Shown: positions 1-34,607 of the stretch, in pieces | How the letters are laid out: every line of letters begins with the position of its first letter | Position numbering within the stretch: the stretch's first letter is position 1 | Assembly: GCA_025057935.1 (NCBI GenBank) | Contig: JANWUW010000016.1 | Location: 1 to 34,607 of the forward strand | Direction: 5' to 3' | Source of the DNA: Thermoflexales bacterium | Lineage (GTDB): Bacteria; Chloroflexota; Anaerolineae; J036; Brachytrichaceae | Length of the DNA: 34,607 bases | The notes under the pieces: generated by a model | What the model was told of the DNA's origin: nothing | The model's database searches: none | The model's input: only the letters and a program-made list of their open reading frames with translations | Program-made: the position numbers and the translations under genes

Positions 1-192
1 GCCAGCGCCGACAATCGCACCCACAGCAGTGGCGCTCGCGCCAAGCGCAGAGAGAAATGGACCGCTGACGCTGCGCGCGCCCTCGTAGGTCATGTCAGCA
101 AAGAGGCTGACCACGCCGAGCAGCACCACAAAGCGCGCAGCACGAGAACGGGAGAGTGATCGGTTCAAGCTAGCAGAAGCAAAATCATGCAC
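1..192 (-). CDS. MFS transporter, N-terminal part (runs off window)
   Basis: Reading leftwards from a GTG at 192-190, an open frame of 64 codons continues without a stop to base 1. It begins with a short polar stretch, then a first membrane helix ending in SLFADMTYEGARS, followed by GPFLSALGASATAVG. A D-x-TYEGARS segment at the end of helix 1, followed by GP-L--LGASA, is a pattern I know from bacterial major facilitator superfamily permeases, so this is probably the N-terminus of a secondary transporter in the cytoplasmic membrane. No ATG fits this frame near the start; a TTG at 168-166 is an alternative. No clear Shine-Dalgarno is visible. Substrate unknown. The gene heads away from the toxin-antitoxin remnant and is probably unrelated to it. 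Confidence 0.72.
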   Translation of the reverse strand, partial: MHDFASASLNRSLSRSRAARFVVLLGVVSLFADMTYEGARSVSGPFLSALGASATAVGAIVGAG

Positions 193-402
193 GCAGTCAA
201 AGGCTTAAAGTCTGAGAGCTGAACACACCCAAACCTCGATTGCTTCATTCCTCGTGCAGATCGACCCTGCGTGAGGAAGTGCACTTGGGGAGGCGCGGCT
301 CGATAGACGCCCACCGTGCGACGGCGAGTTCGACAGACCAGTGCTCATGCTCTGACATTGCACTACAAAACACACGCTCACTTCGCGCAATCCTCGCATG
401 CG
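193..402. other. Intergenic stretch with no recognised gene
   Basis: About 210 bases between the MFS start and the conserved end of the decayed DUF5615 gene. Open frames here are short and look like no family I know. The minus-strand frame that carries the last part of the DUF5615 sequence runs on into this stretch without any conserved residues. Together with 403-1030 the composition is visibly less GC-rich than the genes further right. I see no terminator, repeat or tRNA. Confidence 0.5.
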
Positions 403-753
403 GCGACAAATGCGCAGAGCCCTTGGAAGGACTACAGCGAAACATCCCTGCATTTCATCGCCATGCTTATTGATGATGGACGAAAGACGAAACGATTTCC
501 GCCTTACGATTTGGTAACAACCCTGCGAGGCGAACAAGCACTACCCCTTGCGTGTGAAGCCTTTGCGAAAGACTATCTCGCCGAAATCCTTATCAGCAGT
601 CAGCAGGAGAGCTTCTTCCCGATTTGACAGTGCCAAGACTTCTTCATCGGATATCCCTGTGTGCCTCTCAGCAACATACCACACCTGATGCCCCTCTCGG
701 CGAAGCCGATCGACTATTTGGCGATCTATGCTCTCATCGGCCAAGAAGTTCAT
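403..753 (-). pseudogene. DUF5615 PIN-like toxin-type protein, broken by two frameshifts
   Basis: The frame starts at ATG 753-751 (MNFLADESIDRQIVDRL) and matches DUF5615, a PIN-like nuclease fold, through GISDEEVLALSNRE and LLTADKDFGEIVFRKG. It stops at 541 after 70 residues, whereas the family usually has about 110-120. The missing part is present in other frames: restoring one G in the GGGG run at 544-547 continues as GVVLVRLAGLLPNRKAEIVSSF, and a second shift near 465-475 continues as NKHGDEMQGCFAVVLPRALRI, which matches the usual family ending. So the sequence shows a full-length gene with two frame breaks. The acidic residues of the first half (D6, E7, D52) remain. It lies 9 bp downstream of its usual DUF433 partner. 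Either a decayed toxin-like gene or, less likely, two sequencing errors. Confidence 0.82.
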
Positions 754-762
754 CCCAATGAC

Positions 763-1026
763 TCAGCTAAGTGAATCATGCCCCGCCACTTCGGCAATAG
801 GATAAATCACATCTGCGCGCAGAGCTTCTTTCGCAAAATCAATAGCGGCTAACACAGCTTCGCGGGTCAATCCAGGGTGCTCTCTCAGTATCTGCTCGAT
901 GCTCTCTCCAGCTGCCAGCTTTTCTAAAATGAGCTCGACAGTGATGCGTGTGCCTGCCACCACAGGCTTACCCATCAGGATCTTCGGGTCAGAGACGATT
1001 GGCTTTTCCACACTATCACCTTCCAT
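763..1026 (-). CDS. DUF433 family antitoxin-like protein
   Basis: A protein of up to 87 residues with the DUF433 signature: IVSDPKILMGKPVVAGTRITVELILEKLAAGESIEQIL, then HPGLTREAVLAAIDFA. DUF433 proteins have a small helix-turn-helix-like fold, are typically encoded immediately before a DUF5615 PIN-like protein, and are regarded as the antitoxin of that pair; here the DUF5615 remnant follows after 9 bp. The ATG at 1026-1024 has no ribosome binding site. A GTG at 1011-1009 (codon 6) has GGAAGG about six bases upstream and is the better start, giving 82 residues beginning VEKPIVSDP. Because the partner is frameshifted, this may be an orphan antitoxin. A possible -10 for it lies at 1178-1183. Confidence 0.85.
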   Translation of the reverse strand: MEGDSVEKPIVSDPKILMGKPVVAGTRITVELILEKLAAGESIEQILREHPGLTREAVLAAIDFAKEALRADVIYPIAEVAGHDSLS

Positions 1027-1177
1027 TGCAACGCCAACTGACAGCTCTTCACCACATTGGCACGAGAAAACTCTACGATCGTGCCCAGAAGCAGCGAAGC
1101 AGGCTCGCGAAACCCACCTTGCCTATATTCGGGTGCGCGAAAACGAAGGAGGATGTAGCCCGTGCGTTGCTTTGACG

Positions 1178-1183
1178 ATTATA
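1178..1183 (-). promoter_or_regulatory. Possible -10 box for the DUF433/DUF5615 pair
   Basis: On the minus strand a perfect TATAAT sits in the context GTATAATCGT, between the end of the PAC2 gene and the DUF433 gene. The ten-base context GTATAATCGT recurs at the small winged-helix gene promoter (5164-5173). No good -35 is seen, and the predicted leader to DUF433 would be about 150 nt, so confidence is low. Confidence 0.3.
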
Positions 1184-1220
1184 CAGCCGCTTCGGCGATC
1201 GCCCCCAGCAAACCGCGTGC

Positions 1221-2147
1221 TCACTCGATGTCCTTTAGCACGTCCTCGAGGGCATGCTCCCAGACTTCGTCTAGCTTCGTGAAGGGCTTCTCGACGAAGT
1301 CGGCCGTCAGGCGCGCTAGATACTCCTTCAGCGGCACGCTTGGCAGCTTCTCGCTCAGTTCGTCAATGTTCTTGCGGATCGCCGCGATCATCGCCTCGCT
1401 GCGCTGCTGGAGATCGCGCAGATCTAAGCCGAGGCGGAACATGTGATTCAGCCGCACCATGATGTCATACCATGCCTTGTAGTCCTGGTCGAGCGCGATG
1501 TTGTGCGGCTGATGGAGGATCTGCGAGAGGTCGTAGGCAGGCACAAAGGCGTAGAACGTGAAGTACTCAATGTTGCGCCGCTCAGCAAGGTCATTCAGAT
1601 ACGAGCCGATGCTCACGCCGCCCTCGTAGTTGGAGAAGCTTACTGCATACTCGCTCAGCTCTTCCTTCATGCGCGGCAGGCTGTAAGTGCAGGAGATGGC
1701 GCGCTCCTTGTCGTATGGCACGGCAGCATACACGCCGCCCGTCGCTGCCACGCGCCTCACGTTAAGTTGCTGGACCAGCTCGAAGAACGCCTCAGCATAA
1801 CGCGCTACACGCATCTGCGGCTCGTCGCCGAGGAACAGCACCACTCCTTTGCGCTCGTCACCCCAGAAGAACACCTCCGTGCGCGGGCCAACCAACGACT
1901 TGCGATAGCCTTCCTCGAACTTCATCTGTGGACGGAAGAGGAACTGCGAGACCGGCGTCTGGAACAAGAAGAACTCATCCGAGTCGATCTCGCCTATCTT
2001 GCGCGCTTTGAGCGTGTCAATCAAGTATGTGAGCAACCCCGACGAGACCGCACCAGCGTCTGCCCATTGCCGCCAACCTGCGATCATCACCATATCCTCT
2101 GCCCGAGGTCGCTCGAACAATCGAATCAGCTTCTGCATGCCTCTCAC
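1221..2147 (-). CDS. PAC2 family protein
   Basis: A 308-residue protein with the PAC2 fold (proteasome-assembly-chaperone 2-like family): N-terminal IRLFERPRAEDMVMIAGWRQWADAG, a central RVAATGGVYAAVPYDKERA segment and a GLDLRDLQQRSE stretch near the C-terminus. Bacterial PAC2-family proteins are found mainly in actinobacteria and Chloroflexota; their biochemical role is not established, although the archaeal/eukaryotic namesakes act as chaperones and some bacterial members are annotated as carboxylate-amine ligase-like. No signal peptide or membrane segment, so cytoplasmic. The first codon is GTG at 2147; an ATG three codons in (2138) is preceded by GAGAGG but with almost no spacing, so the start is uncertain by three residues. 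It is transcribed divergently from the MBL gene and seems to be a single-gene unit. Confidence 0.85.
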   Translation of the reverse strand: MRGMQKLIRLFERPRAEDMVMIAGWRQWADAGAVSSGLLTYLIDTLKARKIGEIDSDEFFLFQTPVSQFLFRPQMKFEEGYRKSLVGPRTEVFFWGDERKGVVLFLGDEPQMRVARYAEAFFELVQQLNVRRVAATGGVYAAVPYDKERAISCTYSLPRMKEELSEYAVSFSNYEGGVSIGSYLNDLAERRNIEYFTFYAFVPAYDLSQILHQPHNIALDQDYKAWYDIMVRLNHMFRLGLDLRDLQQRSEAMIAAIRKNIDELSEKLPSVPLKEYLARLTADFVEKPFTKLDEVWEHALEDVLKDIE

Positions 2148-2254
2148 TCTACTTTGATAACGTAAGCGGTGGGTGTGTGTCGTGTTGGAGTGAGGTTAAT
2201 GCTAAGCAGCCTAACTTTAGAGACCAGCTCGTAGCAACGATTATGGCAAAAAAC

Positions 2255-2282
2255 TTGACAAATGCGCTAGCTGCGTTAATCT
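2255..2282 (+). promoter_or_regulatory. Sigma-70-type promoter of the MBL/EIICD operon, leaderless start
   Basis: A perfect -35 TTGACA at 2255-2260, a 16-base spacer and a -10 TAATCT at 2277-2282. Transcription would begin about 2289-2291, at or next to the ATG at 2292, so the mRNA would be leaderless. This agrees with the lack of a Shine-Dalgarno before the ATG and argues against the in-frame TTG at 2283. It is the only full TTGACA I found correctly spaced from a -10 in this window. Confidence 0.7.
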
Positions 2283-2291
2283 TTGCGCGCC

Positions 2292-3380
2292 ATGTCGTGG
2301 GAGCGCGCGTCGGAGGACGTGTACGTCTTCACGAGTGACCGATACGCTCAAGTTAACGCCTCGCTGGTTGTTGCTGAGGGCATCGGTGTTCTGATCGACA
2401 CCCTGCCCTTCCCCGAGGAGACACTCCAGATCGCGATGTTGGCGCGTCGCGTCTGCCCGCAGGGGATACGCTGCATCATTTACACCAGCCACGAAGCAGA
2501 CCACGTGTATGGGGCGTTTCTGTTCCCAGGCGCCGAGATCATCGCCCACGAACAATGCTTGGAAACGCTTCGGCTGCACGGCGAAGCCGCGCTACAGCGC
2601 GCGAAGGCGAGCACACCCGAGCTTGCTCCTGTGCGTCTGCGCTTGCCCACCATCACCTTTCGGCAAGGCAGCCTCACTCTGCGCCTGCCAAGCAAAACGC
2701 TCGAGATCACACACACGCCTGGGCACGCGCCAGATAGCATCGTAGTGCTGCTCCACGAAGAGAGCATCTTGTTTGCCGGTGATACAGTGATGGCTCTGCC
2801 AGCCATCGCACAAGGGGACCCTGACCAACTCAAACAATCCCTCGAGCGCATCAGCAACATGTCGCTGGAGAACATTGTGCAGGGGCACGGCGAGATCATT
2901 CTGCGCGGCGAGATCAAAGACACGCTGAAGCGCCAAATCGCCTATCTAGACACCCTGCGGAGCAGAGTGACGAAAATTGTGGAAGCCGGCGGGTCGCGTG
3001 AGGACGTGAAGGCAATTACACTGGAGTCGTGCGGCATGCAGCGTATCCTGCTAAACGGCTTTGCGCCACAGGTGCACCTCGCCAACGCATTGGCAATATA
3101 CGACCGACTCGCGGCAGCGCGCGCCTCAGCCGAAGCAGCCCCATCCGCGCGCCCATCGCGTGCGAAATCGGGCGAAACATCCGCGGGCGCTGAAGCGACA
3201 GATGCGGCACACAGTCGCAAACGCGCTCGCACCACAAAAACCACAAGGACGAAATCGAAGGCGAATCCCAAAAGCACCACAAAGAAGAGCAACGCCACGA
3301 AAGCAAAAAAGGACAAGAAGGGGAAATCTAGCGCCAAGCGCAAAACCAAGCCCGCGAAGAAAAAAGGGAAGCGCCCATGA
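2292..3380 (+). CDS. Metallo-beta-lactamase-fold protein with lysine-rich C-terminal tail
   Basis: A 362-residue protein. Residues 1-230 form an MBL-fold hydrolase: YTSHEADHVYG (about 65-74), THTPGHAPDS with a His at 145, FAGDT with Asp 164 and QGHGE with His 199. The first metal motif is altered: the usual HxHxDH reads SHEADH, so the first His is Ser and the second is Glu. Glu in the second place is known from diiron flavodiiron proteins, but the Ser is not usual, so metal content is uncertain. From about residue 280 the chain becomes a low-complexity Ala/Lys/Thr tail with more than 30 Lys/Arg and no hydrophobic core, like histone-H1/AlgP-type tails, likely disordered and nucleic-acid- or polyanion-binding. 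The stop overlaps the next start (ATGA, 3377-3380). Substrate unknown. No signal peptide, so presumably cytoplasmic. Confidence 0.85.
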   Translation: MSWERASEDVYVFTSDRYAQVNASLVVAEGIGVLIDTLPFPEETLQIAMLARRVCPQGIRCIIYTSHEADHVYGAFLFPGAEIIAHEQCLETLRLHGEAALQRAKASTPELAPVRLRLPTITFRQGSLTLRLPSKTLEITHTPGHAPDSIVVLLHEESILFAGDTVMALPAIAQGDPDQLKQSLERISNMSLENIVQGHGEIILRGEIKDTLKRQIAYLDTLRSRVTKIVEAGGSREDVKAITLESCGMQRILLNGFAPQVHLANALAIYDRLAAARASAEAAPSARPSRAKSGETSAGAEATDAAHSRKRARTTKTTRTKSKANPKSTTKKSNATKAKKDKKGKSSAKRKTKPAKKKGKRP

Positions 3381-5005
3381 GCGTGCTTCAAGCCGCAGCC
3401 ATCGCGCTGCTCTACGCGCTGGCGCGTTCAGCGTTGAGCGCTGGGCTGGGCAGCGCTGTGCTTTCCCAGCCGCTGGTCGCAGGCACGCTCGTCGGCGCGC
3501 TGTTGGGTGACCCGCTGCGTGGCGCCCAAATAGGCGGCTTGATGAATCTTGCGACGCTGGGCTTGACCCAGCTTCGCTTACGCCTGACCCCAGACATCGC
3601 ATTCGCCGGCTACGTTGGCGTGCCGCTGATGATGCTCGCGGGCCTAACTCCCGACTCACCTCAGGCTTCTGCGTTGTTCGCCGCACTTGCAGTGTTCAGC
3701 ACTGCGCTCGAAGTGAGCCGAGGGCTGTTCAACACACTTGTGGCGCACTGGGCAGACTACTTCGCCGACGAGGGCTACGTGGAGTGGGTGGCATTGCTGG
3801 GAGTGCTGCCCACGCAGCTCTGGGCGATGTTGACCACTTTCATCGCCGCACTCGCGCTGTTGCTGCTCGATGCGCCTGCTCTAGCCAACCTCGCGTTGAG
3901 CATCCCGAGCAGCGTGCAGTTTGCGCTGCAGGCAACGCAGGTGCTGCTCGCAGCGTTGGGTATGGCGTTGAGCTTGCGCTGGTTGCTCCAAGGGAGCAGC
4001 GCTGCCTACTTCTTGCTCGGCTACTTACTCGCCCCCGTGCTCGGCAGCGTGTCGGCATTTCTTTTTGGCGCCGGCGTTGCGACGATCCACGCCTACCTCG
4101 CACGCCGCCGACCCGACGCCGCACGGGAAGCACTCGTCACCGATGTGCTCCCAGCAGAACCTGTTGCCGCCTATGCGCCGAAGCGGCAACTCGCGCGCGC
4201 CGATTTGTTCGCCACGTTTCTGCTGTGGATGTTCTTCCATGACGCCGGCACGAACTTCGAGCGCCGGCAAAACTTGGGGGTTGCCGTGGCGCTGACGCCT
4301 GCAGCGCGCGCGCTGTGCGAAACGCTCGAGGAGCGCATTGCCTTCCTGCGCCGACACCTCACCTTGTTCAGCAGCGATTGGAGCTTCGGCGCTGCTGTGA
4401 TTGGCGCAGTGGCTGCTCTGGAGGAGCGCCGCGCCAACGGCGAGACCATCAGCGACGCCGAGATCGTCGGCACGAAAAGCGCTGGCATGCTGCTTGCCGA
4501 CGGGTTGGGGCGCGCGCTCTTGGTCGGCGGCAGCGGCGCATTGCTTGTTGCGCTTGGCATGCAGGAGGCGAACCAAGGCTCTTTGCTCGGCGTGTTGCTC
4601 TTTGCGCTTGTGCAGAGCACCCTCGTTGTTGCGAGCGGCGTGGGCAGCTTCTGGCTCGGCTTTGCGCAAGCGCGGGCGTTTGGCGAGTGGGCGCGCGAGC
4701 AAGGTTGGCTTCGGCCCGCTCTCTTCGGCGCAATGCGGCTTGGCGCCTGGGCACTTGGCGTGCTCACGCCCACCTTTGTGCCCTTCGTGCTTAGCCCCGA
4801 AGCAGGCGTTCGCATCGGCAACGTCGTCTGGTCGCCTCAAGCACAAGTGATGAACACACTGATGCCTCACGGCTTGCCGTTGCTGCTGGTGTTGGCGATG
4901 TGGTTCTTGCTACGTCAGCGGTGGTCACCGGTGACGATCTTTGGGGTGGGCCTTGTAACACCGTTGGCGCTTGCCTTGTTGCTCGCGCTGCTAGGCGTGG
5001 CGTAG
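3377..5005 (+). CDS. Fused mannose/sorbose-family PTS EIIC-EIID permease
   Basis: A 542-residue polytopic membrane protein. Residues 1-240 match the EIIC subunit of mannose-family phosphotransferase systems (QPLVAGTLVGALLGDP followed by GAQIGGLMNLATLG, residues 31-62). After a hydrophilic linker (about 243-272), residues 273-542 match EIID: FLLWMFFHDAGTNFERRQNLG, a cytoplasmic AxxLCETLEERIAFLRRHLTLFSSD block, then AALEERRANGE and a helical C-terminus. In known systems IIC and IID are separate proteins that form the sugar channel and need IIA and IIB domains for phosphorylation; no IIA or IIB is encoded here. Fusion in the order C-D is unusual. Translation is coupled to the tailed MBL gene by a 4-base overlap. 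It may be a PTS-derived transporter working without phosphorylation; the substrate cannot be told. Confidence 0.85.
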   Translation: MSVLQAAAIALLYALARSALSAGLGSAVLSQPLVAGTLVGALLGDPLRGAQIGGLMNLATLGLTQLRLRLTPDIAFAGYVGVPLMMLAGLTPDSPQASALFAALAVFSTALEVSRGLFNTLVAHWADYFADEGYVEWVALLGVLPTQLWAMLTTFIAALALLLLDAPALANLALSIPSSVQFALQATQVLLAALGMALSLRWLLQGSSAAYFLLGYLLAPVLGSVSAFLFGAGVATIHAYLARRRPDAAREALVTDVLPAEPVAAYAPKRQLARADLFATFLLWMFFHDAGTNFERRQNLGVAVALTPAARALCETLEERIAFLRRHLTLFSSDWSFGAAVIGAVAALEERRANGETISDAEIVGTKSAGMLLADGLGRALLVGGSGALLVALGMQEANQGSLLGVLLFALVQSTLVVASGVGSFWLGFAQARAFGEWAREQGWLRPALFGAMRLGAWALGVLTPTFVPFVLSPEAGVRIGNVVWSPQAQVMNTLMPHGLPLLLVLAMWFLLRQRWSPVTIFGVGLVTPLALALLLALLGVA

Positions 5006-5164
5006 GGCAGCTAGCGATCGCGGCAAGGCTCACACGCTCACGCCATAGCGAATGCACGCCTCAAAGCGTTCGACGTAGCGGACGCACAGCTTCTGCATCA
5101 GCATTTGCACATTTGCTCACGCTGAGAGGCGCACCACCCACGTCCTAACCCAAGCATGCATGTG

Positions 5165-5170
5165 TATAAT
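5165..5170 (+). promoter_or_regulatory. -10 box of the small winged-helix gene
   Basis: A perfect TATAAT in the context GTGTATAATCGT. No convincing -35. Transcription would begin near 5177 and give a leader of about 130 nt that contains the long hairpin at 5229-5280. Confidence 0.5.
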
Positions 5171-5228
5171 CGTGGTTGCAAGTAGCAAGGCAGAATACTA
5201 TTCCCGCTGCCTTGCGAACAGACCTCCT

Positions 5229-5280
5229 CCGTTCTCACGCGGGAGAGGTAGCCCCCGCCTCTCCCGCGTGCCGAGAACGG
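5229..5280 (+). promoter_or_regulatory. Long leader hairpin upstream of the winged-helix gene
   Basis: CCGTTCTC (5229-5236) and ACGCGGGAGAGG (5237-5248) pair with CCTCTCCCGCGT (5258-5269) and GAGAACGG (5273-5280). The result is 20 base pairs with a 9-base loop and one 3-base bulge (GCC, 5270-5272). There is no following T-run, so it is not a standard terminator. It ends 27 bases before the ATG at 5308, within the predicted 5' leader. It resembles no riboswitch I can recognise. It could be an RNA regulatory element, a protein-binding site or a processing site. Confidence 0.6.
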
Positions 5281-5307
5281 CGCTCGCTGAGAGGCGCGAT
5301 TGATACC

Positions 5308-5490
5308 ATGACGACCCAGAAGCAGCCGCCCTTCAAACTCACCAAGCTGGAGCGCACACTGGTCGAAGCAATCAAGAAGGCGCCGTTTGGTTTGCCCGAC
5401 TGGAACGCCATTGCCAAGGCGGAGAATGTGCCTGTGGAGTACATCCAGCAGCGGCTTGAGTGGCTGCGCAGCATGGGCGTGATCGAATGA
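5308..5490 (+). CDS. Small winged-helix-like protein, 60 residues
   Basis: Start ATG at 5308 (MTTQKQPPFKLTKLERTLVE), chosen because conservation-like, charged and helical sequence begins there and the codons upstream look random. The chain has a helix rich in Lys/Glu, then FGLPDWNAIAKAENVPVEYIQQRLEWLRSMGVIE, which fits the helix-turn-helix and end strand of a minimal winged-helix fold. It has no signal peptide. I do not recognise a named family; DNA or protein binding is an inference from the fold pattern. It is preceded by a 130-nt leader with an unusual hairpin and by paired direct repeats, so it may regulate itself. It is followed by tRNA-His with its own promoter. Confidence 0.7.
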   Translation: MTTQKQPPFKLTKLERTLVEAIKKAPFGLPDWNAIAKAENVPVEYIQQRLEWLRSMGVIE

Positions 5491-5561
5491 GCAATCTCGG
5501 AGGCAGGGAGACCCGCTCCGCCTTCAGCGGCACGCGATCCGCTCCTGCTGTGCTCTCTTTG

Positions 5562-5570
5562 TGATAGAAT
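5562..5570 (+). promoter_or_regulatory. Extended -10 promoter of tRNA-His
   Basis: TGATAGAAT is an extended -10 (TGn plus TAGAAT at 5565-5570). The tRNA 5' end is at 5582, so transcription would start only a few bases before it. Confidence 0.55.
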
Positions 5571-5581
5571 GTTAGCTGCGT

Positions 5582-5654
5582 GGCGCCTTTAGCTCAATGG
5601 CAGAGCGTCTGACTGTGGCTCAGAAGGTTACGGGTTCGAGCCCCGTAAGGCGCC
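5582..5654 (+). tRNA. tRNA-His (GTG anticodon)
   Basis: A complete cloverleaf: acceptor GCGCCTT (5583-5589) pairs with AAGGCGC (5647-5653), the D-stem is GCTC/GAGC, the anticodon stem is TCTGA/TCAGA around loop CTGTGGC with anticodon GTG, and the T-arm is ACGGG-TTCGAGC-CCCGT. The discriminator is C (5654) and is opposed by an encoded extra G at 5582, the G-1:C73 pair that is the identity mark for histidyl-tRNA synthetase. No CCA is encoded. The stop codon of the convergent L,D-transpeptidase gene lies only 4 bases away, with no visible terminator between them. Confidence 0.96.
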
Positions 5655-5658
5655 TTCC

Positions 5659-6711
5659 TCAAAATACGATCACTCGCGTCGCATAGGGGTCATTGCGCCG
5701 AATCTCGATCTCGTTGTAGCCCATCGGCGGTAGCGTCCAGCGCCAGATCCACTGTGCCACAGGAGCAGGCAAGTTCACGCAGCCATGGCTGCGTTGGCGC
5801 CCGAAATCATTGTGCCAGTAGGCACCGTGAAAGGCGACAGCGGTCGCCGTGAAATAGGCGGGGAAAGGCACGCCGGGCAGGTCGTAAAAGTCTCTTCCTT
5901 CGCCTCCGATCATGCGCGAAGACATGCGCTTGCGAATGATGCGGTGCTGCCCTCGCGGTGTCTGGAAGCGCCCAAAGCCAGTCGCCGCGCGCGCAGTGAG
6001 CACCACACGATCGCCCTCATAAGCCGTGACGATTTGCCGCCGAAGGTCCACCTCGATACGTTTTTGGTCTGGCAGCACCTCTGGGTGGACAGGCATAAGC
6101 TCCTCCGGCGGAATGCGGCGCAGGTGCGAGGCTGGCACGTAGGGACCCGCGTTGCTCCACACAAGCCCATGCCCGATGCGATACCACCACTGCCCATCTT
6201 CGCCAATTGCAGCCTCGGACACGCGGTACACACTGGTGTAATACAGGCGCCGTACCCTGCGAGCGTGCGGCGAGGGTTGCGCGCGCGCCTCCGTGAACGG
6301 CACAGTTACCTGCGCCCAGAAACCTTGAGAGGCAAGGGCAGGCTCAGGCACCTGAAAGTCCTGACGCACTGGCTGCACGAAAGAAGAATGCAGCCATCCC
6401 TCTTCCACTTTGTACCAAACCGGATTGTGCGGCAACAGCGGATCGCCGACCGCTTGTGCAAGAAGGGCGAGCACTTCGTCGTTGTAAGCGTAGCGCACAA
6501 GCTTGGCATTTCGCCGCGGCGCCTCGCGGATAGCCAGGCGCCACGTGGTGATGCGCCCCAATGGCGCCGGCGGCTGATCGGCGTCCATCGGTTGTGCGTC
6601 AGCGGCTTCATCTGCGAACAGATACCCCAAGTTGGTGAACGGCGCGAGCGCTAAAGCAGCAGCGAGGGTGCCGGCGTGCTTCAGCAGGCTTCGTCTTGTC
6701 CAAAGCTTCAT
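5659..6711 (-). CDS. Tat-exported L,D-transpeptidase (YkuD) with SH3-like domains
   Basis: A 350-residue protein from ATG 6711-6709. The N-terminus MKLWTRRSLLKHAG with a following hydrophobic stretch is a twin-arginine export signal (TRRSLLK). Residues about 50-115 and 140-205 look like two SH3b-type domains (each with a W-Y-x-V/I pattern). The C-terminal YkuD domain carries HGAYWHND (His 295) and RSHGCVNL (His 309, catalytic Cys 311), the complete active site. L,D-transpeptidases cross-link peptidoglycan stem peptides or attach proteins to them outside the membrane. The gene follows the PIG-L deacetylase by 7 bp with GGAG upstream, so it is the last gene of the envelope operon. An upstream in-frame extension exists but lies inside the deacetylase gene. 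Confidence 0.9.
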   Translation of the reverse strand: MKLWTRRSLLKHAGTLAAALALAPFTNLGYLFADEAADAQPMDADQPPAPLGRITTWRLAIREAPRRNAKLVRYAYNDEVLALLAQAVGDPLLPHNPVWYKVEEGWLHSSFVQPVRQDFQVPEPALASQGFWAQVTVPFTEARAQPSPHARRVRRLYYTSVYRVSEAAIGEDGQWWYRIGHGLVWSNAGPYVPASHLRRIPPEELMPVHPEVLPDQKRIEVDLRRQIVTAYEGDRVVLTARAATGFGRFQTPRGQHRIIRKRMSSRMIGGEGRDFYDLPGVPFPAYFTATAVAFHGAYWHNDFGRQRSHGCVNLPAPVAQWIWRWTLPPMGYNEIEIRRNDPYATRVIVF

Positions 6712-6718
6712 GGCTTCT

Positions 6719-7480
6719 CTACTCCTCTGCGCGGAATGTGTCGAGTCGCTGCCAGTACCGTTCTCCACCAACGCGCGCGACATACTCGCGCACGCTGCGA
6801 GCCATCGCCTCAACGTCGCCGAACAGCTCTTTCATCTGCGAGGCATAGCAGGCGATAGCGTGAATACGCAACGCGACCTCCTCCTCGCTTAAGGCGACGG
6901 TGCCCGGAAGCATTCCTGCTGTGAGCTCTGATGCTTCTGCGGACTCCGAGAGATAGGCGTAGGGAAAGTCCTCGTAATAGATCAGCGGTTGAGCGAAGTC
7001 CACAAGTTGCTCCACCGCTTGGCGCGTGATCACGTGATCGACATGGCGACCCAACGCCAGTGGGCAATACACCGTGCGCGCTTGCCGAATGAGCGGCTTG
7101 AGCGCCTCACGCGCACGAGGCAAGTGCGCCTCCCAATCAAAGGGATGCACGTTGCCGCCGATGAAGTTCTCAACGTAGAGCGGTTGCCCCGCGTGGTCGT
7201 AGCGGTAGATCGCGTCATCGAGGTTCAGGTGCACTGCCTGCGCGCCGAGCACTGCACACGCGCGCTGATCTTCGGCGCGGCGGTGAACATACGGTTGATC
7301 GCCAAGCGCCCACTGAGCGTGGAGGCGCTGTGCGCTCGTGGAGAGCGGGCGCCCCACCGGCGCATCAGCGGTGTGCAGCGTGGCGACGGTCACCGCTTCG
7401 CCATTGCGCGCCAGGCGCGCAACCAGCCCCCCACACGAAAGCGCGACATCGTCAAGATGGGGCGAGATGAACAAGATCAC
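6719..7480 (-). CDS. PIG-L family deacetylase
   Basis: A 253-residue protein beginning at GTG 7480-7478, whose first residues VILFISPHLDDVALSCGG carry the metal motif PHLDD of the PIG-L/LmbE family; the second motif is HVDHVITRQAVEQ. Members remove N-acetyl groups from GlcNAc-linked molecules using zinc, for example MshB in mycothiol synthesis, BshB in bacillithiol synthesis and PIG-L in GPI anchors. The start overlaps the stop of the upstream LysM L,D-transpeptidase (GTGA, 7477-7480), and a second L,D-transpeptidase follows. The operon begins with inositol-3-phosphate synthase. So the substrate could be an inositol-GlcNAc conjugate or a wall-related sugar; the context supports both and proves neither. 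No signal peptide, hence cytoplasmic. Confidence 0.9.
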   Translation of the reverse strand: MILFISPHLDDVALSCGGLVARLARNGEAVTVATLHTADAPVGRPLSTSAQRLHAQWALGDQPYVHRRAEDQRACAVLGAQAVHLNLDDAIYRYDHAGQPLYVENFIGGNVHPFDWEAHLPRAREALKPLIRQARTVYCPLALGRHVDHVITRQAVEQLVDFAQPLIYYEDFPYAYLSESAEASELTAGMLPGTVALSEEEVALRIHAIACYASQMKELFGDVEAMARSVREYVARVGGERYWQRLDTFRAEE

Positions 7481-8163
7481 GGCCGGATCACCACCAACGT
7501 GCCGAGCGTCGCCCAGCGATAAAGCGCACGGGCGTCGCGGTGATTGAGCACAACGCAGCCGTACGACCCTGGCGTGCCGACGCGCCAACTCACGCGCCGC
7601 CCATTGGGCAACAACGGCATCGCATGGAATCCGTTCTCTAGGGCGCCGGCATCGTAGAAGCCGAGCCACAAGGGCATGCGTAGTTGCCAGAAGCGCGAGT
7701 AAGCCTCGGGCAGCTTTGTTTTGATGCGAAACACCCCTGGCTTGGTGTCGCGATACGGGTGCTCAGGAGTGGCTAAGCCCGTGCTGACCAGAAACTCGAA
7801 CACGAGCTGCTCGTCTTCGTATGCCCACAACCGTTGCTGGCTGAGGCTGACGTAGATTACCTTGCCATGCCCGCGTTTCGGCTGGATCTTCGGGAGCAAC
7901 CACGGCGAGGTAGCGTTTGGCGCTTGCGGGGTTGGGATGGTGAGCATGCTGCCGGGGATGAGACGCCTAGCACGTATGCCATTCGCGCGCTGCAACTCGC
8001 GCAGGCTGATGCCAAAATGTGCCGCGATGGCTTGCGGCGTGTCGCCATGTTCCACAGCGTAGAGCAACCCACCACCGGGCGGTTCAGCGAACGCCGGCTG
8101 CGTCAGCAGCGCCCAGCAAAGCACGGCGCTCGCGATGCGGGTGAGCCAGAGAAGGCTGCGCAT
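7477..8163 (-). CDS. LysM-containing secreted L,D-transpeptidase
   Basis: A 228-residue protein. Residues 1-26 are a Sec signal peptide ending QPAFA. Residues about 33-77 are a LysM domain (YAVEHGDTPQAIAAHFGISL then LQRANGI, ending LIPGSMLTIP), which binds glycan strands. Residues about 100-228 form a YkuD domain with VIYVSLSQQRLWAYED, a GFHAMP motif (His 180) and GSYGCVVL (catalytic Cys 203). The usual SHGC is SYGC here, with Tyr 201 in place of the His; I know this variant in secreted YkuD proteins of related bacteria, but its effect on activity is unclear. The start ATG at 8163 lies directly after GGAG. It follows inositol-3-phosphate synthase by 47 bp and overlaps PIG-L by 4 bases. Confidence 0.9.
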   Translation of the reverse strand: MRSLLWLTRIASAVLCWALLTQPAFAEPPGGGLLYAVEHGDTPQAIAAHFGISLRELQRANGIRARRLIPGSMLTIPTPQAPNATSPWLLPKIQPKRGHGKVIYVSLSQQRLWAYEDEQLVFEFLVSTGLATPEHPYRDTKPGVFRIKTKLPEAYSRFWQLRMPLWLGFYDAGALENGFHAMPLLPNGRRVSWRVGTPGSYGCVVLNHRDARALYRWATLGTLVVIRP

Positions 8164-8210
8164 CTCCGAGCGCCGATCTTAGCGAAGAGCAGCGAAAACG
8201 CGTGTGTTTT

Positions 8211-9350
8211 TCAAGGTGCGGTGGCGTGATCTTCGCCGCGGATGAAAGCCTCCACCCTCTGACGCGCTTCGTCGTCGGTGAGCTGCTGAGGTGGCGACTT
8301 CATGAAGTATGCCGAGGGGCTGATCAGCGCGCCGCTCAAGCCGCGGTCGAGAGCAAGCTTAGCGCAGCGGATTGCATCAATGACCACGCCTGCGCTATTC
8401 GGGCTATCCCACACCTCTAGCTTCAGCTCAACGTTCAACGGCACATCGCCAAAAGTGGTGCCTTCAATGCGTATGTACGCCCACTTGCGATCAGTGAGCC
8501 AGGGGATGTAATCGCTGGGTCCAACGTGCACATTGTCATCGGGGATCTCGTAGGGCACTTGTGAGGTGACGGCCTGCGTTTTGCTCACTTTCTTTGACTC
8601 GAGGCGCTCGCGCTCAAGCATGTTGAGAAAGTCGGTGTTGCCGCCGAAGTTGAGCTGGTAAGTGCGGTCGATGCGCACACCGCGCTCCACAAATAACCGC
8701 GCCAACGTGCGGTGCACAATGGTCGCGCCAACTTGGCTCTTGATGTCGTCGCCGACGATCGGCAAGCCGCGCTCGCGGAATCGCCGTTGCCAGTATGGCT
8801 CACGTGCGATGAACACTGGAATGCAGTTGACAAAGGCGCAGCCTGCCTGCAACACTTGCTCCACGTACCACTTGGTCGCCTCTTCGCTGCCCACTGGCAA
8901 ATAGTTCACCACAACGTCGGTTTGCGTCTCTTTAAGGATGTTGACTACATCGCTCGTCTCGCCTGGCGCCTTCTTGATAACGCCGGCGAGATACTTGCCA
9001 ATGCCGTCATGAGTCATGCCGCGGTACACGCGGCAACCGAGATAGGGCACCTCGGCAAACTTGTAGGTGTTGTTCGGCGGCACAAAGATCGCCTCGCTGA
9101 GGTCCTTGCCCACCTTGTTCACGTCAATGTCGAACGCAGCGGTGAACTCGATGTCACCGACGTGATACTCGCCGAGCTGAACATGCATCAGACCAGGCAC
9201 GAAGGTCGCAGGGTCTGCGTTGCGGTAATACTGCACACCTTGCACGAGCGCGCTGGCGCAATTGCCCACACCAATGATGGCAACGCGCACTTTCTTCTTG
9301 CTGGAGTTTGGCGTGCGAGGAGAACGGGCAATGTCGTTTGAAGCCGCCAT
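8211..9350 (-). CDS. ino1: Inositol-3-phosphate synthase
   Basis: A 379-residue protein of the prokaryotic type. It converts glucose-6-phosphate to 1D-myo-inositol 3-phosphate with NAD. Visible signatures are the Rossmann [19 protein letters not shown], the [12 protein letters not shown] segment, [45 protein letters not shown] and [12 protein letters not shown], then [13 protein letters not shown] near the end. The start ATG at 9350-9348 has a strong Shine-Dalgarno, GGAAGGAG, at good spacing, and a -10 at 9392-9387. Downstream on the same strand are two L,D-transpeptidases and a PIG-L deacetylase, suggesting the inositol goes to phosphatidylinositol-type lipids, an inositol-linked thiol or an envelope glycan rather than only to a compatible solute. 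Confidence 0.96.
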
Positions 9351-9386
9351 GACGCTCCTTCCGAGAGAATCTTAAAAAGCGCGCGG

Positions 9387-9394
9387 ATTATAAT
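9387..9394. promoter_or_regulatory. Palindromic -10 shared by ino1 and the S1-domain gene
   Basis: The 8-base palindrome ATTATAAT contains TATAAT on both strands: 9389-9394 on plus and 9392-9387 on minus. Plus-strand transcription would start near 9401 for the S1 gene (ATG 9429), and minus-strand transcription near 9380 for ino1 (ATG 9350). Both -35 regions are weak. The two divergent genes therefore share one melting site and probably compete for polymerase. Confidence 0.6.
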
Positions 9395-9428
9395 TTTCGA
9401 ATCCCCATGGATTGGTGAGACGTTAGCC

Positions 9429-10418
9429 ATGGCGCATCGGTTGGAAGATTTGCGACTTGATGAGGGGTACTGGCGCACGCTGCTTGAGGAAGCGGAACGT
9501 CTGCCCATTGCGCCAACGCGCGAGGGGCAGCCGCGAGGAGCCGAACCGCTTGAGCTGCACGAGGCGGAGAGCGCATTTGCGGCACCCCAAGGCGGTGAGC
9601 GCGCATGGGAAGAACTGCGCGAGGCGGTGGAGCGCGGCGAGCAAGTTGAAGTGGAAGTAATCGGCACCAACCGCGGTGGATTAGTGGTCAGCTACAACGG
9701 CGTGCGCGGTTTTGTGCCAGCCTCGCACCTAAGCGCGCTCGACGGCGACTTTGACGAGGAAGCGCGTCGTGCCATCCTCGCCAGCTATGTCGGGCGGCGC
9801 TTGCGCCTGCGCGTGATTGAGCTCGACCCCAAGGATCAACATCTGGTGTGCTCGGAGCGCGCGCCCGTCTCGGAGGGCACGGCTGCGGAAGCTGTGCCTC
9901 AAATTCTCTACGAAATTCGCCCAGGCGAGATCCGCCGTGGCGTGGTGACCAACCTCACCGGCTTTGGCGCGTTCGTAGACCTTGGCGGCTACGAGGGCTT
10001 GGTGCACGTAAGCGAGATCTCATGGAGCCGCGTTGAGCACCCTCGAGATGTGCTGCGCGTCGGGCAAGAGGTGAACGTCTACGTCATGGGCGTGCAGCCA
10101 GAGGAAAAGCGCATCGCGTTGAGCTTGAAGCGTGCCAAACCAAATCCGTGGGAGGGCTTGGAGCAGCGCTACCGCGTCGGGCAAATCGTGCGCGGCGTGG
10201 TGACTAACGTGGTGCAGTTCGGCGCCTTCGTCAAGGTGGAGGAGGACCTCGAGGGATTGGTGCATGTGAGCGAGCTTGCGGAGGGCGATATCGCGCACCC
10301 ACGGAATGTGGTGCGCGAGGGCGAAGTGGTGCTCGCACGCGTAATCGCAGTGGACGGCGCAGCCCGCAGGCTTGCGCTGAGTTTGCGCGGCGTTGCCCAA
10401 AGCACTCAAAGCACCTAG
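9429..10418 (+). CDS. S1-domain RNA-binding protein (ribosomal protein S1-like)
   Basis: A 329-residue protein. After an acidic N-terminus (1-65) come three S1/OB-fold repeats: about 69-142 (GEQVEVEVIGTNRGGLVV to VRGFVPASHL), 163-235 (GEIRRGVVTNLTGFGAFVD then EGLVHVSEISW) and 249-320 (VGQIVRGVVTNVVQFGAFV then EGLVHVSEL). The arrangement of one divergent and two standard repeats is common for short ribosomal protein S1 homologues outside proteobacteria. These bind mRNA and assist initiation, which is of interest because several genes here seem to have leaderless or weak initiation sites. Transcribed from the shared palindromic -10. It heads a run of five genes separated by 6-13 bases. Confidence 0.88.
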   Translation: MAHRLEDLRLDEGYWRTLLEEAERLPIAPTREGQPRGAEPLELHEAESAFAAPQGGERAWEELREAVERGEQVEVEVIGTNRGGLVVSYNGVRGFVPASHLSALDGDFDEEARRAILASYVGRRLRLRVIELDPKDQHLVCSERAPVSEGTAAEAVPQILYEIRPGEIRRGVVTNLTGFGAFVDLGGYEGLVHVSEISWSRVEHPRDVLRVGQEVNVYVMGVQPEEKRIALSLKRAKPNPWEGLEQRYRVGQIVRGVVTNVVQFGAFVKVEEDLEGLVHVSELAEGDIAHPRNVVREGEVVLARVIAVDGAARRLALSLRGVAQSTQST

Positions 10419-10424
10419 AGGCGC

Positions 10425-11045
10425 ATGTTGACAGCGCTGGTTGCCGGGGTGACGTTTGGGCTTTCCGCTGGTTTCTCGCCCGGACCGCTTAGCCTCTTAG
10501 TGCTCACGCAGAGTTTGCGCTTCGGCGCGCGCGAAGGCGCGCGCGTCGCTTTCGCGCCGCTGATCACCGACGCGCCGATCGTCGCACTGGCGCTGGCGTT
10601 GGCTCATGGTTTGTCACAAACGCGCAACGCCTTGGGCACTATTGCGCTAGTCGGCGCGATGTTCGTCGTGTATCTGGCTTGGCACACGTGGAACGCAGCG
10701 CCGCCGCGCGTGGAGCGCGCCCTAGATGAACCGCCGCGCTCCTTGCTACGCGGCGCAGTGGTCAACTTGCTCAGCCCGCATCCATACTTGTTCTGGCTCA
10801 GCGTTGGCGCGCCGAGCTTGAGCACGGCTGCACAGCGCGCCGGAGTCCTCGGCGCTGCGGCTTTCGTGTTTGGGTTTTACCTGTGCTTAGTCGGCGCCAA
10901 AGTGTTGATGGCGTGGCTGGTAGGGCAGTCGCGCGGTTGGCTGCTGGGGCGCGCCTACCGCTGGATCATGCGCGCGCTCGCGCTGATGATGCTGATCTTC
11001 GCAGCACTGCTGGCGCGCGACGGGATCACCCTGCTGAGCGCGTGA
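10425..11045 (+). CDS. LysE/RhtB family exporter
   Basis: A 206-residue inner-membrane protein with about six helices. The N-terminal helix with FGLSAGFSPGPLSLLVLTQSLRFGAREGAR is the hallmark of the LysE/RhtB amino acid exporter superfamily (SPGP-x-x-L), and NLLSPHPYLFWLSVGAP matches the central conserved NPK/P-x-x-xFW motif position. Such proteins export amino acids or small metabolites by proton exchange; the substrate is not readable from sequence. ATG 10425 is preceded by GAGG, 6 bp after the S1 stop. The neighbours downstream (aldolase, methyltransferase) do not define a pathway. Confidence 0.88.
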   Translation: MLTALVAGVTFGLSAGFSPGPLSLLVLTQSLRFGAREGARVAFAPLITDAPIVALALALAHGLSQTRNALGTIALVGAMFVVYLAWHTWNAAPPRVERALDEPPRSLLRGAVVNLLSPHPYLFWLSVGAPSLSTAAQRAGVLGAAAFVFGFYLCLVGAKVLMAWLVGQSRGWLLGRAYRWIMRALALMMLIFAALLARDGITLLSA

Positions 11046-11058
11046 TACGCTGAGCGCC

Positions 11059-11886
11059 ATGGCAATCGAACCACCGTTTCCCGAGCTCGACGAGCTGCTA
11101 GCGATGATCGGCGAGGTGGGTCATCGCCTTTCAGAGATCAACGCGAGCGAGGGCGCTGCTGGCAACATCTCGATCTACATTGGCTGGAACGTCGAGGTAC
11201 GCCGTCGCTTCCCAAACGCCGAACGGGTCGCGCTCCCTGTCGCTGTGCCCGAGCTGGCAGGCAAAACATTCATCGTCACCGGCTCCGGGCGACGCCTGCG
11301 CGAGATTCGCGATGACCCCGCGGCGAACCTCGCGGCGCTAGTGGTTGATCCAGACGGCGAGCACGCGCAGCTTTACACGTCACCGCGCCGCTTGTTCGCG
11401 CGCGTCACCACAGAGTTCAACACTCACCTCGCGGTGCATCGCGACCAGGTTGTGCGCACAGGGACGAACTTCCATGCTGTGGTGCATGCGCAACCGCTAC
11501 ACCTCACTTACCTCAGCCACATCCCGCGCTACCGCAACGAGCAACACCTGAACCGTCACTTGTTGCGTTGGCAGCCTGAGATGATCGTGCATTTCCCCCA
11601 GGGTTTACGCGTAGTGCCGTTCCTGCTGCCTGGGTCTGCGGAGTTGATGGAAGCCACTGTGCGCGCTTTGCACACGCACCACCTCGTTGTGTGGAGCAAG
11701 CACGGCGTCGTGGCGCGCTCCGAAGTCTCGGTGAAGCGCCCCTGCGACTACATCGAGTATGCCGAAGCCGCCGCGCGCTACGAGCTGATGAACCTGGCGA
11801 ACGGCGAAATCGCCGATGCGCTCTCTGTGGAAGAGATTAGGCGCATCGCGCAGGCGTTTGGCGTGGGGCAAACTGTGTTTGAATAG
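11059..11886 (+). CDS. Class II aldolase, rhamnulose-1-phosphate aldolase (RhaD)-like
   Basis: A 275-residue protein, the same length as E. coli RhaD, and alignable with it from memory: GNISI (36-40), FIVTGSGRRLREIRDDPAAN (71-90), a TTEF segment with the catalytic Glu 119, VVHAQP with His 143, an FPQG-L-VVPFLLPGS block (179-193) and WSKHGVV with His 215. RhaD cleaves L-rhamnulose-1-phosphate to dihydroxyacetone phosphate and lactaldehyde with zinc held by three His. Here the second His of the HxH motif is Gln 145, while Glu 119, His 143 and His 215 are kept. So the fold assignment is firm but substrate and activity are less sure. No rhamnose isomerase or kinase gene is nearby. It follows the exporter by 13 bp. 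Confidence 0.82.
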   Translation: MAIEPPFPELDELLAMIGEVGHRLSEINASEGAAGNISIYIGWNVEVRRRFPNAERVALPVAVPELAGKTFIVTGSGRRLREIRDDPAANLAALVVDPDGEHAQLYTSPRRLFARVTTEFNTHLAVHRDQVVRTGTNFHAVVHAQPLHLTYLSHIPRYRNEQHLNRHLLRWQPEMIVHFPQGLRVVPFLLPGSAELMEATVRALHTHHLVVWSKHGVVARSEVSVKRPCDYIEYAEAAARYELMNLANGEIADALSVEEIRRIAQAFGVGQTVFE

Positions 11887-11892
11887 ACGCAG

Positions 11893-12663
11893 ATGGCTGC
11901 ACTGGTGTCGTCGGTGTCGTTTGACCGCGCTGCAGCGTTCTACGACCAGACGCGTGCCCTGCCGCCGCACATCGCCGACCAAGTCGCGCAGTTGGCGCTG
12001 CGCGCCATGCCGCCCAACGCGCGCGTGTTAGAGATCGGCGTTGGCACGGGACGCATCGCACGCCCGCTGCTTGAGCGCGGCACGCAGGTGGTGGGGGTTG
12101 ACCTTTCGCGCGCGATGATGGCGCGCTTGCGCGCGACGCATCCGCTCGCGCCGCTGGTGCAGGGCGATGCCATGTACTTGCCGTTCGCCGACAACACCTT
12201 CGACGCGGTGATCGCAGTGCATGTGTTGCACCTAGTGGGCGACTGGCGTCTTGCGCTGCGCGAGGCGCGGCGCGTGATGCGCGCCCCAGGCGTCCTCTTG
12301 TTCGGCCACAACGTCAACCTAAACGCGCCCTCGCGCCAATTGCGCGCTGCATTCAACCGCGCGCGCGGGCAAGCAAGCGATCGCTGGCTGGAAGTCGAAG
12401 AGACGCTCGCCCCGACCTTGCGCGCGGAAGGCGCACACATGACGACGTTTGAGACAGACTCATGGATAACGCACACCACACCCCGCGCTGAGCTAGAGGC
12501 ACTGCGTCAGCGCTTGTGGTCTTCAACATGGGCGCTGAGCGACGCAGAGCTGACGTGCATCGTGGGCGAGCTGGAAGCGTGGGCAGTGCAACAGTTCGGC
12601 TCCCTCGATGCTCCCCTCGAAGACGTGCATCGGTTTCGCTGGTGGTGTTTCGCTTTTGTGTGA
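11893..12663 (+). CDS. SAM-dependent class I methyltransferase
   Basis: A 256-residue cytoplasmic protein. Residues 10-20 (FDRAAAFYDQTR) and motif I VLEIGVGTGRIA (about 45-56), then VVGVDLSRAMMARLR, GDAMYLPFADNTFDAVIAVHVLH and the post-III region of Methyltransf_11 family enzymes show a Rossmann methyltransferase binding S-adenosylmethionine. The C-terminal 100 residues contain no known substrate domain. The substrate could be a quinone, lipid or small molecule. ATG 11893 lies 6 bp after the aldolase stop and is inside the same five-gene run, but without evidence for a joint pathway. Confidence 0.88.
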   Translation: MAALVSSVSFDRAAAFYDQTRALPPHIADQVAQLALRAMPPNARVLEIGVGTGRIARPLLERGTQVVGVDLSRAMMARLRATHPLAPLVQGDAMYLPFADNTFDAVIAVHVLHLVGDWRLALREARRVMRAPGVLLFGHNVNLNAPSRQLRAAFNRARGQASDRWLEVEETLAPTLRAEGAHMTTFETDSWITHTTPRAELEALRQRLWSSTWALSDAELTCIVGELEAWAVQQFGSLDAPLEDVHRFRWWCFAFV

Positions 12664-12674
12664 GGATGTTTGGC

Positions 12675-14858
12675 ATGCGTTGGATCGCCCTACTAAGCAG
12701 CGCGTTGTTGCTCAGCGCTTGCGCCGCATCGCCCACCCCAGCGCTGGAGCCGACGCGCACTGCATTGCCGCGCGCGACGCGCGAGGCGATCGCTGCGCGC
12801 CCAACGCCCACCTTCCCACCGCGACCCACCCCCCGCCTCACGCCCAGCCCTACTCCACGTCCCACGCCGCAGCCTATTGCAGCGCCGTCCATCACGGAGG
12901 ACAACGTCAGCCGCCTCGCCGAGCGCTATCGCCTCGAAGCGCCGCTCACGACCCATCTCTACGTGGTCACTTCGCGCACGCTTGCCTTGTTCGGCGGCAA
13001 CACATTCGAGCTGCGCGATGCCGACACTCTTGAGGTGATCGCGCAGACGCCTGTGTTGGAGGAGGCGCGCATGTTTCGAGGCGGCTGGTATGCCATCTCG
13101 CCCGACGCGCGCTTCGGTGCCTATCTGCTACCCAATGGGACGCTGACCGTCTACGATTTGGTCACGTCGCAGCGCGTGCGCACGCTCACTGTGCCTGAGC
13201 CGAGCTTTGATGAAGCTTCTGATTTCGCGCTGACCGTAGATGGGCGCACAGCAGTGCTCGTGGCGCAGCGCGAGCTTTACCGCGTGGACCTTGAGGATGG
13301 CAGCGCGCGCGAACTGGGCATTCAACTGCCGCCGCAGACGCGCACCTTGCGCTTCTCAGAGGATGGCGAGCGGCTCGCGGCGCTGCTAGAGAACGGCGAT
13401 GTGTTGGTGTACAGCCCCCTGCAGTCCACTGCGCCGCTCACGCTGAGCGGCTTCTTTACACAGACCGCTGCAGCCGCAGCGTTCAGCCCCGACGGCACGC
13501 GCTTCGGTGCCTCAGACGGTCGCTCGCTGGTAGTGTGGGCGCTTGATGCGCCACGCCCGCGCGTCGTGCGCACGTTTGAAGACCTCGGAGGGCGCGTCTT
13601 CCCCACTTTTGACGTCAGCAACCGTTACCTCGCCATCAACGACGGCAACTCAGCATACGTGTACGACCTCGACGCTGAGCGTGTGCTGGCGCGCTTTCGG
13701 CTCAACGCTGGCTTAGTCATCGCAAGCGTGGCTTTCGACCTTGACTCGGAACGCATTTACCTCGTCGGCACTGAGGAGCTGACCGCCTTCCGCGTGAGCG
13801 ACGGCGCAGTGGTTCAAAGCGCAGTGCGTCGCCCACTAATGGAGCCGATCTTTTCTGCAGATGGCAACTTGCTGCTTTCGCGCGGAGGCTTGTATCCCTC
13901 TGCCGCGCTCGCTGTTCATCGCGCGGCAGATGGCACGCTGGAGGGAATCGCTGCCCATCGCAGAGCAGTGCGTCGCGTGGTGGTTGACCCGCGCGGCGCT
14001 TTGATCGCTGTGCAGACAGAAGATGGCGCCGTCGCCGTGCGTCGCACAAGCGGCGATCCAGTCGGCACGATCTCACAAGACGAGGGCACGCGCCGCACGC
14101 CGCTGTGCTTCGGCACTCAAGCGCCGCTGCTCGCTTTGCTCGAGGCAAGCTCCACGAGCGAAGCTGCAGTTGCGGTTTGGGACGTAGAGAACGGGCGTCG
14201 CCAGCGCCGCATTCCGCTGCCCGCAGACACGCTTGCCGTGAGCGCTTGCGAGAACGCGCGCAACCTTTTCGCTGTTGCCACGGCAGACGCCCTGCGCGTG
14301 CTGGACTTGCGCGGCGAGGTGTTGGCGAATGCGCCGCTCACGCCCACGCAGCGCGTGCGCGCCCTCTCCGTCAGCGCTGATGCCAAGTGGGTCGCAGCGA
14401 TCACGGAGCAATCCCTGCTCTTCTTCGATGTTGACAATGCGCGCGTGGCGCGCGCGCTTTCCCTCGATCAGCCAGCCGCGGGGGGGCGCTTCGTGGGCGG
14501 CGGCGCAGACTTCGTGTTCGGCGAGCGCAGCGACCGGCTGCGTTGGGTGCGCGTGCCCGATGGCGAGCCCGTTGCGCTCGAGCACGCGCCCGGCAGCGTG
14601 GTGAGCTTTGAGGCGAACCGCGAAGGCACGCTGCTCTTCACAGCTAGCATGGTGCCCACTGAAGACACTATTGAGTCGCCCATCAACGAGCGCGCTTTCG
14701 TGCGCGGCGAGTTCGCGGTGTGGTCGTTGCGCAATGGGCAATTGTTGCGGCGCATCACGCTGCGCGCCCCTATCTGGGGACTCGCCGTCAGCCCAAATGG
14801 TCGACAAGTGGCGCTGGGCGAGCTGAACAACGCGCTTTCAGTGTGGCAGGTGGATTAG
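12675..14858 (+). CDS. Beta-propeller (WD40-like) lipoprotein
   Basis: A 727-residue exported protein. MRWIALLSSALLLSAC is a lipoprotein signal with lipobox LSAC and Cys 16. Residues about 30-75 are a Pro/Thr-rich spacer (repeats of RPTP). The rest is a chain of WD40/YVTN-like blades, for example AAAFSPDGTRFGASDGRSLV, a stretch around HRRAVRRVVVDPRGALIAVQ and the final IWGLAVSPNGRQVALGE, enough for about two seven-bladed propellers. Such proteins serve as scaffolds outside the membrane; no catalytic motif is seen. ATG 12675 has GAGG at 12662-12665; an ATG at 12666 would add three residues. The gene ends 6 bases from the convergent dehydrogenase gene. The long opposite-strand frames are GC-driven shadows. 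Confidence 0.85.
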   Translation: MRWIALLSSALLLSACAASPTPALEPTRTALPRATREAIAARPTPTFPPRPTPRLTPSPTPRPTPQPIAAPSITEDNVSRLAERYRLEAPLTTHLYVVTSRTLALFGGNTFELRDADTLEVIAQTPVLEEARMFRGGWYAISPDARFGAYLLPNGTLTVYDLVTSQRVRTLTVPEPSFDEASDFALTVDGRTAVLVAQRELYRVDLEDGSARELGIQLPPQTRTLRFSEDGERLAALLENGDVLVYSPLQSTAPLTLSGFFTQTAAAAAFSPDGTRFGASDGRSLVVWALDAPRPRVVRTFEDLGGRVFPTFDVSNRYLAINDGNSAYVYDLDAERVLARFRLNAGLVIASVAFDLDSERIYLVGTEELTAFRVSDGAVVQSAVRRPLMEPIFSADGNLLLSRGGLYPSAALAVHRAADGTLEGIAAHRRAVRRVVVDPRGALIAVQTEDGAVAVRRTSGDPVGTISQDEGTRRTPLCFGTQAPLLALLEASSTSEAAVAVWDVENGRRQRRIPLPADTLAVSACENARNLFAVATADALRVLDLRGEVLANAPLTPTQRVRALSVSADAKWVAAITEQSLLFFDVDNARVARALSLDQPAAGGRFVGGGADFVFGERSDRLRWVRVPDGEPVALEHAPGSVVSFEANREGTLLFTASMVPTEDTIESPINERAFVRGEFAVWSLRNGQLLRRITLRAPIWGLAVSPNGRQVALGELNNALSVWQVD

Positions 14859-14864
14859 ACGCGC

Positions 14865-15626
14865 TCAGCGCGCTGTCCAGCCAAGGTCGAGCAAATGCGC
14901 TGCGCCCGTGATGATCGCTGCCTTGTCTGAGGCGAGATACACCGCAAACGCAGCAACCTCCTCTGGCTCAATCAAGCGCTTGATCGCCGCAGGCGCGAGC
15001 ATGATGCGCTCGATCACTTCGGATTCGGGGATGCCATGGATGCGCGCTTGGTCGGCAATCTGCGCCTCAACAAGCGGCGTGCGCACGTAGGCAGGGCAGA
15101 TGGCGTTGACCGTGACGCCGAACTCAGCCGCTTCGAGCGCCACAGTGCGCGTCAAGCCGATTAAGCCATGCTTGGCGCTGATGTACGCGCTTTTGTAGGG
15201 GCTAGCGACCAAGCCGTGCAGGCTGCTGATGTTGATGATGCGTCCCCAGCGCTTTTGCTTCATTGCCGGCAGCAAATACTTGATGAGCTGAAACGGCGCT
15301 GTGAGCATCACTTGGATCATGCGCTGCCATACATCTTCGGGGAAGTCTTCAACGGGGCTGACGTGCTGAAAGCCGGCGTTGTTGACGAGAATATCCACGC
15401 ATCCTCCTGCCCACTCCAGCGCACGCTGGGCTAAGGCGCGCACGGCGGCTGGGTCGGCGAGGTCGGCTTGCAGAAACACGCCGCCAACAGCGCGAGCCAC
15501 AGCTTCAGCTTCGGGCTTCACGTCGTGGACGATCACGTGCGCGCCCTCGTGGGCGAATGCCTCGGCAATGGCGCGCCCAATCCCGCTGCCTGCGCCGGTG
15601 ACCAACGCGATCTTGCCGCTCAGCAT
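14865..15626 (-). CDS. bdhA: 3-hydroxybutyrate dehydrogenase, short-chain dehydrogenase family
   Basis: A 253-residue SDR enzyme from ATG 15626. Cofactor motif TGAGSGIG (10-17), NNAG, catalytic Ser in INISSLHG and YISAKHG (Tyr and Lys). The whole middle section NNAGFQHVSPVEDFPEDVWQ, LHGLVASPYKSAYISAKHGL and CPAYVRTPLVEAQIADQA is characteristic of D-3-hydroxybutyrate dehydrogenase, which interconverts 3-hydroxybutyrate and acetoacetate with NAD. At the C-terminus the usual DGGWTA is DLGWTA. Its start codon shares one base with the proC stop (TGATG), and proC contributes AAGGAGGG as ribosome binding site, so the two are translationally coupled. A link to polyhydroxybutyrate or ketone-body use is inferred only from the family. 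Confidence 0.9.
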   Translation of the reverse strand: MLSGKIALVTGAGSGIGRAIAEAFAHEGAHVIVHDVKPEAEAVARAVGGVFLQADLADPAAVRALAQRALEWAGGCVDILVNNAGFQHVSPVEDFPEDVWQRMIQVMLTAPFQLIKYLLPAMKQKRWGRIINISSLHGLVASPYKSAYISAKHGLIGLTRTVALEAAEFGVTVNAICPAYVRTPLVEAQIADQARIHGIPESEVIERIMLAPAAIKRLIEPEEVAAFAVYLASDKAAIITGAAHLLDLGWTAR

Positions 15627-16459
15627 CAGTGCGAACCCTCCTTCGACTTGCCTAGCTCCACGCTGCGCCGATAGGCCGCCCACACTGCGCGCGAAATCAC
15701 AGTGCGCAAGCCGCCCTTCTCCAGCTCATACAGCGCCGCCGCAGTTGTGCCGCCGGGCGAAGTCACTTGATTGCGAAGCTGCGCTGGATGCAGGCGCGAG
15801 GCAATAGCGTACTCGATGCTGCCTTTGATCGTTTGCACGACGAGCTTCTCAGCGATAGGGCGCGAGAAACCGAGGTGTACGCCTGCATCAATCAACGCCT
15901 CCATGAACAAGAAGACGTAAGCCGGGCCAGTGCCGCTCAGCGCTGTCGCCATGTCGAGCATGTCCTCGTCCTCGACGAAGATCTCCTCACCCATAGCGTT
16001 GAGGATGGTTAACGCCGCGCGGCGCTGGCGCTCGCTCACATTCGGCGTGCATGTCCAAACGGAGATGCCGCAGCCGATCTGCGCCGGTGTGTTCGGCATG
16101 ACACGCACGACAGGCTGGTGCTGACCAAGCACAGCTTGAATGCGCGCAATCGGGATGCCGGCAGCGATGGAGAAGATCAGCGCCTCGGGGAGAACCGCGC
16201 CCTGCAAATCGTGGAGCACAGCGTTCATCACTTGCGGCTTGATAGCGAGCACAACGACGTCGGCGCTGCGCACAGCCTCGGCGTTGTGCATGACGGCATG
16301 CACGCCGTAAGCGTCGCTTAGGAGGGTGCGACGCTCGGGGTTGGGCTCGGCGAGCGTGATGCGCTCGGGGGCAATCGCGCCCGATCGAAGCAGGCTTTTG
16401 ATCATCGCCTCGCCCATCACGCCGCCGCCGATGAAAGCAACGTGGAGCTCATCGAGCAT
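15626..16459 (-). CDS. proC: Pyrroline-5-carboxylate reductase
   Basis: A 277-residue protein that carries out the last step of proline synthesis, reducing pyrroline-5-carboxylate with NAD(P)H. It shows the N-terminal dinucleotide motif FIGGGVMGEAMIKSLL, then VVVLAIKPQVM, VVRVMPNTPAQIGCGIS and the dimer/active-site region ALSGTGPAYVFLFMEALIDAG, followed by QVTSPGGTTAAALYELEKGG, all diagnostic for ProC. Full length. It is divergent from tpiA with about 100 bases between, and followed by 3-hydroxybutyrate dehydrogenase with a one-base overlap. Confidence 0.96.
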   Translation of the reverse strand: MLDELHVAFIGGGVMGEAMIKSLLRSGAIAPERITLAEPNPERRTLLSDAYGVHAVMHNAEAVRSADVVVLAIKPQVMNAVLHDLQGAVLPEALIFSIAAGIPIARIQAVLGQHQPVVRVMPNTPAQIGCGISVWTCTPNVSERQRRAALTILNAMGEEIFVEDEDMLDMATALSGTGPAYVFLFMEALIDAGVHLGFSRPIAEKLVVQTIKGSIEYAIASRLHPAQLRNQVTSPGGTTAAALYELEKGGLRTVISRAVWAAYRRSVELGKSKEGSH

Positions 16460-16561
16460 GACGAAGCGGATTCTAGCGCGAGCACAGATTCCTCAGGTCA
16501 CGAGCCTGACGAAACTCGTCTACACTGCACGGTAAAACCCGATCTTCGACAACGAAAGGCT

Positions 16562-17326
16562 ATGCGACAACCCTTCATTGCTGGCAACTGGAAGATGAAC
16601 AAAACCGTCCAAGAGGCGCGCGAGCTCGCCGAGGCCATCGTTGCTGGCGTGCAGGCGCTGCATGACGTCGAAGTGGCGCTGTGCCCGCCGTTTGTGGCGC
16701 TCACTGCCGTGAAAGCCGTGATCGCAGACACGCCGCTGAAGCTTGGCGCGCAGAACATGCACGACCAGGAGAAAGGCGCGTTCACCGGCGAAATTTCGCC
16801 GATCATGCTCGCAGGCTGGGTGGACTACGTCATCGTTGGGCATTCCGAGCGCCGCCAGCATTTCGGCGAGAGCGACGCCTTCATCAACCGCAAGGTGCGC
16901 GCAGCGCTGCGACACAGCTTGCGCCCGATTTTGTGCATCGGCGAGACGCTGGAGCAGAACGATCGCGGTGAGACCGAAGCTGTGCTCGCGCAGCAGTTGC
17001 GCCTCGGGCTTGACGGCGTGAGCAGCACCGAAGCGGCGCATTTGGTGATCGCCTACGAGCCAGTGTGGGCGATCGGCACTGGTCGCCCAGCGACGCCGGC
17101 AGACGCTCAGCAGCGCTGCGCGTTCATTCGGCAGGAACTGTGCGCGCGCTTCGGCGATGTAGCAGACGCAATCCGCATTCTGTATGGCGGCAGCGTAACG
17201 CCGAGCAACGCCCCAGAGCTGCTGCGTCAGCCCGACATCGACGGCGCACTTGTTGGCGGGGCAAGCCTCGTCGCGCAAGACTTCATCGCCATTGTGCGCG
17301 CTGCTTCGCAAAAACAAACCGCGTGA
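16562..17326 (+). CDS. tpiA: Triosephosphate isomerase
   Basis: A 254-residue glycolytic enzyme interconverting dihydroxyacetone phosphate and glyceraldehyde-3-phosphate. It begins MRQPFIAGNWKMNKT (catalytic Lys in NWKMN), contains VIVGHSERRQHFGE (catalytic His), VIAYEPVWAIGTGR (catalytic Glu) and the phosphate-binding ILYGGSVTPSNA and DGALVGGASL. The start at 16562 follows GAAAGG; codons upstream in the same frame do not resemble the family. A possible -10 TACACT lies at 16521-16526. pgk, the usual partner, is found separately 17 kb away in this window. Confidence 0.97.
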   Translation: MRQPFIAGNWKMNKTVQEARELAEAIVAGVQALHDVEVALCPPFVALTAVKAVIADTPLKLGAQNMHDQEKGAFTGEISPIMLAGWVDYVIVGHSERRQHFGESDAFINRKVRAALRHSLRPILCIGETLEQNDRGETEAVLAQQLRLGLDGVSSTEAAHLVIAYEPVWAIGTGRPATPADAQQRCAFIRQELCARFGDVADAIRILYGGSVTPSNAPELLRQPDIDGALVGGASLVAQDFIAIVRAASQKQTA

Positions 17327-17341
17327 GGAGCAGCGATCGCC

Positions 17342-18073
17342 GTGCAGTGGGGGGCGTTGATCGCGCTTGTGGGCACCTTTGCCGCTCTGTTGATCTTGGA
17401 GCGCCGCGTGCATCAGCGCATGCAACAGGTGCTGCTTCGCTCCACTGGCAACCCGACCCTGGCAACAGTGCTGTACGCGCTAGTGTTGTTGCCCGGCGTT
17501 GCACTGCACGAGTTGAGTCATGTCTTGGCAGCGCGCTTGCTCGGCGTGCGCGTGCGCAAGCTCTCGCTGCGCCCTGAGCGGCTGCACGGCGGCGTGGTGC
17601 GCTTCGGCTACGTCGAGGTGCTGCGCAGCGATGACCTTCGGGCAGCGTTGATCGGGCTTGCGCCGCTGGCGACTGGGATCGCCGCGCTGGCGCTGGTCGG
17701 CACGCATGTGTTCGGGCTCGACCAGACCTGGCGCGCGTTGATGACAACGGACGAGCCTACAGAAGCGGTGTTGCACATAGCGCGTTGGGTGATCGCGCTG
17801 GCGCAAGCGCCCGACGCGTGGTTGTGGCTGTATGCCGCGTTCGCCATCGCTAACACGATGCTGCCCTCCGCCTCCGATCTGCAGCCGTGGTCGAGCAATC
17901 CATTGCTCATGCTGGCGCTCGTGGGTGCAGCAGCGCTGGCGCTCAACGCGATCATCGCGCTGCCCTGGGCATATTGGTTCGCGCTGCTGTTCGCCTTCGC
18001 AGCGCTGGTGAACGCAGCAGCGCTGGTTATGCTTTCGCTGCTGTCGCGGCTGCTCGACGCACTGCCAAGGTGA
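17342..18073 (+). CDS. S2P-like (M50-type) membrane metalloprotease, probable
   Basis: A 243-residue membrane protein with about six helices, start GTG 17342, 15 bp after tpiA with GGAG upstream. Helix two carries GVALHELSHVLAARLLGVRV, an HExxH zinc motif (His 56, Glu 57, His 60) in the sequence context of site-2-protease family members. Further on, NTMLPSASD (Asn 171, Pro 175, Asp 179) matches the N-x8-D spacing of the second S2P motif, which supplies the third zinc ligand. So the sequence supports an intramembrane protease fold, although it lacks the PDZ domain of RseP and is small. Substrate unknown; no anti-sigma factor is nearby. Confidence 0.7.
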   Translation: MQWGALIALVGTFAALLILERRVHQRMQQVLLRSTGNPTLATVLYALVLLPGVALHELSHVLAARLLGVRVRKLSLRPERLHGGVVRFGYVEVLRSDDLRAALIGLAPLATGIAALALVGTHVFGLDQTWRALMTTDEPTEAVLHIARWVIALAQAPDAWLWLYAAFAIANTMLPSASDLQPWSSNPLLMLALVGAAALALNAIIALPWAYWFALLFAFAALVNAAALVMLSLLSRLLDALPR

Positions 18074-18115
18074 GTCATCAGTGCACGGGAGCGTTGGCAT
18101 TCAGCGAGCAAGGCT

Positions 18116-19813
18116 TCAACGCCAACGCCAGCGCCTATCCTCAGGCGTAATGCGGCGGATAAGAACGCGCACGCCTGCAGCGAGCGCAAGCGCAAGGATC
18201 GACAACGGCAGCGGTGGAAGGTCTGCGGCGACCCGTGCATTCATCGCCGCGATCTGATTCAAGCCCACAAGTGCCCACGCAAGGTCGTCCGCAGGCGGCA
18301 AAAAGCCCTCCCACTGATCGCCCCATTCCAGATACAAGCGCAGCGCCCACGCTGCGGAGACAAGAGTAGCCAACGCGAGCGCTCCGCTCACACCAAGCAG
18401 CACATCCGCTGGCGAGCGGCGATGCACGAGCACAGCGACGAGCACACTGGCGATCAGCACGCCGGCCGCACTTGCAGGCGCAAGGCGCATCCAAAGCGCG
18501 CGCGGTTGACCCTGCTCGAAGAGCGTGAAGGAAGGCAGCGATCCGTCGCCAAGCATGAACGCTACCTGAACAGCGACGAACGCAAGTCCGCCTGCGGCAC
18601 TTGCCCAGCCTGCTGCCTGCGCGCCTGCGCCGACCAGCGCCGCAAGCGTCAGCGCGATCCCGATCACAAGCGGCACGCGGATCCACTGCGCTGCGCGGCG
18701 CAATTCGTCGCGCTCGGCTTGAGCGGCGCGATCGAGACGCACGAACCACACCTGAAACGCGCGCGCGTCGCCTTGGTGGATCGCTGCTTCGTACTCGCGC
18801 AACAGAGGTGCGGCAAAGCGCGGGCGGGCATGAAGTTCGCTCCACGCCTCGTAGAACGCGGTGAGCTGCTGGGCAGCCGCTTGCATCGCTTCGGGAGATG
18901 CGTCCAGCATTTCAAACAGCGGACGTCCTTGCGCATGCACAGGCGGCGCTGCGCCCATGAGCACGGCAAGCGTCGGCGCTACATCTTCAGCGCGGGCGAT
19001 CGCCGCGACGTTTGTGCGCACACCCGCGCCTGCTATCACCGCAGGCGCGCGCGCGATCGCTGGCTCGCTGCCGCCGTCGCGACCGCGATCATCCAGCCCA
19101 CGATCGCCGAGCACAGCGACAGTGACTTTGCTCAAGTCGAGCGCGCCGACAAGCTGCTGCACACGCACATCAGTGGCAGCGACGGCTGTGGCGTAAGCAT
19201 CAGGGTTAGTGCGCAGGGTTGCCTCAGGCAACGCAAGTTCTACGAGCACAAATGCCACAGGCTGCTCTACGTCGCGCAGCGCTTCGAGTGCAAGCGTTAC
19301 AGCTTGGTCATCGCGCGCGGCAACATCTTCAGCCGCGACAAGGCTGAGGCGCGGCACAGCGTCTTCAAACCAATCTGCCCAGCGAGACTCACCGACAAGC
19401 GCAGCCGTGCGCCCTGCGCGCTGCAGGGCGTGGAACAGAGTGTCCAATCCGCGCCCTGCTGCTTCATCAGGCAGAAGCGCGCCATGAGTCTCAGGGCGCG
19501 CCCCAGAGAGCAGCGTAAACGTTGCCGGCGCGCGCCACGTTGGCGCCGTGTGTTCAACCATAAGGCTCGCGCCGCGCGCGCGCAGCGCGTTGAGCGTCGG
19601 CATGCGTTGCGCAGCGTCGAGCCGCAGCCCGCGCACCCAGATCAGCACGAGGCGCTGCGTGAGGGGTCGGCTAGGAGGCGCAGGTGGCAACAGTTGCAGA
19701 ACGGGATTGGTGTAGGCGGTGAATTTTGCCCATAGCAGGTCGCGCGCGCTTTCCGCAAGCCATGCAGAAAACATCAGCATCAACGCAATCAACAGCGGCA
19801 ACGCGCGACGCAT
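18116..19813 (-). CDS. Membrane-anchored alkaline-phosphatase-superfamily protein, catalytic residues lost
   Basis: A 565-residue protein with one N-terminal helix (1-22), a large extracytoplasmic domain (about 50-385) and about five C-terminal helices (385-550). The soluble domain lines up with the phosphodiesterase/ethanolamine-phosphate-transferase branch: RLVLIWVRGLRLD, APTWRAPATFTLLSGARPETHG and AVLGDRGLDDRGRDGG. The usual residues are replaced at each of these: metal Asp of IDGLR is Arg 61, nucleophile Thr of PTxT is Arg 94, SDHG reads GDRG (His to Arg 238) and HGG reads DGG (Asp 246). Only Asp 237 is kept. It is therefore probably a pseudoenzyme. It lies 6 bp after an ABC-F ATPase gene, so the two form an operon. 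Function unknown. Confidence 0.8.
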   Translation of the reverse strand: MRRALPLLIALMLMFSAWLAESARDLLWAKFTAYTNPVLQLLPPAPPSRPLTQRLVLIWVRGLRLDAAQRMPTLNALRARGASLMVEHTAPTWRAPATFTLLSGARPETHGALLPDEAAGRGLDTLFHALQRAGRTAALVGESRWADWFEDAVPRLSLVAAEDVAARDDQAVTLALEALRDVEQPVAFVLVELALPEATLRTNPDAYATAVAATDVRVQQLVGALDLSKVTVAVLGDRGLDDRGRDGGSEPAIARAPAVIAGAGVRTNVAAIARAEDVAPTLAVLMGAAPPVHAQGRPLFEMLDASPEAMQAAAQQLTAFYEAWSELHARPRFAAPLLREYEAAIHQGDARAFQVWFVRLDRAAQAERDELRRAAQWIRVPLVIGIALTLAALVGAGAQAAGWASAAGGLAFVAVQVAFMLGDGSLPSFTLFEQGQPRALWMRLAPASAAGVLIASVLVAVLVHRRSPADVLLGVSGALALATLVSAAWALRLYLEWGDQWEGFLPPADDLAWALVGLNQIAAMNARVAADLPPLPLSILALALAAGVRVLIRRITPEDRRWRWR

Positions 19814-19819
19814 GAACGC

Positions 19820-21736
19820 TCAGCTTAACCGCTCAAACGCTGCCCATGCCTCCGCAAGCGCCGCTTCAGTCTGGCGGTATGCCTCGCCGAGGGCGCGCAG
19901 GCGCGCGAAGTCGCTGCCTGCATGTTGCATCTGCTGACTCAGCTCATCGAGTTGCGCCTCAAGAGCTTGGATTCGCTGCATCACAGCTTCCAGCTCGGCT
20001 TGGCGGCGCTGCAGCGCGTTTTTGGAGAGGCGTGGCTTGTTCGCCCCCATCGCCGGCGCAGGCTTGGCGCTCTGTCGAACCGAAGCAAGCTCAGAATCAG
20101 CGTGCTCTTGCGCCTCGCGCCATTCATCGTAAGCACCCTTGAAGACCTGCACCTCGGCAGGCGCAACGCCCGCTCGCGGCGTGACGACCCACAGTTGGGA
20201 GGCGAGCGCAGCGATCAGGTAGCGGTCGTGCGATACGAATACAAGCGTGCCTTCAAAGCGTTGCAGCGCTTCAGTAAGCGCCTCTTGTGCGGGAATGTCG
20301 AGGTGATTGGTTGGCTCGTCGAGCAGCAGCACGTTTGCGCCTTGCAGCGCTAGGCGTGCCAACGCGAGGCGACCGCGCTCACCGCCGCTGAGCATCGCCA
20401 CGCGCTTAGAGTGGTCGTCGCCGCTGAACAAGAAGCGCCCCAGCCAGGCGCGCGCTTCGCCTAGCGAGAGGTCGGGGCAGCTGTGGAGCAGTGCCTCTAC
20501 CAGCGTCTGGTTGGGATCGAGGTCCTCGTGGGCCTGGGCAAAATAGCCAACGCGCACCCCAGCACCCCAGCGCACCTCACCTGCAAATGGGCGCACCTGC
20601 CCGATCAGTGTCTTGAGGAGCGAGGTCTTGCCAGCGCCGTTCGGTCCGATGACTGCGACGCGCTCTCCGCGCGTGAGGACGAGGTCGGGCATCTGCAGCA
20701 GCGCGCGCTCATAGCCGACCACCAAGCCGCGCGTCTCCAACACGCGGTCGCCGCTGCGCCCAGCATTAGACCATTGCAAACGCAGCACGCGCTGCTGCAC
20801 TGGGCGCTCAAGACGCTCCAAGCGGTTCAAACGTCGCAGGCGTCCTCTCGCTTGAGCGGAATTTTGACCGGCGAGGTTGCGACGAATGTATTCCTCCTGT
20901 TTGGCGATATACGCTTGTTGAGCTTCGTATTCAGCCTGAGCGCGTGCTTGGCGCTCAGCGCGCTGCTGCACGAACTCAGTGTAGCCGCCGCGATAAAACG
21001 CAAGCCGCGCGCCTCCTTCAGCGCTGCGCGTCATTTCCCACACGTGGTCACATACCTCGTCGAGGAAGTAGCGGTCGTGCGAGACAACGATCAGCGTGCC
21101 CTCCCAAGCCTGCAAGAAGCGCTCGAGCCACTCGACGGCTTGCGCGTCGAGATGGTTAGTGGGCTCGTCAAGAAGAAGGACATCGGGAGAGGCGAGCAGC
21201 AAGTGCGCCAAGTTGGCGCGCACACGCTGCCCGCCGCTCAAAGCGTGCATGGGGCGATGCCACGCGGTTTCGTCGAGCCCCAATCCGTGCAACACTTGGC
21301 GCGTGCGCGTTTCGATGAGATAGCCTCCTTGTTGCTCGAACGCCTGCTGCAGCGCCCCGTAGGCGTCCAGCAATGCTTCAGCGCGTGCAGCATCGAGGTT
21401 GGGCTGCGCCAAAGTTTGCTCGATCTGCATCATGCGCGCGCGCAGCGAGTTCAAGTTCTCGAAGGCGTTGCACGCTAACTGCCAAGGAGTGCGCGCGTCG
21501 GCTTCCTCAGCGGTCTGCGCGAGATACCCAAAGCGCGCGCCGCGCGCGCGGTGCACATGCCCGCCGGGATTTGGCTGTTCGACACCAGCAAGGACGCGCA
21601 GCAGTGTGCTTTTGCCGCAGCCGTTGGCTCCAACGAGCGCGATTTTGTCGCCGCGCGCCACGCTGAACTCTAGCCCTGTGAACACATCAAACGCGCCGTA
21701 GGACTTGCTTAGATTCTCGACGCGAAGCACAGCCAT
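19820..21736 (-). CDS. ABC-F family ATPase
   Basis: A 638-residue cytoplasmic protein with two ABC domains and no membrane segment. First domain: Walker A GANGCGKST (36-44), signature LSGGQ (166-170), Walker B LLLDEPTNHLD (187-197). Then a charged inter-domain linker with a helical hairpin (about 255-315), as in ABC-F proteins that reach into the ribosomal E site. Second domain: GPNGAGKTS (364-372), LSGGE, LLLDEPTNHLD. The last 70 residues form a coiled coil similar to Uup/YdiF-type members. ABC-F proteins act in translation or protect ribosomes from antibiotics; no resistance type can be assigned. A -10 TACAAT ends 8 bases before the ATG, suggesting a leaderless message. Confidence 0.93.
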   Translation of the reverse strand: MAVLRVENLSKSYGAFDVFTGLEFSVARGDKIALVGANGCGKSTLLRVLAGVEQPNPGGHVHRARGARFGYLAQTAEEADARTPWQLACNAFENLNSLRARMMQIEQTLAQPNLDAARAEALLDAYGALQQAFEQQGGYLIETRTRQVLHGLGLDETAWHRPMHALSGGQRVRANLAHLLLASPDVLLLDEPTNHLDAQAVEWLERFLQAWEGTLIVVSHDRYFLDEVCDHVWEMTRSAEGGARLAFYRGGYTEFVQQRAERQARAQAEYEAQQAYIAKQEEYIRRNLAGQNSAQARGRLRRLNRLERLERPVQQRVLRLQWSNAGRSGDRVLETRGLVVGYERALLQMPDLVLTRGERVAVIGPNGAGKTSLLKTLIGQVRPFAGEVRWGAGVRVGYFAQAHEDLDPNQTLVEALLHSCPDLSLGEARAWLGRFLFSGDDHSKRVAMLSGGERGRLALARLALQGANVLLLDEPTNHLDIPAQEALTEALQRFEGTLVFVSHDRYLIAALASQLWVVTPRAGVAPAEVQVFKGAYDEWREAQEHADSELASVRQSAKPAPAMGANKPRLSKNALQRRQAELEAVMQRIQALEAQLDELSQQMQHAGSDFARLRALGEAYRQTEAALAEAWAAFERLS

Positions 21737-21744
21737 GCATTGGG

Positions 21745-21750
21745 ATTGTA
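21745..21750 (-). promoter_or_regulatory. -10 box of the ABC-F gene, near-leaderless
   Basis: TACAAT on the minus strand, with CTGAGA (4 of 6 matches to TTGACA) 17 bases upstream. The ATG at 21736 follows 8 bases later, so the transcript would begin at or next to the start codon. Confidence 0.5.
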
Positions 21751-21925
21751 CGGGTGCGCAACCTGCGTCTCAGAAGCCGCTGCAGAGTCTGCGGGGTTAA
21801 GATGGAGTGTCGTAATGAGCTCGCCAGCTCACGCATTAAAGCGGGCTGTGCACCAGCGCAGCGCTACATGCGCCCTGCGAGAATTGGGGGCGTTTCGCTG
21901 CCGTGCCGACATGCCAAAACAAGCC

Positions 21926-21931
21926 GATAAT
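21926..21931 (+). promoter_or_regulatory. Possible -10 box of the carotenoid operon
   Basis: GATAAT with GTGCCG (3 of 6 matches) 17 bases upstream. Transcription would start near 21938, giving about 39 nt of leader before the short ORF at 21977 and about 148 nt before crtB. The rest of the 240-base stretch from 21737 to 21976 shows no other feature I can name. Confidence 0.4.
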
Positions 21932-21976
21932 GTTCTGTAGTACGCACAGCAAGCCAACGCATTAGGAGGACGACAC

Positions 21977-22048
21977 ATGCACGACGTGCACCGCGACGCC
22001 CACACCCAGCATCCACTTCGTGGTGATGCGCCCTCTCTCCCTCGTTGA
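21977..22048 (+). CDS. Putative 23-residue leader peptide upstream of crtB
   Basis: An ATG at 21977 is preceded by AGGAGG (21964-21969) at 7-base spacing, the best Shine-Dalgarno in the window, and opens a frame of 23 codons ending TGA at 22046-22048. The peptide is hydrophilic, with His at positions 2, 5, 9 and 12 and a start of MHDVHRDAH. It matches no family I know. Its last codons contain CCCTCT, which can pair with the AGAGG of the crtB ribosome binding site (22074-22078), so translation of this ORF could expose or hide the crtB start. crtB begins 37 bases after its stop. A coding leader is likely; a regulatory role is inference. Confidence 0.5.
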   Translation: MHDVHRDAHTQHPLRGDAPSLPR

Positions 22049-22085
22049 GCCTGAGTAGCGGCTGCTGCCTTCTAGAGGAATACCC

Positions 22086-23012
22086 ATGATCAAGCCGCTC
22101 AAGTGGCGCGCTGACTCAAGTCCAGCCGAGCATCCGCTTTCGCTGGAGCGCGCCTATCAACTCTGCGACGAGATCACCTGCGATCACTCCAAAACGTTCT
22201 ACTTCAGCACGCGCTTCTTGCCAGCGCCGAAACGGCGCGCGATCCGCGCGTTTTACGCCTTCTGCCGCACCACCGACGACCTCGTGGATGTGCTGGCGAA
22301 GAGTGAGCCGGAGACGCGCTCGCGCCTCCTCTCATGGCGCACGGCTTCGCGCCTGAGCGCCGCTGAGCAGGACAACCCCGTGCTGGCAGCCTGGTCCGCA
22401 GTGCGCGAAGCATATCGTGTGCCCCAGCAGTACGTCGAGGAGCTGATTGACGGCTGCGAGATGGATTTGAGCATTCGGCGCTACGACACCTGGGAGGCGT
22501 TGCGCCGCTACTGCTACTGCGTCGCCAGCACTGTGGGCTTGATCAGCATGCACATCATCGGGCTTGTGGACGACTCACCCGAGACCTACGCGCGCGCGCG
22601 CGCCGCAGCGATCGATCTCGGCGTCGCTATGCAGCTCACCAACATCCTGCGCGATGTGGGTGAGGACTTACGTCGCGGGCGCATTTACTTGCCTCAAGAA
22701 GACCTGCAGCGCTTTGGGTACACCGAGGCTGACTTGATGCAGCATGTGTTAGACGATCGATTTCGCGCGCTGATGCGCTTCGAGATCGCGCGCGCGCGAC
22801 AACTTTATGCGCAGAGCCTGCCGGCAGTGGCGCTGTTGAAGCCGGAAGGGCGCCTCGCTGTGTGCGCCGCAGGCGTGCTCTACCGCGACATCCTCGCAAA
22901 GATCGAGGCGAACGACTTCGACGTGTTCCATCGGCGCGCTCATCTCACCTTTGCGGAGAAGCTGCGCCGCTTGCCGCGCATCCTATGGGCAGCCAAACGC
23001 CTTCGCTGCTAG
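22086..23012 (+). CDS. crtB: Phytoene/squalene synthase family enzyme (phytoene synthase)
   Basis: A 308-residue trans-isoprenyl diphosphate synthase that condenses two geranylgeranyl diphosphates to phytoene, the first committed carotenoid step. It shows SKTFYFSTRFLP, the first Asp-rich motif FCRTTDDLVD, YCYCVASTVGLISMHIIG, and the second Asp-rich block LTNILRDVGEDLRRGRIYLPQEDL. Full length, cytoplasmic or membrane-associated. ATG 22086 follows AGAGGAA. The downstream CruF-like gene overlaps its end by 28 bases, which supports carotenoid rather than squalene synthesis. No desaturase (crtI) or cyclase is in the window, so the pathway must be completed elsewhere. Confidence 0.93.
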   Translation: MIKPLKWRADSSPAEHPLSLERAYQLCDEITCDHSKTFYFSTRFLPAPKRRAIRAFYAFCRTTDDLVDVLAKSEPETRSRLLSWRTASRLSAAEQDNPVLAAWSAVREAYRVPQQYVEELIDGCEMDLSIRRYDTWEALRRYCYCVASTVGLISMHIIGLVDDSPETYARARAAAIDLGVAMQLTNILRDVGEDLRRGRIYLPQEDLQRFGYTEADLMQHVLDDRFRALMRFEIARARQLYAQSLPAVALLKPEGRLAVCAAGVLYRDILAKIEANDFDVFHRRAHLTFAEKLRRLPRILWAAKRLRC

Positions 23013-23824
23013 TGTGCGCCTCGCCAACCTCGCGGCGCGCTGCACGCTTATCGGCGTTGCTGCTGCTCGCTTACGTGCTTAGCATGCCGGTCTACGCGCT
23101 GCTGCGCACGGTTGGCGAAACCGCGCTCACCAGCGCAGCGACCTGGATCACTGCAGGCTTGCTCTTCGGATTCGCACTTGTGCACAGCGTCGAGACGCGC
23201 GGCTTCGCGCGCACGGTGGGCATGCTCAGCAGCGCATTTGCGCTTGCTTTCGCCGCCGAGTACTTGGGCAGCAAGCACGGGCTGATCTTCGGCACCTACA
23301 CCTACACTGACCTCCTCGGTCCGAAGCTGCTCAGCCAAGTGCCGCTGATCATCCCAATGGCGTGGTTCATGATGCTGTATCCAGCTTGGCTGACAGCCGG
23401 CGTGCTCGCTCGCGCTCTAGGCGCTTGGACACGCCTGCCGCTCGCAGCCGCAGCCATCACCGCCTGGGATTTGAGCCTGGACCCGCGCATGGTCGCCGAC
23501 GGCGCATGGATCTGGGCAGAATCGAGCGCGCTGCACTACTTTGGCATTCCGTTGAGCAACTTTCTTGGTTGGTTCGTCACAGCGTCGAGCATCTACGTCT
23601 TTTGGACTTGGCTCGATCGCACGCCTCCCCCAACCCGAGTTGATCACGCGGCGCTGCCTGTGGTCGCATACGCCATCGTTTGGATCGGCGAAAGCTTCGC
23701 CAACCTCTTGTTCTGGGAGGGCGCAGGTGTGGCAGCAGCAGTGTTTGTGGCGATGGGCGCTTTTGCCACCCCTGCTCTGCTCCAGCTCAGAGGTCAGCCA
23801 CACGCGGTGCGCCGAGCCGCATGA
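22985..23824 (+). CDS. Carotenoid biosynthesis membrane protein (CruF-like hydratase family)
   Basis: A 279-residue membrane protein with about seven helices from ATG 22985. The segment FAAEYLGSKHGLIFGTYTYT followed by VPLIIPMAWFMMLYPAW is the signature of the carotenoid biosynthesis protein family that includes CruF, the 1,2-hydratase acting on acyclic ends of gamma-carotene or bisanhydrobacterioruberin. AWDLSLDPRMV and YFGIPLSNFLGWF are further conserved parts with the acidic and polar residues of the presumed active site. It overlaps crtB by 28 bases and is certainly co-transcribed. The exact carotenoid substrate cannot be set without the rest of the pathway. Confidence 0.88.
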   Translation: MGSQTPSLLVCASPTSRRAARLSALLLLAYVLSMPVYALLRTVGETALTSAATWITAGLLFGFALVHSVETRGFARTVGMLSSAFALAFAAEYLGSKHGLIFGTYTYTDLLGPKLLSQVPLIIPMAWFMMLYPAWLTAGVLARALGAWTRLPLAAAAITAWDLSLDPRMVADGAWIWAESSALHYFGIPLSNFLGWFVTASSIYVFWTWLDRTPPPTRVDHAALPVVAYAIVWIGESFANLLFWEGAGVAAAVFVAMGAFATPALLQLRGQPHAVRRAA

Positions 23825-23833
23825 CGGCGTTGC

Positions 23834-23839
23834 TATACT
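23834..23839 (+). promoter_or_regulatory. -10 box of the FlgD-Ig-like lipoprotein gene
   Basis: TATACT just after the stop of the carotenoid gene. The ATG at 23853 lies 13 bases further, with no Shine-Dalgarno, so the message would have a leader of only a few bases. Confidence 0.4.
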
Positions 23840-23852
23840 GCTGCGCCGAGCG

Positions 23853-25118
23853 ATGAGAGCGCCTCAGCGTGCTGCGATCTTCATCGCGCTGGTTGTGATC
23901 AGCACCGCATGCGCCGTGCCCAGCGGGGCAGTTCTAGTGGAGGCTTCCGTCGAGCCCGCCGTGATTAGCCCGAACGCCGACGGCGTGGACGACCTTACGT
24001 GGATTCGCTACCGCCTCACTGCTCCTGCTGAAGTATCCATCTACTTCACTGACGCCAAGGGACGACGCTACGTTGTGCGCGAGAATGCAGCGCGTCCCGC
24101 TCGCCCTGTGCCCTATGAGATGTTGTTCAACGGCATCGCGGAGGGACGTGTGCTGCCCGATGGCGAATACACCTGGACAGTTGAGGCGAAGACAGAGGAC
24201 GGGCGCCGCGAAAGCCGCAGCGGCGTGCTGCGCGTGCAAAACGGCGAGCGCCTTGCGCCGCAAATCCTTGAGTTCACCACCTCGACCACCGCCTTCACGC
24301 CCAACCGCGACGCGATTGAAGACCACGTCTACATCAACGTGGTAACCAACAAGACAGGACGCTTGCGCGTATACGTCACTGGTCCTGACGGCTTCCGCTA
24401 CGACGTTCCACGACAAGAGGGCGTGCGCCAAATCTTGGACGAGGATGAGCTGCCGCCCGGGCGCTACTTCTACGACTACGACGGCGGCATCAACCTCGGC
24501 GCTGACCCGCCGCCAGATGGCGAGTATGTGATCGTCGCTGAGCTGGAGGATCGCGTAGGTCAGCGCGATGTGCTCACACGCCCGCTCACGATCCGCGACA
24601 GCGGTCGCCCCATGGCGGAGATCGTGATCCAGCCCAACGGCAACGGCATTGAGTGGTCAGGCGTTGGCCGCACGCCAGAGCTGACGCTCAAGTTAGGCGA
24701 CACGCTTTACTTCACCATGACAGTGCGCAACGTCGGCAAAACACCTATTCGCACCGCAGGGCCGTTCGACCCCAACGATTGCTACACCATGCACACCAAC
24801 CGCTACACGAAAGGCTACCCGGAAGAGCCCGGCGTGTGGCGCGTGGGGATTAACTATGAGACGAACACCGGCGAAGATCATCCTTGGCGCTGGGCAGTGG
24901 GCACTCTCGCGGATTTGGACGTGGTGGAGCACAACGGCGTCAAGCTCTATTACCTCGCTCCTGGAAAGCAGGTCGTGGTGCGCGGTTGCATTGTGCTCGA
25001 CCGCATCCCGCCACGCAATCCATTCCGCATCTGGGGCGCGTTGATCCAAGAGCAAGTGGAGATCGCGCCGATCAACAGCTACGTCACGCCGATCCTCGTG
25101 ACGTTAGTGGAGCCGTGA
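23853..25118 (+). CDS. Lipoprotein with two FlgD-Ig-like domains and a CARDB-like domain
   Basis: A 421-residue exported protein. MRAPQRAAIFIALVVISTAC is a probable lipoprotein signal with Cys 20, though Ser at -3 is not an ideal lipobox. Residues about 30-135 and 145-260 each begin with an SPN/TPN-x-D-G/A-x-x-D motif (SPNADGVDD and TPNRDAIED) and contain a PDGEYTW or PDGEYVI turn, as in FlgD-Ig / gliding-motility-type Ig-like repeats. Residues about 270-421 (LKLGDTLYFTMTVRNVGKTP) look like a CARDB-type domain. No catalytic motif; a surface structural or binding role is likely. GTGA overlap with the following glycosyltransferase suggests shared expression. Confidence 0.78.
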   Translation: MRAPQRAAIFIALVVISTACAVPSGAVLVEASVEPAVISPNADGVDDLTWIRYRLTAPAEVSIYFTDAKGRRYVVRENAARPARPVPYEMLFNGIAEGRVLPDGEYTWTVEAKTEDGRRESRSGVLRVQNGERLAPQILEFTTSTTAFTPNRDAIEDHVYINVVTNKTGRLRVYVTGPDGFRYDVPRQEGVRQILDEDELPPGRYFYDYDGGINLGADPPPDGEYVIVAELEDRVGQRDVLTRPLTIRDSGRPMAEIVIQPNGNGIEWSGVGRTPELTLKLGDTLYFTMTVRNVGKTPIRTAGPFDPNDCYTMHTNRYTKGYPEEPGVWRVGINYETNTGEDHPWRWAVGTLADLDVVEHNGVKLYYLAPGKQVVVRGCIVLDRIPPRNPFRIWGALIQEQVEIAPINSYVTPILVTLVEP

Positions 25119-25951
25119 GTGCGAGGCTGGCAGTCATCATCGTCACATGGAACGTGCGCTCGCTGCTGGAAGCGTGTCTGCGCTCGCTCATCGCCGCGCT
25201 CGGCGACACTCAGGCGCGCATCATCGTCGTGGACAACGCCTCAACGGACGGCACACCGCAGTGGGTGCGCGCCGCGTTCCCTCAGGTGCATCTCATCGCC
25301 AACACTGAGAATCTTGGCTACGCGCGCGCCAACAACCAAGCGCTGCGCGCTGTGCTCGAGGAAGAAGCGAGATTCGCGTGGCTGCTCAACCCAGACACAA
25401 TCGTGCATCCCGGCGCGCCACAAGCGCTGCTGCGCTTCATGGAGATGCATCCGCGCTGCGGGCTGTGCGGACCAAAGCTGCTCAACCCTGATGGCTCGCT
25501 GCAGCACAGCGCCTTTGCGCTGCCGGGGCTTATGCAGTTGCTGCTTGAGACGCAACCTTGGCTCTGGCGCTTCCGCGACACGTGGTTGGATGGTCGCTAC
25601 GCACCTCAACGCTACAAAGGCGCGCCCTTCCGCGTAGGACATCCGCTTGGCGCAGCCATGCTCGCGCGCATTGACGCAGTGCGCGCAGTGGGGCTGCTCG
25701 ATGAGCAGTTCGAGATGTACTGCGAGGAGATTGACTGGGCAGTGCGCATGCAGCGCGCAGGCTGGGAAGTGTGGTGCGTGCCCGAAGCGGTGGTCACGCA
25801 TTATGGCGGTGCAAGCAGCAAACAAGCAAGCGCGCGCGCTGAGCGTTTGAAATGGCAAAGCCGCCAGCGCTACTACCGCAAGCACTACGCACCCTTCAAG
25901 CGGTGGATTGCGTTGCAGCTTGTGCCCGCAGCCTATCGCGAACGCGCTTAA
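25115..25951 (+). CDS. Glycosyltransferase family 2
   Basis: A 278-residue cytoplasmic GT-A glycosyltransferase, start GTG 25115 overlapping the previous stop by 4 bases. Motifs: LAVIIVTWNVRSLLEACLRS, IIVVDNASTDGT, NTENLGYARANNQAL, WLLNPDT (the DxD-like metal site), GHPLGAAMLARIDAVR and the catalytic EEIDWAVRMQRAGW. This pattern is typical of the rhamnosyltransferase-like (WbbL-type) branch that adds sugars to lipid-linked or surface glycans. No membrane helix. The acceptor is unknown; the lipoprotein or carotenoids encoded before it are possible but unproven acceptors. Confidence 0.92.
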   Translation: MSARLAVIIVTWNVRSLLEACLRSLIAALGDTQARIIVVDNASTDGTPQWVRAAFPQVHLIANTENLGYARANNQALRAVLEEEARFAWLLNPDTIVHPGAPQALLRFMEMHPRCGLCGPKLLNPDGSLQHSAFALPGLMQLLLETQPWLWRFRDTWLDGRYAPQRYKGAPFRVGHPLGAAMLARIDAVRAVGLLDEQFEMYCEEIDWAVRMQRAGWEVWCVPEAVVTHYGGASSKQASARAERLKWQSRQRYYRKHYAPFKRWIALQLVPAAYRERA

Positions 25952-25958
25952 CTGCGCC

Positions 25959-26897
25959 GTGGAGACACGCCTGCTGACGTTAACAGTTAACGATCGCCTC
26001 GACAAGGCGCTGGCGCAAGCGCTCACTTCTCTCAGCCGCAGCGCGGTGCAGCGCCTCATCGCCGCGGGTTACGTGCAAGTGAATGACCGCACATGCACAG
26101 AGCCCAAATTTCGAGTCCGCATCGGCGATCGTGTGCAAGTGACGATCCCTGATCCCGAACCGACGCAGCCTCTGCCAGAGCCGCTGCCGCTCGACATCGT
26201 TTATGAAGATGAAGACCTGCTGGTGGTCAACAAGCCAGCTGGCATCGCCGTGCATCCAGGCGCAGGACAAACGCGCGGCACGTTGGTGAATGCGCTGCTG
26301 TTTCATCGCCCGGCGCTTGCCAACGTGGGCGACCCGCTGCGCCCGGGCATTGTGCATCGGCTGGACAAAGAGACGAGCGGCTTGGTGATCGTCGCCAAGT
26401 CCGCGTCAGCGCATCAAGCGCTGCAAGCGCAGTTCAAGGCGCGACACGTGCACAAGCTTTACCTTGCGCTGTGCGTAGGTGCTGTGCATCCTCCTGAGGG
26501 GAACATCAACCAGCCGATCGGACGACATCCGCGACATCGTCAGCGCATGGCGATCGTGCCAAGTGGTCGCGCAGCGCTGACGCACTACGCGACGTTAGCG
26601 CGCTTTGCGCTGCGCGATGAGCCTGCGCGAACTTACTCGCTGGTCAAAGCGCGACCGATCACAGGGCGCACGCATCAATTGCGCGTGCATTTCGCCGCGT
26701 CGGGGTTTCCGATAGTAGGCGATGCCGTTTACGGCGCACGCAGCGATCCGCTCACACGCCAGTTGGCGCCGCGCCAATTGCTCCACGCGGCAGCGCTTGC
26801 GTTCGTCAGCCCATCACGGGGAGAGCGCGTCGTGGTGCGCGCGCCGCTGCCCGAGGATTTTCGGCAGGCGCTGCGCGTACTTGTGCGCGTTCAATGA
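25959..26897 (+). CDS. rluD: RluA/RluD-family 23S rRNA pseudouridine synthase
   Basis: A 312-residue protein from GTG 25959, chosen because VETRLLTLTVNDRLDKALAQ is the normal family beginning; an extended start would lie in the glycosyltransferase gene. Residues 10-65 are an S4 RNA-binding domain (SRSAVQRLIAAGYVQVND). The catalytic domain holds LLVVNKPAGIAVHPG, IVHRLDKETSGLVIVAK with the catalytic Asp, KLYLALCVG, PITGRTHQLRVHF and PIVGDAVYG. It converts uridines of 23S rRNA to pseudouridine; RluD specificity is likely from length and S4 domain but not certain. Its end overlaps the convergent ANTAR gene by 7 bases. Confidence 0.9.
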   Translation: METRLLTLTVNDRLDKALAQALTSLSRSAVQRLIAAGYVQVNDRTCTEPKFRVRIGDRVQVTIPDPEPTQPLPEPLPLDIVYEDEDLLVVNKPAGIAVHPGAGQTRGTLVNALLFHRPALANVGDPLRPGIVHRLDKETSGLVIVAKSASAHQALQAQFKARHVHKLYLALCVGAVHPPEGNINQPIGRHPRHRQRMAIVPSGRAALTHYATLARFALRDEPARTYSLVKARPITGRTHQLRVHFAASGFPIVGDAVYGARSDPLTRQLAPRQLLHAAALAFVSPSRGERVVVRAPLPEDFRQALRVLVRVQ

Positions 26898-27484
26898 CGC
26901 AACTCGCCGCTCTTCAACGCGCGGTCAATGATCTCCTGCGCGATCTTGCTCATCGTAGTGCGCCGCGATCGCGCCGTCATCTGGATGTGGTGATATGCCT
27001 CTTCTTCGCCCATGCCGTGCTTCATGAGCACGCCCTTCGCACGCTCGATCAGCTTGCGCGCAGTGAGCTTTTCCTCCAGCTCATCCACTTTCTGCGCTAG
27101 CTGGCGCTGCTGGTTGAACGTGGCGATGGCGACACGCATGGTGGCGATGAGGTCGTCGCGCTTCACTGGCTTGACGAGGTAACCCTGCACAGGCAACTCG
27201 GCTGCGCGCTCCAACAGCGCGCTCTCGTTGTACGCCGTGAGGATGATGATAGGAATGGGGCGATGCTTCAGAATCTCGGCAGCAACCTCCAGTCCATCAC
27301 GGAACGGCATGCGGATGTCGAGTAGGGCGATGTCGGGGTCCTCGCGTTGCGCGAGGGTCACTGCTTCGATTCCGTCCGCAGCGCTGAGCACCGTGTGCCC
27401 CAGCTCAGTGAGGATGGTGCGCAGCCCCATGCGAATGATGGATTCATCGTCAGCGATGAGTACACGAAGGCTTTTCTCAGACAT
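26891..27484 (-). CDS. ANTAR-domain response regulator
   Basis: A 197-residue protein. Residues 1-120 are a receiver domain with all phosphorylation residues: the acidic pair in IADDES, Asp in ALLDIRMP, Thr in IILTAYNES and Lys in YLVKPVKRDD. After a coiled coil (about 122-145) the C-terminal ANTAR domain KLIERAKGVLMKHGMGEEEA followed by AYHHIQMTARSRRTTMSKIA is intact. ANTAR proteins bind tandem hexaloop RNA hairpins and prevent transcription termination. No sensor kinase is adjacent; instead the preceding gene on the same strand is a type-1 binding-protein lipoprotein. It has its own perfect -10 at 27513-27508 and no Shine-Dalgarno. No dual-hairpin target was recognised in the window. Confidence 0.93.
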   Translation of the reverse strand: MSEKSLRVLIADDESIIRMGLRTILTELGHTVLSAADGIEAVTLAQREDPDIALLDIRMPFRDGLEVAAEILKHRPIPIIILTAYNESALLERAAELPVQGYLVKPVKRDDLIATMRVAIATFNQQRQLAQKVDELEEKLTARKLIERAKGVLMKHGMGEEEAYHHIQMTARSRRTTMSKIAQEIIDRALKSGELRH

Positions 27485-27507
27485 AGGTGGGGCAAGATGC
27501 GAAGTGC

Positions 27508-27513
27508 ATTATA
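27508..27513 (-). promoter_or_regulatory. -10 box of the ANTAR regulator gene
   Basis: A perfect TATAAT on the minus strand in the 50-base gap after the binding-protein stop, 23 bases before the ATG at 27484. The -35 is weak. It allows the regulator to be made independently of the upstream two genes. Confidence 0.5.
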
Positions 27514-27534
27514 GCGGCTTTATGGCTACCATGC

Positions 27535-28332
27535 TCACCGCGCGAATCGCCACAGCGGCGCCTCGCGCCAGCGCCCTTCAGCATCGAACGTGATCGTGCC
27601 GAGAAGTCCATCGCGACGCACGCGGCGCAGCGCCTCAGCGACTCCTGCGCGTGTTGGCGGTGCGCTGTACTGTGCTGCAGCGTCTATTGCTAATAGCATC
27701 ACTTGCGCTGCCTCGTAGCCGACGATGGAGCGCGCAGTGGGCGGCGGCCCAAGCGAAATACTTGCAAAGCCCGCAAGCGCTTGCTCAGCCTCGGGGAACC
27801 CGTTGGGCGCAGGAGCATCGCCCACGCAGACACCAAACGCTGCGTCGAGCGGCAGCGCTGGCGCAACCTCGGCGCACGGTGTGGCGTCCACGTGCCGCGG
27901 CGCGTCACGAGCGGGTCCCATGCGGAAGAGCAGCGGATGTGGCGGCAGCGCATCTGCGGGCACATGCGGCGCGAGCAGCGGCATGTTCGCTCGCGCATAC
28001 ACAGGCAGCGCAGCGAGAGTAGTGCTTAGCGCAAAGTGTCCGATCACGCCCACCACTTCAGGGTCGCGCACTACCTGTTCTGCCACGCGCGCCGCCATTT
28101 CGGGGTCGCCGCGATCGTCGAAGGCGATGAACGTTACGGCAACGGGGGTTGGTTGTTGCGCGTGCTGGCGGATCACCAGCCGAAAAGCGGGAAAGACATC
28201 GTAGCCTACACGCCGCAAGCGCCCCTCGAAGGGTGCCACTAGGGCGATCTTCACTGCGGGTCGCGGCACTGCGCATGCAGCTATGCTCAGCGACAGCACA
28301 ACCAGCAGCAGCCTTCTACGGCAGCAGCACAT
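27535..28332 (-). CDS. Type-1 periplasmic-binding-protein-like lipoprotein
   Basis: A 265-residue exported protein. MCCCRRRLLLVVLSLSIAAC is a lipoprotein signal with lipobox IAAC and Cys 20. The mature part is like branched-chain-amino-acid-type binding proteins: VKIALVAPFEGRLRRVGYDV, FDDRGDPEMAARVAEQVVRD, VVGVIGHFALSTTLAALPVY and the closing GTITFDAEGRW. It is shorter than LivJ-type proteins (about 350), mostly through a reduced second lobe. No permease or ATPase genes are adjacent, so a sensing role is more likely than uptake. The start overlaps the end of the large membrane protein gene by 17 bases; the ANTAR regulator follows. Confidence 0.78.
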   Translation of the reverse strand: MCCCRRRLLLVVLSLSIAACAVPRPAVKIALVAPFEGRLRRVGYDVFPAFRLVIRQHAQQPTPVAVTFIAFDDRGDPEMAARVAEQVVRDPEVVGVIGHFALSTTLAALPVYARANMPLLAPHVPADALPPHPLLFRMGPARDAPRHVDATPCAEVAPALPLDAAFGVCVGDAPAPNGFPEAEQALAGFASISLGPPPTARSIVGYEAAQVMLLAIDAAAQYSAPPTRAGVAEALRRVRRDGLLGTITFDAEGRWREAPLWRFAR

Positions 28333-31099
28333 GCAGCCCTCCCACGCCTTCACTCTTGCCTTGAAAGCGCGCACGCCCGATCTCCTCGCGGGTTGCGAGG
28401 CGATACCACACAATCTCCAACGAGTAGGACGCACCGTGAGGCAGGTCTATGCCGCGCTCGGCGCGCGCGCAGTAGCTATCAGGCACGCGCACACCGGGCA
28501 ACCAGGCCCACGTAGGCACTAAGCCGCCTTGCGGTTGGGCGTCGGCTTGCACTCGCAGCTGTCCTGACGCATCGCGCAAGCGAAACGAAAACTGCCACGC
28601 TTCGCCATACGGCAAGCGATCCGCAGCCCAACGCCAAGTGGGTCGAAAACACGCCTCATGATGCGAGGGCAAGAACCAGTCCAACGCAACCAAGTGAAGC
28701 GCGCGCTCGGAGTTAGTGAACGGCACGCGCGGCGACTCAGGTGCGACAACCGTGCCGACGTGCAACAGCGCACCTGAAGTGAACCCGCCCGCCAACGGCA
28801 CGCGCAGCTCAGCGCCATCATTGGTGAACGTTGGCAGCAGGCGTCCTTCGGTGTCGTGGGCTTGCACCAAAATCAGCAGCGGGCTGGGAAGCGCCGCGTC
28901 GAGCAGGCGGTGTTGACTTTGACGTGGGTCAGCAGCGCGCTGCTCACGCGCGTAGCGAAACACGTTGAGAAACGCGCCGCCCATCGGTAGCTCTTGCGTC
29001 ACCGTGATGCCCGCAGGCGCGCGATCGTCTTGCCAGCGCAGCGTGAGCGTGAACGGCGCACCGGGCTGAAGCACAGTGGGCGTAATCGCTGCGCCGACGA
29101 GCGTGTAGGGCGTACTGCCTTTGACGAAGTGAATTGGTCCACGGTGCACGAAAGGGCGTTGGTCGAAGTCCAGCGCCTGCAGCGGCGGCGCCTCAGGAGG
29201 GGGACGCAGCAACGTCAAACCGATCACGCCCAAAACGCACAACACACAAACCAGCGCCAAGCGCACTAACTTTCGCTGCCGCTGAGCGCGCGGCTGCGCG
29301 ATTAGCGAGCCCAGACCTGCCAGCGCCATCGCTAGTGCGGTCGCGCCGCTTAAGGCGTTCGCCCATTGCTCCAGCGGCAGCGGTGCGCGCTGCACGCTCA
29401 CCGTGTGCTCCCCAGCTTCCAGGCGCACTCGTACCCACCCAGAGGGCGCGAAGCTCACTGCCTGCGGCGGCGCATCGTTGATACGCAGCGTAGCTCCCGG
29501 CAAAGCAAACATCGGCAGCGCCACCGAAAGCGGGCGCGTCAGCCGCACGCGCCACGTTTGAACGTTGGGCGTGTGCAGCACTCGCTCCGAAGCGACGGCA
29601 TCAAGCGGCGCATCCTCGAGCGGCAACGCGCGCGGCGTTCGACCGAGCACCGCAAAGCCCGTATACGGGCGCGGCTGCACAACTACAGGCAGGTACTCAG
29701 CGCGAATGGTGGTGCCGATGTTGCCTGAAAACCACTCGTAGAGCTGAACGCTGTAGGCGTTCACATCCTCAGCGCGCACGTCGAGCCGCGCGTTTGGTAG
29801 CCGAGCCAGCGCAGACCAGCCGAGCATCAGCACGAAGACGAGCCCCGCAAAGCGTCGCCACCACGACGTAGGGAGGCTCACGAGTGTCGAACGCACTGAG
29901 ACCAGCGCGCCGACTCGCGCCACCGCTGCGCGCAGCGCCATTCGCGGCGCACCACCAATGCCGCCGATCAGCAGCGCCGCAAACGCGCTTTGCGCCGCAA
30001 GCCAACGCCACGGAAACTGCGCCCACTGCAGAGGCTTCAACGTTTCCCAAACGGGCGCCGAGAGGGGCGCGATCATGAACGTGCTGAGTGCGAAGAGCAC
30101 CACCATCAGCGCCCATGCGCCCTTTTGCTCTGCACGCGCCAAGCTCAATGCGCCCGCGAAGATGCCCAGCATGATCAACACGCTCGGCACTAACCCCATC
30201 GCAAACGCTCGGCGCCCATCAGCAAGGCTGTAGTCGAAGAAGAAGCTCGATTGCACTAAATCCAAGGCGCGGAAGTGATTGGTGTAGTGGAAGTAGCCGC
30301 TGGTCTGATCATCGAGCTGCACCTGGGGCATGAGCGCAAGCGCAGGCAACCAAAACCATGCGCTGAGCGCAAGCCCCAGCCCTGCAGCAAGAAGCAGCGA
30401 GCCGAATCGGCGCAAGCGCGTTCGCCAATCACTTAGGGTAATTCCCACCAGACCGAGCGCCCAGATCGCCGCCAACGGCGCGAAGATCAGCGTGCTCACG
30501 TTGTGCGTGAGCGCCAACGCAGCCAACGCGAGCGCCAGCAGCCCAGTCGCGCCGCGCTGCCCTGCGACCACTGCAGCAACGCCGCCAAGGATCAACGGAA
30601 ACCACACAAACGCCCAAAACTCGCTCAGCGAGTCACCGCGCACGTAAACGTTCACCAGGTGGAACGGCATGAAGGTGTACGCGCACGCTGCGACCACTGC
30701 ACCAGTGCGGCTGAGCCAACGCCGCGCGAGCCAGAACATCGCAGCTGCAGCCGCGAAAAAACCAAGCGTCTGCGTGAGCTTGATCGCAACGAGGAGATCC
30801 ACCCCTGCTACGGTCAAGCCTGCGGCGAGATAGTAGGGCAACGCAGCGTAGAAGTAGAAGAAGGGGTAGCCAAAGCCGTAAGCTGCGTTGGGCATCCAGC
30901 GCGCTGGGAAGATACCCGCGCGTAAGTTCTCCGCTAGCTCGAAGGTGCGCACGAGGAGAAACGGGCTATCGCCCCCAGCGCGCGTGTTCACCAAGCCGGG
31001 ACCAACCCAGAGCGGCAACGCTGCCACAGCACAGGCAGCAATCACGATCAGCGCCGAGATCAGCCTCTCTCGGCGCGCATTGTTGTTCGCTGCATCCAC
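28316..31099 (-). CDS. Large polytopic membrane protein, PF10131 (PTPS-related) / GT-C-like
   Basis: A 927-residue protein from GTG 31099 with GAGG upstream. The first 600 residues contain about twelve membrane helices. Conserved parts near the N-terminus are NTRAGGDSPFLLVRTFELAE, FPARWMPNAAYGFGYPFFYF, YAALPYYLAAGL, and later VNVYVRGDSLSEFWAFVWFP. The first extracytoplasmic loop with GGDSP and the FPARW segment resemble GT-C-type glycosyltransferases and the family called 6-pyruvoyl-tetrahydropterin synthase related membrane proteins. The last 300 residues are extracytoplasmic beta-rich domains. It probably moves sugars from a lipid carrier at the outer face of the membrane, but the exact reaction is unknown. 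Co-translated with the binding-protein lipoprotein. Confidence 0.72.
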   Translation of the reverse strand: MDAANNNARRERLISALIVIAACAVAALPLWVGPGLVNTRAGGDSPFLLVRTFELAENLRAGIFPARWMPNAAYGFGYPFFYFYAALPYYLAAGLTVAGVDLLVAIKLTQTLGFFAAAAAMFWLARRWLSRTGAVVAACAYTFMPFHLVNVYVRGDSLSEFWAFVWFPLILGGVAAVVAGQRGATGLLALALAALALTHNVSTLIFAPLAAIWALGLVGITLSDWRTRLRRFGSLLLAAGLGLALSAWFWLPALALMPQVQLDDQTSGYFHYTNHFRALDLVQSSFFFDYSLADGRRAFAMGLVPSVLIMLGIFAGALSLARAEQKGAWALMVVLFALSTFMIAPLSAPVWETLKPLQWAQFPWRWLAAQSAFAALLIGGIGGAPRMALRAAVARVGALVSVRSTLVSLPTSWWRRFAGLVFVLMLGWSALARLPNARLDVRAEDVNAYSVQLYEWFSGNIGTTIRAEYLPVVVQPRPYTGFAVLGRTPRALPLEDAPLDAVASERVLHTPNVQTWRVRLTRPLSVALPMFALPGATLRINDAPPQAVSFAPSGWVRVRLEAGEHTVSVQRAPLPLEQWANALSGATALAMALAGLGSLIAQPRAQRQRKLVRLALVCVLCVLGVIGLTLLRPPPEAPPLQALDFDQRPFVHRGPIHFVKGSTPYTLVGAAITPTVLQPGAPFTLTLRWQDDRAPAGITVTQELPMGGAFLNVFRYAREQRAADPRQSQHRLLDAALPSPLLILVQAHDTEGRLLPTFTNDGAELRVPLAGGFTSGALLHVGTVVAPESPRVPFTNSERALHLVALDWFLPSHHEACFRPTWRWAADRLPYGEAWQFSFRLRDASGQLRVQADAQPQGGLVPTWAWLPGVRVPDSYCARAERGIDLPHGASYSLEIVWYRLATREEIGRARFQGKSEGVGGLHVLLP

Positions 31100-31124
31100 A
31101 CGTTCAATGACCTCGCTGCGTCGT

Positions 31125-31130
31125 TACAAT
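31125..31130 (+). promoter_or_regulatory. -10 box of the ATP-grasp-like gene
   Basis: TACAAT with a poor -35. Transcription would start near 31137, giving about 26 nt of leader that includes AAAAGGG as ribosome binding site for ATG 31163. Confidence 0.45.
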
Positions 31131-31162
31131 CATCATACCCACCTGAAAAGGGTCCGCCCACC

Positions 31163-32518
31163 ATGACCGACTTGCAAACTGCTATCGCGCGCTACCACGA
31201 CTGGCTTGCGGAAGGCGACCTTGCCGCTGAAAGCCAAGGCATGCTCGACGCGCTACAACAACAGCGCGGTTTGACCTTCGGCACACGCCCAGTCTGCACC
31301 GTGCTGCGCCCGCGCTTTCTCACCACAGAGCAGTATCGCCAATTGCAGGCAGCGATGCACGCGCTGCTGCCAGCCTTCCGCAAAGCCTACGTGCGCGCAT
31401 TACACGATGCGGCGTTTCGCGCGCAGTTCCGCCTCGCTGATTGGGAAGAGGCGCTCATCCGCGACCCCGAGCCCTACCGCGCTAGTAGCCCCACCGCCCG
31501 CATGGACACGTTCTTCGCCAATGGCGTGCCGCGTTGCACGGAATACAACGCTGAGACCCCTGCCGGAGGCGCCTATCACGACGCGCTTGCCGAGATCATG
31601 CTCGCGCTGCCGGTGATGCGCCGCTTCGAGCAGCATTACGAGGTGCATCCGCTCATCCCACACAAACATCATGTGCTCAATGCATTGCTGCAAAGCTACG
31701 ATGAGTGGGGCGGTCGCTCACGACCGCGCATCGCCATCCTCGACTGGGAGGACGTGCCTACTCGCGCGGAGTTCGTCGAGTTCCAGCGTTATGCACAGGC
31801 GCTAGGCTTCGAGTGTGTGATCGCCGACCCGCGCGCATGTGACTATCACAACGGGCGTCTCTTTGTCGCTGGCGCGCCAGTGAACCTGGTGTATAAGCGC
31901 GTGCTCATCAGCGAATTGATCACGCGCGAGGGGATGAACAGCCCGTTGGTGCGCGCTGTGCGCGAGCGCGCCGTGTGCATGGTCAATTCGTTCCATTGCA
32001 AGATCCTCCACCGCAAGACCAGCCTAGCTGTGCTCAGCGACGAGACCAACGCAGACATGTTCACCCCTGAGGAGCAGCGCGCCATCCAGCGCTACATCCC
32101 GTGGACGCGCGTGGTCACCGAACGACGCACGCACTATGAGGGTCAATCGGTGGACTTGCTGCCCTTCATCGCACAGCACAAAGACGCTTTTGTGCTCAAG
32201 CCAGCGGACGAATATGGCGGCAAGGGCGTGGTGCTCGGCTGGACGGTCTCGCAGGCGGAGTGGGAGCAGGCGCTGCGCGAAGCGCTTGCCCAGCCGACTG
32301 TAGTGCAGGCGCGCGTCACAGTGCCTGCTGAGCCGTATCCAAGCTTTGCCGACGGCGCGCTGCACATCCTCGACCGCTGGCTGGACACCAACCCATACAT
32401 TTGGCAAGATGCTTACGCCTCGGGCTGCCTCACGCGCCTCTCCACTGCGGCTCTGCTCAACGTCACTGCTGGCGGGGGCAGCACTGTGCCGACGTTCGTC
32501 ATCGAAGCGCGCGCGTGA
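31163..32518 (+). CDS. ATP-grasp-like ligase, circularly permuted / glutathionylspermidine-synthase-like
   Basis: A 451-residue cytoplasmic protein. FFANGVPRCTEYNAETPAGG, IAILDWEDVPTRAEFVEF, NLVYKRVLISELI, SFHCKILHRKTSLAVLSDE and DAFVLKPADEYGGKGVVLGW are visible; the last is the ATP-grasp lysine and glycine-rich region, and the order of blocks is that of circularly permuted ATP-grasp proteins of the glutathionylspermidine synthase-like group. Such enzymes join a carboxylate to an amine using ATP. The substrate is unknown. The C-terminus ends in a SER-poor GGGSTVPTFV stretch. It is followed at once (GTGA overlap) by a phosphodiester-glycosidase-family lipoprotein. Confidence 0.7.
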   Translation: MTDLQTAIARYHDWLAEGDLAAESQGMLDALQQQRGLTFGTRPVCTVLRPRFLTTEQYRQLQAAMHALLPAFRKAYVRALHDAAFRAQFRLADWEEALIRDPEPYRASSPTARMDTFFANGVPRCTEYNAETPAGGAYHDALAEIMLALPVMRRFEQHYEVHPLIPHKHHVLNALLQSYDEWGGRSRPRIAILDWEDVPTRAEFVEFQRYAQALGFECVIADPRACDYHNGRLFVAGAPVNLVYKRVLISELITREGMNSPLVRAVRERAVCMVNSFHCKILHRKTSLAVLSDETNADMFTPEEQRAIQRYIPWTRVVTERRTHYEGQSVDLLPFIAQHKDAFVLKPADEYGGKGVVLGWTVSQAEWEQALREALAQPTVVQARVTVPAEPYPSFADGALHILDRWLDTNPYIWQDAYASGCLTRLSTAALLNVTAGGGSTVPTFVIEARA

Positions 32519-33330
32519 ACCTCGCAAGCAAGCTCGCGCTCTTCGCGTTGATTCTGCTATCAGGCGCTTGTGCTTCTGCTACGCCCACCCCCAGCCGCCG
32601 CCCTGCTGCGACGATCTTTGAGCCCACGCCCACGCCCAAATCAACGTCAAGCAGCTGGCTGCGGAAGGCACCTGGCGTTGAATACACGCTGATCGAAGCG
32701 CACGCGGAACAGCATCGCGAGTGGCTGCTGCTCGTGCGCCTCGACCCAGCGCGCATCACGCTGCGTGTCGCTTACGACCCCAACCTGCCTCGCACCGTGC
32801 GCCAATGGCAGCAGATCAGCAGCGCCGACGTGGTGATCAACGGCGGATTTTTCGACGACCAAAACCGAACCACTGGCTTGCTGATCGCCGACGGGCGCAG
32901 CTTTGGGCGCAGCTATCGCGGCTTCGGCGGCATGCTAGCGTGGCGCGAAGGAGCGCCGCTGCTGATCTGGTTGCGCACAACACCCTACCGCCCCGACCCA
33001 CGCGTCACGCAGGCGGTGCAGAGCTTCCCAATGTTGGTGATGGACGGCGCACCGGTAGACGGGCTGCCAGAGGAGGGCATTCGCCATCGCCGCAGCTTCG
33101 TCGCGATCGACCGCGAAGGACGTTTGATCTTTGGCGTGACGCAGCGCGCGCAGTGGCGGCTGCAAGACCTCGCGACCTACCTCGCGCAGAGCGACCTTGG
33201 CGTTTGGCGCGCGCTCAACCTCGACGGCGGCGGCTCGTCTGGGCTGTGGCTGAGCAACGCCTCAGCCCCGTACGCCATGGATTCGATAACTCCCGTGCCG
33301 AGCGTGGTGATGGTGTGGGCGCAGCCTTAA
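32515..33330 (+). CDS. Phosphodiester glycosidase (NAGPA-like) family lipoprotein
   Basis: A 271-residue exported protein, start GTG 32515 overlapping the ATP-grasp stop by 4 bases. VNLASKLALFALILLSGAC is a lipoprotein signal with Cys 19, then a Pro/Thr-rich spacer to about residue 45. The catalytic domain (PF09992, as in the enzyme that uncovers mannose-6-phosphate) shows VVINGGFFDDQNRTTGLLIADG, FPMLVMDGAPV, RRSFVAIDREGRLIFGV and ALNLDGGGSSGLWL. Members hydrolyse GlcNAc-phosphodiester or other sugar 1-phosphate links, often in wall polymers. It acts outside the membrane. The neighbour makes an amide-type bond inside the cell, so a common pathway is plausible but not shown. Confidence 0.87.
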   Translation: MNLASKLALFALILLSGACASATPTPSRRPAATIFEPTPTPKSTSSSWLRKAPGVEYTLIEAHAEQHREWLLLVRLDPARITLRVAYDPNLPRTVRQWQQISSADVVINGGFFDDQNRTTGLLIADGRSFGRSYRGFGGMLAWREGAPLLIWLRTTPYRPDPRVTQAVQSFPMLVMDGAPVDGLPEEGIRHRRSFVAIDREGRLIFGVTQRAQWRLQDLATYLAQSDLGVWRALNLDGGGSSGLWLSNASAPYAMDSITPVPSVVMVWAQP

Positions 33331-33373
33331 GCTATTTCGCCTCGCGGCACGCGGCGAACTTGCTCCGCCTCGG

Positions 33374-33379
33374 TAGAAT
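33374..33379 (+). promoter_or_regulatory. Possible -10 box of pgk
   Basis: TAGAAT in the 108-base gap before pgk; no good -35. It would give a leader of about 53 nt that contains the hairpin at 33401-33417. Confidence 0.35.
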
Positions 33380-33400
33380 GACGTGCGGCATCATCAAACT

Positions 33401-33417
33401 ACCGCGCGAAACGCGGT
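33401..33417 (+). promoter_or_regulatory. Short hairpin in the pgk leader
   Basis: ACCGCG and CGCGGT form a perfect 6-bp stem around the 5-base loop CGAAA, just before the ribosome binding site GCAGGAG (33424-33430). No T-run follows, so it is not a clear terminator; it may be an operator or an mRNA-stability element. Confidence 0.5.
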
Positions 33418-33438
33418 AATAAAGCAGGAGTAGCAACC

Positions 33439-34607
33439 GTGTTCAACAAGCGCACGATCCGCGATTTCCCTTCACTTGCTGGCAAGCGCGTGTTAATGCG
33501 CGTGGACTTCAACGTGCCGCTGAAGGACGGAGTAATCACCGATGACACTCGCATCCGTGCAGCATTGCCCACTATCCGCTACGCATTGGACCAAGGCGCT
33601 GCAGTGGTGCTGATGTCGCATCTTGGGCGACCGAAAGGCGTTGATCCTTCGCAGAGCCTGCGCCCTGTCGCAGCTCGGCTGGAGCAACTGCTTGGGCGCC
33701 CAGTGCAATTCGCCGAGGACTGCGTCGGTCCGCAGGTCGAAGCCCAAGCGCGCGCGCTCAAGCCCGGCGATGTGCTCTTGCTAGAGAACCTGCGCTTCCA
33801 CAAAGAAGAGGAGAAGAACGACCCCGACTTCGCCAAACAATTGGCGGCGCTGGGCGACGTGTATGTGAACGACGCCTTCGGCAGCGCGCATCGCGCGCAT
33901 GCCTCCGTTGAGGCGGTGGCACACTTTCTGCCAGCTGCCGCGGGCTTCCTGATGGAGAAGGAGATCCGCTTCCTCAGCAAGGTGTTCACCGATCCAGAGC
34001 GCCCGCTGGTGGTGATCTTGGGCGGCGCAAAGATCAGCGACAAGCTGCCTGTGATCAACAACCTGCTCCCCCTCGCCGACAAGTTGCTGATCGGCGGCGG
34101 CATGGCGAACACCTTCCTCAAGGCGGAGGGCTATGAGATGGGCGATTCACTGGTCGAAGATGAGGCGCTCGAGCAAGCGCGTGAGCTGCTCGCCAAAAGC
34201 AGCGGCAAGATCATGCTGCCTGTGGATGTGGTGATTGCAGATGCCTTCAGCAATGAGGCAAATCATCGCGTCGCCACCATTGGGCAGGTGCAGCCTGGGT
34301 GGCGCGTGCTCGACATCGGTCCACACACCCTGACGCTCTTCGAGCAGGTCATCCGCAACGCCAAGATGGTGGTCTGGAACGGACCGATGGGTGTGTTCGA
34401 GTTCCCGAACTTCGCCAAGGGCACGTTTGCCGTTGCGCACGCTGTGGCAGAATCTGGCGCGGTGAGCATCGTCGGAGGTGGCGATTCGGCGGCTGCGGTT
34501 GAGCAATCTGGCTTGGCAGACCGCATCACTCACGTCAGCACTGGCGGAGGCGCCTCGCTGGAGTTTCTCGAGGGCAAAACTTTGCCCGGCGTCGCTGTGC
34601 TGCCCGA
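33439..34607 (+). CDS. pgk: Phosphoglycerate kinase (last residues beyond window)
   Basis: Start GTG 33439 with GCAGGAG 8 bases upstream; 389 codons run open to the window edge. The N-terminus [20 protein letters not shown] is followed by [77 protein letters not shown] and the nucleotide-binding [19 protein letters not shown], then [14 protein letters not shown] and [19 protein letters not shown]. This is a normal, full set of PGK motifs; only a few C-terminal residues are missing. It transfers phosphate from 1,3-bisphosphoglycerate to ADP in glycolysis. Cytoplasmic. Confidence 0.97.

Follow-up and report, generated by a model that had tools for sequence, protein, structure and literature searches.

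The IIC and IID components of the mannose-family phosphotransferase system (Man-PTS) are trimeric elevator carriers in the structures described, in which the Core moves and the Vmotif stays fixed (PMC8021565; PMC11403280), and Man-PTS membrane units were reported to let galactose, trehalose and xylose through by facilitated diffusion (PMC6085457). The replacement of N28 by Lys in PtnD lies near the sugar pocket, and for Core mutations, this one included, lost uptake of mannose and glucose was reported (PMC10783117). Permeases of the PTS are usually seen as tied to phosphorylation. A limited literature search turned up, among the titles and abstracts listed, no account of a Man-type IIC-IID standing alone, and no paper that combines Chloroflexi with mannose, IIC and IID.

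In the window (the whole stretch of 34,607 nucleotides analysed), one protein was read from its sequence as a Man-PTS-derived membrane unit that probably stands outside the PTS and would move a solute without PEP coupling. The features concerned were:

2292..3380, + strand: metallo-beta-lactamase (MBL)-fold gene, 362 aa from the ATG at 2292, Lys/Arg-rich C-terminal tail (PF00753, E 1.2e-19)
2484-2504: degenerate HxHxDH motif of the window MBL, reading T-S-H-E-A-D-H
3377..3380, + strand: ATGA stop/start overlap of MBL and IIC-IID, from the MBL ORF end and the junction sequence
3377..5005, + strand: fused IIC-IID gene, 542 aa, no internal stops
Residues 3-235 of the fusion: IIC domain (EII-Sor, PF03609; Pfam E 4.7e-32, 111.7 bits, gathering score 26.3)
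4082..4189, + strand: IIC/IID linker, residues about 236-271, with a basic start and an L-x-x-D-x-LP motif, from alignments
Residues 272-534 of the fusion: IID domain (EIID-AGA, PF03613; Pfam E 2.4e-38, 132.3 bits, gathering score 25)

Both Pfam domains were significant in the HMM search and far above their gathering scores, which marks the protein as a Man-family Enzyme II membrane unit by descent and, with the PDB matches, bears out the original observation of one 542-residue chain with an IIC half and an IID half. In phmmer against the PDB, E. coli ManZ (6k1h, 3.3e-24) and ManY (7dyr/6k1h, about 3e-10) were each matched in the corresponding half, and all matches of the PDB sequence search were Man-PTS chains, IIC in the first half and IID in the second. 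NCBIfam subfamily and equivalog models for IIC and IID were matched with scores well under their cut-offs, so that the window protein is a divergent relative. The AlphaFold model, made from 10 sequences, was of low confidence (pLDDT 59), and its 24 best PDB structural matches were all Man-PTS chains.

Of 400 Chloroflexota genomes searched with a profile, 24 gave matches. Fusion of IIC with IID was recurrent in Chloroflexota, in several families and mostly adjoining IIA/IIB. The neighbours of the fused IIC-IID were IIA- and IIB-like genes at L065, L066 and L068, a IIB-like gene at L067 (HPr and EI close by), and IIB at L070 and L073; for L065-L068 and L070, IIA and IIB were identified from the sequence and not via an HMM run. 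Separate IIC and IID chains, as had been assumed for mannose-family systems, are thus not the general rule in Chloroflexota, and the idea that the fusion in itself was exceptional was rejected, as complete Man-PTS operons of several Chloroflexota families have it.

The fused IIC-IID proteins of another Chloroflexota family had an N-terminal signal-peptide-like extension ahead of IIC (L062:5590-7509, L063:7967-10003, L064:6501-8516 and L066:6533-8503). A protein of 237-244 aa adjoined canonical IIB and IIC-IID genes (L061:7313-8047, L149:6973-7707 and L073:3806-4519), with no Pfam match in the two copies scanned (L061 and L073). In L061:3374-8047 and L149:2961-7707, a canonical Man-PTS paralogue lay beside inositol-phosphate synthase-like and CDP-alcohol transferase-like genes (read by eye), and a synthase-like gene similar to the first of these neighbours was present in the window (8211-9350). 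These neighbours are possibly a hint of the substrate.

The unusual part is a monophyletic clade of MBL-linked fusions, hereafter orphans, in one Chloroflexota family (f1, the window's family; 16 rows, support 100/100). The stem of the orphan clade was long in the tree (1.18 changes per column), and the clade did not join the canonical fusions of its own carrier genomes (L061, L073 and L131); with several long branches flagged in the IIC-IID tree, deeper placement is unsure. The fusion arrangement was kept across the 16 compared homologues. The linker motif, which reads LVTDVLP in the window protein, was clade-specific in the alignments, and was present neither in canonical fusions nor in the two orphans that diverge most. 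The source genomes of ten orphan-type loci carried the labels Chloroflexota, Thermoflexales, Anaerolineae, Roseilinea or uncultured bacterium. Within f1, three genomes (G540, G588 and G615) were without the fusion and kept the MBL gene.

Profile searches found no IIB (PF03830) in the window genome (G000) or in most carrier genomes, and none of EI, HPr, Man-IIA and IIB in at least 10 of the 17 carriers (G005, G007, G162, G307, G328, G353, G555, G578, G597 and G624). Five of these (G578, G624, G307, G162 and G353) apparently equal G003, G004, G006, G008 and G009, and each was counted once. Most carrier genomes are MAGs, in which single absences are weak; G597 consisted of one contig and was 97% complete, and G162, G307, G578 and G555 were 95-99% complete. 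Among the control genomes, E. coli, B. subtilis and others were matched by the EI, HPr and IIA profiles, and those of E. coli, B. subtilis and L. lactis by the IIB profile, which shows that the search method works. The prediction of a reduced PTS-derived permease was strengthened by these carriers, one-contig genome included, without any of the PTS phosphotransfer components sought.

In the window genome, all IIA, HPr and EI matches fell in one 791-aa IIA-HPr-EI protein, directly adjoining a DAK2-domain (DhaL) gene. Its homologues in L147 and L150 passed TIGR02364 (DhaM) and were located with DhaK- and DhaL-like genes; DhaK was not seen within 13 kb around the locus in the window genome. By sequence, the 791-aa protein is DhaM-like. 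The fusion might still be an ordinary Man-PTS channel, served by IIA, IIB, HPr and EI from elsewhere in the genome, and a IIA-HPr-EI protein of the kind that could be called upon was indeed encoded by four of the eleven genomes first searched, among them the window genome. This explanation is largely refuted and highly improbable: the IIB that a functional Man-PTS needs was missing from the window genome and most carriers, the IIA-HPr-EI protein adjoined DhaL, and EI and HPr were entirely absent from at least ten carriers. Only three carrier genomes had IIB (G010, G286 and G606), adjoining a second, canonical IIC-IID fusion, and no complete Man-PTS with the window protein as its channel was found; use by a distant Man-PTS was rejected for the window genome, as IIB was absent. 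The absence of IIA and IIB, originally noted beside the gene, thus held locally, and genome-wide it held for IIB, with a single DhaM-type protein accounting for IIA, HPr and EI.

Other PTS genes occurred among these genomes. In G567, EI and HPr were next to apparent glucitol-type PTS genes (read by eye), and HPr-EI fusions lay in apparent mannitol PTS clusters of two family members without the orphan permease (L144:4078-8145 and L145:2846-7212). The family member G588 (L138, L158) gave Man-type IIB and IIA matches but none with the orphan IIC-IID profile.

The ratio dN/dS (NG86) was 0.12-0.20 in close pairs of orphan genes, 0.12-0.34 in most pairs, and at most 0.41 in distant pairs, with dS near saturation. 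These low ratios indicate that the orphan gene is maintained by purifying selection, and the open reading frame was intact across the 16 compared loci. In the relative G328, a five-contig assembly, the orphan fusion had two single-base insertions compared with L006, to which it was 96% identical (L060:3481-5065); the insertions are probably assembly or sequencing errors and, less probably, the mark of a pseudogene. The lack of PTS partners and the two frameshifts of G328 could both be expected of a decaying relic of a lost Man-PTS, which is nonetheless hardly probable at all, against the dN/dS of most pairs, the intact frames and the resemblance of the G328 insertions to sequencing errors.

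Residues were compared between 16 orphans and 14 canonical sequences. Residues R31, G67, G372 and P388 were fixed in 14/14 canonical proteins and changed in 16/16 orphans, so that these four residues, invariant in the canonical proteins of functional systems, were not present: R31 was replaced by Q in all orphans, G67 by R in 15 and by Q in one, G372 was lost in all, and P388 was lost (A or S) in all. The residue G/A299 was changed to N in 16/16 orphans, and D379 was retained in just 6 of 16. Conversely, N57, D73, N293, E295, R296 and M371 were retained in all 16 orphans, and Q298 and K367 in 15; N293 aligned with N28 of L. lactis PtnD. With pocket-region residues both retained and changed, the sugar pocket of the orphan clade, as read from the alignment, is partly kept and partly rebuilt. 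Transport could have been lost, to judge from the altered GPxAGxGD stretch, a conserved part of IID.

A descendant that no longer transports, with IIC-IID as a ligand-binding membrane receptor or scaffold for which the basic-tailed MBL protein is the signalling partner or the anchored cargo, would agree with the loss of GPxAGxGD, R31 and G67, with the clade-specific linker motif and with the tight operon with an altered MBL. It is unlikely, since the whole permease is under purifying selection, N293, E295, R296 and D73 are retained, and the family also has the MBL without the permease.

For the preferred reading, a Man-PTS-derived carrier working outside the PTS, the presence of IIC and IID in one chain would represent a Man-type membrane unit detached from the phosphotransferase system. 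The orphan would still assemble like ManYZ and act as an elevator-type carrier for a sugar- or polyol-like solute, which would cross through either facilitated diffusion or ion-coupled transport and would not be phosphorylated on the way. Facilitated diffusion, a side ability of Man-PTS units, would thereby have become the main job of the orphan clade. Its upstream partner would be an altered, half-metal-site MBL protein, probably co-transcribed and translationally coupled with it.

In f1, the fusion lay directly 3' of the MBL gene, the two overlapping or standing a few bases apart, and both the adjacency and the ATGA-type overlap were kept in several genera. The ATGA overlap with the tailed MBL gene, as originally noted, was present in the window, where the MBL gene ends at 3380 and the fusion begins at 3377. 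The MBL start is more likely ATG 2292 than TTG 2283, by agreement with homologous sequences. The promoter scan found no sigma-70-like site in 2000-5700.

The MBL profile matched in 203/249 genomes of the class, and none of the 12 non-family MBL loci examined had the fusion; their neighbours differed. Conservation of the MBL and IIC-IID pair thus stood within f1, as a tight conserved operon, and did not extend to the 12 loci outside the family, and the MBL was rejected as specific to the pair. The MBL motif was TH[YH]H[AT]DH, an intact HxHxDH, in 11/12 sampled class members outside the family (L124 reads TISHADH), and T-[GSQ]-[HYP]-[EQ]-[AG]-D-H in 15/15 aligned members of the family, with 2/3 of the metal site 1 ligands lost. 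The site-2 residues (D, H, GD and GHG) and PGH were retained in the family alignment; of the full set of a dinuclear MBL metallohydrolase (intact HxHxDH with PGH, GD and GHG), only HxHxDH was degenerate. Degeneration of the MBL as a consequence of permease acquisition was unsupported, as the family members L110 and L111, without the permease, are also degenerate. Most family members and four of the outsiders sampled had the basic MBL tail, which is therefore not specific to the MBL/permease pair; a role in membrane or nucleic-acid contact is speculation.

It had been proposed that the MBL protein processes the substrate of the permease. A transporter-enzyme pair, in which the permease imports a compound and the MBL hydrolyses it, is compatible with a PTS-independent carrier, and agrees with an adjacency and ATGA-type overlap conserved in several genera; single-site MBL enzymes of the B2 type exist. 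The proposal was weakened by an MBL that is class-wide and without the permease at all non-family loci examined, that also occurs without it inside the family, and whose HxHxDH is degenerate family-wide, with one metal site stripped of two of its three ligands even in permease-less members; hydrolysis of the imported compound is possible but improbable. Rather more doubtful is that the MBL protein has replaced IIB at the cytoplasmic dock, where it would bind IIC-IID, perhaps via the linker and the basic tail, and gate the carrier or process its cargo. If this holds, PTS parts would have given rise to a novel system of two genes for transport or sensing independent of PEP. The annotation "mannose PTS" is misleading for proteins like the orphans, and the orphan family would be a natural test of what the Man-type unit does by itself, and of which of its residues are there for transport and which for phosphoryl coupling.

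Among known systems, the best NCBIfam relatives of the window MBL were SoxH-related MBL-fold hydrolases (TIGR04558/TIGR04559), from which it differs in scores far under the curated cut-offs, in the HxHxDH that is degenerate in the family and in the basic tail. The Man-PTS fusions of Chloroflexota (e.g., L065, L066, L067, L068 and L073) have domain order and fused state in common with the window protein; the window clade differs, as those fusions adjoin IIB (mostly IIA too), keep the canonical residues and occupy separate branches of the tree. E. coli ManYZ and Gram-positive ManCD and PtnCD (6k1h, 7dyr, 7vlx, 8hfs and 9wjr) are homologous to both halves of the window protein and share with it NxERxQ in IID and D73 in IIC, whereas the window protein is one chain without IIA/IIB, carries R31Q, G67R and G299N, and has lost G372 and P388. 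In Man-PTS units acting as facilitators (PMC6085457), passage is a side activity with an intact PTS, whereas the orphan clade has a diverged protein and no PTS beside it; those units provide the precedent for solute passage without phosphorylation via a Man-type membrane unit.
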